The position numbers were made by a program, and so were the translations under genes. Source: an uncultured Lachnospiraceae bacterium (GTDB taxonomy: Bacteria; Bacillota; Clostridia; Lachnospirales; Lachnospiraceae). From it: a stretch of DNA of 64,000 bases. The notes beneath the pieces are model-generated. The model saw only the letters and a program-made list of their open reading frames with translations, ran no database searches and was not told the origin of the DNA. Shown in pieces: positions 1 to 64,000 of the stretch. Where the stretch lies: the NCBI GenBank assembly GCA_902779575.1, contig CACZBW010000011.1:33864-97863 (forward strand), written 5' to 3'. Positions within the stretch are counted from its first letter, which is position 1. The number at the start of each line of letters is the position of its first letter.

Positions 1-407
1 ACGGTGCATCTTTCGTCAACCGCCCCGAAATGAAGGATCAGACGGTAACCGTCCGGCAGATCTACGGGATCGATTTTCCTGCCATACCACAGGGTTTCTC
101 CCGGCTGAAGAACCCTTTTGACTCCGGACCGGGCTGTCTCCGGAGAGAAGGGAACCAGGATCCGGCCATCCGGCCTGTTCATCACTTCTGTTTCTGATTC
201 CACGCCTGCCGGAAGGATACAGTAATTCCACCAGCCGTTCAGGCACTGCCAGTTCCCGCGGATCATCTGCGGGCGGGGATATTCCGGAAGCGGTACCGCG
301 TCCGGCCCGTCTGTGACGCCTTCACTCCAGGGGGAGCACAGCGTGTAAGCCTGCTGATCTTTTTTTCGATTCAGCTGAAGGGTACCGATTGCATCTTTCA
401 TTCTCAT
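1..407 (-). CDS. Glycoside hydrolase family 2 protein, N-terminal part (partial)
   Basis: The reading frame opens at the ATG at 407, preceded on the minus strand by an AGAGGA ribosome binding site six bases away, and stays open to the left edge, so about 135 N-terminal residues are visible. The stretch has the look of the N-terminal sugar-binding jelly-roll of GH2 beta-galactosidase/beta-glucuronidase proteins: PRPQMIRGNWQCLNGWWNY followed by a segment around VPFSPETARSGV and LWYGRKI. No signal peptide is present, so a cytoplasmic enzyme acting on imported oligosaccharides is likely. The catalytic domain lies outside the window, so neither substrate nor catalytic residues can be judged. A second in-frame ATG lies two codons later. 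Confidence 0.75.
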   Translation of the reverse strand, partial: MRMKDAIGTLQLNRKKDQQAYTLCSPWSEGVTDGPDAVPLPEYPRPQMIRGNWQCLNGWWNYCILPAGVESETEVMNRPDGRILVPFSPETARSGVKRVLQPGETLWYGRKIDPVDLPDGYRLILHFGAVDERCT

Positions 408-712
408 AATGAGTCCTCTTTTTTATTCTTATATATATGGGAAGCGCGGATAAAGCCGGTTTTAACATTCAAAGCTTCCGAATCAGTGCTTCGTCCGGAA
501 TATATTGGTAATTCAGGATCCGCGCAGCCTGGTTAAAACTCTGACTTACTATTTTACATACGCCGCGTTTTTTTTCAATGGTTTTATTTTTTCTTCTCAG
601 AGACGGAGGGTATTTCTTTCTTTCATGGAAAATGAAAAATCCTCTTCAAATTCATTTTTTGTGTGTTATGATTTCTGCAATGACATAATGTGTAAGGAGC
701 AGATGAATTCTG
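408..712. other. Intergenic region between divergent GH2 and MATE genes
   Basis: This 305-base divergent spacer is AT-rich, with several T runs between 560 and 660. It should hold the promoters of both flanking genes. I saw no clear riboswitch, operator palindrome or small ORF with a convincing ribosome binding site. Confidence 0.5.
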
Positions 713-2098
713 ATGTTGAAACGGTTTATAGGTACGCGAAGCTTTTACAGGTCTGTTATGCTGCTGCTGATTCCTATCGTGGTGCAGCAGTTTATTACCA
801 ATTTTGTGTCGCTGCTGGACAACATTATGGTCGGCCAGCTCGGAACAGAGTCGATCTCTGCAGCCTCTATCGCGAACAGCGTACAGCTGGTTTTCATGCT
901 GGCCGTTTTCGGCGGGCTGAGCGGGTTCAGTATTTTCGGCGCCCAGTTTTACGGTAAAGGGGATACGGATGGAGTAAGGAACACCTTCCGTGTTAAGATT
1001 CTGTTCTGCATCCTGTGCACGGCGGCCGGAATCCTGATCTACCGTTTTTTTGGACATTCCTTTATCCACGCTTTCCTGCTGGGGGAGAGCAACGGCGGCG
1101 ACATGGCCCTGGCACTGAGAGAAGGTACCTCTTACCTGATGATTATGCTCTGGGGCCTGCTTCCATTTGCCTTTGTCCAGGCTTATGCGGGTACGCTGCG
1201 GGAAGCGGGGGAGACGGTTGTTCCCATGGCCGCCGGTATATGCGCTATTCTGACAAACCTGTTTCTGAACTGGGTCCTGATTTTCGGAAAGCTGGGCGCG
1301 CCGGCGCTCGGCGTAAGAGGAGCGGCGATCGCCACAGTGATCTCCAGATACGTGGAGCTGCTGGTGGTGCTGGTTTACGCTTATACGCATCTGGACCGGT
1401 ATCCCTTCATCCGCGGGGCGCTGCCCGGACTGAAGGTTCCCCTGGCTCTGGTCCGCCGTATGGCGCCCGTGGCGGCTCCGCTGCTGGTAAATGAGATCCT
1501 CTGGTCCCTGGCCATGACTTTCATTAACCAGCTCTATTCCTCCCGCGGGCTGAACGCGGTTGCGGCGCTGAACATCAACGGCACGGCATGGAATCTGTTC
1601 TGCGTGATCATGTTCGCCATGGGTACGGCGATTTCCATCATGGTCGGCCAGCGTCTTGGCGCGGGAAGAATCGACGAAGCCAGGGATGTGGACCGGAAGC
1701 TGCTCTTCCTGACGGTATCGCTGCATGTGCTGATCGGCGCCGGGATGATCCTTGCGTCCCCGTATATTCCCCGGCTTTATAATGTCATCCCGGAAGTCCG
1801 GACTCTGACGAGCCGGCTGCTTGTCGTCGCCGGTCTGTCCCTGCCGATCCATTCTTTTGCGCATGCGACGTATTTTACCATCCGCTCCGGGGGACGGACG
1901 GTTATCACCTTCCTCTTTGACGCGGTTTACACCTGGACAGTCACTGTCCTTCTGGCGTTCTGTCTCTGCCGCTTTACGAATCTGGAGATTGTAAAGATCT
2001 ATTTCTGCGTGCAGTTTATCGACGTGATCAAGGTGGTACTGGGACTTCTGATGCTGCGGTCCGATTTCTGGGCGCGCAATGTGGTTTCGGATGTGTGA
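713..2098 (+). CDS. MATE family efflux transporter
   Basis: A 461-residue polytopic membrane protein with about twelve hydrophobic segments. The N-terminal half contains LLIPIVVQQFITNFVSLLDN and MVGQLGTESISAASIANS, the typical opening of the multidrug and toxin extrusion family, which exports drugs or metabolites by cation antiport. The usual family length is about 450 residues, so it looks complete. The nearest Shine-Dalgarno sequence, AAGGAG at 694-699, is 13 bases from the ATG at 713, rather far, and an ATG at 703 is in another frame. It is one of three MATE genes in the window. Substrate cannot be predicted. Confidence 0.9.
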   Translation: MLKRFIGTRSFYRSVMLLLIPIVVQQFITNFVSLLDNIMVGQLGTESISAASIANSVQLVFMLAVFGGLSGFSIFGAQFYGKGDTDGVRNTFRVKILFCILCTAAGILIYRFFGHSFIHAFLLGESNGGDMALALREGTSYLMIMLWGLLPFAFVQAYAGTLREAGETVVPMAAGICAILTNLFLNWVLIFGKLGAPALGVRGAAIATVISRYVELLVVLVYAYTHLDRYPFIRGALPGLKVPLALVRRMAPVAAPLLVNEILWSLAMTFINQLYSSRGLNAVAALNINGTAWNLFCVIMFAMGTAISIMVGQRLGAGRIDEARDVDRKLLFLTVSLHVLIGAGMILASPYIPRLYNVIPEVRTLTSRLLVVAGLSLPIHSFAHATYFTIRSGGRTVITFLFDAVYTWTVTVLLAFCLCRFTNLEIVKIYFCVQFIDVIKVVLGLLMLRSDFWARNVVSDV

Positions 2099-2206
2099 CC
2101 GGAAATAGTACTCTCAGGCTGCTGCGGGTGCCTGTCAATCTGACAGGCAGGAATGCAAAGGGAATGCCGGGGCCTGGGGAAGATTCTCTGTCGGAAAGGC
2201 GGTTGT

Positions 2207-3094
2207 ATGAAAATATCAGAAAGCTGCGCGAAATGCCTGTATGACCGGCAGCGCGCAAGGATGCCGGATGAAGATTATCTGAAGGAGGTACGTAGTCTGC
2301 TCGAAGAAAGGGGAGAAAACGATTCCTCTCCTTTGCTTGTCTACAGATTCAATCAGGCTTATGCCCGCCGTTTCGGTTCCGCGGACAGCTATGCCGGGGT
2401 GAAGCGCAGTTACAACGATCTTGTTCTGAGCATGGCAGATCATTTACGGGCGCAGATCGAAGCGTCCGATGATCCGCTGGCAGCAGCTCTGGCTTACGCG
2501 CGGGTCGGCAACTATATTGATTTCGGCGCAATGGATACGGTGGATGAGGCTACATTTCTGGGTCTCTTTAAGGAAGCTGTGCTGCGTCCGGAGGAAAAGA
2601 GCGTATACGAAAGCTTCCTGAAAGCTTGCGAAAAAGGGGAACGTTTTCTCCTGATTGCGGACAACTGTGGAGAGATAGTGCTGGACAGGCTTCTTCTGGA
2701 ACAGCTGAAGAAACGGTTCGGGCAGCTGTGTCTGCAGGTGCTGGTGCGCGGAGGAGAGGTGCTGAATGACGTGACGGTCCGGGACGCGGTGTATGCGGGC
2801 GTCGATCAGCTGGCGGAAATCTTCTCCAACGGGGCGGCCATCGCGGGAACCGTGTATGGGCTGATGCCGGAGGAGGCCAGACAGGCCCTTGACGCGGCGG
2901 ATGTGGTGCTCGCGAAAGGGCAGGGTAACTATGAATCCCTGTCCGGGCAGGGCAGGCATATTTTCTACGCCTTCCTTTGCAAGTGCGATCTGTTTACCAG
3001 CCGTTTTCGTGTTCCGGCGCTCACGGGTATGCTGGTGGAGGAAAATACCGGAATGCCGGCAGGAGAAAATACCGTGGGTCCGGGTTCCGTATGA
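2207..3094 (+). CDS. DUF89 / damage-control phosphatase-like protein
   Basis: A 295-residue soluble protein of the DUF89 (ARMT1-like) family, metal-dependent phosphatases proposed to remove damaged or excess phosphometabolites. Visible signatures are an N-terminal CxxC (C7, C10), ADNCGEIVLD at 151-160 with the conserved DNxGE metal-site motif, RGGEVLNDVT at 181-190, and AKGQGNYESL near residue 247. The start at 2207 is preferred over 2153 because AAAGG lies just upstream and family homology begins there with MKISESCAKC. It lies about 100 bases after the MATE gene and 126 bases before the xylanase. The physiological substrate is unknown. Confidence 0.85.
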   Translation: MKISESCAKCLYDRQRARMPDEDYLKEVRSLLEERGENDSSPLLVYRFNQAYARRFGSADSYAGVKRSYNDLVLSMADHLRAQIEASDDPLAAALAYARVGNYIDFGAMDTVDEATFLGLFKEAVLRPEEKSVYESFLKACEKGERFLLIADNCGEIVLDRLLLEQLKKRFGQLCLQVLVRGGEVLNDVTVRDAVYAGVDQLAEIFSNGAAIAGTVYGLMPEEARQALDAADVVLAKGQGNYESLSGQGRHIFYAFLCKCDLFTSRFRVPALTGMLVEENTGMPAGENTVGPGSV

Positions 3095-3219
3095 GAAAGG
3101 ATACGGCTCGCGGATGATACTGCTGGCTGCTGCAGGATCACCGGGGCTATATTTGATAATAGAGAAAGTAAATACCGGAATTCAGGCCGGAGTGTTTTTT
3201 ATGAGAGGAGTTACAGAGG

Positions 3220-4434
3220 ATGAGGGACTATGCGCACAGAAAGGCAGCCAGGAGACTGCAGGTAACAGATGCGTCCGGAAATCCGGTCAGAAATACAGTG
3301 CTGGAAATCAAGCAGACAGGGCACAGCTTCCTGTTTGGCTGCGGCGCATTTGACACGATTCCGTATACAAATGACAGAAAGGACGATCCTTTCTGCAAAG
3401 ACCGGGTGGAAAAGTGGCTGAACCTGTATAATTACGGGACCCTCCCCTTCTACTGGGGCAGATATGAACCGACGGAGGGAAAACCGGCTTTTGAGAGCAC
3501 CATGAACGCCGCGTCTTTCCTGACAGGAAAGAAGGTAAAAGTAAAGGGACATCCTCTCTGCTGGCATACGGTGTGCGCCGACTGGCTCATGGAATATGAT
3601 AATAAGACAATTCTGGATAAGCAGCTAAAGCGAATCGACAGGGAAGTCACAGCCTTCAGAGGCGTGATCGACATGTGGGACGTGATCAATGAAGTGGTGA
3701 TCATGCCGGTTTTTGACAGATATGATAACGCTGTTACCAGGATCTGCAAAGAATATGGGCAGGTGAATCTGGTGAAGGAGGTCTTCGCGGCGGCGAAGGC
3801 AGCGAATCCGGACGCGGTTCTTCTGATCAATGATTTCAACTTAAGCGAAAAATATGCGGAGCTGATTGCCGCCTGTCTGGACGCGGGAGTTCCGATCGGA
3901 GCGATCGGCCTGCAGACGCATCAGCATCAGGGATATATGGGCACGGAAAAGCTGGAGGAAATCCTGCGCAGATTCGAACCCTTTGGAATTCCGCTGCACT
4001 TTACGGAAAATACGCTGGTCTCCGGGCATCTGATGCCGCCGCATATTGTCGACCTGAACGACTACCAGATCCCGGAATGGCCGACCACGCCGGAGGGCGA
4101 GGAGCGCCAGGCCAGGGAGATGGAAGAGATGTACCGCTTCCTGTTCGACCATCCGCTGGTGGAAGCCATCACCGGCTGGGATTTTGCCGACGGGGCATGG
4201 CTGGGCGCGCCGAGTGGCGTGATCCGGAAGGACAACAGTGTGAAGGCTTCCTATGAAATGCTCAGGAAGCTGATTCATGAGGAATGGCATACAGCGGGAA
4301 GCTGCCGTACGGATGAGAACGGATGGGCTGAAATAGAGGGCTTCAAAGGGAGCTACCGGATAACAGCGCAGGGAGCTTCGGCTGAATTTGAGCTGGGCAA
4401 AGCAGCTGATACAGACAGAGTAGTCCTGCGCTGA
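3220..4434 (+). CDS. GH10 endo-1,4-beta-xylanase, intracellular
   Basis: A 404-residue glycoside hydrolase family 10 enzyme that cleaves beta-1,4 bonds of xylan or xylo-oligosaccharides by a retaining mechanism. The GH10 barrel shows GHPLCWH (110-116), the acid/base glutamate E158 in WDVINE, and the nucleophile E263 in HFTEN. There is no signal peptide, so it probably acts in the cytoplasm on imported oligosaccharides. An N-terminal strand-rich stretch (about 12-45) precedes the barrel, and a short beta-rich tail (about 365-404) resembles the same stretch, as in some rumen xylanases. An AGAGGAG sequence lies upstream of the ATG. Together with the GH2 gene it suggests hemicellulose use. Confidence 0.9.
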   Translation: MRDYAHRKAARRLQVTDASGNPVRNTVLEIKQTGHSFLFGCGAFDTIPYTNDRKDDPFCKDRVEKWLNLYNYGTLPFYWGRYEPTEGKPAFESTMNAASFLTGKKVKVKGHPLCWHTVCADWLMEYDNKTILDKQLKRIDREVTAFRGVIDMWDVINEVVIMPVFDRYDNAVTRICKEYGQVNLVKEVFAAAKAANPDAVLLINDFNLSEKYAELIAACLDAGVPIGAIGLQTHQHQGYMGTEKLEEILRRFEPFGIPLHFTENTLVSGHLMPPHIVDLNDYQIPEWPTTPEGEERQAREMEEMYRFLFDHPLVEAITGWDFADGAWLGAPSGVIRKDNSVKASYEMLRKLIHEEWHTAGSCRTDENGWAEIEGFKGSYRITAQGASAEFELGKAADTDRVVLR

Positions 4435-4442
4435 CCGGCAAG

Positions 4443-5816
4443 TTATTCTTCCACAATTTTTCGGGCGACATAAACGCCGCTGGCGGAAGCATGGGAGAGG
4501 GAATGGGTGACGCCGCTGCCGTCTCCGATGATATAGAGGCCTTTATGGCAGCTCTCAAGGTTTTCGTCCAACGCAACTTCCATGTTATAGAATTTTACTT
4601 CCACGCCGTACAGCAGGGTATCGTCATTGGCTGTGCCGGGGGCGATCTTGTCCAGCGCGTAGATCATTTCCATGATTCCGTCCATGATCCGCTTGGGGAG
4701 TACAAGGCTCAGGTCTCCCGGAGTCGCGGCCAGGGTCGGTACGACCAGCCCCTCCGCGATGCGGCTGTGATTGCTGCGCCGTCCGCGCACCAGGTCGCCG
4801 AAGCGCTGTACAATGACGCCGCCGCCCAGCATATTGGAAAGGCGGGCGATGCTCTCTCCGTAGGCGTTGCTGTCTTTGAAGGGTTCAGAAAAATGTTTTG
4901 AAACCAGCAGCGCGAAGTTGGTATTTTCTGTTTTCCTGGAGGGATCCTCGAAGCTGTGCCCGTTTACCGTGACGATGCCGTTTGTGTTCTCATTTACAAC
5001 GATCCCGTTGGGGTTCATGCAGAAGGTGCGGACGTTGTCTTCGTATTTCTCCGTGCGGTATACGATCTTGCTCTCATAGAGCTCGTCCGTCAGGTCGGAG
5101 AATATGACAGCCGGAAGCTCTACGCGCACGCCGATATCTACCCGGTTTGAGCGGGTCGGGATATCCAGTTCCCGGCAGACGGTCTCCATCCATTTGCTGC
5201 CGCTTCGGCCGACAGAGACGATGCACTTGCTGCAGTCCGCGGTCTCAGTGCCTTTGTAATGGACGCGGTAGCCACCGTTTTCCAGCTTCTCCAGATGTTC
5301 CGCCGGCGTGTGGAAATAGAAATCCGCCCGGTCCTTCAGTTCCTGATAGAGCCGGCCCAGAACAATGTAATTGATGTCTGTTCCCAGGTGCCGCACGGAA
5401 GCGTTCAGAAGCTTAAGCTTATTCTGGATGCAGAGCTTCTTGAATTTTGTTCCGGCTGTGGAGTACATCTTTGTCCCCTGTCCGCCGTGGGAAAGGTTGA
5501 TCTCATCCACATAGTTCATCAGACTGATCGCCTGAGTTTTCCCGATGTATTCATACAGGGTTCCGCCGAAATCGTTGGTGATGTTGTATTTCCCGTCCGA
5601 GAAGGCGCCTGCGCCGCCGAAACCGTTCATGATGGCACAGGTCTTGCATCTGACACAGGATTCGGCTTTCCCCTCGGTGATGGGACAGCGGCGTTCGGCA
5701 AGCGGGCCGCCTGTCTCAAATATGGCGATTTTCAGATTCGGACGGAGGCGGATCAGCTCATAGGCAGAGAAGATGCCGCCAGGGCCCGCACCGATTATAA
5801 TCACGTCGTAATTCAT
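4443..5816 (-). CDS. FAD-dependent oxidoreductase (COG2509-like)
   Basis: A 457-residue cytoplasmic flavoprotein. The N-terminus has the dinucleotide-binding fold VIIIGAGPGGIFSAYEL and an acidic residue at the end of the second strand (IAIFETG). A Cys-rich element, CVRCKTC around residue 55, is followed by GFGGAGAFSDGKYN, typical of the uncharacterised FAD-dependent dehydrogenases grouped as COG2509. The C-terminus contains LYIIGDGSGVTHSLSHASASG, the second FAD-contact motif. GAGGT lies six bases before the ATG. It converges on the xylanase gene with only eight bases between stops. Electron donor, acceptor and substrate are unknown. Confidence 0.85.
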   Translation of the reverse strand: MNYDVIIIGAGPGGIFSAYELIRLRPNLKIAIFETGGPLAERRCPITEGKAESCVRCKTCAIMNGFGGAGAFSDGKYNITNDFGGTLYEYIGKTQAISLMNYVDEINLSHGGQGTKMYSTAGTKFKKLCIQNKLKLLNASVRHLGTDINYIVLGRLYQELKDRADFYFHTPAEHLEKLENGGYRVHYKGTETADCSKCIVSVGRSGSKWMETVCRELDIPTRSNRVDIGVRVELPAVIFSDLTDELYESKIVYRTEKYEDNVRTFCMNPNGIVVNENTNGIVTVNGHSFEDPSRKTENTNFALLVSKHFSEPFKDSNAYGESIARLSNMLGGGVIVQRFGDLVRGRRSNHSRIAEGLVVPTLAATPGDLSLVLPKRIMDGIMEMIYALDKIAPGTANDDTLLYGVEVKFYNMEVALDENLESCHKGLYIIGDGSGVTHSLSHASASGVYVARKIVEE

Positions 5817-6001
5817 GCCAGTACCTCGTTTTCTTAATTATGTCTTACACAGTCTCGCAAAAGCATGGCTTTGCGGAAGGCTGTATTTATCTTAACACGG
5901 TTTTCCTGAAAGGCGGAAAGCAGTCGAAACAGCTGGCTGATATCCGGGTATTCGGATCAGCACCCCGGCCTCCGGCCCAGGATATGGCTTTAATAGAAGA
6001 A

Positions 6002-7360
6002 TTATTCTTCCGAAGGAGTCTCTGCCTGGATGAAATCCGCGATATCGCCGATTACCTCCGGATCGATTCTTTCATTCACTTCATAGGCAGCAGGCCCATC
6101 CTCCATTTTTCCGTGAATAAAGACATGGATCAGGCCGGGATAGGAATGGAAGGTCCAGTTTTCCTTATCTTTGAGGGCTTCCTGAAAAAGGCGGAAATCT
6201 TCCATGGTTACCTGGTAGTCCTCTTCTCCCTGCAGCAGCAGGCAGGGAAGGGTAATCTGGCGCGCCGTATCCAGAACATCATATGAGGCCAGCCATTTCC
6301 AGTATGGGGCGTAAGCGCCCGCGATCTGATCGTCATCGGAAAGGCTGTCAAGATCATTCAGCTTTTCCAGCTCAGGAAGCATTCTGTCTCTCTGCGCCGC
6401 GGCTGCTTCCGAGAAGCCGGCGAGGAATTCCAGCTGCTCTTTCATGAGAGCGTCCAGACGGCGGGCCGATGGAGCCATAAGGATATATCCGCAGGCCTGC
6501 ACCGGGGCGTTTCTCAGCTCCCGGTCAATGGCGGGAATCGCCTGGGCGCCGAGACTGTGGCCCAGCACAAAGATTCTGTCCGGATCGATGGCCTCCTGTC
6601 CGGCGAGCAGCTGTACGGCAGCAACAGCGTCCAGGATGGATTCGTCCATCAGGGTGCCCTGTTTATCAGCGGCAAGTTCCTTTCCGTAGACATAGGTGCG
6701 CTTGTCGAAACGGTACACGGCGATCCCCAGTTTATTCAGGCCTTCCGCGATATCCTTAAAAGGAGTGAGAGAGCCGATCCGCTCATCGCGGTCGTTGGGA
6801 CCGGAGCCGTGGATCAGTACAACGGCGGGGAATGGGCCGCTGCCTTCGGGGAGAGTCAGGGTACCGGGAAGCTCGCCGTTCAGTTCCGGTACCGGAAGAG
6901 CCAGATCAACGGAAGAGAAGACATCATCCTGCTGCCGGGGGACTTCGCCCGTAAAGCGGTCTATGGTAAGCCCGGCCAGGGCGTCTCCGTCCATGGCCAG
7001 GACAAAATCCACCGAACTGGCAGCAAAGATACAGGGAACACGGAAGGTGGTCCTGCCCTGACTGTTTTCCTCATAGGCAGGGAAGATCTCCTGTACCGCT
7101 CCGAGAGAATCGAGCTGTTTGGAAAGACCCTTAAAGCCGCCGAGAGGAATCATCGCCAGCTTCATCATGCCGCTCAGTTTGTACTGGCCGTCCAGGGACG
7201 CCGGATCCCCGTTCACCAGGATCTGTACAAAGGCGTCAGCGTCTTCGGGAACTGAGATGGTTTTCAGATTTTCCTCAGCACCGGCGTTAAAAGGCCCGCA
7301 GGCCAGAAGCACAAGCAAAACGGCGCAAAGCGCACAACAGATACGAAAGGATTTTTTCAT
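6002..7360 (-). CDS. Exported alpha/beta hydrolase, probable lipoprotein
   Basis: A 452-residue secreted hydrolase. The start at 7360 is chosen because a good GGAGAG site precedes it and the protein then opens with a signal peptide, MKKSFRICC followed by a hydrophobic core ending in LVLLACG, which fits a lipobox with Cys20 as the lipidated residue. An N-terminal domain of about 110 residues (DUF3887-like by appearance) is followed by an alpha/beta-hydrolase domain with the oxyanion HGSGPNDRDE loop, the nucleophile elbow GHSLGAQ, an acidic residue in LQGEEDYQV and a late histidine in IHVFIHG. Such enzymes are serine esterases or peptidases. The substrate is unknown. Confidence 0.85.
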   Translation of the reverse strand: MKKSFRICCALCAVLLVLLACGPFNAGAEENLKTISVPEDADAFVQILVNGDPASLDGQYKLSGMMKLAMIPLGGFKGLSKQLDSLGAVQEIFPAYEENSQGRTTFRVPCIFAASSVDFVLAMDGDALAGLTIDRFTGEVPRQQDDVFSSVDLALPVPELNGELPGTLTLPEGSGPFPAVVLIHGSGPNDRDERIGSLTPFKDIAEGLNKLGIAVYRFDKRTYVYGKELAADKQGTLMDESILDAVAAVQLLAGQEAIDPDRIFVLGHSLGAQAIPAIDRELRNAPVQACGYILMAPSARRLDALMKEQLEFLAGFSEAAAAQRDRMLPELEKLNDLDSLSDDDQIAGAYAPYWKWLASYDVLDTARQITLPCLLLQGEEDYQVTMEDFRLFQEALKDKENWTFHSYPGLIHVFIHGKMEDGPAAYEVNERIDPEVIGDIADFIQAETPSEE

Positions 7361-7979
7361 GATAATCTCTCCACTCTGCCGCTTTTGAACGGCGGCATAA
7401 ACAGGTATAAAAGAATCATTTAAATGAACCGGCAGCGCCTCCGGTATCCGGAACCGGCTGTCTGACATTCTGCTCTGAATTATAGCACACGGAGCCGCGT
7501 TATGTCTTATCAGTATGTCAATACGAAGGTTTTTCATTTGACTGGAGAAGTTCTGCTTTTCCGGCTGCGGCTTTCCTCTGACTGTGAAGGCGGAGCAGAT
7601 CCGGAAGAAGTATTATATCTTCTGGACAGGGAGAAGAGAGGGACAGAGAAATTTCTGAATGACCATAGAGTGGACATATTCTTTTTTTGCATTATACTCT
7701 GTTGTAGGGAAACGCTGATTTATACTGAATGGCAACTTTTGATACCTTGGAAACAGCGTTTCCCTATATATTCTTTGAGCGCGTAATGCGCTCAAAGCCG
7801 CGTGCTGCGCGGCTTGCAGAGCAAGCCTTCCGCTGCGCAGCACTGCGATCCGCTGGAGGCTCTAAGGAAACACTGATATAATCAGTGTTTCCTTAGAGAG
7901 CGGCAGTCCGCCCGATCGCACATGGAATTCACGTCAGGGGATACGCGTTCAATTACAGAACTGTATGAGGTAAGCGGCC
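7361..7979. other. Long intergenic region with clustered hairpins
   Basis: This 619-base spacer separates the hydrolase from the CDF gene. Its right half (7705-7898) is packed with inverted repeats, described separately. A 94-codon open frame at 7502-7786 runs into the repeat and lacks a ribosome binding site, so I do not call it a gene. AT-rich sequence near 7670-7700 could hold a promoter, but I saw no convincing pair of hexamers. Confidence 0.5.
7705..7898. repeat. Palindromic repeat element, hairpin cluster
   Basis: Five inverted repeats lie in tandem. TAGGGAAACGCTG (7705-7717) pairs with 7754-7766. CTTTGAGCGC (7773-7782) pairs with 7788-7797. GTGCTGCGC (7802-7810) pairs with 7835-7843 and encloses GGCTTGC (7811-7817) with 7821-7827. 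Finally CTCTAAGGAAACACTGAT (7860-7877) pairs perfectly with 7881-7898 across a three-base loop. The GGAAACRCTGAT core recurs at 25185-25239 and 40813-40839, so this is a dispersed family, perhaps a REP- or MITE-like element. Confidence 0.8.
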
Positions 7980-9140
7980 ATGGACAGCATGGAAAAGCAG
8001 TTTTCCGGGATAACGCCGAAAGATGCATATATAGAAGAAAGAAACCGCGTGATTATCCGCACCAGTATTCTCGGTATTACAGCAAATGTTGTGCTTGCCC
8101 TCCTAAAGGCGCTGGTTGGAATGGCGACGCATTCGATTGCAATAACGCTGGACGCGGTAAACAATTTTACGGACGCCGGATCTTCTGTTATTACGATCGC
8201 CGGGACAAAGCTGGCTTCAAAAAAACCGGATAAAAAGCATCCGTGGGGACACGGGCGGATTGAATATCTGAGCGCCATGCTTCTCGGGGCTCTGGTGCTC
8301 TCCGCCGGAATCAGTTCCCTGATTGAGGCTGTCCGAAAAATCATCGACCCGCGAACGCCGGAGTATACATCCGTTTCGCTGATTCTTGTGGCAATCTGTG
8401 TTCTGGTGAAGATCTTTCTGGGGAGATATGTCACTTCCGCCGGCAGGCGTGCAAAGTCCGAGACGCTGGTCAATTCCGGCAGGGATGCACTGCTGGACGC
8501 ACTGGTCTCCGCATCAACGCTGGCTGCGGCGCTGCTCTATCTACTTTACGGGGTCTCCCTGGAGGCCTGGATCGGAGCGCTGATCTCTGTCCTGATTATT
8601 AAGACAGGATTTGAGATGCAGCTGAACACCATATCGGAGATTCTCGGCCAGAGGGTGGATGCCGATGTCGTGAGGGCGGTCTGCAGGACCGTGGAATCTT
8701 TTGATGAAGTGTACGGCGTGTATGATATGATTTTTCATGATTACGGTCCCAACCGTGTGAACGGCTCTCTTCACGTGGAGGTAGATGACGCCATGACGGC
8801 GCGGGAGATCAGTGATCTGCTCCGGAGGATCGCCGTTAAGGTATACCAGGAGCATCAGGTCCAGCTTACGGCAATCGGTATCTATTCCATGAATACAAAA
8901 GACAGAAAGGCAATGCGCCTGAGGGAAGAGATAACGAAAATCGCCATGGCACACAATCATGTCCTGCAGCTGCACGGTTTTTCTCTGAAAGAGAATGTTG
9001 TACAGTTTGATATCATTGTAGATTTTGAAGCGGACGATCCGGAAAAAATCCGTGATGAGATAACAGCCGAGGTCAGCGCGGCATATCCGGAGCTGACGGT
9101 ACAGGCATTTTGTGACGCTGATTACAACTTCAGTGAATAA
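7980..9140 (+). CDS. Cation diffusion facilitator family transporter
   Basis: A 386-residue membrane antiporter that exports divalent cations (zinc, cobalt, iron or manganese) from the cytoplasm. The transmembrane zinc-site motif is visible in helix 2 (LDAVNNFTDAGSS, D58 and D65), followed by HPWGHGR (87-93), the cytoplasmic-loop signature. A second acidic pair lies in GRDALLDALVSA. About six membrane segments are followed by a long cytoplasmic tail of roughly 180 residues, longer than in the smallest members. A GAGGT site precedes ATG 7980, and another ATG lies three codons in. Metal specificity is not evident. Confidence 0.92.
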   Translation: MDSMEKQFSGITPKDAYIEERNRVIIRTSILGITANVVLALLKALVGMATHSIAITLDAVNNFTDAGSSVITIAGTKLASKKPDKKHPWGHGRIEYLSAMLLGALVLSAGISSLIEAVRKIIDPRTPEYTSVSLILVAICVLVKIFLGRYVTSAGRRAKSETLVNSGRDALLDALVSASTLAAALLYLLYGVSLEAWIGALISVLIIKTGFEMQLNTISEILGQRVDADVVRAVCRTVESFDEVYGVYDMIFHDYGPNRVNGSLHVEVDDAMTAREISDLLRRIAVKVYQEHQVQLTAIGIYSMNTKDRKAMRLREEITKIAMAHNHVLQLHGFSLKENVVQFDIIVDFEADDPEKIRDEITAEVSAAYPELTVQAFCDADYNFSE

Positions 9141-9204
9141 GATATGAGATTTTCTGAGTTCTGCGGCTTTCTCTGGCGCCGGAGAACAGCGGAGGAAAAG
9201 GCAG

Positions 9205-9699
9205 ATGGAATTTACACATATTGATGAAAGGGGAAATGCCCGGATGGTGGATGTGAGCGAAAAAAGGGATACCCTTCGCGAAGCTTCCGCAGCCGGATGT
9301 ATCTTCATGAGCCGTGAGTGCTTCGAGAAGCTGGCAGAGGGAATCGTACAGAAAGGGGACGTGCTGGGAACGGCGAGGATTGCCGGGATCATGGGAGCAA
9401 AAAGAACTTCGGATCTCATCCCGCTGTGTCACATCCTGAATCTTACAAAGCTTTCGGTGGATTTTGAACTGCTGCCGGAAGAGTGCGCGGTCCGCGCGGT
9501 CTGTACTGCCGGAACAACCGGAAAGACCGGCGTTGAGATGGAAGCCCTGACCGGGGTGAACATCGCGCTCCTGACGGTCTATGACATGTGCAAGGCGATC
9601 GATAAGAGCATGGAGATCGGCCGGATCCGGCTGCTGAGAAAAAGCGGCGGGAAGAGCGGGGATTATGTAAACCCCGCGGGCGGGAATACAGCGAAATAA
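9205..9699 (+). CDS. moaC: Cyclic pyranopterin monophosphate synthase MoaC
   Basis: A 164-residue MoaC, which converts the cyclic GTP derivative made by MoaA into cyclic pyranopterin monophosphate during molybdenum cofactor synthesis in the cytoplasm. Diagnostic stretches are ARMVDVSEK near the N-terminus, IPLCHILNL (72-80, with the catalytic-region histidine), MEALTGV (112-118) and VYDMCKAIDK with D127 and K130. The length matches the family. It follows the CDF gene by 64 bases and precedes modA by about 300 bases. No moaA, moaB/mogA, moeA or modBC is present here, so the pathway must be completed elsewhere. Confidence 0.95.
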   Translation: MEFTHIDERGNARMVDVSEKRDTLREASAAGCIFMSRECFEKLAEGIVQKGDVLGTARIAGIMGAKRTSDLIPLCHILNLTKLSVDFELLPEECAVRAVCTAGTTGKTGVEMEALTGVNIALLTVYDMCKAIDKSMEIGRIRLLRKSGGKSGDYVNPAGGNTAK

Positions 9700-10002
9700 C
9701 GGCGGTCAGCGGAGCTGACCGGGTGAAGCTGCAGCGGGGACAATGGCGGGACAGCCACGATCGGAGCACCTGGAACCGCTGAAGTACGGACCGGAGATCC
9801 TTCGCGAGAGCATCGGAGCTGAGTGTGCGCGTGGGGATGCGGATGATATACAGGAAAGGAGGTGAGGAGAAAGACCGGGAGCGGAAACTCATAAAAAATA
9901 ATACAGACTTTCCGCAGCCGGTGGGAACATCTGGTAAAAACCGCGGACGGATTAGCTTCTGCCGCGGGAAAATTCTCTGAAAGATGAGAAAGGAGCAAAA
10001 GG
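9700..10002. other. Spacer between moaC and modA
   Basis: This 303-base stretch opens with a perfect hairpin (CGGTCAGC 9703-9710 with 9714-9721) lacking a T run. A 40-codon frame starting at the ATG at 9743 ends at a GGAAAGGAGGTGA and has no ribosome binding site of its own. GAGAAAGGAG just before 10003 is the modA ribosome binding site. I see no recognisable molybdenum-cofactor RNA motif, but cannot fold it here. Confidence 0.4.
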
Positions 10003-10836
10003 ATGAAAAAGATGTTGACTGCCGCGCTGACAGCGCTGTTCGCAGCTGTCCTGTGCATGAGCGCGGCAGCGGAGACGGAACTGGTTGTATTTGCGGCGGC
10101 CTCCCTGACGGAGACGCTGACAAAGATCGGGGAACGGTATGAGGAAGAAAACCCCGATATCACTCTGGCCTTCAATTTTGATTCTTCGGGAACGCTGAAG
10201 ACGCAGATTGAAGAAGGCGCGGACTGCGACGTATTTCTTTCGGCAGGCCAGAAACAGATGAACGAACTGGATCTCTCGGCAGGTGAGGAGAAAAATCCGG
10301 ATCAGCTTGATTTTGTGAAAGAAGATTCCAGAATCGATCTTCTGGAAAATAAGGTGGCCCTGGTGGTGCCGGAGGATAATCCGAAGAAGATTGAGAGCTT
10401 CAGCCAGCTTGCGGAGCTTTTGAAGGATGGAGAGATCCTGATGGCCATGGGGAACGCAGATGTGCCGGTCGGTCAGTATACGCAGAAGATTCTGGACTAT
10501 TACGGTCTGAATGAGGAGGAACTGGCGCAGGCGGGCAAAATCACCTATGGGACAAATGTGAAGGAAGTCACCGTCCAGGTGCTGGAAGGCAGTGTGGACT
10601 GCGGCGTGGTTTACTGCACGGATGCTTTCAGCGCAGGACTTGACGTGACCGACAGCGCGACGGCTGAAATGTGCGGACAGGTAATTTATCCTGCCGCGGT
10701 TATGAAAAACAGTTCAGATCCTGAAGCGGCGCAGGCGTTCCTGGATTATCTTGGAACGGATGAAGCGATGGACCTGTTTGAGGAAGTCGGGTTCTCGAGG
10801 ATAGAAAGAGAAGAAGAAACGGAAAAAGAACCGTAA
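10003..10836 (+). CDS. modA: Molybdate ABC transporter substrate-binding protein ModA
   Basis: A 277-residue extracytoplasmic binding protein that captures molybdate or tungstate. It has an N-terminal signal peptide (MKKMLTAALTALFAAVLCMS), then the family opening LVVFAAASLTETLTKIGERYE with the oxyanion-contacting serine, NFDSSGTLKTQIEEGADCDVFLSAG, and later the typical VPVGQYTQKIL and YGTNVKEVTVQVLEGSVDCGVVY segments. Length agrees with the family. A strong AGAAAGGAG site precedes the ATG. No modB or modC follows; a terminator-like structure comes instead, so the permease and ATPase must lie elsewhere or be shared. Confidence 0.93.
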   Translation: MKKMLTAALTALFAAVLCMSAAAETELVVFAAASLTETLTKIGERYEEENPDITLAFNFDSSGTLKTQIEEGADCDVFLSAGQKQMNELDLSAGEEKNPDQLDFVKEDSRIDLLENKVALVVPEDNPKKIESFSQLAELLKDGEILMAMGNADVPVGQYTQKILDYYGLNEEELAQAGKITYGTNVKEVTVQVLEGSVDCGVVYCTDAFSAGLDVTDSATAEMCGQVIYPAAVMKNSSDPEAAQAFLDYLGTDEAMDLFEEVGFSRIEREEETEKEP

Positions 10837-10843
10837 TTAAGAA

Positions 10844-10879
10844 GGCGGGAGCAGAACGGAAGTCCGGGCTGCTCCCGCC
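10844..10879 (+). other. GC-rich hairpin after modA
   Basis: GGCGGGAGCAG (10844-10854) pairs perfectly with 10869-10879. No T run follows on either strand, so it is better read as an mRNA 3' end protector than a terminator. Confidence 0.5.
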
Positions 10880-10912
10880 GAAAAATATCTGTGGAAAAAT
10901 ATGACCAGTAAT

Positions 10913-10976
10913 ACCGCAATATTTGCACAGTCAAGTCCGCAAACTTGTTAAAACGTGTGGAATATTGCGGTTTTTT
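10913..10976 (+). terminator. Probable intrinsic terminator of modA
   Basis: ACCGCAATATT (10913-10923) pairs with AATATTGCGGT (10961-10971), and six T residues follow. The 37-base interior holds a smaller hairpin, CAAGT (10932-10936) with ACTTG (10943-10947). The remainder of the spacer up to 11234 is AT-rich with no clear gene; it should carry the promoter of the following sugar operon. Confidence 0.6.
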
Positions 10977-11234
10977 CTGCTTTTTCCGGCCGGAAAAAAT
11001 GAACATGATCTGCACGGTGAATGCGGAGTTTCCGATGAGAAAATCCCTCTTTTTTCCATTATTGTTTATACAGAAGAAAAGCGCCGGTTTGTATTGCGCG
11101 TATTTATGAACGGAAGAGTGCATATATTGTGCGCATTCTGAGAACGGGGAAATATGCGGCCTGAGGCGTTCAGAAGAAGGAAAAGGAGCGGCGCTCCGCA
11201 AATCTTGCACAGTATCGGAAAGCAGGGGGAAGCT

Positions 11235-12389
11235 ATGAGGCAGTTCAGAATCGGAATCCTTGGCTGCGGCGTGATCAGCAATACCTATATCGCGGATATT
11301 CAGCGCTTTTACAAAGATCTGCAGATTGCGGCCTGTGCGGACGTTCTTCCGGAAGCGGCCAGAGCCCACGCGGAAAAGTACGGGATTGAAAAGGCCTGCA
11401 CGCCGGATGAACTTCTGGCGGACGACAGCCTGGATATTATCGTCAACCTGACGCCGCCGCCGTTTCACCCGGCCCTGAACCGCAAAATCATAGAAGCAGG
11501 CAGGAATCTGTTCTGCGAGAAGCCGTTTGCCCCGACGCTGAAGGAAGCGAAGGAGGTCCTGGATCTTGCGGATGAGAAAGGCGTGATGGTCGGCTGCGCG
11601 CCGGACACCTTTCTTTCCTCCGGACTGCAGAGCATGCGTTTCTACCTGGACGCGGGCATCATCGGAGAGCCGTTTTTCGTCACTGCGAACATGACTGATT
11701 TCGGCGTTGAGACCTGGCATCCGAATCCGCTGCCCTACTACACGGAATATGCAGGCCCCATGCTGGATATGGCGCCCTATTATCTGTCGGCGCTCATCTC
11801 GCTGCTCGGCCCCATTGAGAGCGTCGCCGCCTTCGGCGCAATGCCCGGAAAGATCCGCCATATCTATACCGGACCGAAAGCAGGGACGGATATCGAATCG
11901 CCGATACTGACTCATTATTCCGCGGTTCTCCGTATGAAAAGCGGTGTAATCTGCAGCATGAATATGAGTTTTGACATTTACAAGTCGGATCTTCCGGCGC
12001 TTGAGATCTGCGGAAGCGGCGGCACCCTTTCCTACCCGGACCCGAATTACGGAGGGGGCTGCCCGAAAGTTTACCGGAAAGAACAGTATCTGGGCACAGT
12101 CTATCAGCAGACGGAGGAAGCCCGGAAGCGCAGGGAGCAGTTCTGCGAGCTGCCGGAGCTGTACGCCCGGGTCAAGGATTATTCGAGGGGGCTGGGCGTT
12201 CTGGAACTTGCGGACGCGATCGATACCGGGCGGAAAAACCGTACGGGACGTGACCTGATCCTGCACGTGACGGAAGCGGCGGAAGCAGTCCGGACCTCGG
12301 CTGTGACAGGAGAGTTTTATAGAATGCAGACAAGCTGCAGCAGACCGGATCCCATTCCGCCGGGCGTACAGGCGGACCGCTTCTGCTGA
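11235..12389 (+). CDS. Gfo/Idh/MocA family oxidoreductase
   Basis: A 384-residue NAD(P)-dependent dehydrogenase of the glucose-fructose oxidoreductase/inositol dehydrogenase family, acting on sugars or sugar alcohols in the cytoplasm. The Rossmann motif is GILGCGVISN (7-16), the family EKP lysine is in NLFCEKPFAPT (95-97), and the C-terminal half is the usual alpha/beta dimerisation domain. The start at 11235 is supported by GCAGGGGGAA upstream; the longer frame from 11154 adds a basic tail without homology. It is the first gene of a rightward carbohydrate cluster. The exact substrate is not predictable. Confidence 0.9.
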   Translation: MRQFRIGILGCGVISNTYIADIQRFYKDLQIAACADVLPEAARAHAEKYGIEKACTPDELLADDSLDIIVNLTPPPFHPALNRKIIEAGRNLFCEKPFAPTLKEAKEVLDLADEKGVMVGCAPDTFLSSGLQSMRFYLDAGIIGEPFFVTANMTDFGVETWHPNPLPYYTEYAGPMLDMAPYYLSALISLLGPIESVAAFGAMPGKIRHIYTGPKAGTDIESPILTHYSAVLRMKSGVICSMNMSFDIYKSDLPALEICGSGGTLSYPDPNYGGGCPKVYRKEQYLGTVYQQTEEARKRREQFCELPELYARVKDYSRGLGVLELADAIDTGRKNRTGRDLILHVTEAAEAVRTSAVTGEFYRMQTSCSRPDPIPPGVQADRFC

Positions 12390-12514
12390 GCAGAGGGCAT
12401 TTTCAGGAACAGGAAGGGCCGGAGCCGGGCACCGAAGGAAACGGCAGCGCGGCAGGAACGCAGGGGCGTCCGGAAATTCCGGCAGCATTTGCAGCGAAAG
12501 GAGAATCAGGAATC

Positions 12515-12976
12515 ATGGCAGGAGTTTTAGGAACACACATGCTTGCGCAGGTGGGATTCATCGTAAAGGACGTCGAGGAATCCAAGAGAAAATGGGCTGC
12601 ATTTCTGGGAGTGGACGTTCCGGAGACACAGCCGATCGGGAACTATGAGACGACGCAGACCCGTTTCCAGGGAGAACCGGCGCCGGAAGCATACTGCTGG
12701 ATGGCCTTTTTCGATGTGGGACCGAATCTTCAGCTCGAGCTGATTCAGCCGAATGAGAAGCCCTCCACCTGGAGAAATTTCCTGGAGGAGCACGGGGAAG
12801 GCATGCACCATGTCGCCTTCCAGATCAAAGATTCGAAGACAATGGTTGCAAGAGCGGAAGCGGCCGGCCTGAAACTGGTTCAGCACGGTACTTACGGCGA
12901 CGGCAGCGGCGAATACAATTATCTGGACGCGCCGGAGCTCAAATGTATCGTCGAGCTGCTTGAGAGCTACAACTGA
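12515..12976 (+). CDS. VOC family protein (glyoxalase/epimerase fold)
   Basis: A 153-residue vicinal-oxygen-chelate protein with two beta-alpha-beta-beta-beta modules. The first module opens with LAQVGFIVKDVEES, where methylmalonyl-CoA epimerases usually have a metal-binding histidine in place of Q12, and the second with GEGMHHVAFQIKDS. The late strand CIVELLE supplies a glutamate ligand. Family members include epimerases, lyases and dioxygenases with a divalent metal. AAAGGAG precedes the ATG. It sits between the dehydrogenase and the sugar isomerase, so it probably acts on an intermediate of that pathway. A second VOC gene closes the same cluster at 17313. Confidence 0.85.
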   Translation: MAGVLGTHMLAQVGFIVKDVEESKRKWAAFLGVDVPETQPIGNYETTQTRFQGEPAPEAYCWMAFFDVGPNLQLELIQPNEKPSTWRNFLEEHGEGMHHVAFQIKDSKTMVARAEAAGLKLVQHGTYGDGSGEYNYLDAPELKCIVELLESYN

Positions 12977-13131
12977 GCCGCCGGTACAGCAGCAGGCTGC
13001 GAAGGACCTGTGAAGCTGCTGTGCGAAAACAGCAGCGCAGGGGATGCTTCTGCAGGAAGGATGCGTTTCGCAGCTGTGATGCGGATCGCTGTGTTCTGAG
13101 AGCTGTTTCTGCAGGGAAAGGTTGAACTGTC

Positions 13132-13950
13132 ATGAGGCTGGGAATATCATCTCCGCTTACTCACGCTGACCCGGCTGAGTGGGCGCGGCGTCATAAAAAT
13201 CTTGGGCTTGAAGTAATCAATTTTCCGCTGAACTGTGAGTCGGATCCGGCTCTGATCGACGCATACGCGAAGGAGGCCGCTGCGAACGGTCTGGCGATCG
13301 CGGAGGTCGACGTATGGAAAAATGCCATGGCCGTGGATCAGGAGGAGAGGGAGAAGGCGCTTCGCTTTGCCATCGGACAGCTGGAGCTGGCCGACCGCCT
13401 GGGTGCAGCCTGCTGCGTCAATATCCTGGGATCGAAAGGTCCGCGCTGGGACGGGGCATATAAAGAGAATTTCAGCAGGGAAACCTGGAAGCAGGGAATC
13501 GCCATGATCCGGGAGGTCATTGACGCGGTCCGGCCATCCAATACATATTTCACGATCGAATCCATGCCCTGGATGTACCCGACCGGGCCGGATGAGTATC
13601 TGCAGCTACTGGAAGAAGTGGACCGGGACCGTTTCGCGGTCCATCTGGATCTTTTCAACTGGATCACTTCCCCGCAGAGATTTTTTTACAACGAAGAATT
13701 TGCGGATGAATGCTTTGAGAAACTCGGGAGATACGTCAAAAGCTGTCACCTGAAAAATGTCAGGCTTGAGGAGGACTACACGCTGCAGCTGAAGGAAACC
13801 GATCCGGAGGGCGGCGGCGTCAGCATCCCGCACCTGGTCCGGCGCGCCGAATCTTATGACAGCGCAATGCCCTTTATTATCGAGCATCTTGATTCAGATA
13901 AAGCTTATCTGGACAGTATTGCATATGTAAAAAGCATCACTGGTAACTGA
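13132..13950 (+). CDS. Sugar phosphate isomerase/epimerase family protein
   Basis: A 272-residue TIM-barrel protein of the xylose isomerase-like (AP endonuclease 2) superfamily. Visible elements are the N-terminal strand RLGISSPLTHADPAEWARR, the metal-ligand glutamate in TIESMPWMYPTGP, AVHLDLFNWITS with a metal-binding aspartate, KSCHLKNVRLEED and the final FIIEHLDS. Enzymes of this type isomerise or epimerise sugars, keto-sugars or inositol derivatives. It is cytoplasmic and lies directly upstream of the ABC binding-protein gene. The stop codon falls inside an 18-base tandem repeat that continues into the spacer. Confidence 0.88.
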   Translation: MRLGISSPLTHADPAEWARRHKNLGLEVINFPLNCESDPALIDAYAKEAAANGLAIAEVDVWKNAMAVDQEEREKALRFAIGQLELADRLGAACCVNILGSKGPRWDGAYKENFSRETWKQGIAMIREVIDAVRPSNTYFTIESMPWMYPTGPDEYLQLLEEVDRDRFAVHLDLFNWITSPQRFFYNEEFADECFEKLGRYVKSCHLKNVRLEEDYTLQLKETDPEGGGVSIPHLVRRAESYDSAMPFIIEHLDSDKAYLDSIAYVKSITGN

Positions 13951-14014
13951 AGTATTATTTGTAACCAAAGTATCGCTGGTAACTGAAGTGTCGTTTGTAA
14001 CTGAAGGATTGCTG
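13943..14014 (+). repeat. Four 18-base tandem repeats at a gene end
   Basis: Four consecutive imperfect 18-base units begin with GTAACTGAAG or GTAACCAAAG at 13943, 13961, 13979 and 13997. The first unit contains the stop codon of the isomerase gene; the sequence just before it (to 13942) is a diverged extra copy. They end 29 bases before the ATG of the binding protein. Confidence 0.8.
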
Positions 14015-14043
14015 ATCACACAAGCACCACAAGGAGGTATTTT

Positions 14044-15369
14044 ATGAAAAAGACAATCGCTGTGCTGCTCTCCCTTTCCCTGACTGCGGCAGCTGCATGC
14101 TCATTCACCGCCGCTGCCGATGAGGCTGCAGACCTGGTATGGTGGGGCTGGACCCCGGGTTCTCCCGTCAATGAGGAATACATTGCGGAGTTCAACAAGG
14201 AATATCCGGATATCAACGTCATATGGAAGCAGGTCACGATTGATGATTACGACGCTACCCTTAAGCCGGCTCTGGCGAACGGAGAGAGCATCGACCTCTT
14301 CGAGGTTTCCGCCGGTTCCGCTAACGGCGGCGTGGGCATTTACGGAAAATCAGCCATTGACCTGACAGACAGCGTCACAGAGGCAATGGGAGAGGACTTC
14401 CGGGACAAGCTCAGTGAGATCTCCCTCAATACGATGACTGTTGACGGCGAACTCAAGGCACTTGGCGTCGGCGCGGTCTACGCGGGAAATCTCTGGATCA
14501 ACAAAGACCTTTTTGACAAGTATGATGTCGCGATCCCGACCAATATGGAAGAGTGGAAGCAGGCCTGCGCCACCTTCGAAGAGAACGGAATCATCGGCTT
14601 TGTCCAGGGTGCGGGCCAGGGTGCCTTCAACATGGATACCTTCCACGCAATCTGCGACAATGTCAAGCCCGGCGACTTCCAGAAAGCCGCGACCGGTGAG
14701 ATCGAATGGACGGAAGACACCTTTGTCACCGCTCTGGGTCTGTGGAAATCTCTCTTTGACGAAGGCATCATGCAGCCGGGCGCTCTGGGAATCCAGCAGT
14801 ATCCGGAAGCCAACAACCTGTTCCTGTCCCAGCAGGCCGCTATGGTCATGATGGGCTCCTGGTACACCATGAATACTCTGCCGGGAACAATGAAGGCAAA
14901 TATGGAATCCGCTTCCTCTACGGATGAGCCCTTCACCATGATCCCGATCAACTTCCCGGACATCGCCGGCACCGGCAATACAGGCTGCATGTTCTGCGAT
15001 ATCGACTATGCGATCGCGGTTCCCGCCAGCGCTCCGAATCAGGAAGCATCCATCGACTTTGCTCTGTGGCTCGGCACCTCTGAATCCGGCCAGCAGATCA
15101 TCGCGGATTCCCTGAACGTGGTTCCGGTTCTGAAGACTGCTTCTCCGAACTGGGATAATATCGAGCTTGTCAATCCGGAAGCGCAGAATGAAGCGGTTCA
15201 GGAATATCTTGCAAACGCGATCGACCAGCCTGAAAATGCCCGTTTCGGGAATATCAGCGCTGACCTGAACTCTGCCATGATGGACGTTCTCGCAGGCGTT
15301 GCCTCCGATATGATGTCGATCGAGGAAGGTCTTGAGCAGCTCGCTGAAGTACAGGGCGAGACCTGGTAA
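14044..15369 (+). CDS. Carbohydrate ABC transporter substrate-binding protein
   Basis: A 441-residue extracellular solute-binding protein of family 1. It has an N-terminal export signal (MKKTIAVLLSLSLTAAAACS), with either lipid attachment at Cys19 or cleavage before DEAADL. The mature part begins LVWWGWTPGSPVNEEYIAEF, the usual first strand, and contains GNLWINKDLFDKYDVAIPTNMEEW, a hallmark of sugar binders. A strong AAGGAGG site lies before the ATG. It is followed by a stem-loop and two permease genes, but no ATPase gene, so a shared MsmX-like ATPase is likely. The ligand, a mono- or oligosaccharide, is unknown. Confidence 0.92.
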   Translation: MKKTIAVLLSLSLTAAAACSFTAAADEAADLVWWGWTPGSPVNEEYIAEFNKEYPDINVIWKQVTIDDYDATLKPALANGESIDLFEVSAGSANGGVGIYGKSAIDLTDSVTEAMGEDFRDKLSEISLNTMTVDGELKALGVGAVYAGNLWINKDLFDKYDVAIPTNMEEWKQACATFEENGIIGFVQGAGQGAFNMDTFHAICDNVKPGDFQKAATGEIEWTEDTFVTALGLWKSLFDEGIMQPGALGIQQYPEANNLFLSQQAAMVMMGSWYTMNTLPGTMKANMESASSTDEPFTMIPINFPDIAGTGNTGCMFCDIDYAIAVPASAPNQEASIDFALWLGTSESGQQIIADSLNVVPVLKTASPNWDNIELVNPEAQNEAVQEYLANAIDQPENARFGNISADLNSAMMDVLAGVASDMMSIEEGLEQLAEVQGETW

Positions 15370-15421
15370 TATCATCTGGTCATGCGGGGATGGTCCCGCT
15401 GCAAAGGCCTGACGATTCCTG

Positions 15422-15462
15422 CGGCAGGAGTCTTCCCGGTTCCGCCGGGAGGGTTCCTGCCG
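15422..15462 (+). other. Stem-loop between binding-protein and permease genes
   Basis: CGGCAGGA (15422-15429) pairs with 15455-15462 and encloses TCCCGG (15434-15439) with 15445-15450. No T tract follows. Such structures after binding-protein genes commonly stabilise the upstream mRNA so that binding protein exceeds permease. Confidence 0.5.
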
Positions 15463-15625
15463 TCCTTATAAGAGGGCGTTCCGGCAATGCCGGATCCGGA
15501 GAGACAGCATCTTGCTGCTGTCCGGATAAAACGAAGTGTTTCGGCGCTGTCAGACCCGGAGGGAGGGAAGGTTCTCCGCCGTCCGGACAGAATGGGGCGT
15601 TTCAAAAATAAAGGTGGCTGTCATT

Positions 15626-16502
15626 ATGAAAAAAAAAGAATTCTGCCAAAGCCCTGAGAATCAACGGGCTTCCGTGGATCCTGCCCGCTTTCCTGTTCCT
15701 GGTGATTATTATCTATTTCTCGATCCTGTTTACGATCGACCTGTCCGCCTACAACTGGGACGGGCTCAGTCCTGTCAGGGAGTTCTGGGGATGGGAGAAT
15801 TACAGAAGGCTTTTCAATGACAAAGTATTCTGGAAATGTCTGTCGAATACGGTTGTCTATTTCGTCATCACCTTCGTGATCCAGAATGTCCTGGGCTTTC
15901 TGTTCGCGGCGATCCTGCATTCCGACGTAAAGTTTGCCGTGGTACACAAGTGCCTGATCTTCATCCCGACGATTATCGCGCCGGCTACCATGGCTCCGGT
16001 TTTCCGTCTGCTGTACAGCCCGCAGGGAATGCTGCAGGCTCTGTCCGACAGGCTGCATCTTGGAATCACCGTAGACTGGCTGTCCAATCCGCGGACCGCG
16101 CTCTTTGTCCTGATGAGCGTCGCGATCTGGGAATTTACCGGTATGAGCTTTATCCTCTATTTCGCGGCAATGAGCCAGATCGACCGTGAGATTCTGGAAG
16201 CGGCCCGGATCGACGGAGCGGGCAACCTCAGAGTTGTCTGGTCCATGGTAGTTCCTTTCTGCAGGGGCACCACGATTTCCCTGGGAATGCTCGGCGTTAT
16301 AGGCGCCCTGAAGACATTTGAAATTCCCTACCTGATCACGACAGGAGGCCCCAACCACGCAACGGAATTCCTGGGCACCTACATTTATCGGCAGGGTATC
16401 CGGAATTCGCATCTGGGATACGCAGCGGCTCTGTCCGTGACCCTTCTGGTTCTCGCTGTCTGCGGCGCCTTCCTTACCAACCGTCTGAACAAGGAGGAAT
16501 AA
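15626..16502 (+). CDS. Carbohydrate ABC permease, first subunit; start codon out of frame at A9 tract
   Basis: A MalF-type sugar permease with six membrane segments and the EAA loop EAARIDGAGNLRVVWSM for ATPase docking. The only well-placed start is ATG 15626, eight bases after AAAGGTGG, but nine A residues follow (15629-15637), so that frame makes a 64-residue nonsense product ending at 15820. With eight A residues the frame would read MKKKNSAKALRINGLPWI and continue straight into membrane helix 1 and the rest of the permease. The only standard in-frame start is GTG 15702, which would cut into helix 1 and has no ribosome binding site. Either a sequencing or assembly indel, a true mutation, or slippage at the A tract explains this. 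Confidence 0.85.
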
Positions 16503-16506
16503 TGCC

Positions 16507-17295
16507 ATGTTTGATATGAGAAGCAGAAAAAAGAAAATCCTTCTGCAGCTGATTCTTCTCCTGATGACGATCCCTTATGCGGTTCCGCTGGTTCAGATGG
16601 TTCTGGGTTCCCTCGGCGGAATCGGACTGGGCAACTATAAGGCGGTCTGGGATACCGGCGTCGTCCCGGTCTTTTTCCGCAATTCCGCCATTATTTCCGC
16701 CGGCGTTATCGTGCTGGTCTATTTCTTCAGCATGACGGCCGGATTTGCCTTCGCGAAGCTGCATATCGCGGGAAAAGAGGTATTCTTCTGGCTGATCCTC
16801 GCGGCGCTGACCCTGCCCGAGGTTATTCTGCTGACGCCGCTCTTCGTCACCTTCCAGAAACTGCATATGTACAATACCTTCTTTGCGGTAATCCTGCCGT
16901 CCGCCGCCCTGCAGCTTCCATTTGCGATCCTGCTGACGCGCAATTACGACACAGGAATCCCGGACGCCCTGATTGAGGCGGCCCGCATCGACGGAGCATC
17001 TCCGGTCAAGGTTTTCTGGTATGTAATCCTTCCTCTGGCAAGGCCGATCGCGTCTTCTGTCACCATGCTGACGCTGATCAATGCCTGGAACGCCTACCTT
17101 CTGCCGCTTCTGTTCCTGCAGAGCCCGAAGCTGCAGACGGTCACGCTGCTTCCGCAGTTCTTCCAGGGGGAATTTACCAACGACCAGACCAAGATTCTGG
17201 CGGCGGCCGTTCTGACGGCGGTTCCGGAAATCATAGCGTACCTCTGCATGCAGAAGAGCTTTGAGAAGGGTATGAGCGCAGGAGCGCTGAAGTAA
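16507..17295 (+). CDS. Carbohydrate ABC permease, second subunit
   Basis: A 262-residue MalG-type permease with six membrane segments. The EAA docking loop is EAARIDGASPVKVFWYVILP, followed by LINAWNAYLLPLLFL, typical for the second subunit of family-1 sugar importers. It starts four bases after the first permease stop, with GAACAAGGAGG just before, indicating coupled translation. It is slightly shorter at the N-terminus than many relatives. No nucleotide-binding subunit follows; a VOC gene does. Together with the upstream binding protein it forms the membrane pore of the importer. Confidence 0.92.
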   Translation: MFDMRSRKKKILLQLILLLMTIPYAVPLVQMVLGSLGGIGLGNYKAVWDTGVVPVFFRNSAIISAGVIVLVYFFSMTAGFAFAKLHIAGKEVFFWLILAALTLPEVILLTPLFVTFQKLHMYNTFFAVILPSAALQLPFAILLTRNYDTGIPDALIEAARIDGASPVKVFWYVILPLARPIASSVTMLTLINAWNAYLLPLLFLQSPKLQTVTLLPQFFQGEFTNDQTKILAAAVLTAVPEIIAYLCMQKSFEKGMSAGALK

Positions 17296-17312
17296 GGAAG
17301 AGAGGACATTCT

Positions 17313-17768
17313 ATGGCATTATCATCTACAAAGATTGTGAAAGCGATTATCGTGACGAGTGACCTGGAGAAGACCGTTTCGGCCTGCAGACTACTGCTGG
17401 GGACCGGCTCGGCGCCTGAAGAGGAGCGGGAGCACCGGATGGTCCGTACTCCCTATACGAAATATCTGGGAGAAGAAATCACAGATACGCCGATGAGAGT
17501 TGAGAGCGTATTCAGTGATAATTTTTGGTTTGAAATCATCCAGCCGCTGGGAGACCGCGACCCGTGGGCCGCATGGCTGAAGGAACACGGAACGAGCGTA
17601 TATTCCGTCTGCCTGCTCTCGGACGGACCGCTGGAAGCGGATGAGGAGCTGATGGAGAAGGCCGGATTCAGGTCCATTTTCAAGCAGGAAAAGGGGTATG
17701 AGGCTTATGAATACTTCGACACGGCGGATGCGCTCGGCATGCTGGTCGAAGTAAAAGAGCAGTACTGA
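17313..17768 (+). CDS. VOC family protein
   Basis: A 151-residue vicinal-oxygen-chelate fold protein, 17 bases after the second permease and thus in the same operon. It opens with VKAIIVTSDLEKTVSACRLLLG, matching the first beta-alpha module, and the C-terminal strand reads LGMLVEVKEQY, with a possible metal-binding glutamate. The usual first-module histidine is replaced by isoleucine, and similarity to the other VOC protein of this cluster at 12515 is low. It may be an isomerase or lyase acting on the imported sugar derivative, or a substrate-binding protein without catalysis. Confidence 0.8.
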   Translation: MALSSTKIVKAIIVTSDLEKTVSACRLLLGTGSAPEEEREHRMVRTPYTKYLGEEITDTPMRVESVFSDNFWFEIIQPLGDRDPWAAWLKEHGTSVYSVCLLSDGPLEADEELMEKAGFRSIFKQEKGYEAYEYFDTADALGMLVEVKEQY

Positions 17769-17857
17769 CGGCAGGACCATCACATATTGCTGTTTTTCGC
17801 CAGTCCCCGGCTGATATCCGGTTCCTGAAATTCAGCTTCCGGATATCAGCTGACCAT

Positions 17858-18715
17858 TCAGTTGACCATTTTTTCACGGAATTCGGTGGGCGATACGCCT
17901 TTTACCTTGCGGAAGGCGCGGTTGAAGGTGGAGATACTGGAAAATCCCGCTTCAAAGGCGACTTCCGTGATCTGCCTCGACAGGTCCAGGGAGATGCTTT
18001 CCGCCCTGCGGATCCGCTCGATGGTCAGGTAGTCGATGAAGGTCATGTTGGTATAGCGTTTGAAAAGATGTGAAAAATGCGACTTGCTGATTCCCATATG
18101 ACGGGCCACACTGTCCAGCGTGAGATGCTGCGCGCAGTTGTTTTTGATGTAAAGGCATGCTTCCGCCATCAGTTTCAGCGATTCCTGCTCTTTCCCCGTG
18201 CTTTTCGTATGCTCGTTTTCTTCCGCGTTTTCCCAGTATTCGCCCAGCTCGGCAAAGAAATTCAGCATGCAGGCATACATTTTCGTCTCCCGGAAAGGCT
18301 GCCGGGAGAAGTAGAGCTCCGCAATTTCCTTGACGGTCATGACCATGTGCCCGCTGCTGAAGCGGACCGGATCATAGCGGATGCAGTGCCGCCTTGGGAA
18401 GCCGGAGACAAGCGCGCTCAGTTCGCCGATTGTGGAGAGCAGTTCCATCGGGAACTGGATAATCAGCCAGGAATCGTCGCCCGATGACTGTACGGAGTGC
18501 AGTTCACCGGGATAGATGATCATCATATCGTTGATCCTGAGCTCGTACCCGTTGAAATTAACCGTCGCCGCATTCCGGTCGGACAGGCTCAGGAGAATCT
18601 CCGCGTAGGGGTGCCAGTGGATCTGGTTGTTGACGCCGGTATCCACGGTCCGCGAGACATTGATCTTCTTTCCATCTTCAAAGACAAGCAGTTCATAATA
18701 ATCCGAAACGGGCAT
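17858..18715 (-). CDS. AraC family transcriptional regulator
   Basis: A 285-residue regulator convergent to the sugar operon. The N-terminal half is a cupin-like sensing domain (NNQIHWHPYAEILLSLSD, then GYELRINDMMIIYPGELHSV). The C-terminal hundred residues form the paired helix-turn-helix AraC domain, with HLTLDSVARHMGISKSHFSHLFK and ITEVAFEAGFSSISTFNRAFRKVKGVSPTEFR. The start at 18715 follows a strong GGAGGT site; the longer frame from 18766 adds 17 residues without one. By position it probably controls the carbohydrate cluster in response to its sugar, although its target site is not visible. Confidence 0.93.
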   Translation of the reverse strand: MPVSDYYELLVFEDGKKINVSRTVDTGVNNQIHWHPYAEILLSLSDRNAATVNFNGYELRINDMMIIYPGELHSVQSSGDDSWLIIQFPMELLSTIGELSALVSGFPRRHCIRYDPVRFSSGHMVMTVKEIAELYFSRQPFRETKMYACMLNFFAELGEYWENAEENEHTKSTGKEQESLKLMAEACLYIKNNCAQHLTLDSVARHMGISKSHFSHLFKRYTNMTFIDYLTIERIRRAESISLDLSRQITEVAFEAGFSSISTFNRAFRKVKGVSPTEFREKMVN

Positions 18716-18845
18716 GATACACCTCCGTTTTCCGAACCGGTATACAGCAGTCCGCTGAGGCGGCAAAACTGCCGGGTGGAAAATGTGTGAAGTCTGGTGG
18801 ACAGGCTGTGATCAGCAGCTTTCATGGCGCTCATTTCCGTGCATC

Positions 18846-18865
18846 CGGACGGCATTAGCCGTCCG
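18846..18865 (-). other. Perfect hairpin downstream of MFS remnant
   Basis: CGGACGGC (18846-18853) pairs perfectly with 18858-18865 around ATTA. It lies between the stop of the decayed MFS fragment and the AraC gene, both leftward. No clear T run follows on the minus strand, so terminator function is uncertain. Confidence 0.4.
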
Positions 18866-18895
18866 CCTGTACGGGGATGGGCGCCGCTTTTTTAT

Positions 18896-19042
18896 TCATC
18901 CAAATACAACTCCGTCGTCCTTCGTTCGCAGGAAGCAGGCCAGGAGCATGATTCCTGCTGTTATGCAGGCCATAATCCGGTAAAAAGCAGGGAAGGACGT
19001 CCTTTTCACCATAATTCCACCCATGTTCTGCATGAAAATCAT
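18896..19042 (-). pseudogene. Remnant of an MFS transporter C-terminus
   Basis: A 48-codon frame on the minus strand encodes a hydrophobic stretch (residues 18-38, FPAFYRIMACITAGIMLLACF) preceded by MQNMGGIMVKRTS and ended by LRTKDDGVVFG. This pattern looks like the last membrane helix and tail of a major facilitator transporter. A stop codon lies six codons upstream of its first ATG, and no other transporter sequence is visible. I read it as a decay remnant; a genuine small membrane peptide is possible, since an extended minus-10 sequence (TGCTATAAT, near 19090) lies upstream. Confidence 0.4.
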
Positions 19043-19252
19043 TCCCAGGCTGTTGCATCAGGCTGATTCAGCATTCCCCTATCCGGATTATAGCATTTCC
19101 TGTGAAAGGTGAGGACTCCTTTGTCTGTTTTACCACACACTTTCTGACAAGGTTTTTCCTGGCAGGTTCGGTGATTCCGTTTGTGTGCCGGTCGGAGGGG
19201 CCAGGGCAGTTAATGGCGTGACGTCCTGCCCGGTTCGGCGGTGACCGGCAGG

Positions 19253-19266
19253 CGAACAAACGTACG
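19253..19266 (+). promoter_or_regulatory. LexA (SOS) box-like sequence upstream of small ORFs
   Basis: CGAACAAACGTACG differs at one base from the Gram-positive consensus CGAAC-N4-GTTCG. It lies 109 bases before the 33-residue ORF. A possible promoter (TTGTAC 19289-19294, 16 bases, TAGAAT 19311-19316) starts 22 bases downstream, and an inverted repeat TTTGGCAG (19272-19279)/CTGCCAAA (19294-19301) overlaps it. Confidence 0.4.
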
Positions 19267-19361
19267 AAACCTTTGGCAGGCGGGATTTTTGTACTGCCAA
19301 AATGAGAGAATAGAATCATCCAATAAAGAAACAGACATTCCCGAAAGGAGGATCAGACAGG

Positions 19362-19463
19362 ATGAAAGGCTATTGTACGGAAAGCGGGTATATGGGTTAT
19401 GTGGACGGAAGATATATGCTGTTCGCATCGGAAGAAGACTACAACGAATTCATCATGGACTGA
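19362..19463 (+). CDS. Small protein, 33 residues
   Basis: A short frame encoding a 33-residue acidic, aromatic peptide that begins MKGYCTESGYMGYVDGRYML and ends DYNEFIMD. A near-perfect AAAGGAGG (19344-19351) lies ten bases before the ATG, the strongest translational signal in this region, which is why I call it despite its size. It contains five tyrosines and one cysteine, and no membrane segment. I cannot assign a function. It is the first of three small ORFs (33, 74 and 37 residues) running rightward, preceded by an SOS-box-like sequence and convergent with a Y-family polymerase gene. Confidence 0.65.
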   Translation: MKGYCTESGYMGYVDGRYMLFASEEDYNEFIMD

Positions 19464-19665
19464 TGCCGGGAAAAAGACCCAAGGGTCGGCCGATGAGATT
19501 CGGGATAAGGAGACAGAAAACCGGAAAACACGGACAGATTTCGGAGAATGGAAGGAAAGCCGGAAAACGAAAAAGGCTCCGAAGCGCGGATTTCGGAGAA
19601 CGGGCAGGCTTTCCGGGAACCATGCACGGGGAAGAGATATCAGAATTATGGGAAGGGAGAAAGTC

Positions 19666-19890
19666 ATGGCAGTTTTGGTTGGGAAGACACTGGATTACAA
19701 TCACGGCAGGAGACCGGATGCATTTGGACATGTATCCGAATTCGGGTTTTTCTGCTACATGCCGCAGGAGGAGAACAGTGAACTGCTGCGGGCAGGGATC
19801 GACCCGGAGAAGATGGGCTACCTCAGCGGGAAAGAACGGAGAAGGATTCTGGAGAGAGCCGGATTGAATCCGAAGGATTACGACTTCTGA
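19666..19890 (+). CDS. Small hypothetical protein, 74 residues
   Basis: A 74-residue soluble protein starting MAVLVGKTLDYNHG. The start at 19666 is chosen because GGAAGGGAG lies just upstream; the frame is open further back to 19399, but that part overlaps the 33-residue ORF and is lysine/arginine-rich without homology signs. The C-terminal half reads LLRAGIDPEKMGYLSGKERRRILERAGLNPKDYDF, which looks like a compact helical domain with two similar helix-loop segments (AGIDPEKMGYLS and AGLNPKDYDF). No known family is recognised. It is likely cotranscribed with the preceding small gene. Confidence 0.6.
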   Translation: MAVLVGKTLDYNHGRRPDAFGHVSEFGFFCYMPQEENSELLRAGIDPEKMGYLSGKERRRILERAGLNPKDYDF

Positions 19891-20051
19891 GCAGGGCAGA
19901 GAGGGGCAGGGACTGCGGAGGCGTTTCCCTGGAATACTTAAATGCATCCTGGAGACACGGGGGTTTTTCAGGGACTGCGGCGGAGATCGTCCGGGAAAGG
20001 GCCCGGAAGAAGAGAGATTAAAACATATACGGGGACATAAGGGGGAAGAAG

Positions 20052-20165
20052 ATGAAAGTGCATGTGGAATACGATGATTTCGGTGAATTTATTGAAATTC
20101 TTGAGGATCTGACAGAGGATGCGGAAAGCTCCCGGAGCGGGTACGGCAGCAGGAAAAATCAGTGA
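20052..20165 (+). CDS. Small acidic protein, 37 residues
   Basis: A 37-residue frame with GGGGGAAGAAG directly upstream. The peptide starts MKVHVEYDDFGEFIEILEDL and is rich in aspartate and glutamate in its first 26 residues, ending in a serine/glycine/arginine-rich tail. It has no membrane segment and no family I recognise. The good ribosome binding site and the neighbouring small ORFs on the same strand support it; a chance frame remains possible. Function unknown. Confidence 0.45.
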   Translation: MKVHVEYDDFGEFIEILEDLTEDAESSRSGYGSRKNQ

Positions 20166-20357
20166 ATCCCGGAAACTTCATAGGAATATAAATCCCGGAA
20201 TCGCCGCAAAGATAACCTGGGTATAATCGAACACGGAGATGGTCAATTTCAGGCCGGAGGGTGGATTTCTTTTTTTCTTTGCGTATATAGAACTGTCAGC
20301 AAAGACAGGCTGACATAAAAACAATAAAGATATGCGAAGTGTAAAAGGAGAAAAATT

Positions 20358-21023
20358 ATGAATAAATTCAAGACAATGTTTCTGGCAGGCACAGTGGCTG
20401 CAGCCATGATGGCAGGCGGGATATCCGCATTTGCGGTGGAGACGGAAGCCGATGAGAAGCCGGTATATGAGATGGATCTGGTTCTGGAGACCGCGAAGCC
20501 GATTGCAGCTGCTCTCCGCGGATTCATGCTGGATGAGAGCATAAAGCAGTTTGACGAGGCAGGTCTTTCCTTCCTGGATGAGTGCGACGTCTCCCTGAAC
20601 TGCCCGCTGATCGCGGCGGCGCAGAAGAATGAGGACGGAACCTTCACCGTCTTTGGCGAGCTCTGCACATATAACTACAAGCTCGACGGAGCCGACCTGA
20701 AGTTCGTAAGCAGCTGGGAGCCGGCAGCCGTGATTACCCTCTCGAAGGAATCGGATGTGAGCTTTGTCGTCGATGACGTCAAGTACCTTCCGGAGGGAGA
20801 GGCGTTTGCAGATGCGGTTGATGAAGTCTGCGTACAGATGGGAGCCGACAGCGACTTTTTCCTTAATTATCTTCCGGACTCCGAGGAACCTGCGCTTCTG
20901 GCAGAGTTCCTGAGATTCGCCAATGAGAATCCGAATGTCCAGACGATCGAGGTCAGAGGCGAACAGATGACAGTCGGCGGAGCAGCTGATGAAGTCGCGA
21001 TGTTTATCAACGGACTGCTGTAA
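20358..21023 (+). CDS. Secreted protein of unknown function
   Basis: A 221-residue protein with a clear signal peptide (MNKFKTMFLAGTVAAAMMAGG, cleavage probable after SAFA) and an acidic mature part. A GGAGAAAAAT site precedes the ATG. No transmembrane segment follows and no catalytic motif is apparent. The mature region looks mixed alpha/beta, with a repeated theme of Asp/Glu-rich turns. Several Lachnospiraceae carry similar-looking small secreted proteins, but I cannot assign a family. It is followed by a strong terminator and is convergent with the Y-family polymerase gene. Confidence 0.7.
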   Translation: MNKFKTMFLAGTVAAAMMAGGISAFAVETEADEKPVYEMDLVLETAKPIAAALRGFMLDESIKQFDEAGLSFLDECDVSLNCPLIAAAQKNEDGTFTVFGELCTYNYKLDGADLKFVSSWEPAAVITLSKESDVSFVVDDVKYLPEGEAFADAVDEVCVQMGADSDFFLNYLPDSEEPALLAEFLRFANENPNVQTIEVRGEQMTVGGAADEVAMFINGLL

Positions 21024-21094
21024 TCGCCATAACTGAACCATGTATGGGGAAGCGGGACTTCCTGCGCATGAAAATGTTTGAGCAGAACTAAATT

Positions 21095-21124
21095 GGGGCC
21101 TGTGCGTGTGCACGGGCCCTTTTT
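21095..21124 (+). terminator. Intrinsic terminator
   Basis: GGGCCTGTGC pairs with GCACGGGCCC (one G-T wobble) and is followed by TTTTT. It ends the secreted-protein transcript just before the convergent polymerase stop codon. Confidence 0.8.
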
Positions 21125-21137
21125 GACGGAAGAGATA

Positions 21138-22553
21138 TCAGGCCCTGTGGCCGCCGATCTGTCTGTTCCGCTCAAGCTGTGTCGCGCCTTTGAGCATGTT
21201 CTTCCCGGTGAAAATCCCGCCTGCGCCGAAGCGTCCCCGGATCTCGGATATCGCGCCCTGCAGCCGCTTCTCGCGTTCCAGAGCCTCATAGTCGATGAAA
21301 AGGTTCATCTGGTAATATCCGTAATCCTCATGGGTTCCTTCCGCGCAGACGCCCAGCCGGCGGAAGAGCAGCCGGTGGTCCGTTCCCGCGTCGAAAGCGG
21401 CCAGGATGCGGGGGGCCGCGATCGCTGCGGAGTTTGTTTCCATAGGCATCCGCACCGTGCCATTGCTGTGCTTCGGGTGCAGTCTTCCGTAGAAATCCAG
21501 AACGACCTCCCCGTCATAATAGGGACAGGCCTCCAGGCTTTTCCAGTCATAGCTGACCCACCAGGTGAACTTCGGGGCGAGCAGCTGTTTCAGGAACATC
21601 TCAGAACACAGGCTGTCGATCATCTCCGAGAAAACGATCCGTGCTTCCTGATAGGAATAGGGCCTGGGCAGGACCTGTCCGCTCGACAGGCTGTGCCCGC
21701 TGGAACGGTATTCCTTGATATCCTTCATCGTCACGGGATCCATGCCCCAGGCGTGGGCGATCAGGATCTCGCCGTCGATTCCGAAAGTTTTATAGAAAAA
21801 TTCCTCGTCATACTGTGAGCGCGCCGCGATATCGCCCATCGTGAACAGGGCGTTCTTTTCCAGCCTCCGGGCCTTGCCGGGACCGATCATCCAGAAGTCG
21901 ACGAGCGGCCTGTGGTCCCAGAGACGGTAACAGTAGGAAACCTCGTTCAGCTCCGCGATCCGGACTCCGTTCTCGTCCGGCGGGCTCTTTTTGGCCGTGA
22001 TATCCATGCATACTTTGGCAAGGTACAGGTTCGTCCCGATCCCGATGGTGGCTGTAATGCCGGTCTCCTTCAGGATGGTCCGGATCATGGTCATGGCCAT
22101 GACGTGCGCCGGATGGACGCCCTGCCTGCGCGCTTCGGACCGGTAAAAGTTAAGGTAGGGCGTGCAGTAGATGAAGGATTCATCTACCGAGTAAACGTGA
22201 ATATCCTCGGCAGCCGCATAGCGCAGGAGAATCGAATAGATTTTTGCCGAGATCTGCTCATAGAGCGCCATACGGGGCGTGGCTATGATGTAATCGACCC
22301 GGCTCCGGGTCCGGAGTTCATAGTCCCGGATCGCCCTTTTCGCTTCAAACAGGCGGGGGCGGGAAGGCACGCCGATCGCCTTGAGCGCGGGGGAGACGGC
22401 GAGACAGATCGTCTGGTCGGAGCGGGAAGGGTCCGCGACAAGGAGCCGGACCTTCAGCGGGTCCAGACCCCGGGAGACAGCTTCCACAGAAGCATAGTAG
22501 GACTTCATATCCACAGCTATAAAACAGCTGGCAGACAGATCGTATGACAGCAT
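21138..22553 (-). CDS. Y-family DNA polymerase (UmuC/ImpB-like)
   Basis: A 471-residue error-prone translesion polymerase. The catalytic core shows the first acidic residue in FIAVDMKSYYASVEA (D15) and the paired acidic residues in HVYSVDESFIY (D124, E125), both typical of UmuC/DinB enzymes. The rest of the palm and little-finger regions follow (TATIGIGTNLYLAKVCMDI, then WMIGPGKARRLEKN). It is longer than DinB (about 350 residues) and closer to UmuC/UvrX types. The ATG at 22553 follows GGAGG; the longer frame adds an unrelated basic tail. Two LexA-like boxes in the upstream promoter indicate induction by DNA damage. Confidence 0.93.
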   Translation of the reverse strand: MLSYDLSASCFIAVDMKSYYASVEAVSRGLDPLKVRLLVADPSRSDQTICLAVSPALKAIGVPSRPRLFEAKRAIRDYELRTRSRVDYIIATPRMALYEQISAKIYSILLRYAAAEDIHVYSVDESFIYCTPYLNFYRSEARRQGVHPAHVMAMTMIRTILKETGITATIGIGTNLYLAKVCMDITAKKSPPDENGVRIAELNEVSYCYRLWDHRPLVDFWMIGPGKARRLEKNALFTMGDIAARSQYDEEFFYKTFGIDGEILIAHAWGMDPVTMKDIKEYRSSGHSLSSGQVLPRPYSYQEARIVFSEMIDSLCSEMFLKQLLAPKFTWWVSYDWKSLEACPYYDGEVVLDFYGRLHPKHSNGTVRMPMETNSAAIAAPRILAAFDAGTDHRLLFRRLGVCAEGTHEDYGYYQMNLFIDYEALEREKRLQGAISEIRGRFGAGGIFTGKNMLKGATQLERNRQIGGHRA

Positions 22554-22727
22554 TACGTCGCCCTCCTTTCTGTATGGATGTTCGTTCTTCTGCCGTACTG
22601 CAGTATATCCGGTGTTCCGATTCGCGCAGCCTCCGGCATTTCTGCTGTACTGTGTTCTGTCCGGCGTTTTTGCGGCTGGCATCCTGTCCGGCGCTGGTAT
22701 CCGGCAGCAGCGTATATGGCAGGAGAT

Positions 22728-22783
22728 CGAACATACATTCGCCCTTCGCCAAGATCATACACCGAACATTTGTTCTAAGTCAA
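22728..22783 (-). promoter_or_regulatory. SOS-regulated promoter with two LexA boxes
   Basis: On the minus strand TTGACT (22783-22778), an 18-base spacer and TATGAT (22759-22754) form a good sigma-A promoter directed at the polymerase gene. A LexA box, CGAACATTTGTTCT (22763-22776), lies inside the spacer. A second, CGAACATACATTCG (22728-22741), lies just past the predicted start of transcription. They match CGAAC-N4-GTTCG with one mismatch each. The arrangement would block the promoter when LexA is bound. Confidence 0.75.
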
Positions 22784-22950
22784 GGGGTAAATGGACGCCC
22801 TGGAGAAAGCTCGTTTTCAGGACACTGCAACCGGCTATCCGGGAAGGGGAAAGGAGAAAAGGCCTTGTAAACCGGCGTTTTCTGTGGCATGATGCGGAAA
22901 GACGGAGCATTCGGAAACGGCCGGAAAACAGGATATCGGGAGATGCGGAT

Positions 22951-23454
22951 ATGAAAGACAAGAGCATAGGCCATGCGGAAATGGAAAACGGAAGCATGGA
23001 AACTACGGAGCTGGAAGACGGGAGCATAATTGAAGAGCTGCTGGAAAAACCATACTGGATCGCGGATATTCTTCCTGAACAGGTTCCGGCGGATTCGGCC
23101 GGGCAGTATTTCAGAGTAGAGGAGTATTATCTGCAGCAGGCTCAGATGGAGATTCTGCACCGGAAATATCTGAACATTGTTCTGAAGCTGAACTGTTACT
23201 ATGATATCCGTTTCTCCTGCGACTATGGAGAACACTGGGAACTCAATCCCGCGCCCGGGCTTCTGGAAAAACTGCTGACGGGCGGCAGCAGAACGGATAC
23301 ATTTCATATACTGTTCGATTCGGAGCAGGCGCTGGCAGTCCTGAACAGCGATGATACTTATCTGACGGTCTATCATCCGACGGAAAAACTGCTTTATCTG
23401 CTGCGTGAACTTGCCCGGGCGGAGGGCCTTTTCGTCTGGAAGCCGGAGCAGTAA
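22951..23454 (+). CDS. Hypothetical protein divergent from the Y-family polymerase
   Basis: A 167-residue soluble protein with a short Glu/Ser/Met-rich N-terminal leader containing a repeated pattern (MENGSME, LEDGSII) and a main domain from about residue 28 (LLEKPYWIADILPEQVP). The domain holds aromatic-rich stretches such as VEEYYLQQAQMEILHRKY and CYYDIRFSCDYGEHW. The start at 22951 gives the conserved-looking N-terminus and has a GGGAG sequence nearby; the frame is open upstream to 22612. I do not recognise the family. It shares the intergenic region of the SOS promoter, so it may be part of the same response. Confidence 0.7.
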   Translation: MKDKSIGHAEMENGSMETTELEDGSIIEELLEKPYWIADILPEQVPADSAGQYFRVEEYYLQQAQMEILHRKYLNIVLKLNCYYDIRFSCDYGEHWELNPAPGLLEKLLTGGSRTDTFHILFDSEQALAVLNSDDTYLTVYHPTEKLLYLLRELARAEGLFVWKPEQ

Positions 23455-23491
23455 AATATCCGGCGTCGGATAATCCTCGCTTCATCACAAA

Positions 23492-23517
23492 AGAGGCGGC
23501 TTTCAGCCGCCTCTTTG
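23492..23517 (+). terminator. Intrinsic terminator
   Basis: AGAGGCGGC (23492-23500) pairs perfectly with GCCGCCTCT (23506-23514), then TT. An A run precedes it, so it may serve both the rightward gene and the leftward flavodiiron gene beyond it. Confidence 0.75.
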
Positions 23518-23595
23518 CATAACCCCCGTATGGGAATTACAGATTGAGATTATTCCACTTCTCACTCTTTCTGAGAACTTCTTTATCCCGCAGTT

Positions 23596-25107
23596 TTATT
23601 CAACCTTTTCAAATTTGTCGGGACCGACGCCGCAGATCGGGCAGACATAGTCTGCAGGGAGCTCTTCGCCCTCATATTCATAACCGCACACCGTGCAGCG
23701 CCATTTTACTGAGGAGGAGGCCTGTTCCGCCTCGGTCTCCTGCAGCACAGTTCCTCCCAGCGAGGCTCCGACTGCATCGGCTAAACCGACCAGATCGATG
23801 GCGGTTACATTATCCGGGGAGGACAGGAATGTCACCGGATCCGCCGCGTAGCGTGTTCCTTCCAGGCGGTCAAGGATTTCCGCCATCAGCCTTGCCGCTA
23901 CGGGCGACCAGCTGCCATTTTCAATAAGCGCGAACGTGCGGTTCTTCAGGTTATGGGCTTCAAGATCCAGGAGGAAATTCTTCATGGGGGTGAAGATTCC
24001 GTTATTGTAGGTAATGGAAGCCAGCACGATGTGGCTGCAGCGGAAGGCTTCGCCGATCAGCTCGCTGACGTGGGTCTTGGATACGTCGTAAACCGACACG
24101 TTGGCGACCCCTGCCCTGGAAAGGGCGGCCGCGACCATGTTGGCAGCGCTCTCCGTTCCGCCGTATACGGAACCGTAGACGATCATCACAGCCTGTTCTT
24201 CAGGGGTGTAGCTGCTCCATTTGTCATATTTGTCCAGAATCCAGCCCAGGTTGTTTCTCCATACGGGGCCGTGTGTGGGACAGAGGAGCCGGATATCCAC
24301 CGTTGCGGCTTTCGCCAGCACGTCCTGCACATACTTGCCGTATTTTCCTACAATGTTGGTATAGTATCTTCTCGCGTCCGGAAGCCATTCGGTCTCAAAG
24401 GGCACTTCGTCCGCGAACAGATTGCCGTTCAGGGCTCCGAAGCTGCCGAATGCGTCCGCGGAGAACAGGGCGCCGGAGTAGTCATCGTAGGTCATCATGA
24501 CTTCCGGCCAGTGCACCATGGGGGCGAGCACAAAAGTCAGCGTATGGAGGCCTGTGTTCAGGGTATCTCCCTCGGTGACAATGATCGCCCGGCCGGAGAT
24601 ATCGCAGGAGAAGAACTGGTTCAGGATGGCCGCTGCGGGAGCGGTCAGCACGACTTTCGCTTCCGGATAGCGCACCAGAACTTCGGTGATCGCGGAGCTG
24701 TGGTCCGGTTCCATGTGGTTTACCACGAGATAATCCAGCGGGCGGTCTCCCAGTACGCTCAGCACATTCTCAAAAAACTGGCCGGTTACCGAGCGGTCCA
24801 CCGTATCGAACAGGACTGTTTTATCATCCACAAGGAGGTAGGAGTTGTAAGCAACCCCCCTGGGAATCGGATAGACGTTTTCAAACAGCTCGGTTCTCTT
24901 CTCGCTGGCTCCGACGTAATAAATATCATTTGTAACATTCCGCACGCAGCCTACGCCCGCGAATTTCTTTTTCCCGTCAAAAGAAGGCGCATCTTCCGGG
25001 GCTTCCTCTCCCAGCGCGCTGCCGCTCAGGATGCCCGCCATCGCGGCTCCCGCGGCTCCCGCGGCGGCTGCCTTAATAAAACTTCTTCTTCCGATTTCTG
25101 CTGCCAT
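23596..25107 (-). CDS. Flavodiiron protein with C-terminal rubredoxin and Tat-like signal
   Basis: A 503-residue oxygen or nitric oxide reductase of the flavodiiron class. A metallo-beta-lactamase-like diiron domain (about 45-290) contains NHMEPDHSS with ligands H131, E133, D135 and H136. A flavodoxin domain follows (about 300-440; [18 protein letters not shown]). A rubredoxin domain ends the protein, with [12 protein letters not shown] and [12 protein letters not shown] (C471, C474, C489, C492). The N-terminus is unusual: [20 protein letters not shown], a twin-arginine-type signal with hydrophobic core ending near LSGSALG. The start at 25107 has a weak AGGTA site; a longer frame reaches 25284. 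Related proteins are normally cytoplasmic. Confidence 0.93.
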
Positions 25108-25184
25108 ACCGTTACCTGTACCCTTTCTCCTGTGTTCAGGAAATTCTTTTTCCGAGTGCATTGCGCACACTGAGATCAAATCGG

Positions 25185-25239
25185 GAAACGCTGATCCGGG
25201 AATGTTGAGGATTGAAATAAACAGATTGCCCAGCGTTTC
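25185..25239. repeat. Palindromic repeat copy, gene-proximal
   Basis: GAAACGCTG (25185-25193) pairs with CAGCGTTTC (25231-25239) across a 37-base interior. Its arms and spacing resemble the first hairpin of the repeat cluster at 7705-7766. It lies in the short divergent spacer upstream of the flavodiiron gene. Confidence 0.65.
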
Positions 25240-25501
25240 TTTAAGGTGTTGATTCATTATAAGGTGAGCGGAAAACAGTGTCAATCAGACCGGAAAAAGA
25301 TAAAAAAGGGGAGTTGATTCTGGCGTGCAGAGGACTTAAGATCGTTATAAAGCAGCCGGCGCCGGAGGTGCTGTTTACAGGAGGCACCCATTTACCACAA
25401 GCCGGAGCGGGGCGCAGAACCGCGAACACGCTGACGCGTGCCGGGCATAATTTTGTCGGGACGGATTTGGTATATGACAGGATAAACAGGGGAGCGAAGA
25501 G

Positions 25502-26869
25502 ATGCACAGACAGATCCATAAGCAGGCTGAAGTCGATATGATACACGGCCCGCTGGCTAAGAAAATATTTATGTTCGCCCTTCCGCTTGCGGTCAGCAGC
25601 ATGCTGCAGCAGCTGTTCAACGCCGCGGATATCGCGGTGGTCGGGCGCTTTACGAATGCGCAGGCGATGGCGGCGGTGGGTTCCAACAGCTCGGTGATCG
25701 GGCTGATGGTAAACCTGTTCACCGGACTGGCGGTCGGCGCGAATGTTGTCGTGGGAAACCTGCTTGGGGCGAACCACAGGAGCGAGATCAGCAGAGCGGT
25801 GCATACGATCATGACAGTGGCGCTGTTTTCCGGCTTCTTTCTCCTTCTTCTGGGAAATCTGATCGCGAAGCCGATTCTCACCCTGATGGGAGCGCCGGAC
25901 GATGTCATCTCGCTGGCGGTTTTATATCTCAGGATCTATTTCTGCGGCATGCCTGCCATGATGGCCTACAATTTCGGCTCGGCGGTCCTGCGCAGCCGCG
26001 GCGACAGCAGAAGGCCTTTCGGCGCGCTGACCTTTGCGGGCGTTCTGAACGTCCTTCTGAATCTTCTGTTTGTGATCGGGCTGAAGATGTCTGTGGCGGG
26101 TGTCGCGCTGGCGACCGTGATTTCCAACTATATCAGCGGCGGGCTGATTCTGTACTTTCTGACGCACGAGGAAGACGAGTTCCGGCTGGATTTCCGGAAA
26201 CTGACAATCCGGCGGGAATATCTGAGAAAAATGATGTATATCGGAGTGCCGGCAGGACTTCAGGGAATGGTGTTCTCCCTCTCCAATGTCGTGATCCAGT
26301 CGGCGGTCAACAGTTTCGGGGCGGACTGCATCGCCGGCATGACCGCCGCCCAGAACTTCGATTTTATCTCCTACTGCCTGATGAACGGATTCGCGCAGGC
26401 CGCGCTGACCTTTACTTCCCAGAATTACGGGGCAAGGGACTGCGAACGCTGCAAGACCGTCTGGCGCCTTTCCATGGCGATGGGCCTGGGGCTGGATGTT
26501 CTTCTGCTCGCGGTCTTCATGCTTTCGCGGCATCAGCTCATCCGGATCTTTACGACGGATGAAAACGTGATCCGCTATGCCATGTACCGTTTTGAGTATG
26601 AGGTCTCCCTGCATTTTCTCTGCGGATCCTACGAGATTACGGCCGGCGCCCTGCGCGGGCTGAACCGTTCCATGATTCCGGCCCTGATCTCCGTCTTCGG
26701 AACCTGCCTGGTCCGGCTGGTGTACGTATTTTTTATATTCCCAAGGGTCGGGACGCCGCAGTTTCTGATTATGGTTTATCCGGTAACCTGGATCATCACC
26801 AGCATCCTGATGAATACAATGTATTTCAGAGTGAGGGAGCGGGCGTTTACACAGCTGGGCAGTGCGTGA
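25502..26869 (+). CDS. MATE family efflux transporter
   Basis: A 455-residue twelve-helix exporter. The opening, MIHGPLAKKIFMFALPLAVS followed by LFNAADIAVVGRFTNAQAMA, is typical of the MATE subgroup common in Clostridia (often annotated NorM/DinF-like). GGGAGCGAAGAG precedes ATG 25502; ATG 25538 is an alternative that matches the usual family start. It is the second of three MATE genes here and is only distantly similar to the other two. A strong terminator follows. Substrate unknown. Confidence 0.92.
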   Translation: MHRQIHKQAEVDMIHGPLAKKIFMFALPLAVSSMLQQLFNAADIAVVGRFTNAQAMAAVGSNSSVIGLMVNLFTGLAVGANVVVGNLLGANHRSEISRAVHTIMTVALFSGFFLLLLGNLIAKPILTLMGAPDDVISLAVLYLRIYFCGMPAMMAYNFGSAVLRSRGDSRRPFGALTFAGVLNVLLNLLFVIGLKMSVAGVALATVISNYISGGLILYFLTHEEDEFRLDFRKLTIRREYLRKMMYIGVPAGLQGMVFSLSNVVIQSAVNSFGADCIAGMTAAQNFDFISYCLMNGFAQAALTFTSQNYGARDCERCKTVWRLSMAMGLGLDVLLLAVFMLSRHQLIRIFTTDENVIRYAMYRFEYEVSLHFLCGSYEITAGALRGLNRSMIPALISVFGTCLVRLVYVFFIFPRVGTPQFLIMVYPVTWIITSILMNTMYFRVRERAFTQLGSA

Positions 26870-26885
26870 GTCAAAGAAACAAAAA

Positions 26886-26925
26886 AAGGCACCGGCGAAC
26901 GGGGTTCCGTCCGCCGGCGCTTTTT
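26886..26925 (+). terminator. Intrinsic terminator, probably bidirectional
   Basis: GCACCGGCG (26888-26896) pairs with CGCCGGCGC (26911-26919), one mismatch, flanked by an A run on the left and six T residues on the right. It ends the MATE transcript and, read leftward, the convergent small SH3 gene. Confidence 0.75.
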
Positions 26926-26959
26926 TGTTTTTCCCGACTGGGAAAGAGGGCTGCTTCTT

Positions 26960-27256
26960 TTATCTCAGGAAGCTGGCGTTTGCATAGCCCCACACGCCGT
27001 TGAAGCACACATATCTGTAATAGCAGGCAACTCCGTTGATTCCTGTTCCCTGAACAATCGTGCCGTTGGTAAAGACACTGTATCCGGGATAAAGCTGCGC
27101 GATCTCGTTGTACGGGCTGTAGCTTGTACCGGATCTGAGCGCAAGGTATGTTCCGTTGCAGTCACCGACTGTCATGTAAAAGCCGTTCTGATAACCATAT
27201 CCGCCGGCTGCGTTCTCAAGTTCTTCAGCATTCATTGCTTTCTTTTCTTCTGACAT
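26960..27256 (-). CDS. Small SH3-like protein with double-glycine leader
   Basis: A 98-residue protein. Start 27256 is preferred because AAAGGAG lies eight bases upstream; an ATG seven codons earlier has a weaker site. The N-terminus, MSEEKKAMNAEELENAAGG, resembles double-glycine leaders of bacteriocins and other exported peptides, with conserved-looking Glu/Leu spacing before GG at residues 18-19. The cargo of about 79 residues resembles a bacterial SH3 domain (YMTVGDCNGTYLALRSG, then GVWGYANASFLR) and has three cysteines. Export by a C39-peptidase ABC transporter would be expected, but none is in the window. Confidence 0.75.
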   Translation of the reverse strand: MSEEKKAMNAEELENAAGGYGYQNGFYMTVGDCNGTYLALRSGTSYSPYNEIAQLYPGYSVFTNGTIVQGTGINGVACYYRYVCFNGVWGYANASFLR

Positions 27257-27761
27257 TTTCTTTTCTCCTTTTTCCATTCCTGTGTGCTCTTCTGTAATCT
27301 TCCTGATTCAGAACCCTCTTTGACCGGTTCCTGTCTTTATATACGAAGTTCCTTCCGGGAGGGCTAAAAGAATTTTAGCATTGCTCCGGCAGTTTTTTCA
27401 AGAAGCTTCATGCATTGCCCATCCGCGATCAGATTGAACGGGCGAATTTTCCGGAAAATCCTGCAGACGATTCTTCTGACTGCAGGTCTGATCCTTCTTT
27501 TTATCCCTTCTGTCGCTTTCTCCATTGCGGGAAACTTCCGGAAGCGATACTATTAAGATGATCTGTTAAAGGCCTGACAGCCGGATCGGTGAAGGGATAA
27601 TCAATAATCCGGGCAGTCCCTTTTGAAGGGCTTTCGGCCGGACGAGCGAAAATTCCGGCTGCCGGTCGTGAGAGGAGAGCGGACAGCAGTAAGATGAGGC
27701 CGGCATCGAGAAGCAGACAGTACCGTTAAGAGCAATAAGAAGGAAGAAAAGGAGGACTGCC
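27257..27761. other. Intergenic region with a possible small membrane ORF
   Basis: This 505-base divergent spacer should hold promoters of the SH3 gene (leftward) and the DUF4003 gene (rightward), but I see no unequivocal hexamer pair. Its only coding-like element is the 48-codon frame at 27410. Several short inverted repeats around 27600-27660 have no T runs. Confidence 0.35.
27410..27556 (+). CDS. Possible small single-pass membrane protein
   Basis: A 48-codon frame encoding a basic N-terminus, one strongly hydrophobic segment (ILQTILLTAGLILLFIPSVA) and a basic tail ending NFRKRYY. The ribosome binding site is weak (AAGAAG ten bases upstream). It could be a genuine small membrane peptide or the remnant of a larger gene's C-terminus. 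No family recognised. Confidence 0.3.
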   Translation: MHCPSAIRLNGRIFRKILQTILLTAGLILLFIPSVAFSIAGNFRKRYY

Positions 27762-28748
27762 ATGTCATACGGTTTTTTTCAGAAGGAACTCTTTACACAG
27801 AATGTGGATGTCATGAGAAGTACGTTTAAGCTCGATTATAATTCCATGCATGCGATCGGAGCGTTCCTTTATACTGTGGCGGGGCGCCTGGCGGACAGGG
27901 AGAATCTGGAGAAGAATCTGAAAATTCTGAAATCCAGGTACGGCATCTTTTCGGAATTCCGTGCGCATCTTACGATACCGATGGTGGTAAAGATGTCCCT
28001 GGCAGAGGATCCGGAAGTATATATGGAGGGGGTCTCTGCCGCTTATTCCGCTCTGAGCAGGGATTTTATGCTAGGGGATGAATCCCGCCTGCTGGCGGCG
28101 ATGATCCTGTATGAGAACGCCCGCATGGAGGATCTGGACCGGATCTGTGCGCATACCATGGAAGTCTACCGGGGCATGAAGGAAAATCATCCCTGGCTTA
28201 CCGGCCAGCCGGACCTGCCTTTTGCGGTACTGATGGGGCTGCAGGATGAGGAAACAGAGAGGCAGCTTCTTACTGCGGAAGAATGCTATGGGATTGTGGA
28301 AGAGAGATTTCCGATTTCGAAGGACTCTGTACAGACCGTCAGCCACATTCTGGCAATCGGAAAGGGAAGCGCAGAGGAAAAGAGTGAGAACTTTCTTCAG
28401 ATGTACGATACCTTCAGGGAATGCGGACTGAGGCTTTCGGGCGACAGCATGCCGATCCTTGCAGTACTTGTGAACAGCGGCCTGTCCGCCGGGGAGGCAG
28501 CTGCCCAGACAAAGGAGAATGATGAATTCCTGAAGAGGCAGAAAGGTTTCGGCATGCTGGGAACGGGTGGAGATCTCCGCCGGATGTTCGCCGCGGCGAT
28601 CACATCGGTCAACATGATTCCGGAGGATCCTGCGGTCTTCGGCGCCCTGTCCGGAACGGTCCTGGCGGTCATCCTGGCAATTGAGATCGCGATCATGATC
28701 AGTGTAATCAGCGCGACCTCGCACGCCTCCTCATCTTCCAGCAAATGA
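27762..28748 (+). CDS. DUF4003 family protein
   Basis: A 328-residue protein consistent with the DUF4003 family, mostly helical, with a single membrane segment near the C-terminus (LSGTVLAVILAIEIAIMISV) and a Ser-rich tail. Characteristic stretches include MEVYRGMKENHPWLTGQPD and the recurrent helical hairpins before it. Members are widespread in Bacillota, function unknown; the body is probably cytoplasmic with a membrane anchor. AAAAGGAGG lies 11 bases before the ATG. A hairpin without a strong T run follows the stop. Confidence 0.75.
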   Translation: MSYGFFQKELFTQNVDVMRSTFKLDYNSMHAIGAFLYTVAGRLADRENLEKNLKILKSRYGIFSEFRAHLTIPMVVKMSLAEDPEVYMEGVSAAYSALSRDFMLGDESRLLAAMILYENARMEDLDRICAHTMEVYRGMKENHPWLTGQPDLPFAVLMGLQDEETERQLLTAEECYGIVEERFPISKDSVQTVSHILAIGKGSAEEKSENFLQMYDTFRECGLRLSGDSMPILAVLVNSGLSAGEAAAQTKENDEFLKRQKGFGMLGTGGDLRRMFAAAITSVNMIPEDPAVFGALSGTVLAVILAIEIAIMISVISATSHASSSSSK

Positions 28749-28757
28749 CAAATAAAA

Positions 28758-28796
28758 TTCAGGCGCGGAGAAAGGTTCTGCCTTTTCCCGCGCCTG
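28758..28796 (+). terminator. Hairpin after DUF4003 gene, probable terminator
   Basis: CAGGCGCGG pairs with CCGCGCCTG, extended by AGAAAGG with CCTTTT. Only a short TTAT follows, so termination may be weak. Confidence 0.45.
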
Positions 28797-28907
28797 TTAT
28801 ATACAGGGTCTGTGATTCAGATCTGATGGAATCCGGGTCTGCCGGAAGCTGCGGATACAATCGCCGGAATATCATTCGGCGGCTGCCGCAGATCAATCCG
28901 TCAGAAA

Positions 28908-30005
28908 TCAGATCTGACGGATATCCCTGATATAGTCGTCGAAATTCAGTCCGACATATTCGCCGATCATCTTCAGTTCGTCGACCGTCTTGTCATTGAC
29001 CGGAATGCCGTTTGCCAGACGGTCCGCCTGGGAGAGCATGGCCTGCTCGCCGGGGGTGTAGACGCGCTCCTGACCGTCGGCCGTCGGGGATTCCCGGAGC
29101 TCGCGGAGGAGGGTGGACATATTGGCGCGGATCTCTTTCTTGTCGCCGAAGATGCCGTAATCGATGGCGGCGAAACCGAAGGAGGTGTCGCCCATGCCGC
29201 CGTTTTCCACATGGGGCGAGGTATGGCCTCCGGCGAGAATTCCTGTGAACAGCTCGGCGATGATTCCGAAACCGTAGCCCTTGTGGGAACCGGTGTCTTT
29301 GGTCATGCCGCCCAGCGGGAAGATGCCGCCGAAGTCTTTCGCGTTAATCAGGTCGAGAACATGTCCCGCGTCCGTGCTGATATGGCCGGTCTCATCGGCA
29401 GCCCAGCCTTCGTGGAGCGGTTCTCCGCGCTTATTGTAGACTTCAACCTTGCCTCTCGGAATGACAGTGGTGGCGGCGTCAAACCAGAAATAATAAGGAT
29501 CGGCCGGCATGCAGACTGCCAGAGGGCTGGTTCCGAGCATCGCTTTTTTACCGAAGGTGGGGATGGCGATGGCTTCCGTGTTGGTGGAGCTGAAGCCGAT
29601 CATATCCTCGTCGCCGGCCATCCTGGAATAGTAGCCTGCGATTCCGTAATGGTTGCAGTTCCGGACAGTCACCATGCCGAACCCGTGTTCTTTGGCTTTA
29701 TCGATGGCCATCTGCATGGCTTTGCGGGCAGTTACCTGTCCCATCGTCCGGTTCGCTTCTATGACGGCGGATACCGGCGTTTCAAAGACGATCTCCATGC
29801 GGGCTTTCGGATCCACGTGCCCGCCGACAATGGAATTGTGATAGCGGATCATCCGCTGTACGCCGTGAGATTCGATTCCGTAAAGATCCGCGCACAGAAC
29901 AACATCGGTGATTCCCCGGGCTTCATCTTCCGTAAACCCATGGTTCTTATAGATATCTTCACAGTATTTCCGGACTTCCGCCACATTCAGTTTACAGTAT
30001 CCCAT
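28908..30005 (-). CDS. Ldh family (malate/L-lactate/ureidoglycolate) oxidoreductase
   Basis: A 365-residue NAD(P)-dependent dehydrogenase of the LDH2/MDH2 family, structurally distinct from classic lactate dehydrogenases. Visible features are DLYGIESHGVQRM near residue 41, RNCNHYGIAGYYS near residue 116 (nucleotide-contact histidine), and SHKGYGFGIIAELFTGILAGG. Family members oxidise malate, sulfolactate, ureidoglycolate, or 2,3-diketogulonate. A GGAGG site precedes the ATG. It is monocistronic here. The specific 2-hydroxyacid substrate cannot be told, though the nearby lactonase and glycerate genes suggest sugar-acid metabolism. Confidence 0.9.
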   Translation of the reverse strand: MGYCKLNVAEVRKYCEDIYKNHGFTEDEARGITDVVLCADLYGIESHGVQRMIRYHNSIVGGHVDPKARMEIVFETPVSAVIEANRTMGQVTARKAMQMAIDKAKEHGFGMVTVRNCNHYGIAGYYSRMAGDEDMIGFSSTNTEAIAIPTFGKKAMLGTSPLAVCMPADPYYFWFDAATTVIPRGKVEVYNKRGEPLHEGWAADETGHISTDAGHVLDLINAKDFGGIFPLGGMTKDTGSHKGYGFGIIAELFTGILAGGHTSPHVENGGMGDTSFGFAAIDYGIFGDKKEIRANMSTLLRELRESPTADGQERVYTPGEQAMLSQADRLANGIPVNDKTVDELKMIGEYVGLNFDDYIRDIRQI

Positions 30006-30203
30006 GATAACCTCCTTGCAGGCTTGTCTGCTGCTTCAGCTTATGCGGGCTGAGGATTTCAGTGTATTTTATTATAGCATAGATTCCCGGTTGGAACAAG
30101 GGGGAGCGGGTATGCGGACGGAAAAAACGGCAGTTTCTGCGGGCAGAAACGGAGCGTTCAGAGGGGCAGAAAGAGTCAGGCAAAAAACAGGAAAGGCAGC
30201 ATT

Positions 30204-31232
30204 ATGATTTATGAGTTTCTGACAGGCAATTATACAGTGCGCGCAAAGGACTGTTTTTATCATGTCCGCTTTGACAGCGATACGGGAAAGCTTTCCTTCG
30301 TCAGTTCTTTTCAGGGGCCGGACAATCCCTCCTGGCTGACCGCGCATCCGGCCGGAAAAATATTCTACAGTGTGGAAGAGCGGAATCCGGATGGAGGCAT
30401 CGCGGTTTATGCGCGGGAAGGGGAAACGGTCCGGCAGCTGCTTTCCCTGCCTTCCGCGGGAGCCGATCCCTGCCAGCTGTCGCTGGATGACCGCTCGGAT
30501 TTTCTGCTGGCGGCCAACTACAGCAGCGGGAGCTGTATTCTGTACCGCCTGGATGAAAAGGGAATCCCTGCAGGGATCTCTGATTTTAAACAGCATTCGG
30601 GAAAGGGACCGAATCCCTTCCGCCAGGAATGCGCGCATGTGCATTTTTCCCGCTTCCTGGACGGAGGCTTTTACGTCTGCGATCTGGGGCTGGATCAGGT
30701 ATTGTTCTATGAGCTGGACCGTGAAAATGGAAAGCTGATTCCGGATGAAAAACGCAGTCTTTCTATCGACAAAGGCGCCGGTCCGAGGCATTTCGCCGTC
30801 CATCCGGCTCATCCCGGGATGATCTATGTGATGACGGAAATGGCGGGGGCGGTTTTTGTTTTTAAAAAGAAGCCGGGCGGCTGGGAAAGAAGACAGGTCA
30901 TTTCTTCCCTGCCGGAAGATTTTTATGGCTTTCATAATTCGGCCGCTGTTAAATTTTCCGGGGACGGTGCGTATCTTTTTGCCTCAAACAGGGGCTGCGA
31001 TACGGTAACGGTTTTCCGCGCGGGCGCGGACGGACTGCTTGAACGCATAGCGGATTCGCCCTGCGGCGGCAGCATCCCGAGGGATATCGGCGTCTTCGGG
31101 GACGACCTGATCGTCTGCAATCAGGATTCGGACCTGCTGAGCGCAGTCCATTTTGACAGACAGGAAGGAAAAATGTATCCGACAGGGGAGAGCCTGAAAG
31201 TAAACTGTCCGGTCTGCATCATGCCGCTGTAA
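30204..31232 (+). CDS. Lactonase family protein (6-phosphogluconolactonase-like)
   Basis: A 342-residue seven-bladed beta-propeller of the YbhE/Pgl type. Indicators are GNYTVRAKDCFYHVRFDSDTGKL at the N-terminus, VEERNPDGGIAVYA, AANYSSGSCILYRL, and GAGPRHFAVHP (the family signature), followed by HNSAAVKFSGDGAYLFASNR. It hydrolyses a sugar lactone, in E. coli 6-phosphogluconolactone. The ribosome binding site GGAAAGG precedes the ATG. It is cytoplasmic, with no signal peptide. Substrate could equally be another aldonolactone given the neighbouring dehydrogenase. Confidence 0.88.
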   Translation: MIYEFLTGNYTVRAKDCFYHVRFDSDTGKLSFVSSFQGPDNPSWLTAHPAGKIFYSVEERNPDGGIAVYAREGETVRQLLSLPSAGADPCQLSLDDRSDFLLAANYSSGSCILYRLDEKGIPAGISDFKQHSGKGPNPFRQECAHVHFSRFLDGGFYVCDLGLDQVLFYELDRENGKLIPDEKRSLSIDKGAGPRHFAVHPAHPGMIYVMTEMAGAVFVFKKKPGGWERRQVISSLPEDFYGFHNSAAVKFSGDGAYLFASNRGCDTVTVFRAGADGLLERIADSPCGGSIPRDIGVFGDDLIVCNQDSDLLSAVHFDRQEGKMYPTGESLKVNCPVCIMPL

Positions 31233-31258
31233 AGAACTGCTTATAACAGTTCTTTTAT
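31232..31258 (+). terminator. Probable terminator of the lactonase gene
   Basis: AAGAACTG (31232-31239) pairs with CAGTTCTT (31247-31254), followed by TTTA. It overlaps the stop codon. Confidence 0.5.
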
Positions 31259-31346
31259 ACGGCGGGACCGGACAGATGATGCTTTTATTTACATTTCCAT
31301 AAAATACAGATGCACTGTGTTGGAAGGCAGGGTTCGAAAGAGAGGT

Positions 31347-32210
31347 TCATGCCAGCATCAGCGCGCCGAGGATCAGGACGGCGCCCGCAATCCCGGCCGG
31401 CGTCATGGGTTCGTGGAGGAAGAGGGCGGAGAGCAGTACAGCCGTCACCGGATCGATATAACTGAAAAGGGCGGCGGTCTGAACGGGCAGCTTCTCCACC
31501 GCTCCGAAATAGAGAGCGTAGGCGAGCCCCGTATGGATGATCCCTACGGTCAGAAGCAGAATCACCTGTGCGGTACCCGGCGCATAGGAGCGGAAGCTTC
31601 CCCGCGCCAGCATATACGGAACGAGGGCGGCTGCCGCCGAGAAGAGCTGTATGATGGTTTTTTCATACACGGGAACGCCGGTGATTTTTTTGTTGAGCAT
31701 TACTACGGAAGCGTACAGTGCAGCGGCGCCGAGCCCGAGCAGCATGCCCTTTACAGGGTCCGTTCCCGCACTGGAAGAGCCCGCCGCGCCGGAGACCAGA
31801 ACCATGCCGGCAAGCGCTGCCGCCACACAGAGGAACTTGCGCAGCGTGACCGGCTCTTTAAACAGAAGCGGCGATACAAGCAGGACAATTACAGGCTGCA
31901 TGTAATAGCAGAGGGTTGCAACGGCGACCGTTGTGTAATTATACGCTTCAAAGAGAAGGATCCAGTTGAAGCCGATCATCGCTCCGGTCAGAACCAGCAG
32001 CATCAGGCTGCCGCGGAGCGGAGCGGTCTGAAAGCGCCGGCCGGTAAGACGCATCGCCAGGAGCAGAAAAACGCTTCCCAGGATTCCCCGTACAAAGGCC
32101 AGAGTCTCCGAGGGAAGATCGATCTGCCTTCTGAAGATTCCGATCGTCCCGAAAATGACCATCGACAGGATGAGGGCCAGATACGCCCCTTTTTTGTTTT
32201 CTCCCTGCAT
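31347..32210 (-). CDS. EamA/DMT family transporter
   Basis: A 287-residue protein with ten predicted membrane segments arranged as two EamA repeats. The first has FGTIGIFRRQIDLPSETLAFVRG, typical of the drug/metabolite transporter superfamily, and the second repeats the theme after residue 145 (GLGAAALYASVVMLNKK). The C-terminal signature SYIDPVTAVLLSALFLHEPM is characteristic. It is likely a metabolite or amino-acid exporter; substrate unknown. It faces the nitroreductase gene divergently. Confidence 0.88.
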   Translation of the reverse strand: MQGENKKGAYLALILSMVIFGTIGIFRRQIDLPSETLAFVRGILGSVFLLLAMRLTGRRFQTAPLRGSLMLLVLTGAMIGFNWILLFEAYNYTTVAVATLCYYMQPVIVLLVSPLLFKEPVTLRKFLCVAAALAGMVLVSGAAGSSSAGTDPVKGMLLGLGAAALYASVVMLNKKITGVPVYEKTIIQLFSAAAALVPYMLARGSFRSYAPGTAQVILLLTVGIIHTGLAYALYFGAVEKLPVQTAALFSYIDPVTAVLLSALFLHEPMTPAGIAGAVLILGALMLA

Positions 32211-32344
32211 AATTCTTTCCTGCTTTCTGTATACGGCTGCTTAAGCTAATCGTCTGTTGATTGTATCATATCCTGCTGTTATCTTATAGTATATATGAGA
32301 CAGAGCCTGGAACAGTATCAAATTATATTCAAAAGGAGGACAGC

Positions 32345-32872
32345 ATGAAAGAAACCCTTACAGATCTCAAAAACAGACGAAGTGTCAAAGCCTACAGGAG
32401 CGAGCAGATTTCTGACGAAGAACTGATGGAGGTCATTGAAGCCGGGATGAATGCGCCTTCCGGCGGAAACCGGCAGTCCGCGGTTTTCATTGTTGTACAG
32501 GACAGGGAATGGATTGACAAGCTGTGCGCGCTGAACGCTAAAATCGCCGGAGCGCCGGAAGGCTGGGACGTCTTCTACGGAGCGCCGACCGTGATCGTCG
32601 TCGCGGCCTCAGCTTCAACGCCTGACGCAATCAAGGACGGTTCGCTTGCAATCGGAAATATGCTGAATGCGGCTTATGCGCTCGGGCTGGGCGGAAGATG
32701 GATCAACCGCGCGGACGGCATGCTCGAGGACGAGCTTGGAAAGCAGCTGCTGGAGGAGGCTGGCATCGAAGGGGATTACATAGGCGTCGGAAATGTGATT
32801 CTCGGTTACCCGGAGGGGGATTTCCCCGATCCAATCGAGCACAAAAAGGATTATTATAAAATCATCCGGTAA
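32345..32872 (+). CDS. Nitroreductase family protein
   Basis: A 175-residue FMN-dependent oxidoreductase. The N-terminus (LKNRRSVKAYRSEQISDEEL) and AGMNAPSGGNRQSAVFIVV carry the FMN-contact arginine and serine of the family. The C-terminal half has GNMLNAAYALGLGGRWINRA and GDYIGVGNVILGYPEG. Such enzymes reduce nitro or quinone compounds with NAD(P)H in the cytoplasm. The start at 32345 follows AAAAGGAGG. It is shorter than average, like many clostridial members. Physiological substrate unknown. Confidence 0.9.
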   Translation: MKETLTDLKNRRSVKAYRSEQISDEELMEVIEAGMNAPSGGNRQSAVFIVVQDREWIDKLCALNAKIAGAPEGWDVFYGAPTVIVVAASASTPDAIKDGSLAIGNMLNAAYALGLGGRWINRADGMLEDELGKQLLEEAGIEGDYIGVGNVILGYPEGDFPDPIEHKKDYYKIIR

Positions 32873-32903
32873 AAAGAAAGCCGGATTGCCTTACATACAA
32901 AAA

Positions 32904-32948
32904 ACCTGTGCTGACGATCTTTCCGGATCCATCAGCACAGGTTTTTTT
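32904..32948 (+). terminator. Strong bidirectional terminator
   Basis: ACCTGTGCTGA (32904-32914) pairs with TCAGCACAGGT (32932-32942), with an A run before and seven T residues after. It separates the convergent nitroreductase and glycerate kinase genes. Confidence 0.85.
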
Positions 32949-32951
32949 CTG

Positions 32952-34091
32952 TTATTTCAGTTTCATGCCCGCCTTTACCATGCGGAACATGCGGACCGCG
33001 CCTTTGTAATAGAGCTCTTCTGCATTGTCGAGCGCATCCTGCAGAGCCATGGGCCCGTCCACTGCAGTCATGATCGAGTCGATCCCGTGTTCATAGATCT
33101 GTTCGTAGTTTTCACCGAGACTGCCGCAGAGCGCTGTCACGGGAATGCCGTGTTTTTTTGCCCTGTCGCCGACGCCCTGCATGACTTTTCCGAAACAGCT
33201 CTGCCAGTCCGTCCGCCCTTCGCCTGTCACAACCAGGTCTGCGCCCGTCAGAAGGCTGTCAAAAGAGATCAGGTCCAGAACTGTCTCAATTCCGGACTTC
33301 ATCTCAGCGTTCAGGAAGATTTTCAGCGCTGCACCCAGGCCGCCTGCCGCTCCCGCCCCGGGGATTTCATCGGGGTTCACGCCGAATTTTTCGATTATCA
33401 CATCCCTGTAGCGGCACATTCCCTTTTCCAGGCGATCCATGATTTCGGGCGTGGCGCCTTTCTGCCTGCCGAACGTACGGGTTGCGCCGTCTTTGCCGCA
33501 GAGAGGGTTCGTGACATCACACATTACTGTAAAACGGGCTGACTGGGCTCTTTTGTCGAGACCGCTCATATCGATGTCAGCTACTTTTTCCAGTTCGCTG
33601 CCTTTTCCTTCCAGCAGATTCCCGTTCTTATCCAGGAAGCGGATTCCCAGAGCGCTGGCAAATCCCATCCCGCCGTCATTTGTCGCGGAGCCGCCGATCG
33701 CGATGGAAATATCGGTAAACCCCGCGTCCAGCGCCGCGCGCACCAGTTCCCCGGTTCCGTATGTCGTCGTATGAAGGGGGTTCCGGAGTTCTTCAGGCAC
33801 CATCGGGAGGCCGGAGGCCTGCGCCATTTCCAGGATCGCTTCGGTATCACTCAGTTTTCCGTAATAAGCGCTTGCTTTTTCCATCAGCGGGCCGTGCACA
33901 TCCGCAAAGATCTTCTGTCCGTTTCTCGCCCGGATTACCGCTTCCGTGGTTCCTTCCCCGCCGTCGGCAACCGGTACGCCGACTGTCTCACAGGGGCCGA
34001 AAACCTCATGCGCCGCTTTTGTGAGAAGTTCCATGGTCTGTCTGCTTGTAACCGATCCTTTGAAAGAATCTGACGCGAATACAAGTTTCAT
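32952..34091 (-). CDS. Glycerate kinase (GlxK/GarK family)
   Basis: A 379-residue glycerate 2-kinase of the GlxK/GarK family, phosphorylating D-glycerate. It opens with VFASDSFKGSVTSRQTME, followed by VPVADGGEGTTEAV (the family glycine-rich nucleotide loop), then IGGSATNDGGMGFASALGI and, late, TGEGRTDWQSCFGKVMQGV. Length matches the family. The upstream leftward gene at 35214 encodes a 2-hydroxyacid dehydrogenase that could supply glycerate from hydroxypyruvate, so the two probably form a glycerate route into glycolysis; the 157-base gap leaves cotranscription open. Confidence 0.93.
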   Translation of the reverse strand: MKLVFASDSFKGSVTSRQTMELLTKAAHEVFGPCETVGVPVADGGEGTTEAVIRARNGQKIFADVHGPLMEKASAYYGKLSDTEAILEMAQASGLPMVPEELRNPLHTTTYGTGELVRAALDAGFTDISIAIGGSATNDGGMGFASALGIRFLDKNGNLLEGKGSELEKVADIDMSGLDKRAQSARFTVMCDVTNPLCGKDGATRTFGRQKGATPEIMDRLEKGMCRYRDVIIEKFGVNPDEIPGAGAAGGLGAALKIFLNAEMKSGIETVLDLISFDSLLTGADLVVTGEGRTDWQSCFGKVMQGVGDRAKKHGIPVTALCGSLGENYEQIYEHGIDSIMTAVDGPMALQDALDNAEELYYKGAVRMFRMVKAGMKLK

Positions 34092-34248
34092 GTTTATCTC
34101 CCTTTAAACAATATCCTGCGGGTTTTTGTTCCGGAAATCCGGTGATCCGTCTCTGCTTTAAACGACTCGCTGAGACCGCCGGCGCTGAAAAATGATGCTG
34201 TCTCCAGCCCCGGTCTGTCCATCCGGGCAGCAAAAGCCGGAGGAAGGA

Positions 34249-35214
34249 TTACAGATTTACGATATTGACCGGAGCGCCTGCCTGAAAGGCCCTGATGTTT
34301 TCTGCTGTAATATCCATAATCCGCTGGCGGGCCGCCTGCGCCGCCCAGGAAATGTGCGGAGTAATCAGGCAGTTCTTTGCAGACAGAAGGGGATTGTCCT
34401 CCCGGATTGGTTCCGTGGAGACAACGTCGACGCCGGCTGCGTACACCTTGCCGGAATTAAGTGCGTCCGCAAGATCCTGTTCCACTACCAGCTGGCCGCG
34501 GCTGTTATTAATGATGATAACACCGTCCTTCATCTTTGCAATATTGGCTGCGTTAATAATTCCTTCCGTTTCCGGGAAGAGCGGGCAGTGCAGGAAAATG
34601 ACATCCGATTCGGCCAGCAGGACGTCCAGTTCTGTATACTCAGCAAGGGCCCTTCCGGCGTCGCTTTGGAAGGTGTCGTAAGCCAGTACCCGCATATCCA
34701 TTGCCTTAAGGATCCGCGCGGTGGTCTGTCCGATTCTTCCCAGGCCGATCACGCCGGCTGTCTTGCCGCTCAGTTCGATCATCGGGAAATCCCAGTAGCA
34801 CCAGTCAGTGCTGTTCTGCCATCTGCCGGCCTTTACTGTATCGGAATGATGCTGATAATGGGAACAGATCTCCAGCAGCAGGCCGACCGCGTACTGGCCG
34901 ACAATCTGAGTGCCGTAGGTCGGAACGTTCGCGACGAGGATTCCTTTTTTCTTAGCGTATGCGCAGTCTACCACGTTGTAGCCGGTTGCTAAAACCGCGA
35001 TCATTTTCAGGTTCGGACACCTGTCCATGGTAGCAGCGGAAAGGGGCGTCTTGTTGGTCACCGCGATCTCCGCGCTGCCGATCGCTTCCGCGATCTCCGG
35101 AGACTCCGAATAGGAAATCCGGTCGTGAACTGTCAGTTCACCCAGCTGCGCAAGCCCTTCCCAGGAGAGGTCGCCGGGATTCTCTGTATAGCCGTCAAGA
35201 ACAACAATTTTCAT
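34249..35214 (-). CDS. D-2-hydroxyacid dehydrogenase (hydroxypyruvate reductase-like)
   Basis: A 321-residue NAD(P)-dependent dehydrogenase. The Rossmann motif is VIGLGRIGQTTARIL, preceded by the substrate-domain segment VLATGYNVVDCAYAKKKGI, and the catalytic triad is indicated by NNSRGQLVVE (Arg), DVVSTEP (Glu) and TPHISWAA (His). The length and motifs fit hydroxypyruvate/glyoxylate reductases. Two adjacent ATG codons (35217 and 35214) follow GAGG; the second is at the better distance. With the downstream glycerate kinase it suggests reduction of hydroxypyruvate to D-glycerate, then phosphorylation. Confidence 0.9.
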   Translation of the reverse strand: MKIVVLDGYTENPGDLSWEGLAQLGELTVHDRISYSESPEIAEAIGSAEIAVTNKTPLSAATMDRCPNLKMIAVLATGYNVVDCAYAKKKGILVANVPTYGTQIVGQYAVGLLLEICSHYQHHSDTVKAGRWQNSTDWCYWDFPMIELSGKTAGVIGLGRIGQTTARILKAMDMRVLAYDTFQSDAGRALAEYTELDVLLAESDVIFLHCPLFPETEGIINAANIAKMKDGVIIINNSRGQLVVEQDLADALNSGKVYAAGVDVVSTEPIREDNPLLSAKNCLITPHISWAAQAARQRIMDITAENIRAFQAGAPVNIVNL

Positions 35215-35527
35215 CATGATCCTCACAATCCGGGAATCCGGCTTCTGCCCGTTTCCCTGAACTCAAAACATCTGTGCCGGAACGCCGCAGCTGTTCCGGA
35301 TATGGTACCGTCAGCCGGTTGAGTCATATAGAAATTCCTCCGCTGATGGCCATTTACATTTGTGAAATCTTTCTTACCTGCTATCTTAACATAACTGAAT
35401 TTGCATTACTTATAGATTTTTTGTCTATAAAAAATAGAATTTTTTTATATTTATAACCGGACCGGATGGTCAGGCAGAAGCTGTGCCTTTCCTGTTTCCG
35501 GATCGCGGCGCAGAGTGTTCCGGCATC
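35215..35527. other. AT-rich spacer with palindrome between dehydrogenase and tadC
   Basis: This 313-base region between two leftward genes is sharply AT-rich at 35390-35450. TTATAGA (35410-35416) pairs with TCTATAA (35424-35430) across a seven-base T-rich loop, and TCTAT-A5-ATAGA is followed by seven T residues. The structures could terminate a rightward transcript or act as an operator for the dehydrogenase promoter. Confidence 0.4.
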
Positions 35528-36868
35528 TTACATGGCCAGGAATGCGGGCACCATGATGACGGCCAGGACGACGCCGAACATCATGATCATGGGAAGCAGC
35601 ATCTTTATCCCTGCTTTTTCACCGAGCTTGCGCGCAATCATTTTATGCTGTTCCATGGACATCAGAGCTTCCCGCTCCAGGAGCCGGGTGAGGCCCCGCG
35701 ACCCCTTTTTCAGATTCTGAGAGAGGAGAGAGCCCAGTTTAATATAGGTGGGCAGGCCGCAGCGCCTGCCGAAATTTTCATAAGCGACGGCCTCCGGGAC
35801 GCCGCTTTTCATTTCCCGCAGGGCCAGCAGCATCTCTTCATAGACATAGCGTTTCCCGGCCTTTTCCGCCTGATACTGTGCCGTGACGCGGGCAAAGGCG
35901 CCGCGGATTGTGAGACCCGCTCCCAGCAGCATCGTCAGTTTCCAGAGCATTTCAGAATAATCGAGATCCAGCTGGTCGTGACGGGCTTTTGCTTCGTCGT
36001 GGATTTTCTGGTCGGAATGGGTCCAGAGAAGGCATGGCGTGAGGATCGCGAAAAGGATCAGAAGATAATAGGCGGAGCTTTTCGGATAATACCAGCGCAG
36101 GGTGCGGTCTCCGATTTTTGAGGGGAGACGGATGCTTTCATTTTCCGGATCTTTTTCCTGGGCGTTCCGGACAGCCCGGCGGATCTCCATATGCAGCTGC
36201 TCGCTGTCTGTCAGCTCCTGCGGGTAAAGACGGGCGGAGAAGGACCAGGTGCGGACCTGGCTCTGGCAGCTCAGGGTGACGGTGATATTGACGATGCTTC
36301 CGGCGCTGAGTACCTCGCCGATAATCATGCCGTTTTCATCGATCATGCCGTAGGGAGTCACCTCGTAGGAGGCTTCGACGATGCCGTTCTGAAGAGTTTC
36401 CGGGAAGGAAAGAGGCCTGCTGACATAATCCAGGCTCTCATTGTCCTGAAGGATGATGCCGGCCAGCTCTTCCTGGGCGGCTGTGAGGAAAGCCCGGACC
36501 TCCACGCGGGAGTAGCTGCGCGGTTCAAGGAGAATCTCGAAGGCTTCGGATTCCTCCTCGCCGGATATGGTCAGATTCAGATTGCTGCTGGAAGCATTTT
36601 CCCCGTATCCGGGACGGGTGAGGATGCCTCCGGAGACAGAGCGGTCTTTGCGTGCTTCCGTGATCAGGACAGCCGCAAGAAGGATCAGCGCGCCGAAGGA
36701 AACAAGAAGGGTATTGGCGATTTTACGCACGTAATACTCCCTGGCGCAGTTCTTCTTTCCGGAATTCAGCTGGAACAGTTCCTGGTTGAGCGCGCATTTC
36801 TTCTCACCGAGGCCTAACCGGTCACAGATGAAAGCGGCGGGGCGGATGCAGGGATTGGGGAGGGTCAT
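35528..36868 (-). CDS. TadC-like type II secretion F protein with extracytoplasmic insert
   Basis: A 446-residue inner-membrane platform protein of the Tad/type II secretion F family. The C-terminal half carries the GspF domain (MLWKLTMLLGAGLTIRGAFARVT, EEMLLALREMKSGVPEAVAYENFGRR) and ends with a membrane helix (MLLPMIMMFGVVLAVIMVPAF). The N-terminal half is atypical: one helix near residue 48, about 190 extracytoplasmic residues rich in beta strands, then a second helix near residue 285. Ordinary TadC proteins are about 300 residues and lack this part. Start 36868 follows AAAGGAG. It is the third gene of a leftward tad set. Confidence 0.82.
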   Translation of the reverse strand: MTLPNPCIRPAAFICDRLGLGEKKCALNQELFQLNSGKKNCAREYYVRKIANTLLVSFGALILLAAVLITEARKDRSVSGGILTRPGYGENASSSNLNLTISGEEESEAFEILLEPRSYSRVEVRAFLTAAQEELAGIILQDNESLDYVSRPLSFPETLQNGIVEASYEVTPYGMIDENGMIIGEVLSAGSIVNITVTLSCQSQVRTWSFSARLYPQELTDSEQLHMEIRRAVRNAQEKDPENESIRLPSKIGDRTLRWYYPKSSAYYLLILFAILTPCLLWTHSDQKIHDEAKARHDQLDLDYSEMLWKLTMLLGAGLTIRGAFARVTAQYQAEKAGKRYVYEEMLLALREMKSGVPEAVAYENFGRRCGLPTYIKLGSLLSQNLKKGSRGLTRLLEREALMSMEQHKMIARKLGEKAGIKMLLPMIMMFGVVLAVIMVPAFLAM

Positions 36869-36981
36869 GGGACTCCTTTCGTTGATGCAGAAAGCTGCCG
36901 TTTGTTCCGGCGCGGCTTCAGCGGGAGGGGATTTGACTGCGGGGGCTTTAAAAGAGGCAGGAATGCCGCCAGCGCTCTGAT

Positions 36982-37791
36982 TCAGACTTCGATATGCATG
37001 ATCCGCTTTCCGATGAAGAACGCGATTACATAGACGATCAGGCTTATGGTCATAATAAAAATGCCGGCCGGATTGTGGTAACAGGGGTCCAGAAAGCCCG
37101 GGGATGTGATGGTGATGTAGCCGATCAGGGCGAGAGGAACGATGCACATGATCCGCTGCTCGGATACCTTTCCGGTAATGTTGGCTTCGATTTCCTGCCG
37201 GGTTTCGTTTTTGGACTGGATCGCGCTTACCGTATTGCGGATGATGGACATGAGGTCGCCGCCGGTCCGCTTCGCGGTCTGGAAGACTTCCGCAAAGTTG
37301 CGCACGTCGTCGACATGGGAGCGGCGCCCAAGGTCCAGGAGCAGGCCTTCGATGGGGACGTTCAGGCTGGTCTGCAGGATAATGTAGCGGAATTCCGTGA
37401 CAATGAAGGAATCCGGCTCGTAGATCTTCCTGAGCTCATTCAGGGCCTCTTTCCAGGCGTTCTCGATGGCATAACCGGCCTGGAGAGAAGCGTTGACCAG
37501 CTGCATGCCTGTGGTAAACTGCCGGAGCATTTCCAGCCGCCGCTGCTCCAGCAGATCCTTTTTCCGCATTTTCAGAAAGAGGGGAAGTCCGGGAGAAAAG
37601 AGGAGGGCGGCGAGAAGGGAGCGGTAGAAGAGCATGGCGATCAGAAGGTCGAGTCCTGCATATATGGCACAGTTCAGGATGAATTCGCGGCGGGTGAAAT
37701 GCCGGCTTCCGTAATCCGGCATAACTTCCCGGCCTTTCCGTTTCGGACGGGAAAGGGTTCCCGCCCGGGAGGGGCGCATAGCTTTTTTCAT
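36982..37791 (-). CDS. TadB-like type II secretion F protein
   Basis: A 269-residue membrane platform protein for a Tad-type pilus or secretion machine. The GspF-type core is LRQFTTGMQLVNASLQAGYAIENAW, followed by VFQTAKRTGGDLMSIIRNTVSAI, and membrane helices flank it (an N-terminal pair near 40-75, a C-terminal pair ending in VIAFFIGKRIMHIEV). The start at 37791 has GGAG six bases upstream; an alternative at 37854 adds 21 residues without a good site. It lies between the ATPase gene and the TadC-like gene. Confidence 0.85.
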   Translation of the reverse strand: MKKAMRPSRAGTLSRPKRKGREVMPDYGSRHFTRREFILNCAIYAGLDLLIAMLFYRSLLAALLFSPGLPLFLKMRKKDLLEQRRLEMLRQFTTGMQLVNASLQAGYAIENAWKEALNELRKIYEPDSFIVTEFRYIILQTSLNVPIEGLLLDLGRRSHVDDVRNFAEVFQTAKRTGGDLMSIIRNTVSAIQSKNETRQEIEANITGKVSEQRIMCIVPLALIGYITITSPGFLDPCYHNPAGIFIMTISLIVYVIAFFIGKRIMHIEV

Positions 37792-37915
37792 TTCCATCTC
37801 CATTCTGCCGGCTCCTGCCGGCAGTACAGACAGCCTTTTTATATGAATCATCATTCTGCAGCTTACTGCTGACGGCCGGCTTTATTTTGATCTGCGGCGT
37901 AAATCACGGGAAATC

Positions 37916-39151
37916 CTACATTCCTTTCAGGGAGATCCCGGCCCGCTCCAGCTTCTGCACGTGCAGGAGCGTCCCGGTCTTTTTCAGTTCCCCGACCAGG
38001 CGGCCCTTTTTGTCTTCCCCCTGGATCTCATATTCAAAGATGGGATGCGTGCGGATCTCCCCGGTCGGAATGTCATATCCGTCAATCTCTACGATCTCGA
38101 GGACTTTTCTGCTTTTGTCGCGCATGCGGCTTAAATGGACCATGATGTCGATGCCGGAGGCGATCTGCCGGCGGATGGCGGGGATCGGGATCTCGAGCCC
38201 CATCAGGACCATGGTCTCAAGGCGGGAGAGCATGTCGTTCGGACTGTTGCCGTGTCCGGTGGAGAGACTGCCGTCATGTCCGGTGTTGAGGGACTGAAGC
38301 ATGTCTATGGTTTCGGCGCCGCGGACCTCTCCGACGATTATACGGTCCGGCCTCATGCGGAGGCTTGACTTGATCAGATCGCGGATGGTGACTTCGCCCA
38401 TCCCCTCCGCGTTGGCTTTGCGCGCCTCGAGCCGCACCAGGTTGCGGACGCCCTGAATCTGGAGTTCCGCGTTGTCTTCTATGGTTATGATCCGCTCATC
38501 CTTCGGAACATAGTTGGAAAGGGCGTTTAAAAAGGTTGTCTTTCCGGATCCGGTCCCGCCGGAAATGAAGATGTTATAACCGGCCTCCACCAGATTTTTG
38601 AGAAAGTCAGCGGCTTCCTGGGAACAGGACTTCCAGCTGATCAGCTGCTTCATGGAAATCGGGTTGTCCGGGAAACGCCGGATGGTGATGACAGGGCCTT
38701 CGATCGCGATGGGATTCATGACGATATTGACGCGGGCTCCGTTTTCCAGCCGGGCGTCTACGATTGATACCGCCTCATTGGCAACCCTGTTGCAGCCGGC
38801 CACAATCTGCTGGACGATATCCTGCAGTTTCTCCCGGGAGGAGAAGCGGCGCTCCCATCGGGACAGGCGGCCGGCGCGCTCGATATAGATTCCTTCCGTT
38901 CCGTTGACCATGATCTCCGTAACCGTGTCGTCGTCGATGAGTTCCTGCAGGAGGTCAAGCCGCCGCACGGAATTGAACAGCTCCGTGCGCATTTTGATCC
39001 GGTCCGGGAGGCGCATGCGCCTGCGGGGATCGCTCTGGGCGATCAGCTCGTCGATCAGGACATAGATTTCGTCGTCGGTAAGGTCCCGGGAGAGTTCCAG
39101 TTTTTCCATGAGCGCGGCGCGGCATTCCAGAAAACGCTGGTGATCCATCAT
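37916..39151 (-). CDS. CpaF/TadA family secretion ATPase
   Basis: A 411-residue hexameric ATPase powering a Tad-type pilus or related secretion system. The N-terminal domain is followed by the ATPase core with Walker [10 protein letters not shown] (198-206), [13 protein letters not shown] with the Asp-box acid residues, and the histidine-box [18 protein letters not shown]. It lacks an FHA or MinD-like N-terminus, as expected for CpaF. A GGAGG site lies before the ATG at 39151. It heads a three-gene leftward set with TadB- and TadC-like genes; no pilin, prepilin peptidase, RcpA or TadZ gene is found nearby. Confidence 0.92.
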
Positions 39152-39271
39152 GACAGTTTCCTCCTTCCGGTGAAAATGGCAGCATTCCTGTCGGACGGGA
39201 CCCGCAAAAGCCGCCAGCCCATAACAAAAACGTGCAAATCAACAGAATATTAAAAGAAATATAGGATTATC

Positions 39272-39301
39272 TTGTGCAAAGTGTATATGTGGGTGTATAA
39301 T
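39272..39301 (+). promoter_or_regulatory. Sigma-A-like promoter of the ABC importer genes
   Basis: TTGTGC (39272-39277) and TATAAT (39296-39301) are separated by 18 bases in AT-rich DNA, about 95 bases before the binding-protein ATG. Confidence 0.6.
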
Positions 39302-39394
39302 CGGTTCGACAGGTTCTCCGGGTCGGAATCCGGGGAAACAATATAAATTTCTGCCGCCGTTTCAGCGGGGCAGTCACAGAAGGAGGAAAATGTG

Positions 39395-40726
39395 ATGAAG
39401 AAAAGATTGATGACAGTACTGGCAGTTGGGTGCATCGCCGCGGGCGTGGCCGCCGGCAGCATTTACGCCGAGGATACGAAGTCCATCATCGAGCAGGCAC
39501 AGGAAATGACCCTGGAGGAACTTGCGGCAAAGGCGATCGAGGAATCGAACGGCGCAACCTTCTACGGCGTGGGCAATTCCAGCCGCGGCAAGACAGCTCT
39601 TCCTACCTTCATCGAATATCTGCAGACGATCGATCCCTCCTATAACATGGAGTTCGACTGGCAGCAGCCCAAGAACAACAAGATCTTTGAGCAGCTGCAG
39701 GCAGATTCCCTGAAGCCGAGCGGTACATTTGCCATGACCCTGATCCAGGACGGAAACCAGATTCAGTCCAAGATGGCGGATACCGGCATTCTGGATACCT
39801 TCATTCCGAAGGAGTGGGCAGAGGCGAACGGGGTGACCGCAGCGGATTATGACGGATTCCTTGAGCTTCAGCTTCTGAACAAGGTGTTCATGTACAACTG
39901 CACAGGCGACAAGGTTTATGACAACTGCTGGGATTTCGTGGCGGAGGGAAGCCATCCGCTCTTCATGGGCGTTGATTCCGAGATCGTCGGCAAAAACTTC
40001 CTGTATATGCTGACCAAGGATGAGTACGCGCAGTACCTGAAGGATGCTTTCGATGCTCTTCCGGATGAGGAGAAAGCATATTTCCAGCCGACTATCGACG
40101 CGGAGGCAGAAGATGCGGAACTGTTCGGACTGGGTGAGAACGGCGCTTATGCGCTTGCCTATATTAAGCTCTGGGTCGGCGCTTATAATGAGCAGACCGA
40201 TGACGGCCCGATCTGCCAGACCCTGGTGGATGCTTCCGCTACCGATCAGTCCGGCCTTCTTGTTTATTCCAAGCTTCGTTCTGTGGAAGAGTCCGCTGCC
40301 GTTTCTGTCAACAACATCAAGGTTGCGGCTTATGAAGACGGTTATGAAGGCTTCGGCGGATACGGCTACTGCCATTATCTGTTCGTAACAGACAACAGCC
40401 CGCTTCCGTGGACTGCATGCGCGTTCATTTCCTACATGACCACCACAGCGGAAGGCTTTGACGCGTGGGGCAAGGATATGGGCGGATATTCTTCCAATCC
40501 GGAAGTCGCTGCCAAGATCGAGGAGATCTACAACCATAAGCAGGGCGGCTACAATGAGGCTGGCGAGGATGAATTCCCGGCCAAGGATGACCGCGGCAAA
40601 GAATGGTGGGTCAACGACGGCAAGCTGATCGTTGAGGATCCGGCTTACTGTGCATCCGTTGACTTTACGGTAGGCAGCTGGGTGGAGATGCTTGACCACT
40701 ATACCGGCGAAGAAGCGGCTGAATAA
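39395..40726 (+). CDS. ABC transporter substrate-binding protein (ferric-iron-type family)
   Basis: A 443-residue exported binding protein. The signal peptide is MKKRLMTVLAVGCIAAGVAAG, cleaved probably after SIYA. The mature part has the two-lobed layout of binding proteins paired with FbpB-type permeases, including FYGVGNSSRGKTALPTFIEY near the N-terminus and DNSPLPWTACAFISYMTTTAEGF in the second lobe. AGGAGG lies eight bases before the ATG at 39395. The paired tyrosines that bind ferric iron in FbpA are not evident, so the ligand may be something else (polyamine, phosphonate, sugar phosphate). It is followed by a terminator-like stem, then permease and ATPase genes. Confidence 0.85.
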   Translation: MKKRLMTVLAVGCIAAGVAAGSIYAEDTKSIIEQAQEMTLEELAAKAIEESNGATFYGVGNSSRGKTALPTFIEYLQTIDPSYNMEFDWQQPKNNKIFEQLQADSLKPSGTFAMTLIQDGNQIQSKMADTGILDTFIPKEWAEANGVTAADYDGFLELQLLNKVFMYNCTGDKVYDNCWDFVAEGSHPLFMGVDSEIVGKNFLYMLTKDEYAQYLKDAFDALPDEEKAYFQPTIDAEAEDAELFGLGENGAYALAYIKLWVGAYNEQTDDGPICQTLVDASATDQSGLLVYSKLRSVEESAAVSVNNIKVAAYEDGYEGFGGYGYCHYLFVTDNSPLPWTACAFISYMTTTAEGFDAWGKDMGGYSSNPEVAAKIEEIYNHKQGGYNEAGEDEFPAKDDRGKEWWVNDGKLIVEDPAYCASVDFTVGSWVEMLDHYTGEEAAE

Positions 40727-40768
40727 GTTTTTTCAATCTGAATAGTCCGGCTGCAGATAATCAGGGAC

Positions 40769-40801
40769 GGGCGTGCAAAGGCCGGGAGCTTTTGCACGCC
40801 C
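40769..40801 (+). terminator. Attenuator-like stem after the binding-protein gene
   Basis: GGGCGTGCAAA (40769-40779) pairs perfectly with TTTGCACGCCC (40791-40801), followed by CTTCCATTT. It probably reduces read-through from the binding-protein gene into the permease and ATPase genes. Confidence 0.6.
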
Positions 40802-40812
40802 CTTCCATTTGG

Positions 40813-40839
40813 GGAAACGCTGATTTAATCAGTGTTTCC
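40813..40839. repeat. Palindromic repeat copy between binding protein and permease
   Basis: GGAAACGCTGATT (40813-40825) pairs with AATCAGTGTTTCC (40827-40839) with one G-T wobble. It and the flanking TTAGAGA match the palindrome at 7860-7898, a member of the same dispersed family. Confidence 0.75.
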
Positions 40840-40900
40840 TTAGAGACAGGAGAGCAGGCAGTACCTGCATTTCCTGCAGCATAAAGGAGAGAAGAGCTTG

Positions 40901-42709
40901 ATGACGAAGAAAAGTACTCTTACGATCAATAAGCTGAAAACCTATTTCTCCAAACCTCAGAATGTGATCCTTCTCCTGTTCGGCATTGTGCTCACCTATA
41001 CTACGGTGGCGCCGATCATCGCCATTGTCAGGGACACCTTCAAGATTCATCCGGGCACGATCGACCAGTTTCTGACGAAGAAGTCGGAGGGCTACTCAGC
41101 TGCCAACTATGTGGATCTGTTCACTTCAAAGCTGGCAAAAGTCAACCTGTGGACGCCGCTTCTCAATACCGTCATGCTGGCGGTACTGACCTGCGTCATC
41201 TCGATCCTGTTCGGCGGAATGGTCGCCTTCCTGGTGACGCGCACGAACCTGAGGTTTAAGAAGTATATCAGCTCGATTTTTATATTCCCTTATATCATGC
41301 CGCAGTGGACGCTCGCCGTCGTGTGGCAGCATCTGTTTAATTCAAACGCGGTAACCGGCACGTCCAACGGTCTGCTGACTTCGCTGACCGGTATCACGAT
41401 GCCGCTCTGGTGGTGTCAGGGGCTTTTTCCCTGCGCGGTGGTTCTGGGACTGCACTACACGCCATTTGCCTATATCATGATCGGCGGAATCTTCCGGAAT
41501 ATGGACGCGAACCTTGAGGAGGCCGCCACGATCCTGGATACGCCGAAATGGAAGATTATGACGAGGGTTACGCTCCCCATGATCAAACCGGCCATCCTGT
41601 CCACTATACTGCTGGTATTCGGAAGCGCCATGGGATCCTATCCGGTACCGCATTACCTGAACTTTATAACGCTCTCGACAAAGTATGTATCCATGAATTC
41701 GAAGTATACCGGTGAAGCCAGTATCCTCGCGATTATCATGATGCTCTTCGGAATCATGATCCTCGGTATCAACCAGATGAGTCTGAAGAGCCGCAAGAGC
41801 TATACGACCGTCAGCGGAAAGTCCGGGCAGATTTCGAAGATCAATCTCGGGAAGGCCGGACAGTGGGTCATTGCGGTCATTCTTATATTTGTCACCTTCA
41901 TGACCAGTATTTTCCCGATCGCCCTGTTCGCGATCGAAACCTTCCTGCCCAATCCCGGCGATTACAGCTTCCTTTACACCAGGGATATCAGCCATCTGAC
42001 AACGAAGTGGTGGCTGACCAGAGGTAACGACGCCGGAGCCCTCTACGGTCAGAACGGTATTCTGTTCAACGGCATGATCCTGCGCGCGCTCAAGGGAACG
42101 CTTTTTGTGTCCATCATGTGCGCCCTGATCGCCGGCACGATCGGAACCCTGATCGGCTACGCGGTATCCAAGAACCGCCGCAGCAGGTGGGCGAATTATG
42201 TGAACAATATCGCTTTCCTGCCTTACCTGATGCCGTCCCTGGCAGTCGGCGCCGCCTTCTTCATCCTGTTTTCCAACGGGCGTCTGAACCTGTTTAACAC
42301 ATACACGCTTCTGGTGATTGCGGGCGTCGTCAAATACATCCCGTTTGCCAGCCGCGCGGCGCTCAATTCCATGCTTCAGCTGTCCGGGGAGATCGAGGAA
42401 GCGGCGATTATCCAGGATATTCCCTGGATTAAGCGCATGACCAGAATCATCATACCGATCCAGAAGTCCTCCATCATCAGCGGCTTCATGCTCCCCTTTA
42501 TGACCTGCCTGAGAGAGCTGTCGCTGTTCCTGCTTCTGTGCACGCAGGGATTTATCCTGTCCACTACACTCGACTATTTCGACGAGATGGGGCTTTATGC
42601 ATTTTCAAGCGCCATCAACCTGATCCTGATCGTGCTGCTTCTGGTATTCAACGCACTGGTAAATAAACTCACAGGCGCGAGTCTGGACGAAGGGATTGGA
42701 GGAAACTGA
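40901..42709 (+). CDS. Fused double permease of an FbpB-type ABC importer
   Basis: A 602-residue permease with two complete transmembrane domains fused in one chain, as in iron, thiamine and some phosphonate importers. Each half has about six helices and its own ATPase-docking loop: EEAATILDTPKWKIMTRVTLP in the first half and EEAAIIQDIPWIKRMTRIIIP in the second. AAAGGAG lies before the ATG at 40901 (a TTG precedes it). It sits between the binding-protein gene and the ATPase gene, with stop and start of the latter one base apart. Substrate unknown. Confidence 0.92.
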   Translation: MTKKSTLTINKLKTYFSKPQNVILLLFGIVLTYTTVAPIIAIVRDTFKIHPGTIDQFLTKKSEGYSAANYVDLFTSKLAKVNLWTPLLNTVMLAVLTCVISILFGGMVAFLVTRTNLRFKKYISSIFIFPYIMPQWTLAVVWQHLFNSNAVTGTSNGLLTSLTGITMPLWWCQGLFPCAVVLGLHYTPFAYIMIGGIFRNMDANLEEAATILDTPKWKIMTRVTLPMIKPAILSTILLVFGSAMGSYPVPHYLNFITLSTKYVSMNSKYTGEASILAIIMMLFGIMILGINQMSLKSRKSYTTVSGKSGQISKINLGKAGQWVIAVILIFVTFMTSIFPIALFAIETFLPNPGDYSFLYTRDISHLTTKWWLTRGNDAGALYGQNGILFNGMILRALKGTLFVSIMCALIAGTIGTLIGYAVSKNRRSRWANYVNNIAFLPYLMPSLAVGAAFFILFSNGRLNLFNTYTLLVIAGVVKYIPFASRAALNSMLQLSGEIEEAAIIQDIPWIKRMTRIIIPIQKSSIISGFMLPFMTCLRELSLFLLLCTQGFILSTTLDYFDEMGLYAFSSAINLILIVLLLVFNALVNKLTGASLDEGIGGN

Positions 42710-42710
42710 T

Positions 42711-44366
42711 ATGCCAGCTATTACATTGAATCATATAACGAAACGTTACGGCAGCTTCTATGCGGTGGAAGACCTGAGCATGAAGATAGAGGACAACGCC
42801 TTCATCACCCTTCTGGGACCGTCCGGCTGCGGAAAGACGACGACACTGCGCATGATCGCGGGACTGGAGACGCCTAGCTCCGGAAAGATCACGATCGGCG
42901 ACCGGGTTGTATTTGACAGTGAGGCCGGGATCAATGTCCCCCCGAACAAGCGCCGGGTGGGTTTTCTGTTCCAGAATTACGCCCTCTGGCCGAACATGAC
43001 GGTTTATCAGAACATCTCTTTCGGCCTTACGAATGTAAAGCGGGAGATGCCCGTACTGGATGATGAGGCGAAGAAACTGGCCGCGCAGATCGAGGCCCTG
43101 AAGCATCCGAGGGATATCCAGGATATCCTTGAGGAGGCAAAGACCAAAGACGGAAAACCGGACAGCGGGAAGATCTGCCTGAAACTGATCGATACCTTCA
43201 CCCTGTCCATGTTCGGGGCGAAGGAGCTTTACGCCGGCCTGCAGGGCCAAACCGGGGCAGACGCCTTAAAGGCCGCCTGCGAGAAAAAATGCGCGGAGCT
43301 GGAAGGGAAACTGCAGTCTGTCCGGGACGGCTATAAGGCAAAGGGGCAGGATCTGAATGAGAACTTCGAGGTCATGAGCGGCGGGAAAGTGCAGACTTCC
43401 GTGCGCAAGCTGACGAAGGAGCAGATCGACCTTGCAGTGCGCCGGGTTTCCAGAATCGTCAAGATCGGAATGTTCATGGACCGTTATCCGGCGGAGCTGT
43501 CGGGCGGCCAGCAGCAGCGTGTCGCGATCGCCAGAACCCTGGCTCCGGAACCGCAGGTGCTTTTCATGGATGAACCGCTGTCCAACCTGGACGCCAAGCT
43601 GCGCCTGGAGATGCGCTACGAACTGCAGAGACTGCATCTGGAGACGGGGAGCACCTTCGTCTATGTGACGCATGACCAGATGGAAGCCATGACCCTGGCG
43701 ACCCGGATCTGCCTGATCAACAACGGCGTTCTGCAGCAGTACGACGCGCCGCTGGACGTCTACCATAAGCCGAATAATCTGTTTGTCGCGGACTTCGTCG
43801 GCAATCCCTCCATGAATTTCATCAACGCGAAAGGAGCCCAGAGAGCGGACGGGGACCTGGTCCTTGAGATTCTGGACGGGAAGAAGGCTGTCTTCCACCC
43901 GAATGAAAAGATCGACATGAATCAGTGGTTTGCTGAGCGCGACGCCTCCATAAAGGCTGCGGCGGAAGAGCTCGAACGCAAAAAGGCGGACCGAAGATAT
44001 GTGGAGAAAGGCAACAAGGATGAGGTCTTCCGTTATCCGGTTTCGCTTGTGGAAGAGAAGGATGACAGTCTGGCCGAGCAGCCGGTTCTGACAAATGAAG
44101 ACCTGGTAATCGGCGTCCGGCCGGAATACCTGAAACTGAGCGCGGCCGGGGAACTGACCGGTGAGATGTACGGCGTCATGCCGACCGGTATGGAATCCAC
44201 GATTAAGATCGCGGTCGGAAATTACCTTCTGACCGGCGTGATCTTCGGCAGCGAGCTGTATCAGATCGGCCAGAAACACGCATTTTCCATGGACGGGGAC
44301 AATATTCTCCTCTTTGACCGGAAGTCTGGCAGATATATCGCGGCCGGCACAATCCGGGTAGAATAA
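42711..44366 (+). CDS. ABC importer ATPase with a large helical-domain insertion
   Basis: A 551-residue nucleotide-binding subunit of the MalK/FbpC type. Walker A is GPSGCGKTT (36-44), the Q-loop glutamine is Q88, the signature is LSGGQ (263-267), Walker B VLFMDEP (283-289), and the switch histidine H321. Between Q88 and the signature lie 174 residues, where MalK-type proteins have about 50, so roughly 120 residues (about 113-234) are inserted in the helical domain; the insert is Lys/Glu-rich. The C-terminal TOBE region (from about 365) is also longer than usual, with an extra charged helix (AERDASIKAAAEELERKKAD). Start 42711 follows GGAGG. Confidence 0.9.
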   Translation: MPAITLNHITKRYGSFYAVEDLSMKIEDNAFITLLGPSGCGKTTTLRMIAGLETPSSGKITIGDRVVFDSEAGINVPPNKRRVGFLFQNYALWPNMTVYQNISFGLTNVKREMPVLDDEAKKLAAQIEALKHPRDIQDILEEAKTKDGKPDSGKICLKLIDTFTLSMFGAKELYAGLQGQTGADALKAACEKKCAELEGKLQSVRDGYKAKGQDLNENFEVMSGGKVQTSVRKLTKEQIDLAVRRVSRIVKIGMFMDRYPAELSGGQQQRVAIARTLAPEPQVLFMDEPLSNLDAKLRLEMRYELQRLHLETGSTFVYVTHDQMEAMTLATRICLINNGVLQQYDAPLDVYHKPNNLFVADFVGNPSMNFINAKGAQRADGDLVLEILDGKKAVFHPNEKIDMNQWFAERDASIKAAAEELERKKADRRYVEKGNKDEVFRYPVSLVEEKDDSLAEQPVLTNEDLVIGVRPEYLKLSAAGELTGEMYGVMPTGMESTIKIAVGNYLLTGVIFGSELYQIGQKHAFSMDGDNILLFDRKSGRYIAAGTIRVE

Positions 44367-44426
44367 AAAGGATGGGGGCGAAAACCGCTGTTACAATTCC
44401 CACCCCTCCCCACAAAGAGGTTCGCA

Positions 44427-44460
44427 TGTTCCGCCGGGCAGCCTGCTGCCTGGCGGAACA
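44427..44460 (+). other. Long GC-rich hairpin after the ABC operon
   Basis: TGTTCCGCCGGGCAG (44427-44441) pairs with 44446-44460, one mismatch. No T run follows directly; a run of A and T comes 20 bases later. It probably closes the ABC transcript as an mRNA-stabilising end. Confidence 0.55.
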
Positions 44461-44539
44461 GCGCAGCAGCAGGCCTTCAAAAAAATTTTAAAAAAACACT
44501 ACCATAATCTGCTGTTTCCTGTTACAATAGGAGAGCGAT

Positions 44540-44612
44540 GGGGGTATAGCGCAGCTGGGAGCGCGTCTGAATGGCATTCAGAAGGCCGCGGGTTCGAGTC
44601 CCGCTATCTCCA
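44540..44612 (+). tRNA. tRNA-Ala, anticodon GGC
   Basis: A 73-base cloverleaf: acceptor GGGGGTA with TATCTCC, D-arm in TAGCGCAGCTGGGAGCGC, anticodon stem TCTGA/TCAGA enclosing ATGGCAT (anticodon GGC, reading GCC), T-arm GCGGG-TTCGAGT-CCCGC and discriminator A. The CCA end is not encoded. A TACAAT minus-10-like sequence lies 11 bases upstream and a strong terminator follows. Confidence 0.95.
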
Positions 44613-44616
44613 CACA

Positions 44617-44648
44617 CGGAAGCCTTGAAAGAAGGCTTCCGTTTTTTT
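44617..44648 (+). terminator. Terminator of the tRNA gene
   Basis: CGGAAGCCTT (44617-44626) pairs perfectly with AAGGCTTCCG (44632-44641), followed by seven T residues. Confidence 0.9.
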
Positions 44649-44760
44649 TACCATTTACCATCAATTCTGTCCCGGCCAATTTCTCTCAGGCGCACAGCAG
44701 CTTTCGCTGCGATAAATTCAACTGTGTGCCCGTGGGCCTGTTCCCCGGCCGCCATGCCGG

Positions 44761-46206
44761 TCAGAAGCCGATTCCGTATTCCGCCGTGCAGGACGCCAGC
44801 GCGGCCGCCTGGGGTGCATCCAGGCCGATTTCGAACGCGCCCTGGCCGGAAGGATTGAGCAAGGCGCGGGCACCGCCTGCAAGGACGCCGTTCCGGCGGA
44901 AGAGGACCGTGATATAGGGAATATACTGTCCTGCCTGCTGGACATTTCTCTGCACATAGCCGGTGAGACGGCGCCCGCCGCTGCCGTCCGGGGCGTCGGA
45001 AGTATTCCGGATTGTGAAAGAGGAAGACTTGAGATAGAGACGGTCGTCATGGGTATAGAAGGAGGAGACCGGTATGGTATGGATGCTTATGGAAACCTGG
45101 CCGATCTCTTCTTTCGCGCGGTCCAGACGCAGGTCGCCCGCCACGCTGAGGGTATCCTGCGGGGCCAGTTCCGTCAGAAGGCAGCTTTCCCGCTTCAGAA
45201 CGGTTCCTTTTTTGTCATGGACGACTATATCAGCTCCGGTCAGCGCAAGATTGAAGGTCGTGTTCGGGTTATGGATTCTTGCCGCATAGGTGATCCCTGA
45301 ATGGGAGCGGTCTCCCGCCTGGTAGCAGCTGTATCCCTGCTCGGCAATGACAGCCTGCTTGGGGTGTTCGATGACGAGAACCTCACAGACAGCCTGCCTG
45401 GAACCGGCTTTTGCTGTGATTTTTGCTGAGCCGGGAGCAATCGCGGTAACCATTCCGCCCGTGACGGATGCAAGGGCTGGATTGGAGCTTTCCCATACAA
45501 CGGCAGCCCCTGCGTCAGCGGGACTGTACTGGGCAGTGAGGAGTTCCGAAGTTCCCTGCTCGATCATCAGGCTGTATTTGTTCAGGCTGACGGACGTGAC
45601 GCGTCCGGCGCTGAAGCCTGCGGGGGAGCTTCCGGATGCATATCCGTATCCGCCGGCGGGATCCAGACCGAGGGCCTGCATGGTTCGCCCGGACATATAA
45701 TCGCCCTTCCCTACTTTTATCCGGCAGACACAGATCCTGTCACCGGCTTTTGCGGTGACGGCGGCAATGCCGTCGTTCAGCCCGGTAATGCTTATGCTGC
45801 GGCTGCTTTTCCGGACGCTGATGATGTTTTTGTCGGATACGCTCCACTTCACTCCGGATAAACTGCCCGGGTTTTCCACCCGCAGTATTTTTGTGGATCC
45901 TTTTCTAAGGCGCATGCGTTCTCTGCTGAGGGAGAAGGTATCATTTTCAGATCTTTCCGCCTGCCGGGACCGCTGGCTGCCGCCCGTCTGACTGCCCTGC
46001 GTTCCGGTATATCCCCGGTTCTGATTCTGGGAAACGGAAGCGGCAGGCGTCTGCCATGCGGCCTGCGCCTGTGCCAGGGTCTGCGTACGCACCTGCCCGG
46101 CTTCGGCAGCCTGCGTCATTTGCCGCGGCTGCAAAACCCCCGCCGCAAAAATGCAGCTGAGAGACAGTGTCAATGTTCTTTTCAACAGCGATTTGGAAAA
46201 CTTCAT
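44761..46206 (-). CDS. Secreted protein with Ig-like (BIG2) domains
   Basis: A 481-residue exported protein. The signal peptide is MKFSKSLLKRTLTLSLSCIF. A low-complexity Gln/Ser/Arg linker (about 38-90) follows, then two bacterial Ig-like BIG2-type domains: about 93-165 (LRKGSTKILRVENPG, ISITGLNDGIAAVTAKAGD) and about 205-280 (SLNKYSLMIEQGTSELLTAQYSP, VWESSNPALASV). The C-terminal 200 residues form beta-rich domains of unknown type. There is no LPXTG sorting signal or visible membrane anchor, so it is probably released or cell-wall associated. AAGGAGG lies 11 bases before the ATG. Confidence 0.85.
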   Translation of the reverse strand: MKFSKSLLKRTLTLSLSCIFAAGVLQPRQMTQAAEAGQVRTQTLAQAQAAWQTPAASVSQNQNRGYTGTQGSQTGGSQRSRQAERSENDTFSLSRERMRLRKGSTKILRVENPGSLSGVKWSVSDKNIISVRKSSRSISITGLNDGIAAVTAKAGDRICVCRIKVGKGDYMSGRTMQALGLDPAGGYGYASGSSPAGFSAGRVTSVSLNKYSLMIEQGTSELLTAQYSPADAGAAVVWESSNPALASVTGGMVTAIAPGSAKITAKAGSRQAVCEVLVIEHPKQAVIAEQGYSCYQAGDRSHSGITYAARIHNPNTTFNLALTGADIVVHDKKGTVLKRESCLLTELAPQDTLSVAGDLRLDRAKEEIGQVSISIHTIPVSSFYTHDDRLYLKSSSFTIRNTSDAPDGSGGRRLTGYVQRNVQQAGQYIPYITVLFRRNGVLAGGARALLNPSGQGAFEIGLDAPQAAALASCTAEYGIGF

Positions 46207-46619
46207 AAGTCAGAAAGGCCTCCTTTTCAGATGTGCGGCATCAAGCCGGTTGAATGGAAAACAGAAGTGAAAATAGAAAAGAAATAAAAATAGAAAAGAA
46301 ATACTGTCCGGAAGGGATTCAGCTCCCTTCGGAGTAATGCTGTTATAGCACAGAAAAAGCACGGCGTAAACGGACAGGAGGGCAGTTTCCTCAAGTTCAT
46401 GGAAGCTGCACAAAATGGGACTTGCCGGACCCGGGGGGTTACGTTGCCATTGTGTGACCTTCTTCGACAGACGGACGGCCGGGTTAATTTTGCAAGGTCT
46501 TTCTGACTTGACAGGGGGAAGGGTTTCTTTTATGGTAGATGGGATCATTTTTCGAAAAATACGGACTGCCGCGCGGAGGAAGACCGGGCGGCCTGTTCCT
46601 GTACGGGGGTGTATTTTCT
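46207..46619. other. Divergent spacer upstream of the lactate permease
   Basis: Besides the permease promoter, it holds an A-rich direct repeat (ATAGAAAAGAAATA twice, near 46277-46302) close to the Ig-protein gene. No gene is seen. A frame of about 110 codons on the minus strand (46210-46548) has no ribosome binding site. Confidence 0.4.
46508..46536 (+). promoter_or_regulatory. Sigma-A-like promoter of the lactate permease
   Basis: A perfect TTGACA (46508-46513), 17-base spacer and TATGGT (46531-46536) lie about 84 bases before the ATG. Confidence 0.6.
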
Positions 46620-48287
46620 ATGTATAGTCTGATCGCAGCGCTTCCGATTCTGCTGTGTGTGATTCTTATGGTTGCGTTTGGCTGGCCGGCTAAAAGAGCG
46701 ATGCCGCTGGCTTATCTTTCCGCCGCGTCTGAGGCCGGCTTTCTCTGGAAGATGCAGGGTGTCCGGATCGCCGGCGGAACGGTGCTGGGCTTTCTGAGCG
46801 CGCTGGAGATCCTCCTGATCATCTTCGGGGCGATCCTGCTTATGAATGTGCTGAAGCTGTCCGGAGCGATGGCTTCCATCAACCGCCTCTTTTCCCATAT
46901 TACGCGGGACGCGAGGCTGCAATGCGTGCTGATCGGCTGCGTGTTCGCGGGCTTTATCGAGGGCTCGGCAGGTTTCGGGACGCCGGCTGCCCTTGCCGCG
47001 CCGATCCTGATCAGCCTGGGATTTCCTCCGCTGGCAGCGGCGACGGTCTGCCTGATCTATAATTCCTGGCCTGTGGAACCCGGCCCTGTCGGAGTACCGC
47101 TTCTGACGGCCTCGTCTACCGTGCGGGACGCGGTCCTGGCTCTCGGAGGAGATCACGAAAAATTTACGAAGCTGCTGACCCGCTGGGTCTGCCTTCCCCA
47201 GATGATCGGAGGATGCCTGATTATAATCGTCGGAGTTGCGGTTCTGGTGAAGGTCTTCGGGAGAAAGCACAGCTTTCGTGATCTGCTTCCGGCCATCCCC
47301 TTCTGCCTGTTCAGCGGCGCGGTGATCGGGACGATCTACCTTATAATGGCTTTTTTCGCAGGTCCGGAGCTTACCAGCATGACCGCTTTCATCGGAGCGC
47401 TTCCGGTCCTGATTCTTGCGGCCCGGAAAGGATTTCTGGTCCCGAAGGAAGTGTGGACCTTTGATGGGTCTGAAGAATGGGGAGATCCGGCCTGGAAATC
47501 TTCCGGGGTTACAAACGCAACGGTGGACAAGGGGATGCATCCTTTCAAAGCCTGGCTGCCCTACCTGATCATCGGTATTCTGCTGGTGCTGACCCGCGTG
47601 GATTTTTTCGGGATCAAGCAGCTGCTCAGCAGCGATCCGCTGATCCTTCATGTCACGAATATCTTCGGAAATGCGGACATGAACTGGAATTTCAAGGTTC
47701 TCTATAACCCCGGAATTCTGCCGTTTGTCCTGGTTTCCCTCCTTACAATGCTTATGCACGGGATGCGTTCCGGGGAAGCGGCGCAGGCCGTGAAGGCGAC
47801 CTTCCGCCAGATTTCCGGCGCCGCGGTGGCTCTGCTGTTCGGAATTGCCATGGTAAATCTGTACCGCTACAGCGGCAGCGAAGGGATGGACAGCATGCTC
47901 TATATGATGGCGGACGCTATGGCCGGCCTGTTCCGGGGCGCTTATTTCATAGCGGCTCCGCTGATCGGGGTCCTGGGCGCTTTCATGTCGGGCTCCAATA
48001 CCGTATCCAACACGCTTTTTGCGTCTATTCAGTTTGAAACGGCGACCATTCTGGGAATTTCGCAGGTTCTGATTGTGGCGCTTCAGGCTATGGGCGGAGC
48101 GATCGGCAATATGATCTGTATCCACAATATCGTTGCAGTCTGTGCTACGACCGGGACGAACGGAAATGAGGGAAGACTGATCCGGACGAATATCATACCC
48201 TGCCTGATTTACGCATTTACAGTGGCGGCCATTGTGGGGATTTTCCTGGCGGCGGGAGTCAATCCCATGCCGGAGCTGCTGAGATAG
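46620..48287 (+). CDS. L-lactate permease family transporter
   Basis: A 555-residue, strongly hydrophobic symporter of the LctP/GlcA family, importing lactate or glycolate with protons. Diagnostic stretches are IEGSAGFGTPAALAAPILISLG near residue 120, YNSWPVEPGPVGVPLLTASST, and FMSGSNTVSNTLFASIQFETA with ALQAMGGAIGNMICIHNIVA close to the C-terminus. The start at 46620 is preferred since GGGGGTG lies upstream and homology starts there; the frame is open to 46539. Length is typical. It is followed by a rhomboid gene 54 bases on. Confidence 0.93.
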   Translation: MYSLIAALPILLCVILMVAFGWPAKRAMPLAYLSAASEAGFLWKMQGVRIAGGTVLGFLSALEILLIIFGAILLMNVLKLSGAMASINRLFSHITRDARLQCVLIGCVFAGFIEGSAGFGTPAALAAPILISLGFPPLAAATVCLIYNSWPVEPGPVGVPLLTASSTVRDAVLALGGDHEKFTKLLTRWVCLPQMIGGCLIIIVGVAVLVKVFGRKHSFRDLLPAIPFCLFSGAVIGTIYLIMAFFAGPELTSMTAFIGALPVLILAARKGFLVPKEVWTFDGSEEWGDPAWKSSGVTNATVDKGMHPFKAWLPYLIIGILLVLTRVDFFGIKQLLSSDPLILHVTNIFGNADMNWNFKVLYNPGILPFVLVSLLTMLMHGMRSGEAAQAVKATFRQISGAAVALLFGIAMVNLYRYSGSEGMDSMLYMMADAMAGLFRGAYFIAAPLIGVLGAFMSGSNTVSNTLFASIQFETATILGISQVLIVALQAMGGAIGNMICIHNIVAVCATTGTNGNEGRLIRTNIIPCLIYAFTVAAIVGIFLAAGVNPMPELLR

Positions 48288-48341
48288 GAACGGCTGTGAA
48301 AACAGCCGGATGAGAGCTTTACCGGCCGGGAGGAAAAGATT

Positions 48342-48884
48342 ATGTTTATGGAAAAAACACCGGCGGCGCTGGCCGTGCTTGCGGCATGCGCCGTGGTCTT
48401 TATCCTGATCAACAGCGGGCCGGAGAGCGGCAGGATCAGCCGGGCTGTGAAATACGGCTGCTATGACAGGGCGCTGATCTATGAGGGGCAGTGGTGGAGA
48501 ATGCTGACAGTCGGATTCACCCATATCCAGCCCTGGCACCTCGCCATGAATCTTTACGCACTCTACAATATGTCTTCGCTGGAACGGTATTTCGGACACG
48601 GCTGGTTTGCGCTGCTCCTTCTGGGATCCGTCGCGGGCGGAAGCATCGCGGAATACCTGTTCTCCGGAATCCGCTGGTCTGTCGGCCTTTCCGGAGGCCT
48701 GTACGGCCTGATGGCGGCTTATCTGGTCCTGGTTCTCTACTATCACTGGAGCCTGCGGAGCATCCTGATCACCATCGGCATCAATCTCGCGATCAATTTT
48801 ATGCCGGGCATTGCCTGGCAGGCCCATATGGGGGGCGCGGTCACGGGGATGATCCTGACGGGGCTGTTTCTGCGTCTTCATTGA
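48342..48884 (+). CDS. Rhomboid family intramembrane serine protease
   Basis: A 180-residue membrane protein with six helices. The catalytic serine lies in the motif VGLSGGLYGL (GxSG), and the catalytic histidine in AWQAHMGGAVTGM at the last helix. The loop preceding the active site is QWWRMLTVGFTHIQPWHLAMNLYALYN, with the HxxxN oxyanion motif. Such proteases cleave membrane proteins within or near the bilayer. A GGGAGGAAA site precedes the ATG. Substrate unknown; it follows lctP by 54 bases and may be cotranscribed with it. Confidence 0.9.
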   Translation: MFMEKTPAALAVLAACAVVFILINSGPESGRISRAVKYGCYDRALIYEGQWWRMLTVGFTHIQPWHLAMNLYALYNMSSLERYFGHGWFALLLLGSVAGGSIAEYLFSGIRWSVGLSGGLYGLMAAYLVLVLYYHWSLRSILITIGINLAINFMPGIAWQAHMGGAVTGMILTGLFLRLH

Positions 48885-49026
48885 GTTAAAAAGGCTGCGG
48901 CCTTCCTGATGAGGTGATGTTCGTCCGGCAGACGTACATCGCCTCATTTGCTTCAGAACAGACTGCAGCCGGTATATATATCGTCAGGCGGGAAGGGAGG
49001 CCCGGTGCCTGCGGAGCAGAAAGGCC

Positions 49027-49503
49027 TCAGCGACCCTTAAGGACTTCGAGCGCGCTGACATATTTGTCCGCCATCGTAATCACCCAGGACTCCCTGTGGG
49101 ACGGCGGGAGGATGGTGAGCGGCCACATATGTTTGCGGATGGCGTCGAGTTCCCGCTCTGTGAGATTGAAATCCTTTTCGGCATTGTGCGCAGCAATGCC
49201 GGGATGGTAGAAGCCGTGCAGGCGGGGATGTTTGTTTTCCGGAGCGTCATGCTCGTGCCAGTCGTAGAGAAAATAGTCATGCAGCAGGGCGGCGCGCACG
49301 AGCTGGCAGCGGTCGCAGCCAAGATGCAGGCGCCGGTCAATCTCCAGCGCGCAGCAGGCGACATGCAGGACGTGGTGATAAACGCTCACGTTGCTGTGCT
49401 GTATGAAATCTTTTGTCCTGCGGAAATTGGGATGATCCAGGACCTCTGCGGCGTAAGGGCGCAGGAGCGCTTCCATCTGTTCATCTTCTTTATCAGTATT
49501 CAT
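49027..49503 (-). CDS. HD domain-containing phosphohydrolase
   Basis: A 158-residue protein of the HD superfamily, metal-dependent phosphohydrolases. Ligands are suggested by YHHVLHVA, LLHDYFLYD (the HD pair), and the downstream FYHPGIAAHN and ITMADKYV (distal Asp). This is the single-domain type found beside nucleotide-metabolism or stress genes. It overlaps the end of the CmpB-type gene by 11 bases and is the last gene of the leftward feo operon, with no signal of its own. Substrate unknown. Confidence 0.85.
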   Translation of the reverse strand: MNTDKEDEQMEALLRPYAAEVLDHPNFRRTKDFIQHSNVSVYHHVLHVACCALEIDRRLHLGCDRCQLVRAALLHDYFLYDWHEHDAPENKHPRLHGFYHPGIAAHNAEKDFNLTERELDAIRKHMWPLTILPPSHRESWVITMADKYVSALEVLKGR

Positions 49504-50557
49504 CTTCTGTCATCTTTTCGTCTGTTCTGTTATCCATTCTCAGCTCTCTGAGCACCTCATCGTAATCCCTGTGTACCATACCAGGAAAAGCTCTGAGCAG
49601 TCTGCCGGGCCCGAAATGGGAATGCTCCAGAATCTCTCTGCGAAGCTCCCTTGCCCTGGAATAGAGGGCATTTCTGCCTTTTTCGCCTGCGGCAAGGACG
49701 GCTTTCTTTTTGTCGGAGGCGGTTTTTTTCAGGGCAGCCCTGGTATCCAGCGCGCTGTCGATCAGTTCTGTCCGTTTTTCCTCCGCGGCGGCTTTTATCT
49801 CTGCTTTCATCAGGGCGGCCTGCACCTGGCCCTCGCCGATCTTCTGCGCGGTCATCATACTGGTTCTGCCGATTTTTTCTGTCATCGCGTCGCTCGGAAC
49901 ACGCATGGCGGCCCGGATCTTGTCCAGTTCCTCAAGGCGTTTGTTCAGGCCGCGCACGGTGGCAGCCGTTACGATGAGATCGATGAGATAAATCATATAA
50001 AGCACGGCAATGCACGGCCATCCCCAGTCGGGCGGAATCATTTCCGAGGAGCCGCGCTGGATGATCGGGTGCAGGATCCGGACGGCAAATACGACGGCAA
50101 TCCCCCAGAGAATGCTGAATTTCAGGCAGATATAGCCGTGAAAGTTAAAGGGGAGATTGCTGTAATCCCACCATCTGGCGTGGAAGAGCGTATAAAGCAG
50201 CCATCCGGCGATCAGCTCCACAAGTGTCGTCAGCGCCATGCCGATCAGAAAGAGCAGCAGCAGCTCCAGCGCTTCCCGGCTGTAATGGCTTTTTCCTTCC
50301 GCCAGGCTCAGGCCGGCGGTCCGGATATCAGGAGAAGAGACAGAGCTTAGAATGCCGTGCGCCTCCAGTGTGTTTACCAGAGCGAGTATGCCCAGCGCCC
50401 CGAAGGCATAAACAGGGCAGACAGGGCCGTTCAGGAAACCTCTGTTGATGATTTTTCCCAGGACGACGGCGTGAAAGACTACTTCCAGGACCCAGCCGAG
50501 GAAGGAATAGATCAGAAAAAACAGGCAAATCTGATAATAGCTCAAACCACAAATCAT
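49493..50557 (-). CDS. CmpB-type putative ABC-transporter membrane protein
   Basis: A 354-residue membrane protein of the ABC_trans_CmpB type (PF06541-like). About five to six helices occupy the first 200 residues; signatures are YSFLGWVLEVVFHAVVLGKIINRGFLNGPVCPVYAFG and WWDYSNLPFNFHGYICLKFSILWG. A long cytoplasmic helical tail rich in Lys/Glu/Ala (about 215-330) follows, likely a coiled coil. Despite the family name, no ATPase partner is known or visible here. The start overlaps the stop of the HMA gene in an ATGA, indicating coupled translation. Confidence 0.82.
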   Translation of the reverse strand: MICGLSYYQICLFFLIYSFLGWVLEVVFHAVVLGKIINRGFLNGPVCPVYAFGALGILALVNTLEAHGILSSVSSPDIRTAGLSLAEGKSHYSREALELLLLFLIGMALTTLVELIAGWLLYTLFHARWWDYSNLPFNFHGYICLKFSILWGIAVVFAVRILHPIIQRGSSEMIPPDWGWPCIAVLYMIYLIDLIVTAATVRGLNKRLEELDKIRAAMRVPSDAMTEKIGRTSMMTAQKIGEGQVQAALMKAEIKAAAEEKRTELIDSALDTRAALKKTASDKKKAVLAAGEKGRNALYSRARELRREILEHSHFGPGRLLRAFPGMVHRDYDEVLRELRMDNRTDEKMTEDEY

Positions 50558-50949
50558 GTTAACTCTCTTTCTTCGAGCCGGTAATCTGTGACGACATATC
50601 CGGCGCCGCGGACCGCCTCTCTTATGGCGGCTTCATCCGGAGGCGTTTTGCTCAGGACTTTTGCGCTGCCGCCGCTGATGGAGACAATGGCCCAGGTTCC
50701 GTCCAGACGGTTGAGGGCGTTCTCCACTTTTCTTGCGCAGTTTTCACAGGTCATGCCGCCGATCTGAAGCGAAACGGCGTAAGGATAATGAGCCTTATTG
50801 CGGTCACTTACCGTGACCTTTTTCTCTGCGGCTTCATGATCTCCGCAGCATCCGCCGCCTTTCCGCGACCGGATCAGGGTACGCCGGAGAGCCCAGGCAG
50901 CCAGCAGCAGCAATGCGGCGATCAGAACTGCGTTCAGGGCAGTATTCAT
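50554..50949 (-). CDS. Heavy-metal-associated (HMA) domain membrane-anchored protein
   Basis: A 131-residue protein with an N-terminal membrane helix (LNAVLIAALLLLAAWALRR), a short Cys pair (GGCCGD), and an HMA domain at about 58-125 with the metal-binding motif GMTCENCARKVENAL (CxxC). HMA domains bind soft metals such as copper or zinc and pass them to ATPases. The ATGA overlaps at both ends show it sits tightly between the Cys-rich peptide and the CmpB-type gene in the feo operon. It may scavenge or sense metal there. Confidence 0.85.
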   Translation of the reverse strand: MNTALNAVLIAALLLLAAWALRRTLIRSRKGGGCCGDHEAAEKKVTVSDRNKAHYPYAVSLQIGGMTCENCARKVENALNRLDGTWAIVSISGGSAKVLSKTPPDEAAIREAVRGAGYVVTDYRLEERELT

Positions 50950-51116
50950 GTATGATTATCCTCCATCCGCTTTTTGCAGTACATGCTGCAGCCGGCGCAG
51001 CTGCCGCCGCAGCTTAAGCAGCTTTTTCCATTTCTGCGGTCCCTGCGGATTTTTCTGAGAGCGGTCAGCACAGCCGCTCCGATCAGAAGAAGCAGCAGAA
51101 TATCCAGTCCATTCAT
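50946..51116 (-). CDS. FeoB-associated Cys-rich membrane protein
   Basis: A 56-residue peptide of the FeoB-associated Cys-rich family. It has an N-terminal membrane helix (MNGLDILLLLLIGAAVLTAL) followed by a basic patch and a cysteine cluster (SCLSCGGSCAGCSMYC). GAGGT lies before the ATG at 51116, and the frame opens directly after the feoB stop, six bases away. Such proteins accompany FeoB in Bacillota and are thought to assist iron delivery or complex stability, but this is not established. Confidence 0.88.
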   Translation of the reverse strand: MNGLDILLLLLIGAAVLTALRKIRRDRRNGKSCLSCGGSCAGCSMYCKKRMEDNHT

Positions 51117-51121
51117 GCTCT

Positions 51122-53476
51122 TTACCTCATTCCAAACAGCATGCCGATCAAGCGGACCGCCAGGGCCGCGATCCAGGCGATGCCGCACTGCCAGAGGATC
51201 ACGCCTGCAGCCCAGCTTCTGCCGAGTTCCCGTTTGATGGAAGCGATCGCCGCCACGCAGGGGCTGTAGAGAAGGCTGAACACCAGCATCGAAGCGGCGG
51301 AAAGCGCGCTGATTGCGGCTGTCACGCCTCCTTCGGATTCAAACAGGACGCCCAGAACCGAGACTACGCTCTCCTTGGCCATAAAGCCGCTGATCAGGGA
51401 GGTTACGATCCGCCAGTCGCCCAGACCCAGCGGCCGGAAGAGAGGAACCAGCAGTCCGGAAATTGCTGACAGGATACTGCTGTGGGAGTCTGTCACGAAG
51501 TTTAAATGAAAATCAAAGCTCTGCAGGAACCAGACCAGAATGGTGGCTATCAGAATGACGGAAAAGGCCTTCTGCAGAAAGTCCCTCGCCTTTTCCCAGA
51601 GCAGCTGGAGAACGCTGCGCGGGCTGGGCATACGGTAATTGGGCAGTTCCATCACGAAAGGAACCGCCTCCCCGCTGAACAGTGTGCGCTTAAAGAGCAG
51701 CGCGACAAGAATCCCGATTACAATTCCAAGTACATATAAGAGAATCATGAGCAGCCAGCTGATTTTCGGGAAAAAGGCATTGACAAAAAAGCCGTAAATC
51801 GGAAGCTTGGCGGTACAGCTCATGAAAGGCGTCAGCAGGATGGTCATCTTCCGGTCCCGCTCACTGGGAAGAGTGCGCGTGGACATGACGGCCGGAACCG
51901 TACAGCCGAAACCGATGAGCATCGGAACGATGCTGCGGCCGGAGAGGCCGATCCGGCGCAGAAGCTTGTCCATGACGAAGGCGACGCGCGCGATATAGCC
52001 GCTGTCCTCCATCAGCGACAGGAAGAAGAACATGGTCACGATGATGGGCAGGAAGCTCAGAACGCTGCCTACGCCTTCGAAAATGCCCTTAATGATGAGA
52101 CCGTGGATTGCCTCGTTCACATTGCCGGCCGTCAGGGCGGCGTCCACTGTGTCCGTGAGCCAGCCGATTCCCAGAGCCATCAGATTCTGAAGCCAGGCGC
52201 CGATCACCATGAATGTCAGGTAAAATACGACGCCCATGATCGCGATAAAGAAGGGGATCGCTGTATATTTTCCGGTGAGAATGCGGTCGATCTTTGTGCT
52301 TCTCAGATGCTCCCTGCTTTCTCGGGGTTTTATGACGCATTCGGAGCAGACTTTACTGATAAAGGAAAAACGCATGTCCGCAATCGCGGCGCTGCGGTCC
52401 AGGCCGCGCTCATTTTCAAGCTGCAGAACGATATGCTCCAGCAGCTCTTTTTCGTTTCCGTCCAGCTCCAGCTGATTCAGGATCAGGGAGTCGCCTTCGA
52501 TGAGCTTGCTGGCGGCAAAACGGACAGGAATCCCGACCCGCTCCGCGTGGTCTTCGATCAGATGGCTTACCGCGTGCAGGCAGCGGTGAACCGCGCCGCC
52601 ATGGTCACTGGAGTCACAGAAGTCCTGCCGCGTCGGCTTTTCCTGGTATTTCGCGACGTGAACGGCATGCCGGACCAGCTCGTCCACGCCTTCATTTTTC
52701 GCGGCGGATATGGCGACGACGGGGACGCCCAGCATGGCTTCCATCCGGTTAATGTCGATGGAGCCGCCGTTCCCGGTGACCTCATCCATCATATTCAGGG
52801 CGACGACGATGGGAATATTCATTTCGAGCAGCTGCATGGTCAGATAAAGGTTGCGCTCGATATTGGTCGCGTCCACGATATTGATGATGGCTTTGGGTTT
52901 TTCATTCAGGACGAAATTCCGGGAGACCAGTTCCTCGCTGGAATAGGGGGACATGGAATAGATACCCGGGAGGTCGGTTATGAGGGTATTGGAGCGTCCG
53001 CGGATTTCACCGTCCTTGCGGTCCACCGTAACGCCCGGAAAGTTTCCGACATGCTGCCTGGCGCCGGTCAGCTGGTTGAAGAGCGTGGTCTTTCCGCTGT
53101 TCTGATTGCCCACCAGGGCAAAAGTCAGGAGCGTGCCGTCCGGCAGGGCCGTCCCGGTCCCTTTGCTGCGGCTCTTATCCTCCTCACCCAGACCGGGATG
53201 ATGGGATTTTTTCGTCCTCTGCTTCCTCTCTTCCGGTACTGTGGGAGAATCGATGAGCTCGACATCGATTTTCTCCGCCTCCGAAAGGCGCAGCGTGAGC
53301 TCATAGCCATGAAGCCGCACTTCCATCGGGTCGCCCATGGGGGCCAGCTTGATCAGCGTGACTTCCACGCCCGGGATTACGCCCATATCAAGGAAATGCT
53401 GACGGAGCGCGCCTTCGCCGCCGACTTTTTTTATCACGGCACTCTGGCCGGGTTTCAAATCATTGATTGTCATCAT
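51122..53476 (-). CDS. feoB: Ferrous iron transporter, FeoA-FeoB fusion
   Basis: A 784-residue fusion. Residues 1-76 form a FeoA SH3-like domain (LKPGQSAVIKKVGGEGALRQHFLDMGV), followed by a charged linker and FeoB. The G domain starts at about 115 with G1 GNQNSGKTTLFN (123-134), G3 DLPGIYSMSPYSSEE and G4 NMMDE. The membrane domain has two GATE-type motifs (LIGFGCTVPAVMSTRTL and, later, SLLYSPCVAAIASIKRELG). It imports ferrous iron. The start at 53476 follows GGGAG; the ATG three bases later is an alternative. It leads a five-gene leftward operon with a metal-responsive-looking promoter. Confidence 0.95.
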   Translation of the reverse strand: MMTINDLKPGQSAVIKKVGGEGALRQHFLDMGVIPGVEVTLIKLAPMGDPMEVRLHGYELTLRLSEAEKIDVELIDSPTVPEERKQRTKKSHHPGLGEEDKSRSKGTGTALPDGTLLTFALVGNQNSGKTTLFNQLTGARQHVGNFPGVTVDRKDGEIRGRSNTLITDLPGIYSMSPYSSEELVSRNFVLNEKPKAIINIVDATNIERNLYLTMQLLEMNIPIVVALNMMDEVTGNGGSIDINRMEAMLGVPVVAISAAKNEGVDELVRHAVHVAKYQEKPTRQDFCDSSDHGGAVHRCLHAVSHLIEDHAERVGIPVRFAASKLIEGDSLILNQLELDGNEKELLEHIVLQLENERGLDRSAAIADMRFSFISKVCSECVIKPRESREHLRSTKIDRILTGKYTAIPFFIAIMGVVFYLTFMVIGAWLQNLMALGIGWLTDTVDAALTAGNVNEAIHGLIIKGIFEGVGSVLSFLPIIVTMFFFLSLMEDSGYIARVAFVMDKLLRRIGLSGRSIVPMLIGFGCTVPAVMSTRTLPSERDRKMTILLTPFMSCTAKLPIYGFFVNAFFPKISWLLMILLYVLGIVIGILVALLFKRTLFSGEAVPFVMELPNYRMPSPRSVLQLLWEKARDFLQKAFSVILIATILVWFLQSFDFHLNFVTDSHSSILSAISGLLVPLFRPLGLGDWRIVTSLISGFMAKESVVSVLGVLFESEGGVTAAISALSAASMLVFSLLYSPCVAAIASIKRELGRSWAAGVILWQCGIAWIAALAVRLIGMLFGMR

Positions 53477-53574
53477 TGCAGGTCTCCCGATGTAAAATAA
53501 GTAAGAGAACGGTTCGGAACGTATGGCTGTTCCTGCCGCATAGAATGAACGCTGCCGAATCAAAGTAAGAACGG

Positions 53575-53618
53575 CCTAATTTTGTTAGGAGTATACCGCA
53601 ATCATTCTGTGAAATCAA
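53575..53618 (-). promoter_or_regulatory. feo promoter with CCTAA/TTAGG operator palindrome
   Basis: On the minus strand TTGATT (53618-53613), 17 bases and TATACT (53595-53590) form a sigma-A promoter. Directly downstream, across the predicted transcription start, lies the perfect inverted repeat CCTAACAAAATTAGG (53589-53575). Its arms match half-sites of DtxR/IdeR-type iron repressors (TTAGG...CCTAA, inverted in order). The position fits repression by metal. The rest of the 389-base region up to 53865 holds the promoter of the MATE gene. Confidence 0.6.
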
Positions 53619-53742
53619 TGACAGACAGAAGGTAAAACACTGCGGATAAGGCTTCCGGACCGCTGTTCACGCCTCCTTCTCGGCAGGCCTTTCAGGCGGT
53701 TTTCCATGGAAGGGAGGGCAGCTGTTCAGAATACTCTGTGGT

Positions 53743-53770
53743 TTTGCAGAAAACAATTATGTGATATAAA
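53743..53770 (+). promoter_or_regulatory. Extended minus-10 promoter of the third MATE gene
   Basis: TGATATAAA (53762-53770) contains an extended minus-10; TTTGCA (53743-53748) lies 16 bases upstream of the hexamer. The ATG is about 95 bases on. Confidence 0.5.
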
Positions 53771-53865
53771 AGAAGCTGACAACCGGCTGCAGAGAGCAGT
53801 GGTTTTTTGCCATCCGCCCGGCTGAGGGACGGATGACAGGCAGGTTAACCGGCAAGGGAAATGAC

Positions 53866-55233
53866 ATGATTCGGGAGAAGACATTTTACAAAGCTTTTTT
53901 TATTACCATGATTACGCTGGTTCTGCAGCAGGTGATTACGCTCAGCGTAAATCTCGCGGATAATATCATGCTCGGTGCATACAGTGAGACCTCTCTTTCC
54001 GGGGTTGCCGCTGTAAACCAGATTCAGTTTGTCTATCAGCAGATGATGACCGCGGTCGGGGAAGGAATCGTGATCCTGGGAACCCAGTATTTCGGGAAAG
54101 GGGAGCCGGGCCCGATCCGGAAGATTGCCTCCATCGCCATGCATACAGGACTCCTGATCATGACGGGACTGTTTCTCCTGGCAAGCCTCTGCCCGCATCT
54201 GCTGCTGTCCGCTTTCACGACCGATGAGGCGATTATCGCGGAAGGAATGGCTTACCTCAGGATCATACGGTTTACCTATCTGTTTTTTGCCTTAACGCAG
54301 ATTCTGCTGGCGACCCTCCGAAGCGTGGGAACGGTGCGCATCGCGCTCGGCCTTTCGATCTGGTCCTTTCTGGTGAACTGCTCGATCAATTATACTTTGA
54401 TCTATGGCCATTTCGGGGCGCCGCGGCTGGGGGTGAAGGGAGCCGCCATCGGAACGCTGACCGCCCGGATTACGGAATTTCTGATCCTTGTTCTTTTTAT
54501 CATGAAGAAGGAGCGGGTGCTGAAGCTGTCCTGGCGGACTTATCTGAAAACGGACCGGCTCCTGAGAATGGACTATTTTAAAGTGATGGTGCCGGTCTTT
54601 CTGATCAGCTCGCTGTGGGGACTGAATACTGCGATGCAGAACGCGATTCTCGGCCATATGACGGCGCGGGCGATTGCCGCAAACAGCGTGGCGTCCACCC
54701 TTTTCCTGCTGGTCAAGGCCATGTCGGTGGGGACTTCCTCCGCTGCCGGGATCTATATCGGAAAAACGATCGGGGAGGGAAATGAGGAGAAACTCACGCT
54801 GCTGTCCCATACGCTGCAGGTACTTTTCGTGTGCGTCGGCCTGTGTTCCGGCCTGATTCTGTTCCTGATCCGGATACCGGTGCTTTCGCTCTATTCCCTT
54901 GATCCGGCTACCAGGAAAATGGCGGATGATTTCCTGCGGATTCTCTGCGTGGTTATTGTTACCATGTCCTATCAGATGCCGACCAACAACGGGATTATCC
55001 GCGGGGGCGGGGACAGCGCCTTTGTTATGAAAATGGACCTGATCAGTATCTGGGGAATCGTGATTCCGCTGTCCTTCTTTATGGCCTTTGCGGTCAAGGC
55101 ATCGCCGCTGGCCGTGCTGTGCTGCCTGAACGCGGACCAGGTCTTTAAGTGCGTTCCCGCATTTATCAAGTCGAATTTCGGACACTGGGCAAAAAAACTG
55201 ACACGGGACAGCCTGCCGGAAGCGGAAGACTGA
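53866..55233 (+). CDS. MATE family efflux transporter
   Basis: A 455-residue twelve-helix exporter. The opening MIREKTFYKAFFITMITLVL and LSVNLADNIMLGAYSETSLSG match the MATE subgroup common in Clostridia, as does IIRGGGDSAFVMKMDLISIW near the C-terminus. The start at 53866 is supported by AAGGGA; an ATG at 53833 adds eleven residues. It is the third MATE gene here. Substrate unknown. Confidence 0.92.
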   Translation: MIREKTFYKAFFITMITLVLQQVITLSVNLADNIMLGAYSETSLSGVAAVNQIQFVYQQMMTAVGEGIVILGTQYFGKGEPGPIRKIASIAMHTGLLIMTGLFLLASLCPHLLLSAFTTDEAIIAEGMAYLRIIRFTYLFFALTQILLATLRSVGTVRIALGLSIWSFLVNCSINYTLIYGHFGAPRLGVKGAAIGTLTARITEFLILVLFIMKKERVLKLSWRTYLKTDRLLRMDYFKVMVPVFLISSLWGLNTAMQNAILGHMTARAIAANSVASTLFLLVKAMSVGTSSAAGIYIGKTIGEGNEEKLTLLSHTLQVLFVCVGLCSGLILFLIRIPVLSLYSLDPATRKMADDFLRILCVVIVTMSYQMPTNNGIIRGGGDSAFVMKMDLISIWGIVIPLSFFMAFAVKASPLAVLCCLNADQVFKCVPAFIKSNFGHWAKKLTRDSLPEAED

Positions 55234-55315
55234 CCCGACGGCTGAAGCCGCCGTGCATCCGGAGCAATTCCGCTGAGACGGAATAGATAAACATACAGAA
55301 AGAGAAGACGATACC

Positions 55316-57292
55316 ATGAGACACAGATTTGTAAAAACAGTAAATACAGCGCTGCTGCTGTCAATGCTCTGCGGGAGCAGATGCTGGTCGGCCGGTCCCG
55401 CGAAAGCCCTTCCCGACGCCGGATGGCAGAAGCAGGCCGCGTTTCCGGACTGGAAAGGCTATACGGACGATACGCTCGCCATGAACAGTATGCTGAGCTT
55501 CCGGGGCTGGCACGGACAGGGGACGGTATGGATCAGTGTTTCCGATGAGGTCGAATCCTTTGCCCTGTATATCAACGGACACAGGCTGGACACTGCGCCT
55601 TTCAGCGCCGGGATCTGGAAAGTCGACATCTCTGATCTGACCGTCGACGGTGTGAATACACTGCAGCTGTCGAATATTCTGCCCATGGGCCTTAAGGAAG
55701 CTGTAACGGTCAGCGTGCCCTATCCCGAGCTGCTGGAGGAAACGGAAGAGTTGGAGGGTGTCCGGCCCGAGGCTCTCCAGCTGATTTCAGATATCATTCA
55801 GTCTGATATAGACCATGGTTTTACCAGCGCCCAGCTGGCGGTGGTGAAAAACGGACGTCTGGTTGTGAACCGGGCCTGGGGTACGGTGAACGCATACAAT
55901 CCGGATGGGACGCCGAAGACGGACAGCCCGGCAGTGACTGTAGATACGCTGTATGACCTTGCCAGCGTGTCCAAGATGTTCTCTGCCAATTATGCCGTTC
56001 AGAAGCTGGTGACCGACGGACTGCTGGATATCAGTACGCCGCTTGTGGAGATCCTCGGGGAGGAATTCGCGGAGGATGTGCTGGATTTCAGCTACGCGGG
56101 AGAGGAGGCGCCCGGCCTGAAAAAACAGAAAGCATGGAGGAGAGCGCTGACGGTGCGGGATCTGCTGGTTCATCAGGCAGGCTTTCCGGCGGGGCCGCGC
56201 TACTGCAATCCGGATTACGATATGTCCGCGCTGGAACCGGGCGATCCGGGAGCAAATCTCTGCTATGCCGCCTCAAGGGAGCAGACGCTGGAAGCCATCT
56301 GCAAAACGCCGTTGCTTTATGAGCCGGGGACAAGGACCCTCTATTCCGACGTGGACTATATCCTTCTCTGTTTTGTGATCGAAGCGGTCGCCGGCCAGAG
56401 GCTGGATTCCTATATGAAAGAGAACTTTTATGATCCGATGGGGCTTGATCACATCACTTTCCTGCCTCTTGAAAATGGGTTCGAAGCCGGTGACTGCGCC
56501 GCCACAGAGCTGAACGGCAACACCCGGGACGGGAACATTTTCTTCGACGGGATCCGTACGCAGACCCTGCAGGGCGAAGTGCATGACGAACTTGCCTGGT
56601 ACTGCATGGAGGGCGTCTCCGGGCACGCGGGATTATTTGCCAGTGCTTCGGACCTGGCGAAGCTTGCCAGTGTCATGCTTACGGGCGGCTATGGGGAGCA
56701 TCGCTTCTTTTCCCGCAATGTCATGGAACTGTTTACTTCCCCGAAATCTGTTGATTTCGGTCAGTGGGGCCTTGGCTGGTGGCGGCAGGGCGACGACCAG
56801 CGCGTCTGGTATTTCGGAACCCAGTCATCGCCTGATACAGTGGGCCACCAGGGCTGGAGCGGCACGATGGTAATGGTTGATCCTTCCCGTGACATGGTGG
56901 TCGCCTATCTGACGAATAAGATCAACAGCCCCGTTACCGACGAGGCAAATCTGAACAGCTTCGACGGAAACTGCTACACCGCTTCCACACTGGGCTTCGT
57001 ACCGCAGCTGCTTTCCATCGGTATGGACGGAGATGAGGATGTAACAGGCCAGCTTCTGGACCTGCTGGCGGATATGGCCGCGCAGAGCCTGAAACTGATC
57101 CCGGAAGGGGCGGACGCCGGGCATCCGTATGTAAAAAACAGCCGTAGCAAGATCGATGTGCTGAGGGAATGGGCAAAAGCCGGCGGCAGCGCTGATTATA
57201 CGGAATTTGCCAATACTCTGGAAGGATTGCTGCCGGAGCGGGGATTGAAAGGCAGGCAGGGAAGAATCCCTGCGGAAGCAGGCTCTCCGTAA
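55316..57292 (+). CDS. Secreted beta-lactamase-fold serine hydrolase
   Basis: A 658-residue exported enzyme of the class C beta-lactamase/PBP4* family. After a signal peptide (TALLLSMLCGSRCWSAGPAKA region), a beta-rich domain of about 100 residues (45-140, GWHGQGTVWISVSDEVESFALY) precedes the transpeptidase-like domain. Active-site motifs are the nucleophile S217 in LASVSK (SxxK), the tyrosine motif YSD (343-345), and HQGWSGT near residue 510. Such enzymes act as D-aminopeptidases, esterases or carboxypeptidases, possibly on cell wall peptides. A weak AAAGAGAAG site precedes the ATG. A rather long C-terminal extension (about 560-658) is unassigned. Confidence 0.88.
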   Translation: MRHRFVKTVNTALLLSMLCGSRCWSAGPAKALPDAGWQKQAAFPDWKGYTDDTLAMNSMLSFRGWHGQGTVWISVSDEVESFALYINGHRLDTAPFSAGIWKVDISDLTVDGVNTLQLSNILPMGLKEAVTVSVPYPELLEETEELEGVRPEALQLISDIIQSDIDHGFTSAQLAVVKNGRLVVNRAWGTVNAYNPDGTPKTDSPAVTVDTLYDLASVSKMFSANYAVQKLVTDGLLDISTPLVEILGEEFAEDVLDFSYAGEEAPGLKKQKAWRRALTVRDLLVHQAGFPAGPRYCNPDYDMSALEPGDPGANLCYAASREQTLEAICKTPLLYEPGTRTLYSDVDYILLCFVIEAVAGQRLDSYMKENFYDPMGLDHITFLPLENGFEAGDCAATELNGNTRDGNIFFDGIRTQTLQGEVHDELAWYCMEGVSGHAGLFASASDLAKLASVMLTGGYGEHRFFSRNVMELFTSPKSVDFGQWGLGWWRQGDDQRVWYFGTQSSPDTVGHQGWSGTMVMVDPSRDMVVAYLTNKINSPVTDEANLNSFDGNCYTASTLGFVPQLLSIGMDGDEDVTGQLLDLLADMAAQSLKLIPEGADAGHPYVKNSRSKIDVLREWAKAGGSADYTEFANTLEGLLPERGLKGRQGRIPAEAGSP

Positions 57293-57370
57293 TTTAAGGA
57301 CACAGATGCAGCCTGGCTATTGGCGCCGCAGGCATCACATCAGTTTTCAGGAAAAATGAGATGAAAAAAG

Positions 57371-57425
57371 ACCCCTGCGCCGCAGGCCGGGTTCAGAGGA
57401 ACCGGTTTTAGGCGCAGGGGTTTTT
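57371..57425 (+). terminator. Strong bidirectional terminator
   Basis: ACCCCTGCGCC (57371-57381) pairs perfectly with GGCGCAGGGGT (57411-57421), with A run before and TTTTT after. The interior forms a further small hairpin. It separates the convergent hydrolase and fucO-like genes. Confidence 0.85.
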
Positions 57426-57536
57426 ATGTAAAGTTGTCTTTCTGGTATAAAGCCTGAATGAGGTTTTACAGGTCTTTAAGGTCCGAAAAGGTTTTCAGGC
57501 CTGCATGCGCAGACTATCGTCAGGCCGCGCAGGAGA

Positions 57537-58682
57537 TTACATCAGCCTGCGGAACATGGCCTCGAAATCCGGAATCGTCGCGGGTCTCGGATTGCCGGGC
57601 GCGCAGGCGTCCGCGGCTGCGGATTCGCAGAGGAAGGGAAGATCCTCTTCTTTCAGTTTTTCCAGTCTGGTCGGGATTCCTACGTCAACGGAGAGCTGGC
57701 GGACCGCATCGACAGCCGCCTTGCGGTAAGCGGCCTGATCCATGCCGTCGGTATTGACGCCGAGGGCTTCCGCAATGTATTTGAATTTGTCGCCGGTAGC
57801 TTCCGCGTTGAATTCCATAACGATCGGGAGCATCATCGCGCAGGCGACGCCGTGCGGGGTGTCATAGACCGCGCCGAGGGTATGTGCCATGGAATGAGCA
57901 ATTCCGAGGCCGACATTTGAGTAAGCCATAGCCGTAACATACTGTGCGAGTGCCATGCCTTCACGGCCGTCCGGGTCATTCTGCACGGCCTTGCGCAGAT
58001 TTGCGCCGATCAGCTTGATGGCTTCAAGGTTCAGAGTATCGGAAAGCTCCCATGCTGCCGCGGTGGTGTAGCCTTCGATCGCGTGGGTCAGCGCGTCCAT
58101 ACCGGTCGAAGCAGTCAGGCCTTTCGGCATGGAACTCATCATGTCAGGATCGACTACAGCCACATCCGGGATGTCATTCGGGTCCACACACACGAATTTG
58201 CGCTTGCGTTCAACGTCTGTGATAACGTAGTTGATCGTGGATTCCGCTCCGGTACCGCCGGTGGTCGGGACTGCGATCGTGAAGACAGTGCGGTTTCTGG
58301 TCGGAGCCACGCCTTCCAGGGAGCGAACGTCTGCGAATTCCGGATTGTTGACGATGATGCCGATGCCTTTGCCGGTATCCATGGAGGAGCCGCCGCCGAT
58401 GGTGATCATGAAGTCTGCGCCGGATTCTTTGAAAGCTTTGACGCCGTTCTGTACATTTTCAATCGTCGGATTCGGTTTGATGTCCGAATACAGGGCATAC
58501 GGAATATTATTCTTTTCCAGCAGGTCCGTAACTTTGGAAGTGACGCCGAACTTCACAAGGTCCGGATCGGAAGCCACAAAAGCTTTTTTAAAGCCCTTTG
58601 CTTTGATGATGCCCGGGATCTCGCCGATGGCACCGTGGCCATGATAGGAAACGCCATTGAGAACAAAACGATTAACTGCCAT
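57537..58682 (-). CDS. fucO: Iron-containing alcohol dehydrogenase, FucO-like (lactaldehyde reductase)
   Basis: A 381-residue NAD-dependent, iron-type alcohol dehydrogenase very similar in pattern to E. coli FucO, which reduces lactaldehyde to 1,2-propanediol. Shared stretches include NNPEFADVRSLEGVAPT, INYVITDVERKRKFVCVDP and STGMDALTHAIEGYTT. The nucleotide-binding motif is GGGSSMDTGK. Metal ligands lie in GMDALTHAIEG (Asp), IAHSMAHTLGA (His) and YDTPHGVACA (His). It is cytoplasmic and monocistronic. A role in fucose or rhamnose fermentation is likely, but the rest of that pathway is not in the window, so a general alcohol role remains possible. Confidence 0.9.
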   Translation of the reverse strand: MAVNRFVLNGVSYHGHGAIGEIPGIIKAKGFKKAFVASDPDLVKFGVTSKVTDLLEKNNIPYALYSDIKPNPTIENVQNGVKAFKESGADFMITIGGGSSMDTGKGIGIIVNNPEFADVRSLEGVAPTRNRTVFTIAVPTTGGTGAESTINYVITDVERKRKFVCVDPNDIPDVAVVDPDMMSSMPKGLTASTGMDALTHAIEGYTTAAAWELSDTLNLEAIKLIGANLRKAVQNDPDGREGMALAQYVTAMAYSNVGLGIAHSMAHTLGAVYDTPHGVACAMMLPIVMEFNAEATGDKFKYIAEALGVNTDGMDQAAYRKAAVDAVRQLSVDVGIPTRLEKLKEEDLPFLCESAAADACAPGNPRPATIPDFEAMFRRLM

Positions 58683-58934
58683 AATCCATCTCCTTTGCCT
58701 GTGTCTTGTCTGTCAGCGGACGCTTTTTCTTCAGCAGCTTCCGCATGAATATTCTATCTCATCCTGCAGGAAAATAAAAGGATACTATTTATGGCTGTCC
58801 GCACAGCAGACTGCTGTCCGTCTTTGCCGCCTTCATATTCATTGCCGGACAAGCCGGGAGCAGAGCTGCAATAAATGACAGGTAAATGACAGGTTCTCTC
58901 CCTTCATCCGTGTACAAAGCCGGAGAAGATCGTA

Positions 58935-58956
58935 TATAATAAGGATTATCATTATT
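58935..58956 (+). promoter_or_regulatory. Promoter with Fur-box-like sequence upstream of the HAD gene
   Basis: TATAAT (58935-58940) is a minus-10, with TGTACA (58911-58916) 18 bases upstream. AATAAGGATTATCATTATT (58938-58956) matches the 19-base Fur consensus at 16 positions and overlaps the minus-10, leaving only 17 bases to the GTG start. Confidence 0.5.
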
Positions 58957-58973
58957 TATGCAAGGAGAGAGAC

Positions 58974-59888
58974 GTGGCTAATATCATCGCTGTAATCTGG
59001 GATTGTGATAAGACGCTCATCGACGGATATATGCAGGATCCGATGTTTGAGGAATACGGAGTAGACCCGAAGGCATTCTGGCAGGAAACGGACGCGCTCC
59101 CGGAGAAGTATCTGAGAGAGCAGAATGTGAGGGTGAACCCGGATACCATTTACCTGAACCAGTTCATCCGGTATGCGCGGGACGGAAGATTTCCCGGACT
59201 GAACAATGAAAGACTGCGGGAATTCGGTAAGAAACAGAAGTTTTATCCGGGTATTCCGGAGATTTTCAGATCCACGGAAAAGCTGATCAATGACGATCCG
59301 GCTTATGCCGAATACGGCATCCGCCTGGAGCATTACATTATCAGCACGGGCTTCTCGGAAGTGATCCGCGGGTCTATTCTGATGGATTACATGAAGTATA
59401 TCTGGGGATGCGAACTGATTGAGGATGAGGATGCCGAGGGCAGGAGACTGATCAGTGAGATCGGGTACACGATCGATAATACTACAAAGACGAGAGCGCT
59501 CTTCGAGATCAACAAAGGAATTCCGTTTGACAAAGGAATCAGCGTGAATTCATCGATCCCGGAGGAGAACCGCCGCGTTCATATGAACAATATGATCTAC
59601 ATTGCGGACGGTCCGAGCGACATACCTGCTTTTTCTGTTGTCCGGAAGGGCGGGGGAGCAACCTTCGCGATTTATCCGAAAGGAGACGCCAGGGCCATGG
59701 CCCAGGTGGAAGAGATGCGCGACGCGGGCAGGGTGGATATGTACGCCGAGGCCGATTATTCGGAAGGTTCTACCGCATATATGTGGATCATGGGGAAGAT
59801 TAAAAAGATCGCGGACCGGATCAGGCATGACGAGCAGCATAAGATCCGCAGTTCCGTGTCCGGAATTCCGCAGCACCTGAATGTCTAG
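58974..59888 (+). CDS. HAD family hydrolase
   Basis: A 304-residue haloacid dehalogenase-fold phosphatase. Motif I is AVIWDCDKTLIDGYMQD, with nucleophile Asp in DxDxT. A helical cap region follows (about 20-110), then motif II STGFSE, and NMIYIADGPSDIPAFSVV supplies the acidic residues of motif IV. The length and cap resemble the group annotated HAD-like hydrolase in Clostridia. The start is GTG 58974, preceded by AAGGAGAGAG. A Fur-box-like sequence in its promoter suggests iron-responsive expression. Substrate unknown. Confidence 0.85.
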   Translation: MANIIAVIWDCDKTLIDGYMQDPMFEEYGVDPKAFWQETDALPEKYLREQNVRVNPDTIYLNQFIRYARDGRFPGLNNERLREFGKKQKFYPGIPEIFRSTEKLINDDPAYAEYGIRLEHYIISTGFSEVIRGSILMDYMKYIWGCELIEDEDAEGRRLISEIGYTIDNTTKTRALFEINKGIPFDKGISVNSSIPEENRRVHMNNMIYIADGPSDIPAFSVVRKGGGATFAIYPKGDARAMAQVEEMRDAGRVDMYAEADYSEGSTAYMWIMGKIKKIADRIRHDEQHKIRSSVSGIPQHLNV

Positions 59889-59900
59889 CTTCCGGAGAAA

Positions 59901-60030
59901 GGAGCGGAACTGCCGCGGCCGGGCCGAAAGACAGACCGGCCCTGAGAGGGAGCGGAACTGCCGCGGCGGACCGAAAGACAGACCGGCCCTGAGAGGGAGC
60001 GGAACTGCCGCGGCGGGCCAGAAGAAAACC
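59901..60030 (+). repeat. Tandem repeat of about 47 bases
   Basis: Two full copies (59901-59948 and 59949-59995) and a partial third (59996 to about 60030) begin GGAGCGGAACTGCCGCGG and continue with CCGAAAGACAGACCGGCCC. They lie in the spacer after the HAD gene. No spacers separate them, so this is not a CRISPR array. Confidence 0.85.
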
Positions 60031-60105
60031 GGTTCGCAAAGATAGCGGGCCGCTGTATGCGGAGAAAGATGCAGCGGCCCGGCTGAGAATGGAGATAATA
60101 AAAAA

Positions 60106-61314
60106 ATGAAGAGACGGTACATGATAAAGAAAGCGGCCGCAGTTGTTTTCTGCGCCGGAATAGCTGCAGGTATGGGAGCTGTGAGCGCTTACGCTTCTGA
60201 CGGGGAAGAAAAATCCGGTTTCTTTTCGGATCTTCCCCAGTCCCTGGAGGAAGCCGCGGATGCGGCGTCCGACATGGCGCAGGCGGCGGGTGAGGCGGCT
60301 TCCGGATTGACGCAGTCCGCGTCGGATCTTGCGGGAACGGCAGTCGAGGCTGCCACCGAATTTACCCAGTCGGCCGGAGACGCAGCGTCAGAAATTGCGG
60401 ATGCCGCGGGAGAAACCGCGTCGGGACTGGCGGATGCGGCGTCAGGACTGGCGGATGCCGCGGGAGAGACTGCATCGGGACTGGCGGATGCGGCCGGAGA
60501 GACTGCATCGGGACTGGCGGATGCGGCGGGAGAGACCGCGTCAGGACTGGCGGAAGCAGCTTCAGAACTAGTGAATGCCGCCGGAGAAACTGCATCGGGA
60601 CTGGCGGATGCCGCAGGGGAAGCGGCGTCCGGTTTGACGGAGCTCCTGAGCGAACTGACCGGAGGGCTTTCCGACTCGGCGGCTGAAGGCGCGGAGGAGA
60701 TTCTGCAGGCTCTGGGTGAGACTCTTCCTGAGTTTAGCGAAGCTGTCGCTGATTTTGTGAAGGACAGCTGTGAAACGGCATCTCAGGCTGCGCAGGAAGC
60801 CCTGGAGCAGCTGAAGGAGAACAGTGCCCGGGTCATGGAAGTTGCCAGGGATGCCGTCAGTGAAATGGACAGCCTGGATTCAGAAAACCGGGATGCCATA
60901 AGGGCAGTGATCCGGAGAGCGATGGGTGAGGCAAATGAGCAGGGACTGTTTGGACGCAGCCTCCGGCCGGAGGCGCTGGATATCCTTGCGGATCTGGCTT
61001 CCGGAGCAATTCTGTACGGGGATCTTTACCGGAACGGAGAGATTTCCGTCTGGGAATACGCCGGAAATATGTCGGCCGTGATCTTTAAAGCAGGGCTGCC
61101 GCTCGGCGCCGAATTCCTCGGGAATCTGCTTCCGGTGCCCGGCGCGGGATATCTTGCCAGAGAGGCCGCCGTGTATCTGCTCTACAACTGTGAGGGGGAG
61201 GAGCTGACAGATCTTTTCAGTCCGGTACTGCCGGACAGCTTCGCGGAGACGGAGCAGGAATTATCTGAGACGCCTGACACGGAACTGCCCGCTGAGACAG
61301 AGGCGGATCTTTGA
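60106..61314 (+). CDS. Secreted protein with 11-residue amphipathic repeats
   Basis: A 402-residue exported protein. A signal peptide ends near VSAYA (about residue 30). From about residue 48 to 180 it is built from repeats of the form AGETASGLADA, an 11-residue period with Ala/Gly/Glu/Asp/Ser, reminiscent of LEA- or apolipoprotein-like amphipathic helices. A non-repetitive alpha-helical region (about 185-300) and a hydrophobic C-terminal segment (FKAGLPLGAEFLGNLLPVPGAG) follow, ending with a Glu/Thr-rich acidic tail. GGAGATAA precedes the ATG. Function unknown. Neighbouring repeat units are nearly identical at the DNA level, suggesting recent expansion. Confidence 0.82.
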   Translation: MKRRYMIKKAAAVVFCAGIAAGMGAVSAYASDGEEKSGFFSDLPQSLEEAADAASDMAQAAGEAASGLTQSASDLAGTAVEAATEFTQSAGDAASEIADAAGETASGLADAASGLADAAGETASGLADAAGETASGLADAAGETASGLAEAASELVNAAGETASGLADAAGEAASGLTELLSELTGGLSDSAAEGAEEILQALGETLPEFSEAVADFVKDSCETASQAAQEALEQLKENSARVMEVARDAVSEMDSLDSENRDAIRAVIRRAMGEANEQGLFGRSLRPEALDILADLASGAILYGDLYRNGEISVWEYAGNMSAVIFKAGLPLGAEFLGNLLPVPGAGYLAREAAVYLLYNCEGEELTDLFSPVLPDSFAETEQELSETPDTELPAETEADL

Positions 61315-61384
61315 TTGATTTTCACCGCAGAAAGTAAACAATCCGATAAGAAAACAGCCGGAAAGAAAGGGAGGAAAGGCATCT

Positions 61385-62512
61385 ATGGATAAAATCAGAG
61401 GAGTAAACCTTGGAAACTGGCTTGTTCTGGAGAAATGGATGAGTCCGGAACTGTACAGTGATACGACCGCGGAAGATGAGACCTATCTCTGCCTTCAGCT
61501 GAGCGAAGGGGAGAAAAGAAGCCGGCTCAAGGTTCACAGGGATCATTACATAACCTCCCGTGACTTTGCCTATATTGCGGAAAAAGGCTTCAACGCGGTG
61601 CGCCTTCCGGTTCCTTTCTTTGTGTTCGAGGATTACGGACCGTATGTACACTGTGCGGAATATGTGGATAAAGCCATGAAATGGGCCGGCGACTATCATC
61701 TGAAGGTGCTGCTGGACCTCCATACTGTGCCGGGGAGCCAGAACGGCTCCGACAATGCGGGAATCTGCGGCATTGTCCAGTGGGCCCAGTACCCGGAGCG
61801 CGTTGAAATTGCGCTGAGTGTACTGGAGCGGCTGGCTCTGCGCTATGGTCAGAATCCGGCCCTGCTTGGGATCGAGGTCCTGAATGAGCCTCAGCCGGTG
61901 GACGGACATCTGTCAAAACTGATGGAAACGATCGGCATCAATATCATGGAGCGCTATCAGCCGGTCGACAGGGAAGCCGCAAAGAAGAACAAAGGCTATA
62001 CAAAAGCCTGGCTGGAGCAGTTTTACCTTGACGCTTACGCGCGCATCCGTAAATATCTGCCCGTTGATAAAGCAGTCGTATTTGACGACGCCTTCGACAT
62101 CCACCATTTTGCGGACTGGGCCGCGGCGCAGAATTTTGAAAATGTGATTCTGGATACCCACCAGTACATCATGCTCGCCGACTGGATGCATCTGTGCGAG
62201 CCGGAGTATAAAGAATATGTCCGTTATGTCCGGGATGTCTTCACGGAGGAAGTTTCCTACGGGCAGGCGAAGGTTCCCACGATCTGCGGCGAATGGTGCC
62301 TCTTCAACGCCCAGCCCGGTCTCGGGGAGGAGAGCCCCGCTGTCCGGAAAGAGGTGTATACCGCCATCGCGAAGGCGCAGATGGAGGCCTTTGATCACTG
62401 CAGCGGCTGGTTCTACTGGTGCTATAAGACCCATCTGGATGATCCGGACTGGGACTGCTGGGACATCGGAAAATGCATCTCCAACGGATGGATGCCGGAC
62501 CGTTACAGCTGA
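61385..62512 (+). CDS. GH5 glycoside hydrolase (exo-1,3-beta-glucanase-like)
   Basis: A 375-residue family 5 glycosidase resembling exo-beta-1,3-glucanases. The opening is IRGVNLGNWLVLEKWMSPELY, similar to fungal and bacterial exo-glucanases of GH5. The acid/base glutamate is E168 in VLNEPQ, the nucleophile E303 in ICGEWC. Other barrel residues are in VLLDLHTVPGSQNGSDN and VILDTHQYIML. No signal peptide is present, so it is cytoplasmic and acts on imported glucan oligosaccharides. AAAGGGAGG lies before the ATG. It precedes the WYL regulator, with a 146-base gap. Confidence 0.88.
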   Translation: MDKIRGVNLGNWLVLEKWMSPELYSDTTAEDETYLCLQLSEGEKRSRLKVHRDHYITSRDFAYIAEKGFNAVRLPVPFFVFEDYGPYVHCAEYVDKAMKWAGDYHLKVLLDLHTVPGSQNGSDNAGICGIVQWAQYPERVEIALSVLERLALRYGQNPALLGIEVLNEPQPVDGHLSKLMETIGINIMERYQPVDREAAKKNKGYTKAWLEQFYLDAYARIRKYLPVDKAVVFDDAFDIHHFADWAAAQNFENVILDTHQYIMLADWMHLCEPEYKEYVRYVRDVFTEEVSYGQAKVPTICGEWCLFNAQPGLGEESPAVRKEVYTAIAKAQMEAFDHCSGWFYWCYKTHLDDPDWDCWDIGKCISNGWMPDRYS

Positions 62513-62658
62513 GCGGCCGGCCGCGACAGGTTTCGAAGGCATAGCTGTTTTAATGCGCGGGTCAGCAATTTGAATGGCGGTCGGGAAAGCCGCGGACGTT
62601 CGAAGGGCCGTAACTGCGGGGAAAAATCAGAGCGTACGGTCAGGGAGGACTGCGGGGA

Positions 62659-63684
62659 ATGAGTACGGAAATGGCTCTGGGAAGGGCAAATCTGAAAACG
62701 CTCTACATCATGAAAATCCTGACGGAACGCACGGATGAGACGCACCGCCTTAGCGCAAGCGAGATCCGGGATATCCTTATGCGGGAATATGACATCGACA
62801 TAGACCGCCGCACGATCTATACGGAGATGGAAAAACTGTCCGCCTTCGGCCTTGATATCGAGCTTGTGGGCGGGAAAGGGGCCGGATATTATCTCGCCTC
62901 GCGAAGCTTCGAGCTGCCTGAGCTCAAGCTTCTGGTGGACGCGGTGCAGTTCTCCAGGTTTATTACGGAAAAGAAGTCGGGGGAGCTGATCCGGAAGCTG
63001 GAGGGGCTCTGCAGCCGCGAGGAGGCCAGGCAGCTCAGCGGCCAGGTGGTCATCTACAACCGTCCCAAGACGACAAACGAGACCATTTACTACAATGTGG
63101 ACATGCTGCATACCGCGATATTCAACAGCCGGCAGATCGCATTTGTCTATGCGGACTGGACACTGAAGAAAAAGCTGGAACCCAGGCACGACGGGGCGGT
63201 TTACAGGGTTTCTCCGCTCCACCTGATATGGGACGATGAGAACTACTATCTGATCGGCTTTGACGAAAATGCGAAAAAAGTAAAGCATTACCGCGTGGAT
63301 AAAATGCGGAATATGGAAGTGCGGCCGGTGCGCCGGACGAAGAAGGCCATCGAGCAGAAAGTGGACCTTGCGGCTTTCTCTCGAAAAACTTTCGGCATGT
63401 TCGGCGGAGAGGATGAGGAAGTTTACCTTTTGTGTGAAAACCGCCTGATCGGCGTGATTCTTGACCGCTTCGGGACGGATGTCTGGGTGAAGCCGGAGGG
63501 GGAGGATCATTTTTCGGCGCACATGCCGGTGACGGTCAGCCCTCAGTTCTTCGGCTGGATTGCAGGCCTCGGAAGGGCGGTAAAGATCACGGGACCGGAA
63601 CCTGTAAGGCGGAAATATCTGGAATTTCTGAAGGGAATCCTTGAGGAGTACGGACGGGAGGAAGATGCGGTCCCTGAATCATGA
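62659..63684 (+). CDS. WYL domain-containing transcriptional regulator
   Basis: A 341-residue regulator. The N-terminal region (about 10-80) forms a winged helix-turn-helix (HRLSASEIRDILMREYDIDIDRRTIYTEMEKLSAFG). The WYL domain follows at about 140-220 (SPLHLIWDDENYYLIGFDENAKK, hallmark residues around YYLIG), and a C-terminal extension completes the protein. WYL domains sense nucleic acids or nucleotides; members regulate stress, metabolism or defence. No defence gene lies beside it here, and the upstream GH5 gene suggests a metabolic role. A GGGAGG site lies upstream of ATG 62659. Confidence 0.92.
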   Translation: MSTEMALGRANLKTLYIMKILTERTDETHRLSASEIRDILMREYDIDIDRRTIYTEMEKLSAFGLDIELVGGKGAGYYLASRSFELPELKLLVDAVQFSRFITEKKSGELIRKLEGLCSREEARQLSGQVVIYNRPKTTNETIYYNVDMLHTAIFNSRQIAFVYADWTLKKKLEPRHDGAVYRVSPLHLIWDDENYYLIGFDENAKKVKHYRVDKMRNMEVRPVRRTKKAIEQKVDLAAFSRKTFGMFGGEDEEVYLLCENRLIGVILDRFGTDVWVKPEGEDHFSAHMPVTVSPQFFGWIAGLGRAVKITGPEPVRRKYLEFLKGILEEYGREEDAVPES

Positions 63685-64000
63685 TGCTCTGCAGCTGTTT
63701 ACAGCCGCCGTTCCTCAGGACCTGAGATCATTTGTACTGCGGGCCTGCACCGCATCTTTGATGCTCCGGTCCCGGGCTTCCGGGAGCGGATCCTGCTGCG
63801 AAGCTTTTGGCTGACAATTATGAAGGAATTCTTAATTCCATATCCGGGATATTGACCGGCGGAGGCAATTGTGATATATCCCGAGTTTGCCACTTTATGA
63901 GAAATGAACGGAGCCAATTATGGCTCCGTTTCTTTATAAAATTTGAATTCATCTCATAAATAATGGATTTGATATTTTTGAGAAAATATACCTACTTTTA
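63685..64000. other. Right-end region without identified gene
   Basis: This 316-base end holds a hairpin terminator and AT-rich DNA but no convincing gene. A 72-codon frame on the minus strand (63699-63917) lacks a ribosome binding site and recognisable homology. Any gene here would run beyond the window. Confidence 0.4.
63907..63935 (+). terminator. Intrinsic terminator near right edge
   Basis: AACGGAGCCA (63907-63916) pairs perfectly with TGGCTCCGTT (63921-63930), followed by TCTTT. It could end the WYL transcript, though it lies 220 bases past that stop. Confidence 0.65.

Follow-up and report, generated by a model that had tools for sequence, protein, structure and literature searches.

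p33 and its neighboring genes

The window, as we term the whole 64,000-nucleotide stretch analyzed from an uncultured Lachnospiraceae bacterium, features on its plus strand three small ORFs of 33, 74, and 37 residues (19362..19463, 19666..19890, and 20052..20165), followed by a 221-residue ORF (20358..21023). A Y-family polymerase is coded on the minus strand (21138..22682), with a 167-residue ORF beyond it (22951..23454, plus strand), and a 341-residue WYL-WCX transcription factor lies farther along (62659..63684, plus strand).

The first small ORF, coding for the conserved micropeptide MKGYCTESGYMGYVDGRYMLFASEEDYNEFIMD (hereinafter p33), shows four synonymous and no nonsynonymous changes relative to the sister species (G001), and on this basis we take it to be real. 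Its homologs are present in 90 of the 397 family genomes (77 of 334 genera); the 150 distinct sequences, with M1, G3, G9, M11, G12, F21, and Y27 invariant, constitute a widespread gut-bacterial family, its members 33 residues long, that, as judged by sequence comparison, has no existing name. AlphaFold predicts a compact hairpin-helix fold (pLDDT 94) for this small, acidic protein (mean net charge −4.4), and no membrane segment is evident by eye. Searches against the Pfam, NCBIfam, PHROG, and PADLOC families recovered no credible match, and a fold search of the PDB with the p33 model returned 38 matches, all with E-values of 3.7 or worse and none at 0.001. The best PDB match by sequence, a photosystem chain (E 0.046), is attributed to chance. 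The stretch YxLFA of p33 was considered as a beta-clamp-binding motif and dropped, since the expected Gln position is variable. Among phage records p33 was found in two unannotated fecal scaffolds, one marked UNVERIFIED, and none was found in plasmid records.

The other two small ORFs are local, loosely evolving companions. That of 74 residues is 84% identical in the sister (18 synonymous and 21 nonsynonymous codon changes) and is found in 5 of 61 genomes; its relatives include a C-terminal half beside p33 in two genomes (G009 and G016) and a version at 37% in a third (G023). The 37-residue ORF is likewise present in the sister (9 synonymous and 12 nonsynonymous codon changes) and has an HVEYDDFGEF core, with a related core coming after p33 in all eight p33 genomes of the genus. 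The string of small ORFs reported in an earlier note is, thus, borne out for the 33-residue protein, while the remaining two recur in the sister as loosely evolving sequences. The 221-residue ORF, which separates the small ORFs from the polymerase and is absent from that note, has a signal-peptide-like start by eye and is 90% identical in the sister. The 167-residue ORF lacks a match in the sister, though the polymerase there is 91–93% identical to that of the window.

LexA boxes at the polymerase

The polymerase, one of three in this genome, is confirmed as the Y-family enzyme recognized earlier by its match to PF00817 (E 6.1e-24). The ORF as called spans 514 residues and is probably overlong, with the true start near 22553, because the homologs other than that of the sister align only from residue 47–54. 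By eye, its canonical minus-strand promoter reads TTGACT-N18-TATGAT. The spacer holds the box CGAACATTTGTTCT (22763..22776, minus strand), which has an exact GAAC-N4-GTTC core, and a second box, CGAACATACATTCG (22728..22741, minus strand), lies directly past the transcription start. Scored against CGAAC-N4-GTTCG, both of these, as well as a third box ahead of p33, are one mismatch away.

Counts of such boxes mean nothing by themselves: the window has 16 at up to two mismatches against 32.08 expected, and the whole genome has 49 exact cores against 43 for the reversed control. Recurrence in relatives supports the boxes. The sister polymerase also has two, and across 12 polymerase loci (window, sister, and relatives) seven have, in the interval from −260 to +60 relative to the matched start, a core with at most one mismatch. 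The two boxes previously proposed at this promoter thus hold up, and their overlap with the promoter together with their recurrence places the polymerase, on sequence grounds, in the LexA (SOS) regulon.

The p33 promoter and the WYL regulator

Upstream of p33 we found, by sampling without a prior, a promoter with a dyad of consensus GTCC-N8-GGAC over the −35 region, followed by TGn-TAnnnT. Scored with a matrix derived from the same set, 136 of 151 non-redundant p33 upstream regions exceed 8. In the window, the 34-bp motif GCGGGATTTTTGTACTGCCAAAATGAGAGAATAG (19280..19313, plus strand; −10 GAGAAT at 19306–19311) ranks first among 127,934 positions with a score of 18.0, using a matrix built without the window and the sister; the runner-up (17.4 at 1041) falls in a transporter-like ORF and is ascribed to chance. 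The dyad itself, TTTGGCAG-N14-CTGCCAAA (19272..19301, plus strand), which departs from the family consensus in the window, is the proposed site of the WYL regulator, and its outer arms covary across p33 loci. The −10 element is T80 A94 T65 n n T95, and the −35 hexamer matches TTGACA at one, two, or three of six positions in 23, 71, and 28 of 122 cases, respectively. The promoter, with its poor −35, is of the activator type. No sigma-A promoter beyond mononucleotide shuffles was detected upstream of the dyad.

The upstream repeats were also considered as structured RNA. Rfam offered nothing credible, either for positions 18700–23600 of the window (two matches, far below gathering scores) or for six relatives; the first repeat, IR1, is read as a DNA site because it is part of the ungapped promoter motif with its −10 signature. 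The second repeat, IR2, shows locus-specific complementarity to the ribosome-site region with a loop length that varies by eye, and was for these reasons retained as a feature that read-through messages carry as RNA. Over 122 loci, the Shine-Dalgarno of p33 is unpaired at 0.37 in read-through RNA, 0.70 from its own start, and 0.51 with the leaders of other loci, which suggests that read-through messages do not allow p33 to be translated, whereas those from its own promoter do. The window copy (0.47 versus 0.52) does not show this insulation.

The dyad promoter is shared with other genes in relatives: a strict pattern gave 20 matches (control 0) and a looser one 66 (reversed control 7). Among the targets are genes for repair (three RecA and two AddB) and defense (two Cas3, HsdM, an HsdR-type protein, and a C5-MTase), as well as M78 (ImmA-like) peptidases and a WYL operon (L449), with 30 of the 66 sites outside the named repair, defense, lysogeny, WYL, and p33 classes. 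An extended −10 TG, which the looser pattern does not require, is found in 51% of the 59 non-p33 sites. At these sites the outer dyad pairs (1–8) show no consistent excess (maximum at pair 5, 0.47 versus 0.29), so that covariation of the arms does not hold for the promoter in general. Few p33 promoters (7 of 94 places) match the exact shared pattern, and none of its matches lies in the genome that hosts the window (G000), where recA has the LexA box CGAACATTCGTTCG. Several of the 66 matches fall inside ORFs of at least 150 residues on either strand, and one of the strict set (L283) is inside an ORF labeled spoIIIAG-like by eye. A scan of viral contigs, with at least 120 matches, was set aside as being, by rough estimate, of the order of chance.

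The window's 341-residue protein has WYL (PF13280, E 1.3e-11) and WCX (PF25583, E 2.6e-5) domains above the cut-off and HTH_11 below its own. By sequence, the relatives of solved structure belong to the WYL proteins, 8tp8 (C. crescentus) and PafBC among them. Using a profile built from six p33-adjacent proteins and that of the window, we found this WYL type in 83 of the 90 genomes with p33 and in 140 of the 307 without it (Fisher 7e-17 at an odds ratio of 14, phylogeny being ignored), leaving seven p33 genomes without a match. It is also present in 47 of the 52 genomes having the shared promoter; among genomes without p33, it occurs in 26 of 31 with that promoter versus 114 of 276 (again ignoring phylogeny). 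Most genomes have a single match of the window's type at 1e-80. WYL regulators are common in Firmicutes, with a reported average of 2.8 per organism (PMC6789036). Of 109 p33 loci, 19 have the WYL gene nearby, which is downstream in 11, divergent in 5, and upstream in 3; two pairs of these are identical in sequence.

A proposed WYL-controlled damage response

In relatives the p33 promoter also stands before recA, CRISPR-Cas, and restriction genes, and its occurrence follows that of the WYL protein, which argues for p33 belonging to a second DNA-damage response. We consider it fairly probable that p33 serves as an effector in a DriD-like damage and defense response of Lachnospiraceae that is under WYL control and independent of LexA. 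Under this proposal, DNA damage would yield single-stranded DNA to which the WYL-WCX protein would bind; as a dimer bound to the dyad that spans the −35 region, it would keep the sigma-A polymerase at a promoter that lacks a usable −35, such that p33 would be made, along with recA, addB, and phage-defense genes where the same promoter is present.

The closest parallel is the DriD regulon of Caulobacter crescentus, whose described genes are didA, bapE, recJ, and dnaG. As would be the case here, DriD is a winged-HTH-WYL-WCX activator whose pseudo-palindrome spans the −35, its distance to a weak extended −10 being fixed, with one to two of six −35 matches in Caulobacter as compared to one to three at p33 (PMC12340889); a small protein, didA there and p33 here, is among the targets (PMC4211646). 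In contrast, the half-sites described for DriD, ATACGAC-N7-GTCGTAT (PMC12340889), are reversed in orientation relative to GTCC-N8-GGAC, the phylum is different, and recA, CRISPR-Cas, and restriction genes are among the targets here. As the DriD consensus CGAC-N7-GTCG is not matched, we do not assign p33 to the DriD regulon proper. The mycobacterial PafBC/RecA-NDp system likewise has a WYL activator of DNA-repair genes, as proposed here, and recA under both WYL and LexA (PMC8223512), an arrangement also suggested by the three dyad-bearing recA loci; PafBC is, however, described as a heterodimer with a non-palindromic motif (PMC6789036), different from the dyad seen at p33. We found no damage regulon under a WYL regulator described for Firmicutes in the literature searched.

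BrxR and CapW act as local repressors next to the systems they control, and differ in this respect from the multi-locus, activator-type promoter considered here. These WYL regulators of BREX and CBASS resemble the proposed system in their link to phage defense (PMC9122601, PMC9122588), and the inverted-repeat sites of BrxR (PMC9122601) recall the p33 dyad.

As for p33 itself, SidA, DidA, YneA, and TisB are damage-induced small proteins; p33 is similarly tiny and would, like them, be damage-linked and tightly controlled, and it differs from them in its predicted hairpin-helix fold and in having, by eye, no evident membrane segment. Since the leader would close as if stray expression were costly, p33 is most likely a soluble inhibitor or checkpoint protein acting at the level of the cell. 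A possible variant, which overlaps with the favored explanation, is that p33 instead takes part in feedback as a partner to the WYL regulator itself: it is small, acidic, and well folded in the model, and the regulator accompanies it both in the genome counts and in the 19 neighboring loci. Against this, 140 genomes have the WYL protein without p33, and we know of no requirement of PafBC or DriD for a p33-like peptide.

We regard it as unlikely that the dyad promoter, though real and shared, serves a regulator other than the WYL protein. Binding of the dyad by the WYL protein is our inference, its gene is away from p33 in most loci and absent from seven p33 genomes, and XRE-type genes occur, by eye, near 5 of the 66 shared-promoter sites; set against these are the 19 p33-proximal WYL genes, the promoter before a WYL operon, the strong co-occurrence that extends beyond p33 genomes, and a layout resembling the DriD promoters described in PMC12340889.

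An equally low likelihood attaches to p33 being an ordinary LexA (SOS) gene with a constitutive or unrelated dyad promoter. The box reported earlier ahead of the first small ORF is present (CGAACAAACGTACG, 19253..19266, plus strand, one mismatch, 109 bp ahead of the p33 start), at an unchanged position in the sister, and another genome (G007) has an exact-core box at −106. Further, among the 256 palindromes W-N4-rc(W), GAAC-N4-GTTC is the one most often seen ahead of p33: of 93 loci, 17 have the exact core in the 200 bp before the gene (reversed pattern 1) and 28 have one within a single mismatch (reversed control 5). Yet 65 of the 93 loci lack a core even at one mismatch, which distinguishes most p33 genes from the Gram-positive LexA regulon to which the boxes at the polymerase and recA point, while the dyad promoter is found in 136 of 151 upstream regions. 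By eye, the box also varies in placement: one group has it at the start site, another at a greater distance upstream. The activator-type promoter is the better-supported candidate control element of p33, and in the WYL-controlled response the LexA box would overlay SOS control on a minority of p33 copies, that of the window included.

The earlier note proposed that damage induces the small proteins and that they partner or modulate the Y-family polymerase. This is very improbable: despite adjacency in the window and the sister, and a PolIV-type polymerase adjoining p33 in G009, just 4 of the 116 p33 loci, or 3 of the 108 distinct ones, have any of the three polymerase types nearby (one 5 kb off; the shorter of the two flanks covered measured between 0 and about 7.6 kb). 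Within the genus, p33 is present in 8 and the window's polymerase type in 13 of 19 genomes; the two adjoin only in the window genome and the sister and are on separate contigs in the five other genomes having both, where two p33 copies are at contig ends. The comparison of relatives suggested in that note finds p33 without the polymerase, which is part of what the note named as refuting its idea: the boxes in the window are real and the cassette reading is not, and a damage-related setting is supported for the first small ORF. On the strength of its promoter, p33 probably belongs to the second DNA-damage response rather than to the neighboring polymerase.

More tentatively, these features might reflect a regulon new to the literature and independent of LexA, through which a DriD-like WYL activator would link repair (recA, addB) to CRISPR-Cas, to restriction-modification, and to the control of prophages. 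In it p33 would be a frequent target and a checkpoint protein of a new fold, its leader shutting the ribosome site in read-through messages and freeing it only in damage-induced ones. The readable promoter code predicts which repair and defense genes come under one regulator in a large gut family; recA in some genomes may have a second, WYL-type input beside LexA, as in mycobacteria; and a tiny, very conserved protein, p33, would be tied to the damage response.

LexA boxes, the Y-family polymerase and the small ORFs

The earlier note had placed three LexA boxes in this region, one ahead of three small ORFs and two at a polymerase promoter; all are where it put them (19253–19266, 22728–22741 and 22763–22776), with one mismatch in each. 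By count, the LexA-box matches in the window fall below those of shuffled sequences. The pair in front of the Y-family polymerase gene (21138–22682, reverse strand) is borne out and convincing because of its position and recurrence: an exact core box lies within the spacer of the polymerase promoter (TTGACT-N18-TATGAT), the polymerase of the sister species (G001) again has two boxes, and a LexA core with at most one mismatch is found at 7 of 12 polymerase loci. The 3.55-Mb genome containing the window has three Y-family polymerases, and its recA features a perfect LexA box, CGAACATTCGTTCG. A second exact GAAC-N4-GTTC core at 29678–29691, within a 365-residue ORF (28908–30005), is probably due to chance.

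The further proposal, an SOS cassette uniting the polymerase with a string of small ORFs and a divergent 167-residue ORF, is not supported: a polymerase lies within the fetched flanks of the 33-residue ORF p33 (19362–19463, forward strand) in just 4 of 116 loci, 108 of them distinct, as certain species occur in both collections. Among the small ORFs, all on the forward strand, p33 differs from its sister counterpart by four synonymous and no nonsynonymous changes. Conservation is looser in p74 (19666–19890; 18 synonymous, 21 nonsynonymous) and p37 (20052–20165; 9 and 12), while p167 (22951–23454), with no counterpart in the sister and no credible match in the families searched, is possibly recent or acquired. 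A related p37 core lies downstream of p33 in all eight p33-containing genomes of the genus, and was seen outside it in three relatives (L092, L106 and L142). In L047, L049 and the window (19666–19890), an optional ORF with a conserved C-terminus (AGIDPExMGYL...AGLNPKxxDF) separates p33 from p37.

The p33 family and its genomic contexts

A search with a seven-row alignment recovered p33 in 90 of 397 Lachnospiraceae genomes; in the named collection it is present in 348 stretches, from which 80 loci were retained. The sister and one relative (L090) share an identical p33 sequence. Pfam, NCBIfam, PHROGs and PADLOC gave no credible match to p33, and one of its octapeptides returned no hit in a text search of a full-text library. 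Seven positions are invariant across the 150 distinct members, whose net charge averages −4.4. The AlphaFold model (pLDDT 94) is a β-hairpin followed by a helix, with no match in the PDB at E 0.001.

Across 109 loci the neighbors of p33 differ. An Mfd-type gene, a label resting on a Pfam test of 600 residues of one member, lies within 3.5 kb upstream in 37 loci, in 21 of which it ends within 150 bp of p33. In L156 the mfd stop abuts the p33 promoter, and a LexA box lies within mfd. A WYL-WCX regulator is found near p33 in 19 of the 109, and an O6-methylguanine-DNA methyltransferase gene directly follows p33 in five loci (L075, L108, L113, L121 and L127; L075 and L121 are identical in sequence).

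The p33 promoter and leader RNA

GAAC-N4-GTTC is the most frequent W-N4-rc(W) palindrome 5′ of p33, yet occurs in a minority of loci. A Gibbs sampler run without a prior was applied to 151 non-redundant upstream regions and recovered from most of them a single motif without gaps, G-TCC-G-n-TTTTAT-n-GGA-C-N8-TGn-TAnnnT, with a median start 80 bp 5′ of the ATG; 136 of the 151 score above 8 with the matrix derived from those same regions. Some of the strongest covariation is between the dyad positions −4/17, −2/15 and 2/11. These promoters combine a poor −35 hexamer with an extended −10, and no further sigma-A promoter was found upstream of the dyad promoter. A matrix built without the window and the sister gives the window p33 promoter the top score, 18.0, among 127,934 positions; the second-best score, 17.4, falls within a coding region.

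Locus-specific complementarity links motif region ~18–44 to the sequence holding the ribosome site. With transcription assumed to start 7 nt after the −10, the complementary arm is cut from the proper message, and on this assumption the Shine-Dalgarno has a mean unpaired probability of 0.37 in read-through RNA versus 0.70 in the proper message (controls: 0.51 with other loci's leaders, 0.54 with shuffled leaders). It is more open in the proper message at 104 of 122 loci, by more than 0.3 at 59; the window leader shows scarcely any difference (0.47, 0.52). The same leader logic is known from phage T4 late genes.

A putative regulon and its candidate WYL regulator

Across the 397 genomes, the strict promoter pattern gave 20 matches versus none for its reversed control, and the looser pattern 66 versus 7. 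Inspection of all 66 sites, about 7 of them expected by chance, placed 36 in classes and left 30 mixed, labels being assigned by eye wherever Pfam confirmation is not indicated. They precede p33 (7, identified from coordinates), recA (3; RecA in all by Pfam), addB (2; both AddB by Pfam), hsdM (3; two HsdM by Pfam), hsdR-type genes (2; both HSDR_N by Pfam), a C5-methylase (1; Pfam), ImmA-type peptidases (9; two M78 by Pfam), cas3 (2; both Cas3_HD by Pfam, the second not a separate stretch in the count) and a WYL operon (1), where a 69-residue ORF comes first and the WYL gene lies 417 nt from the promoter (Pfam WYL/WCX). At one site (L293) the promoter stands immediately 5′ of short repeats ending GTGGGAGCGTGGATTGAAAT, a remnant CRISPR array, and five have XRE-type genes within about 0.45 kb. 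Pfam additionally confirmed HIRAN, SNF2 and HATPase near promoter sites, and returned no family for the long ORF of L454. The extended −10 TG, which the looser pattern does not demand, occurs in 51% of the 59 non-p33 sites.

In the XRE-type loci (L280, L295, L304, L316 and L461) the promoter lies ~0.4 kb 5′ of small repressor genes, at certain sites antisense to another HTH gene; the regulon may here be linked to prophage or mobile-element induction. The three recA loci (L307, L442 and L455) each have an exact LexA core and, farther upstream of the gene, the dyad promoter (at −132 in L307 and −222 in L442), a tandem control resembling that reported for mycobacterial recA.

We propose a WYL protein as regulator. 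Using a profile of seven WYL proteins and an E-value limit of 1e-80, fixed before the outcome was seen, we found the type in 223 of 397 genomes: 83 of 90 with p33 versus 140 of 307 without (Fisher 7e-17, optimistic since genomes are counted as independent). It occurs in 47 of 52 genomes with the promoter and, among those lacking p33, in 26 of 31 with the promoter versus 114 of 276 without, counts subject to the same optimism. Within the genus, 15 of 19 genomes have it, including 7 of 8 with p33. The gene lies within 5 kb of at least 22 of 94 p33 places; the window copy (62659–63684) is 43 kb from p33.

DriD of Caulobacter is a WYL-WCX activator, triggered by ssDNA, that at promoters with a weak extended −10 is positioned over the −35 element, and in mycobacteria recA is common to PafBC and LexA (PMC12340889, PMC11804915, PMC8223512). 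Literature searches on Clostridia and Firmicutes yielded no earlier description of such a regulon that we recognised. By analogy, the putative p33-promoter regulon would act like those of DriD and PafBC; we class it as neither because the dyad departs from the DriD half-site consensus and the PafBC motif, unlike the p33-family site, is not palindromic. Within it, p33 could exert feedback on the WYL protein, a reading we consider unlikely and rank second; our favored, still tentative, reading is that p33 is a putative soluble inhibitor or checkpoint.
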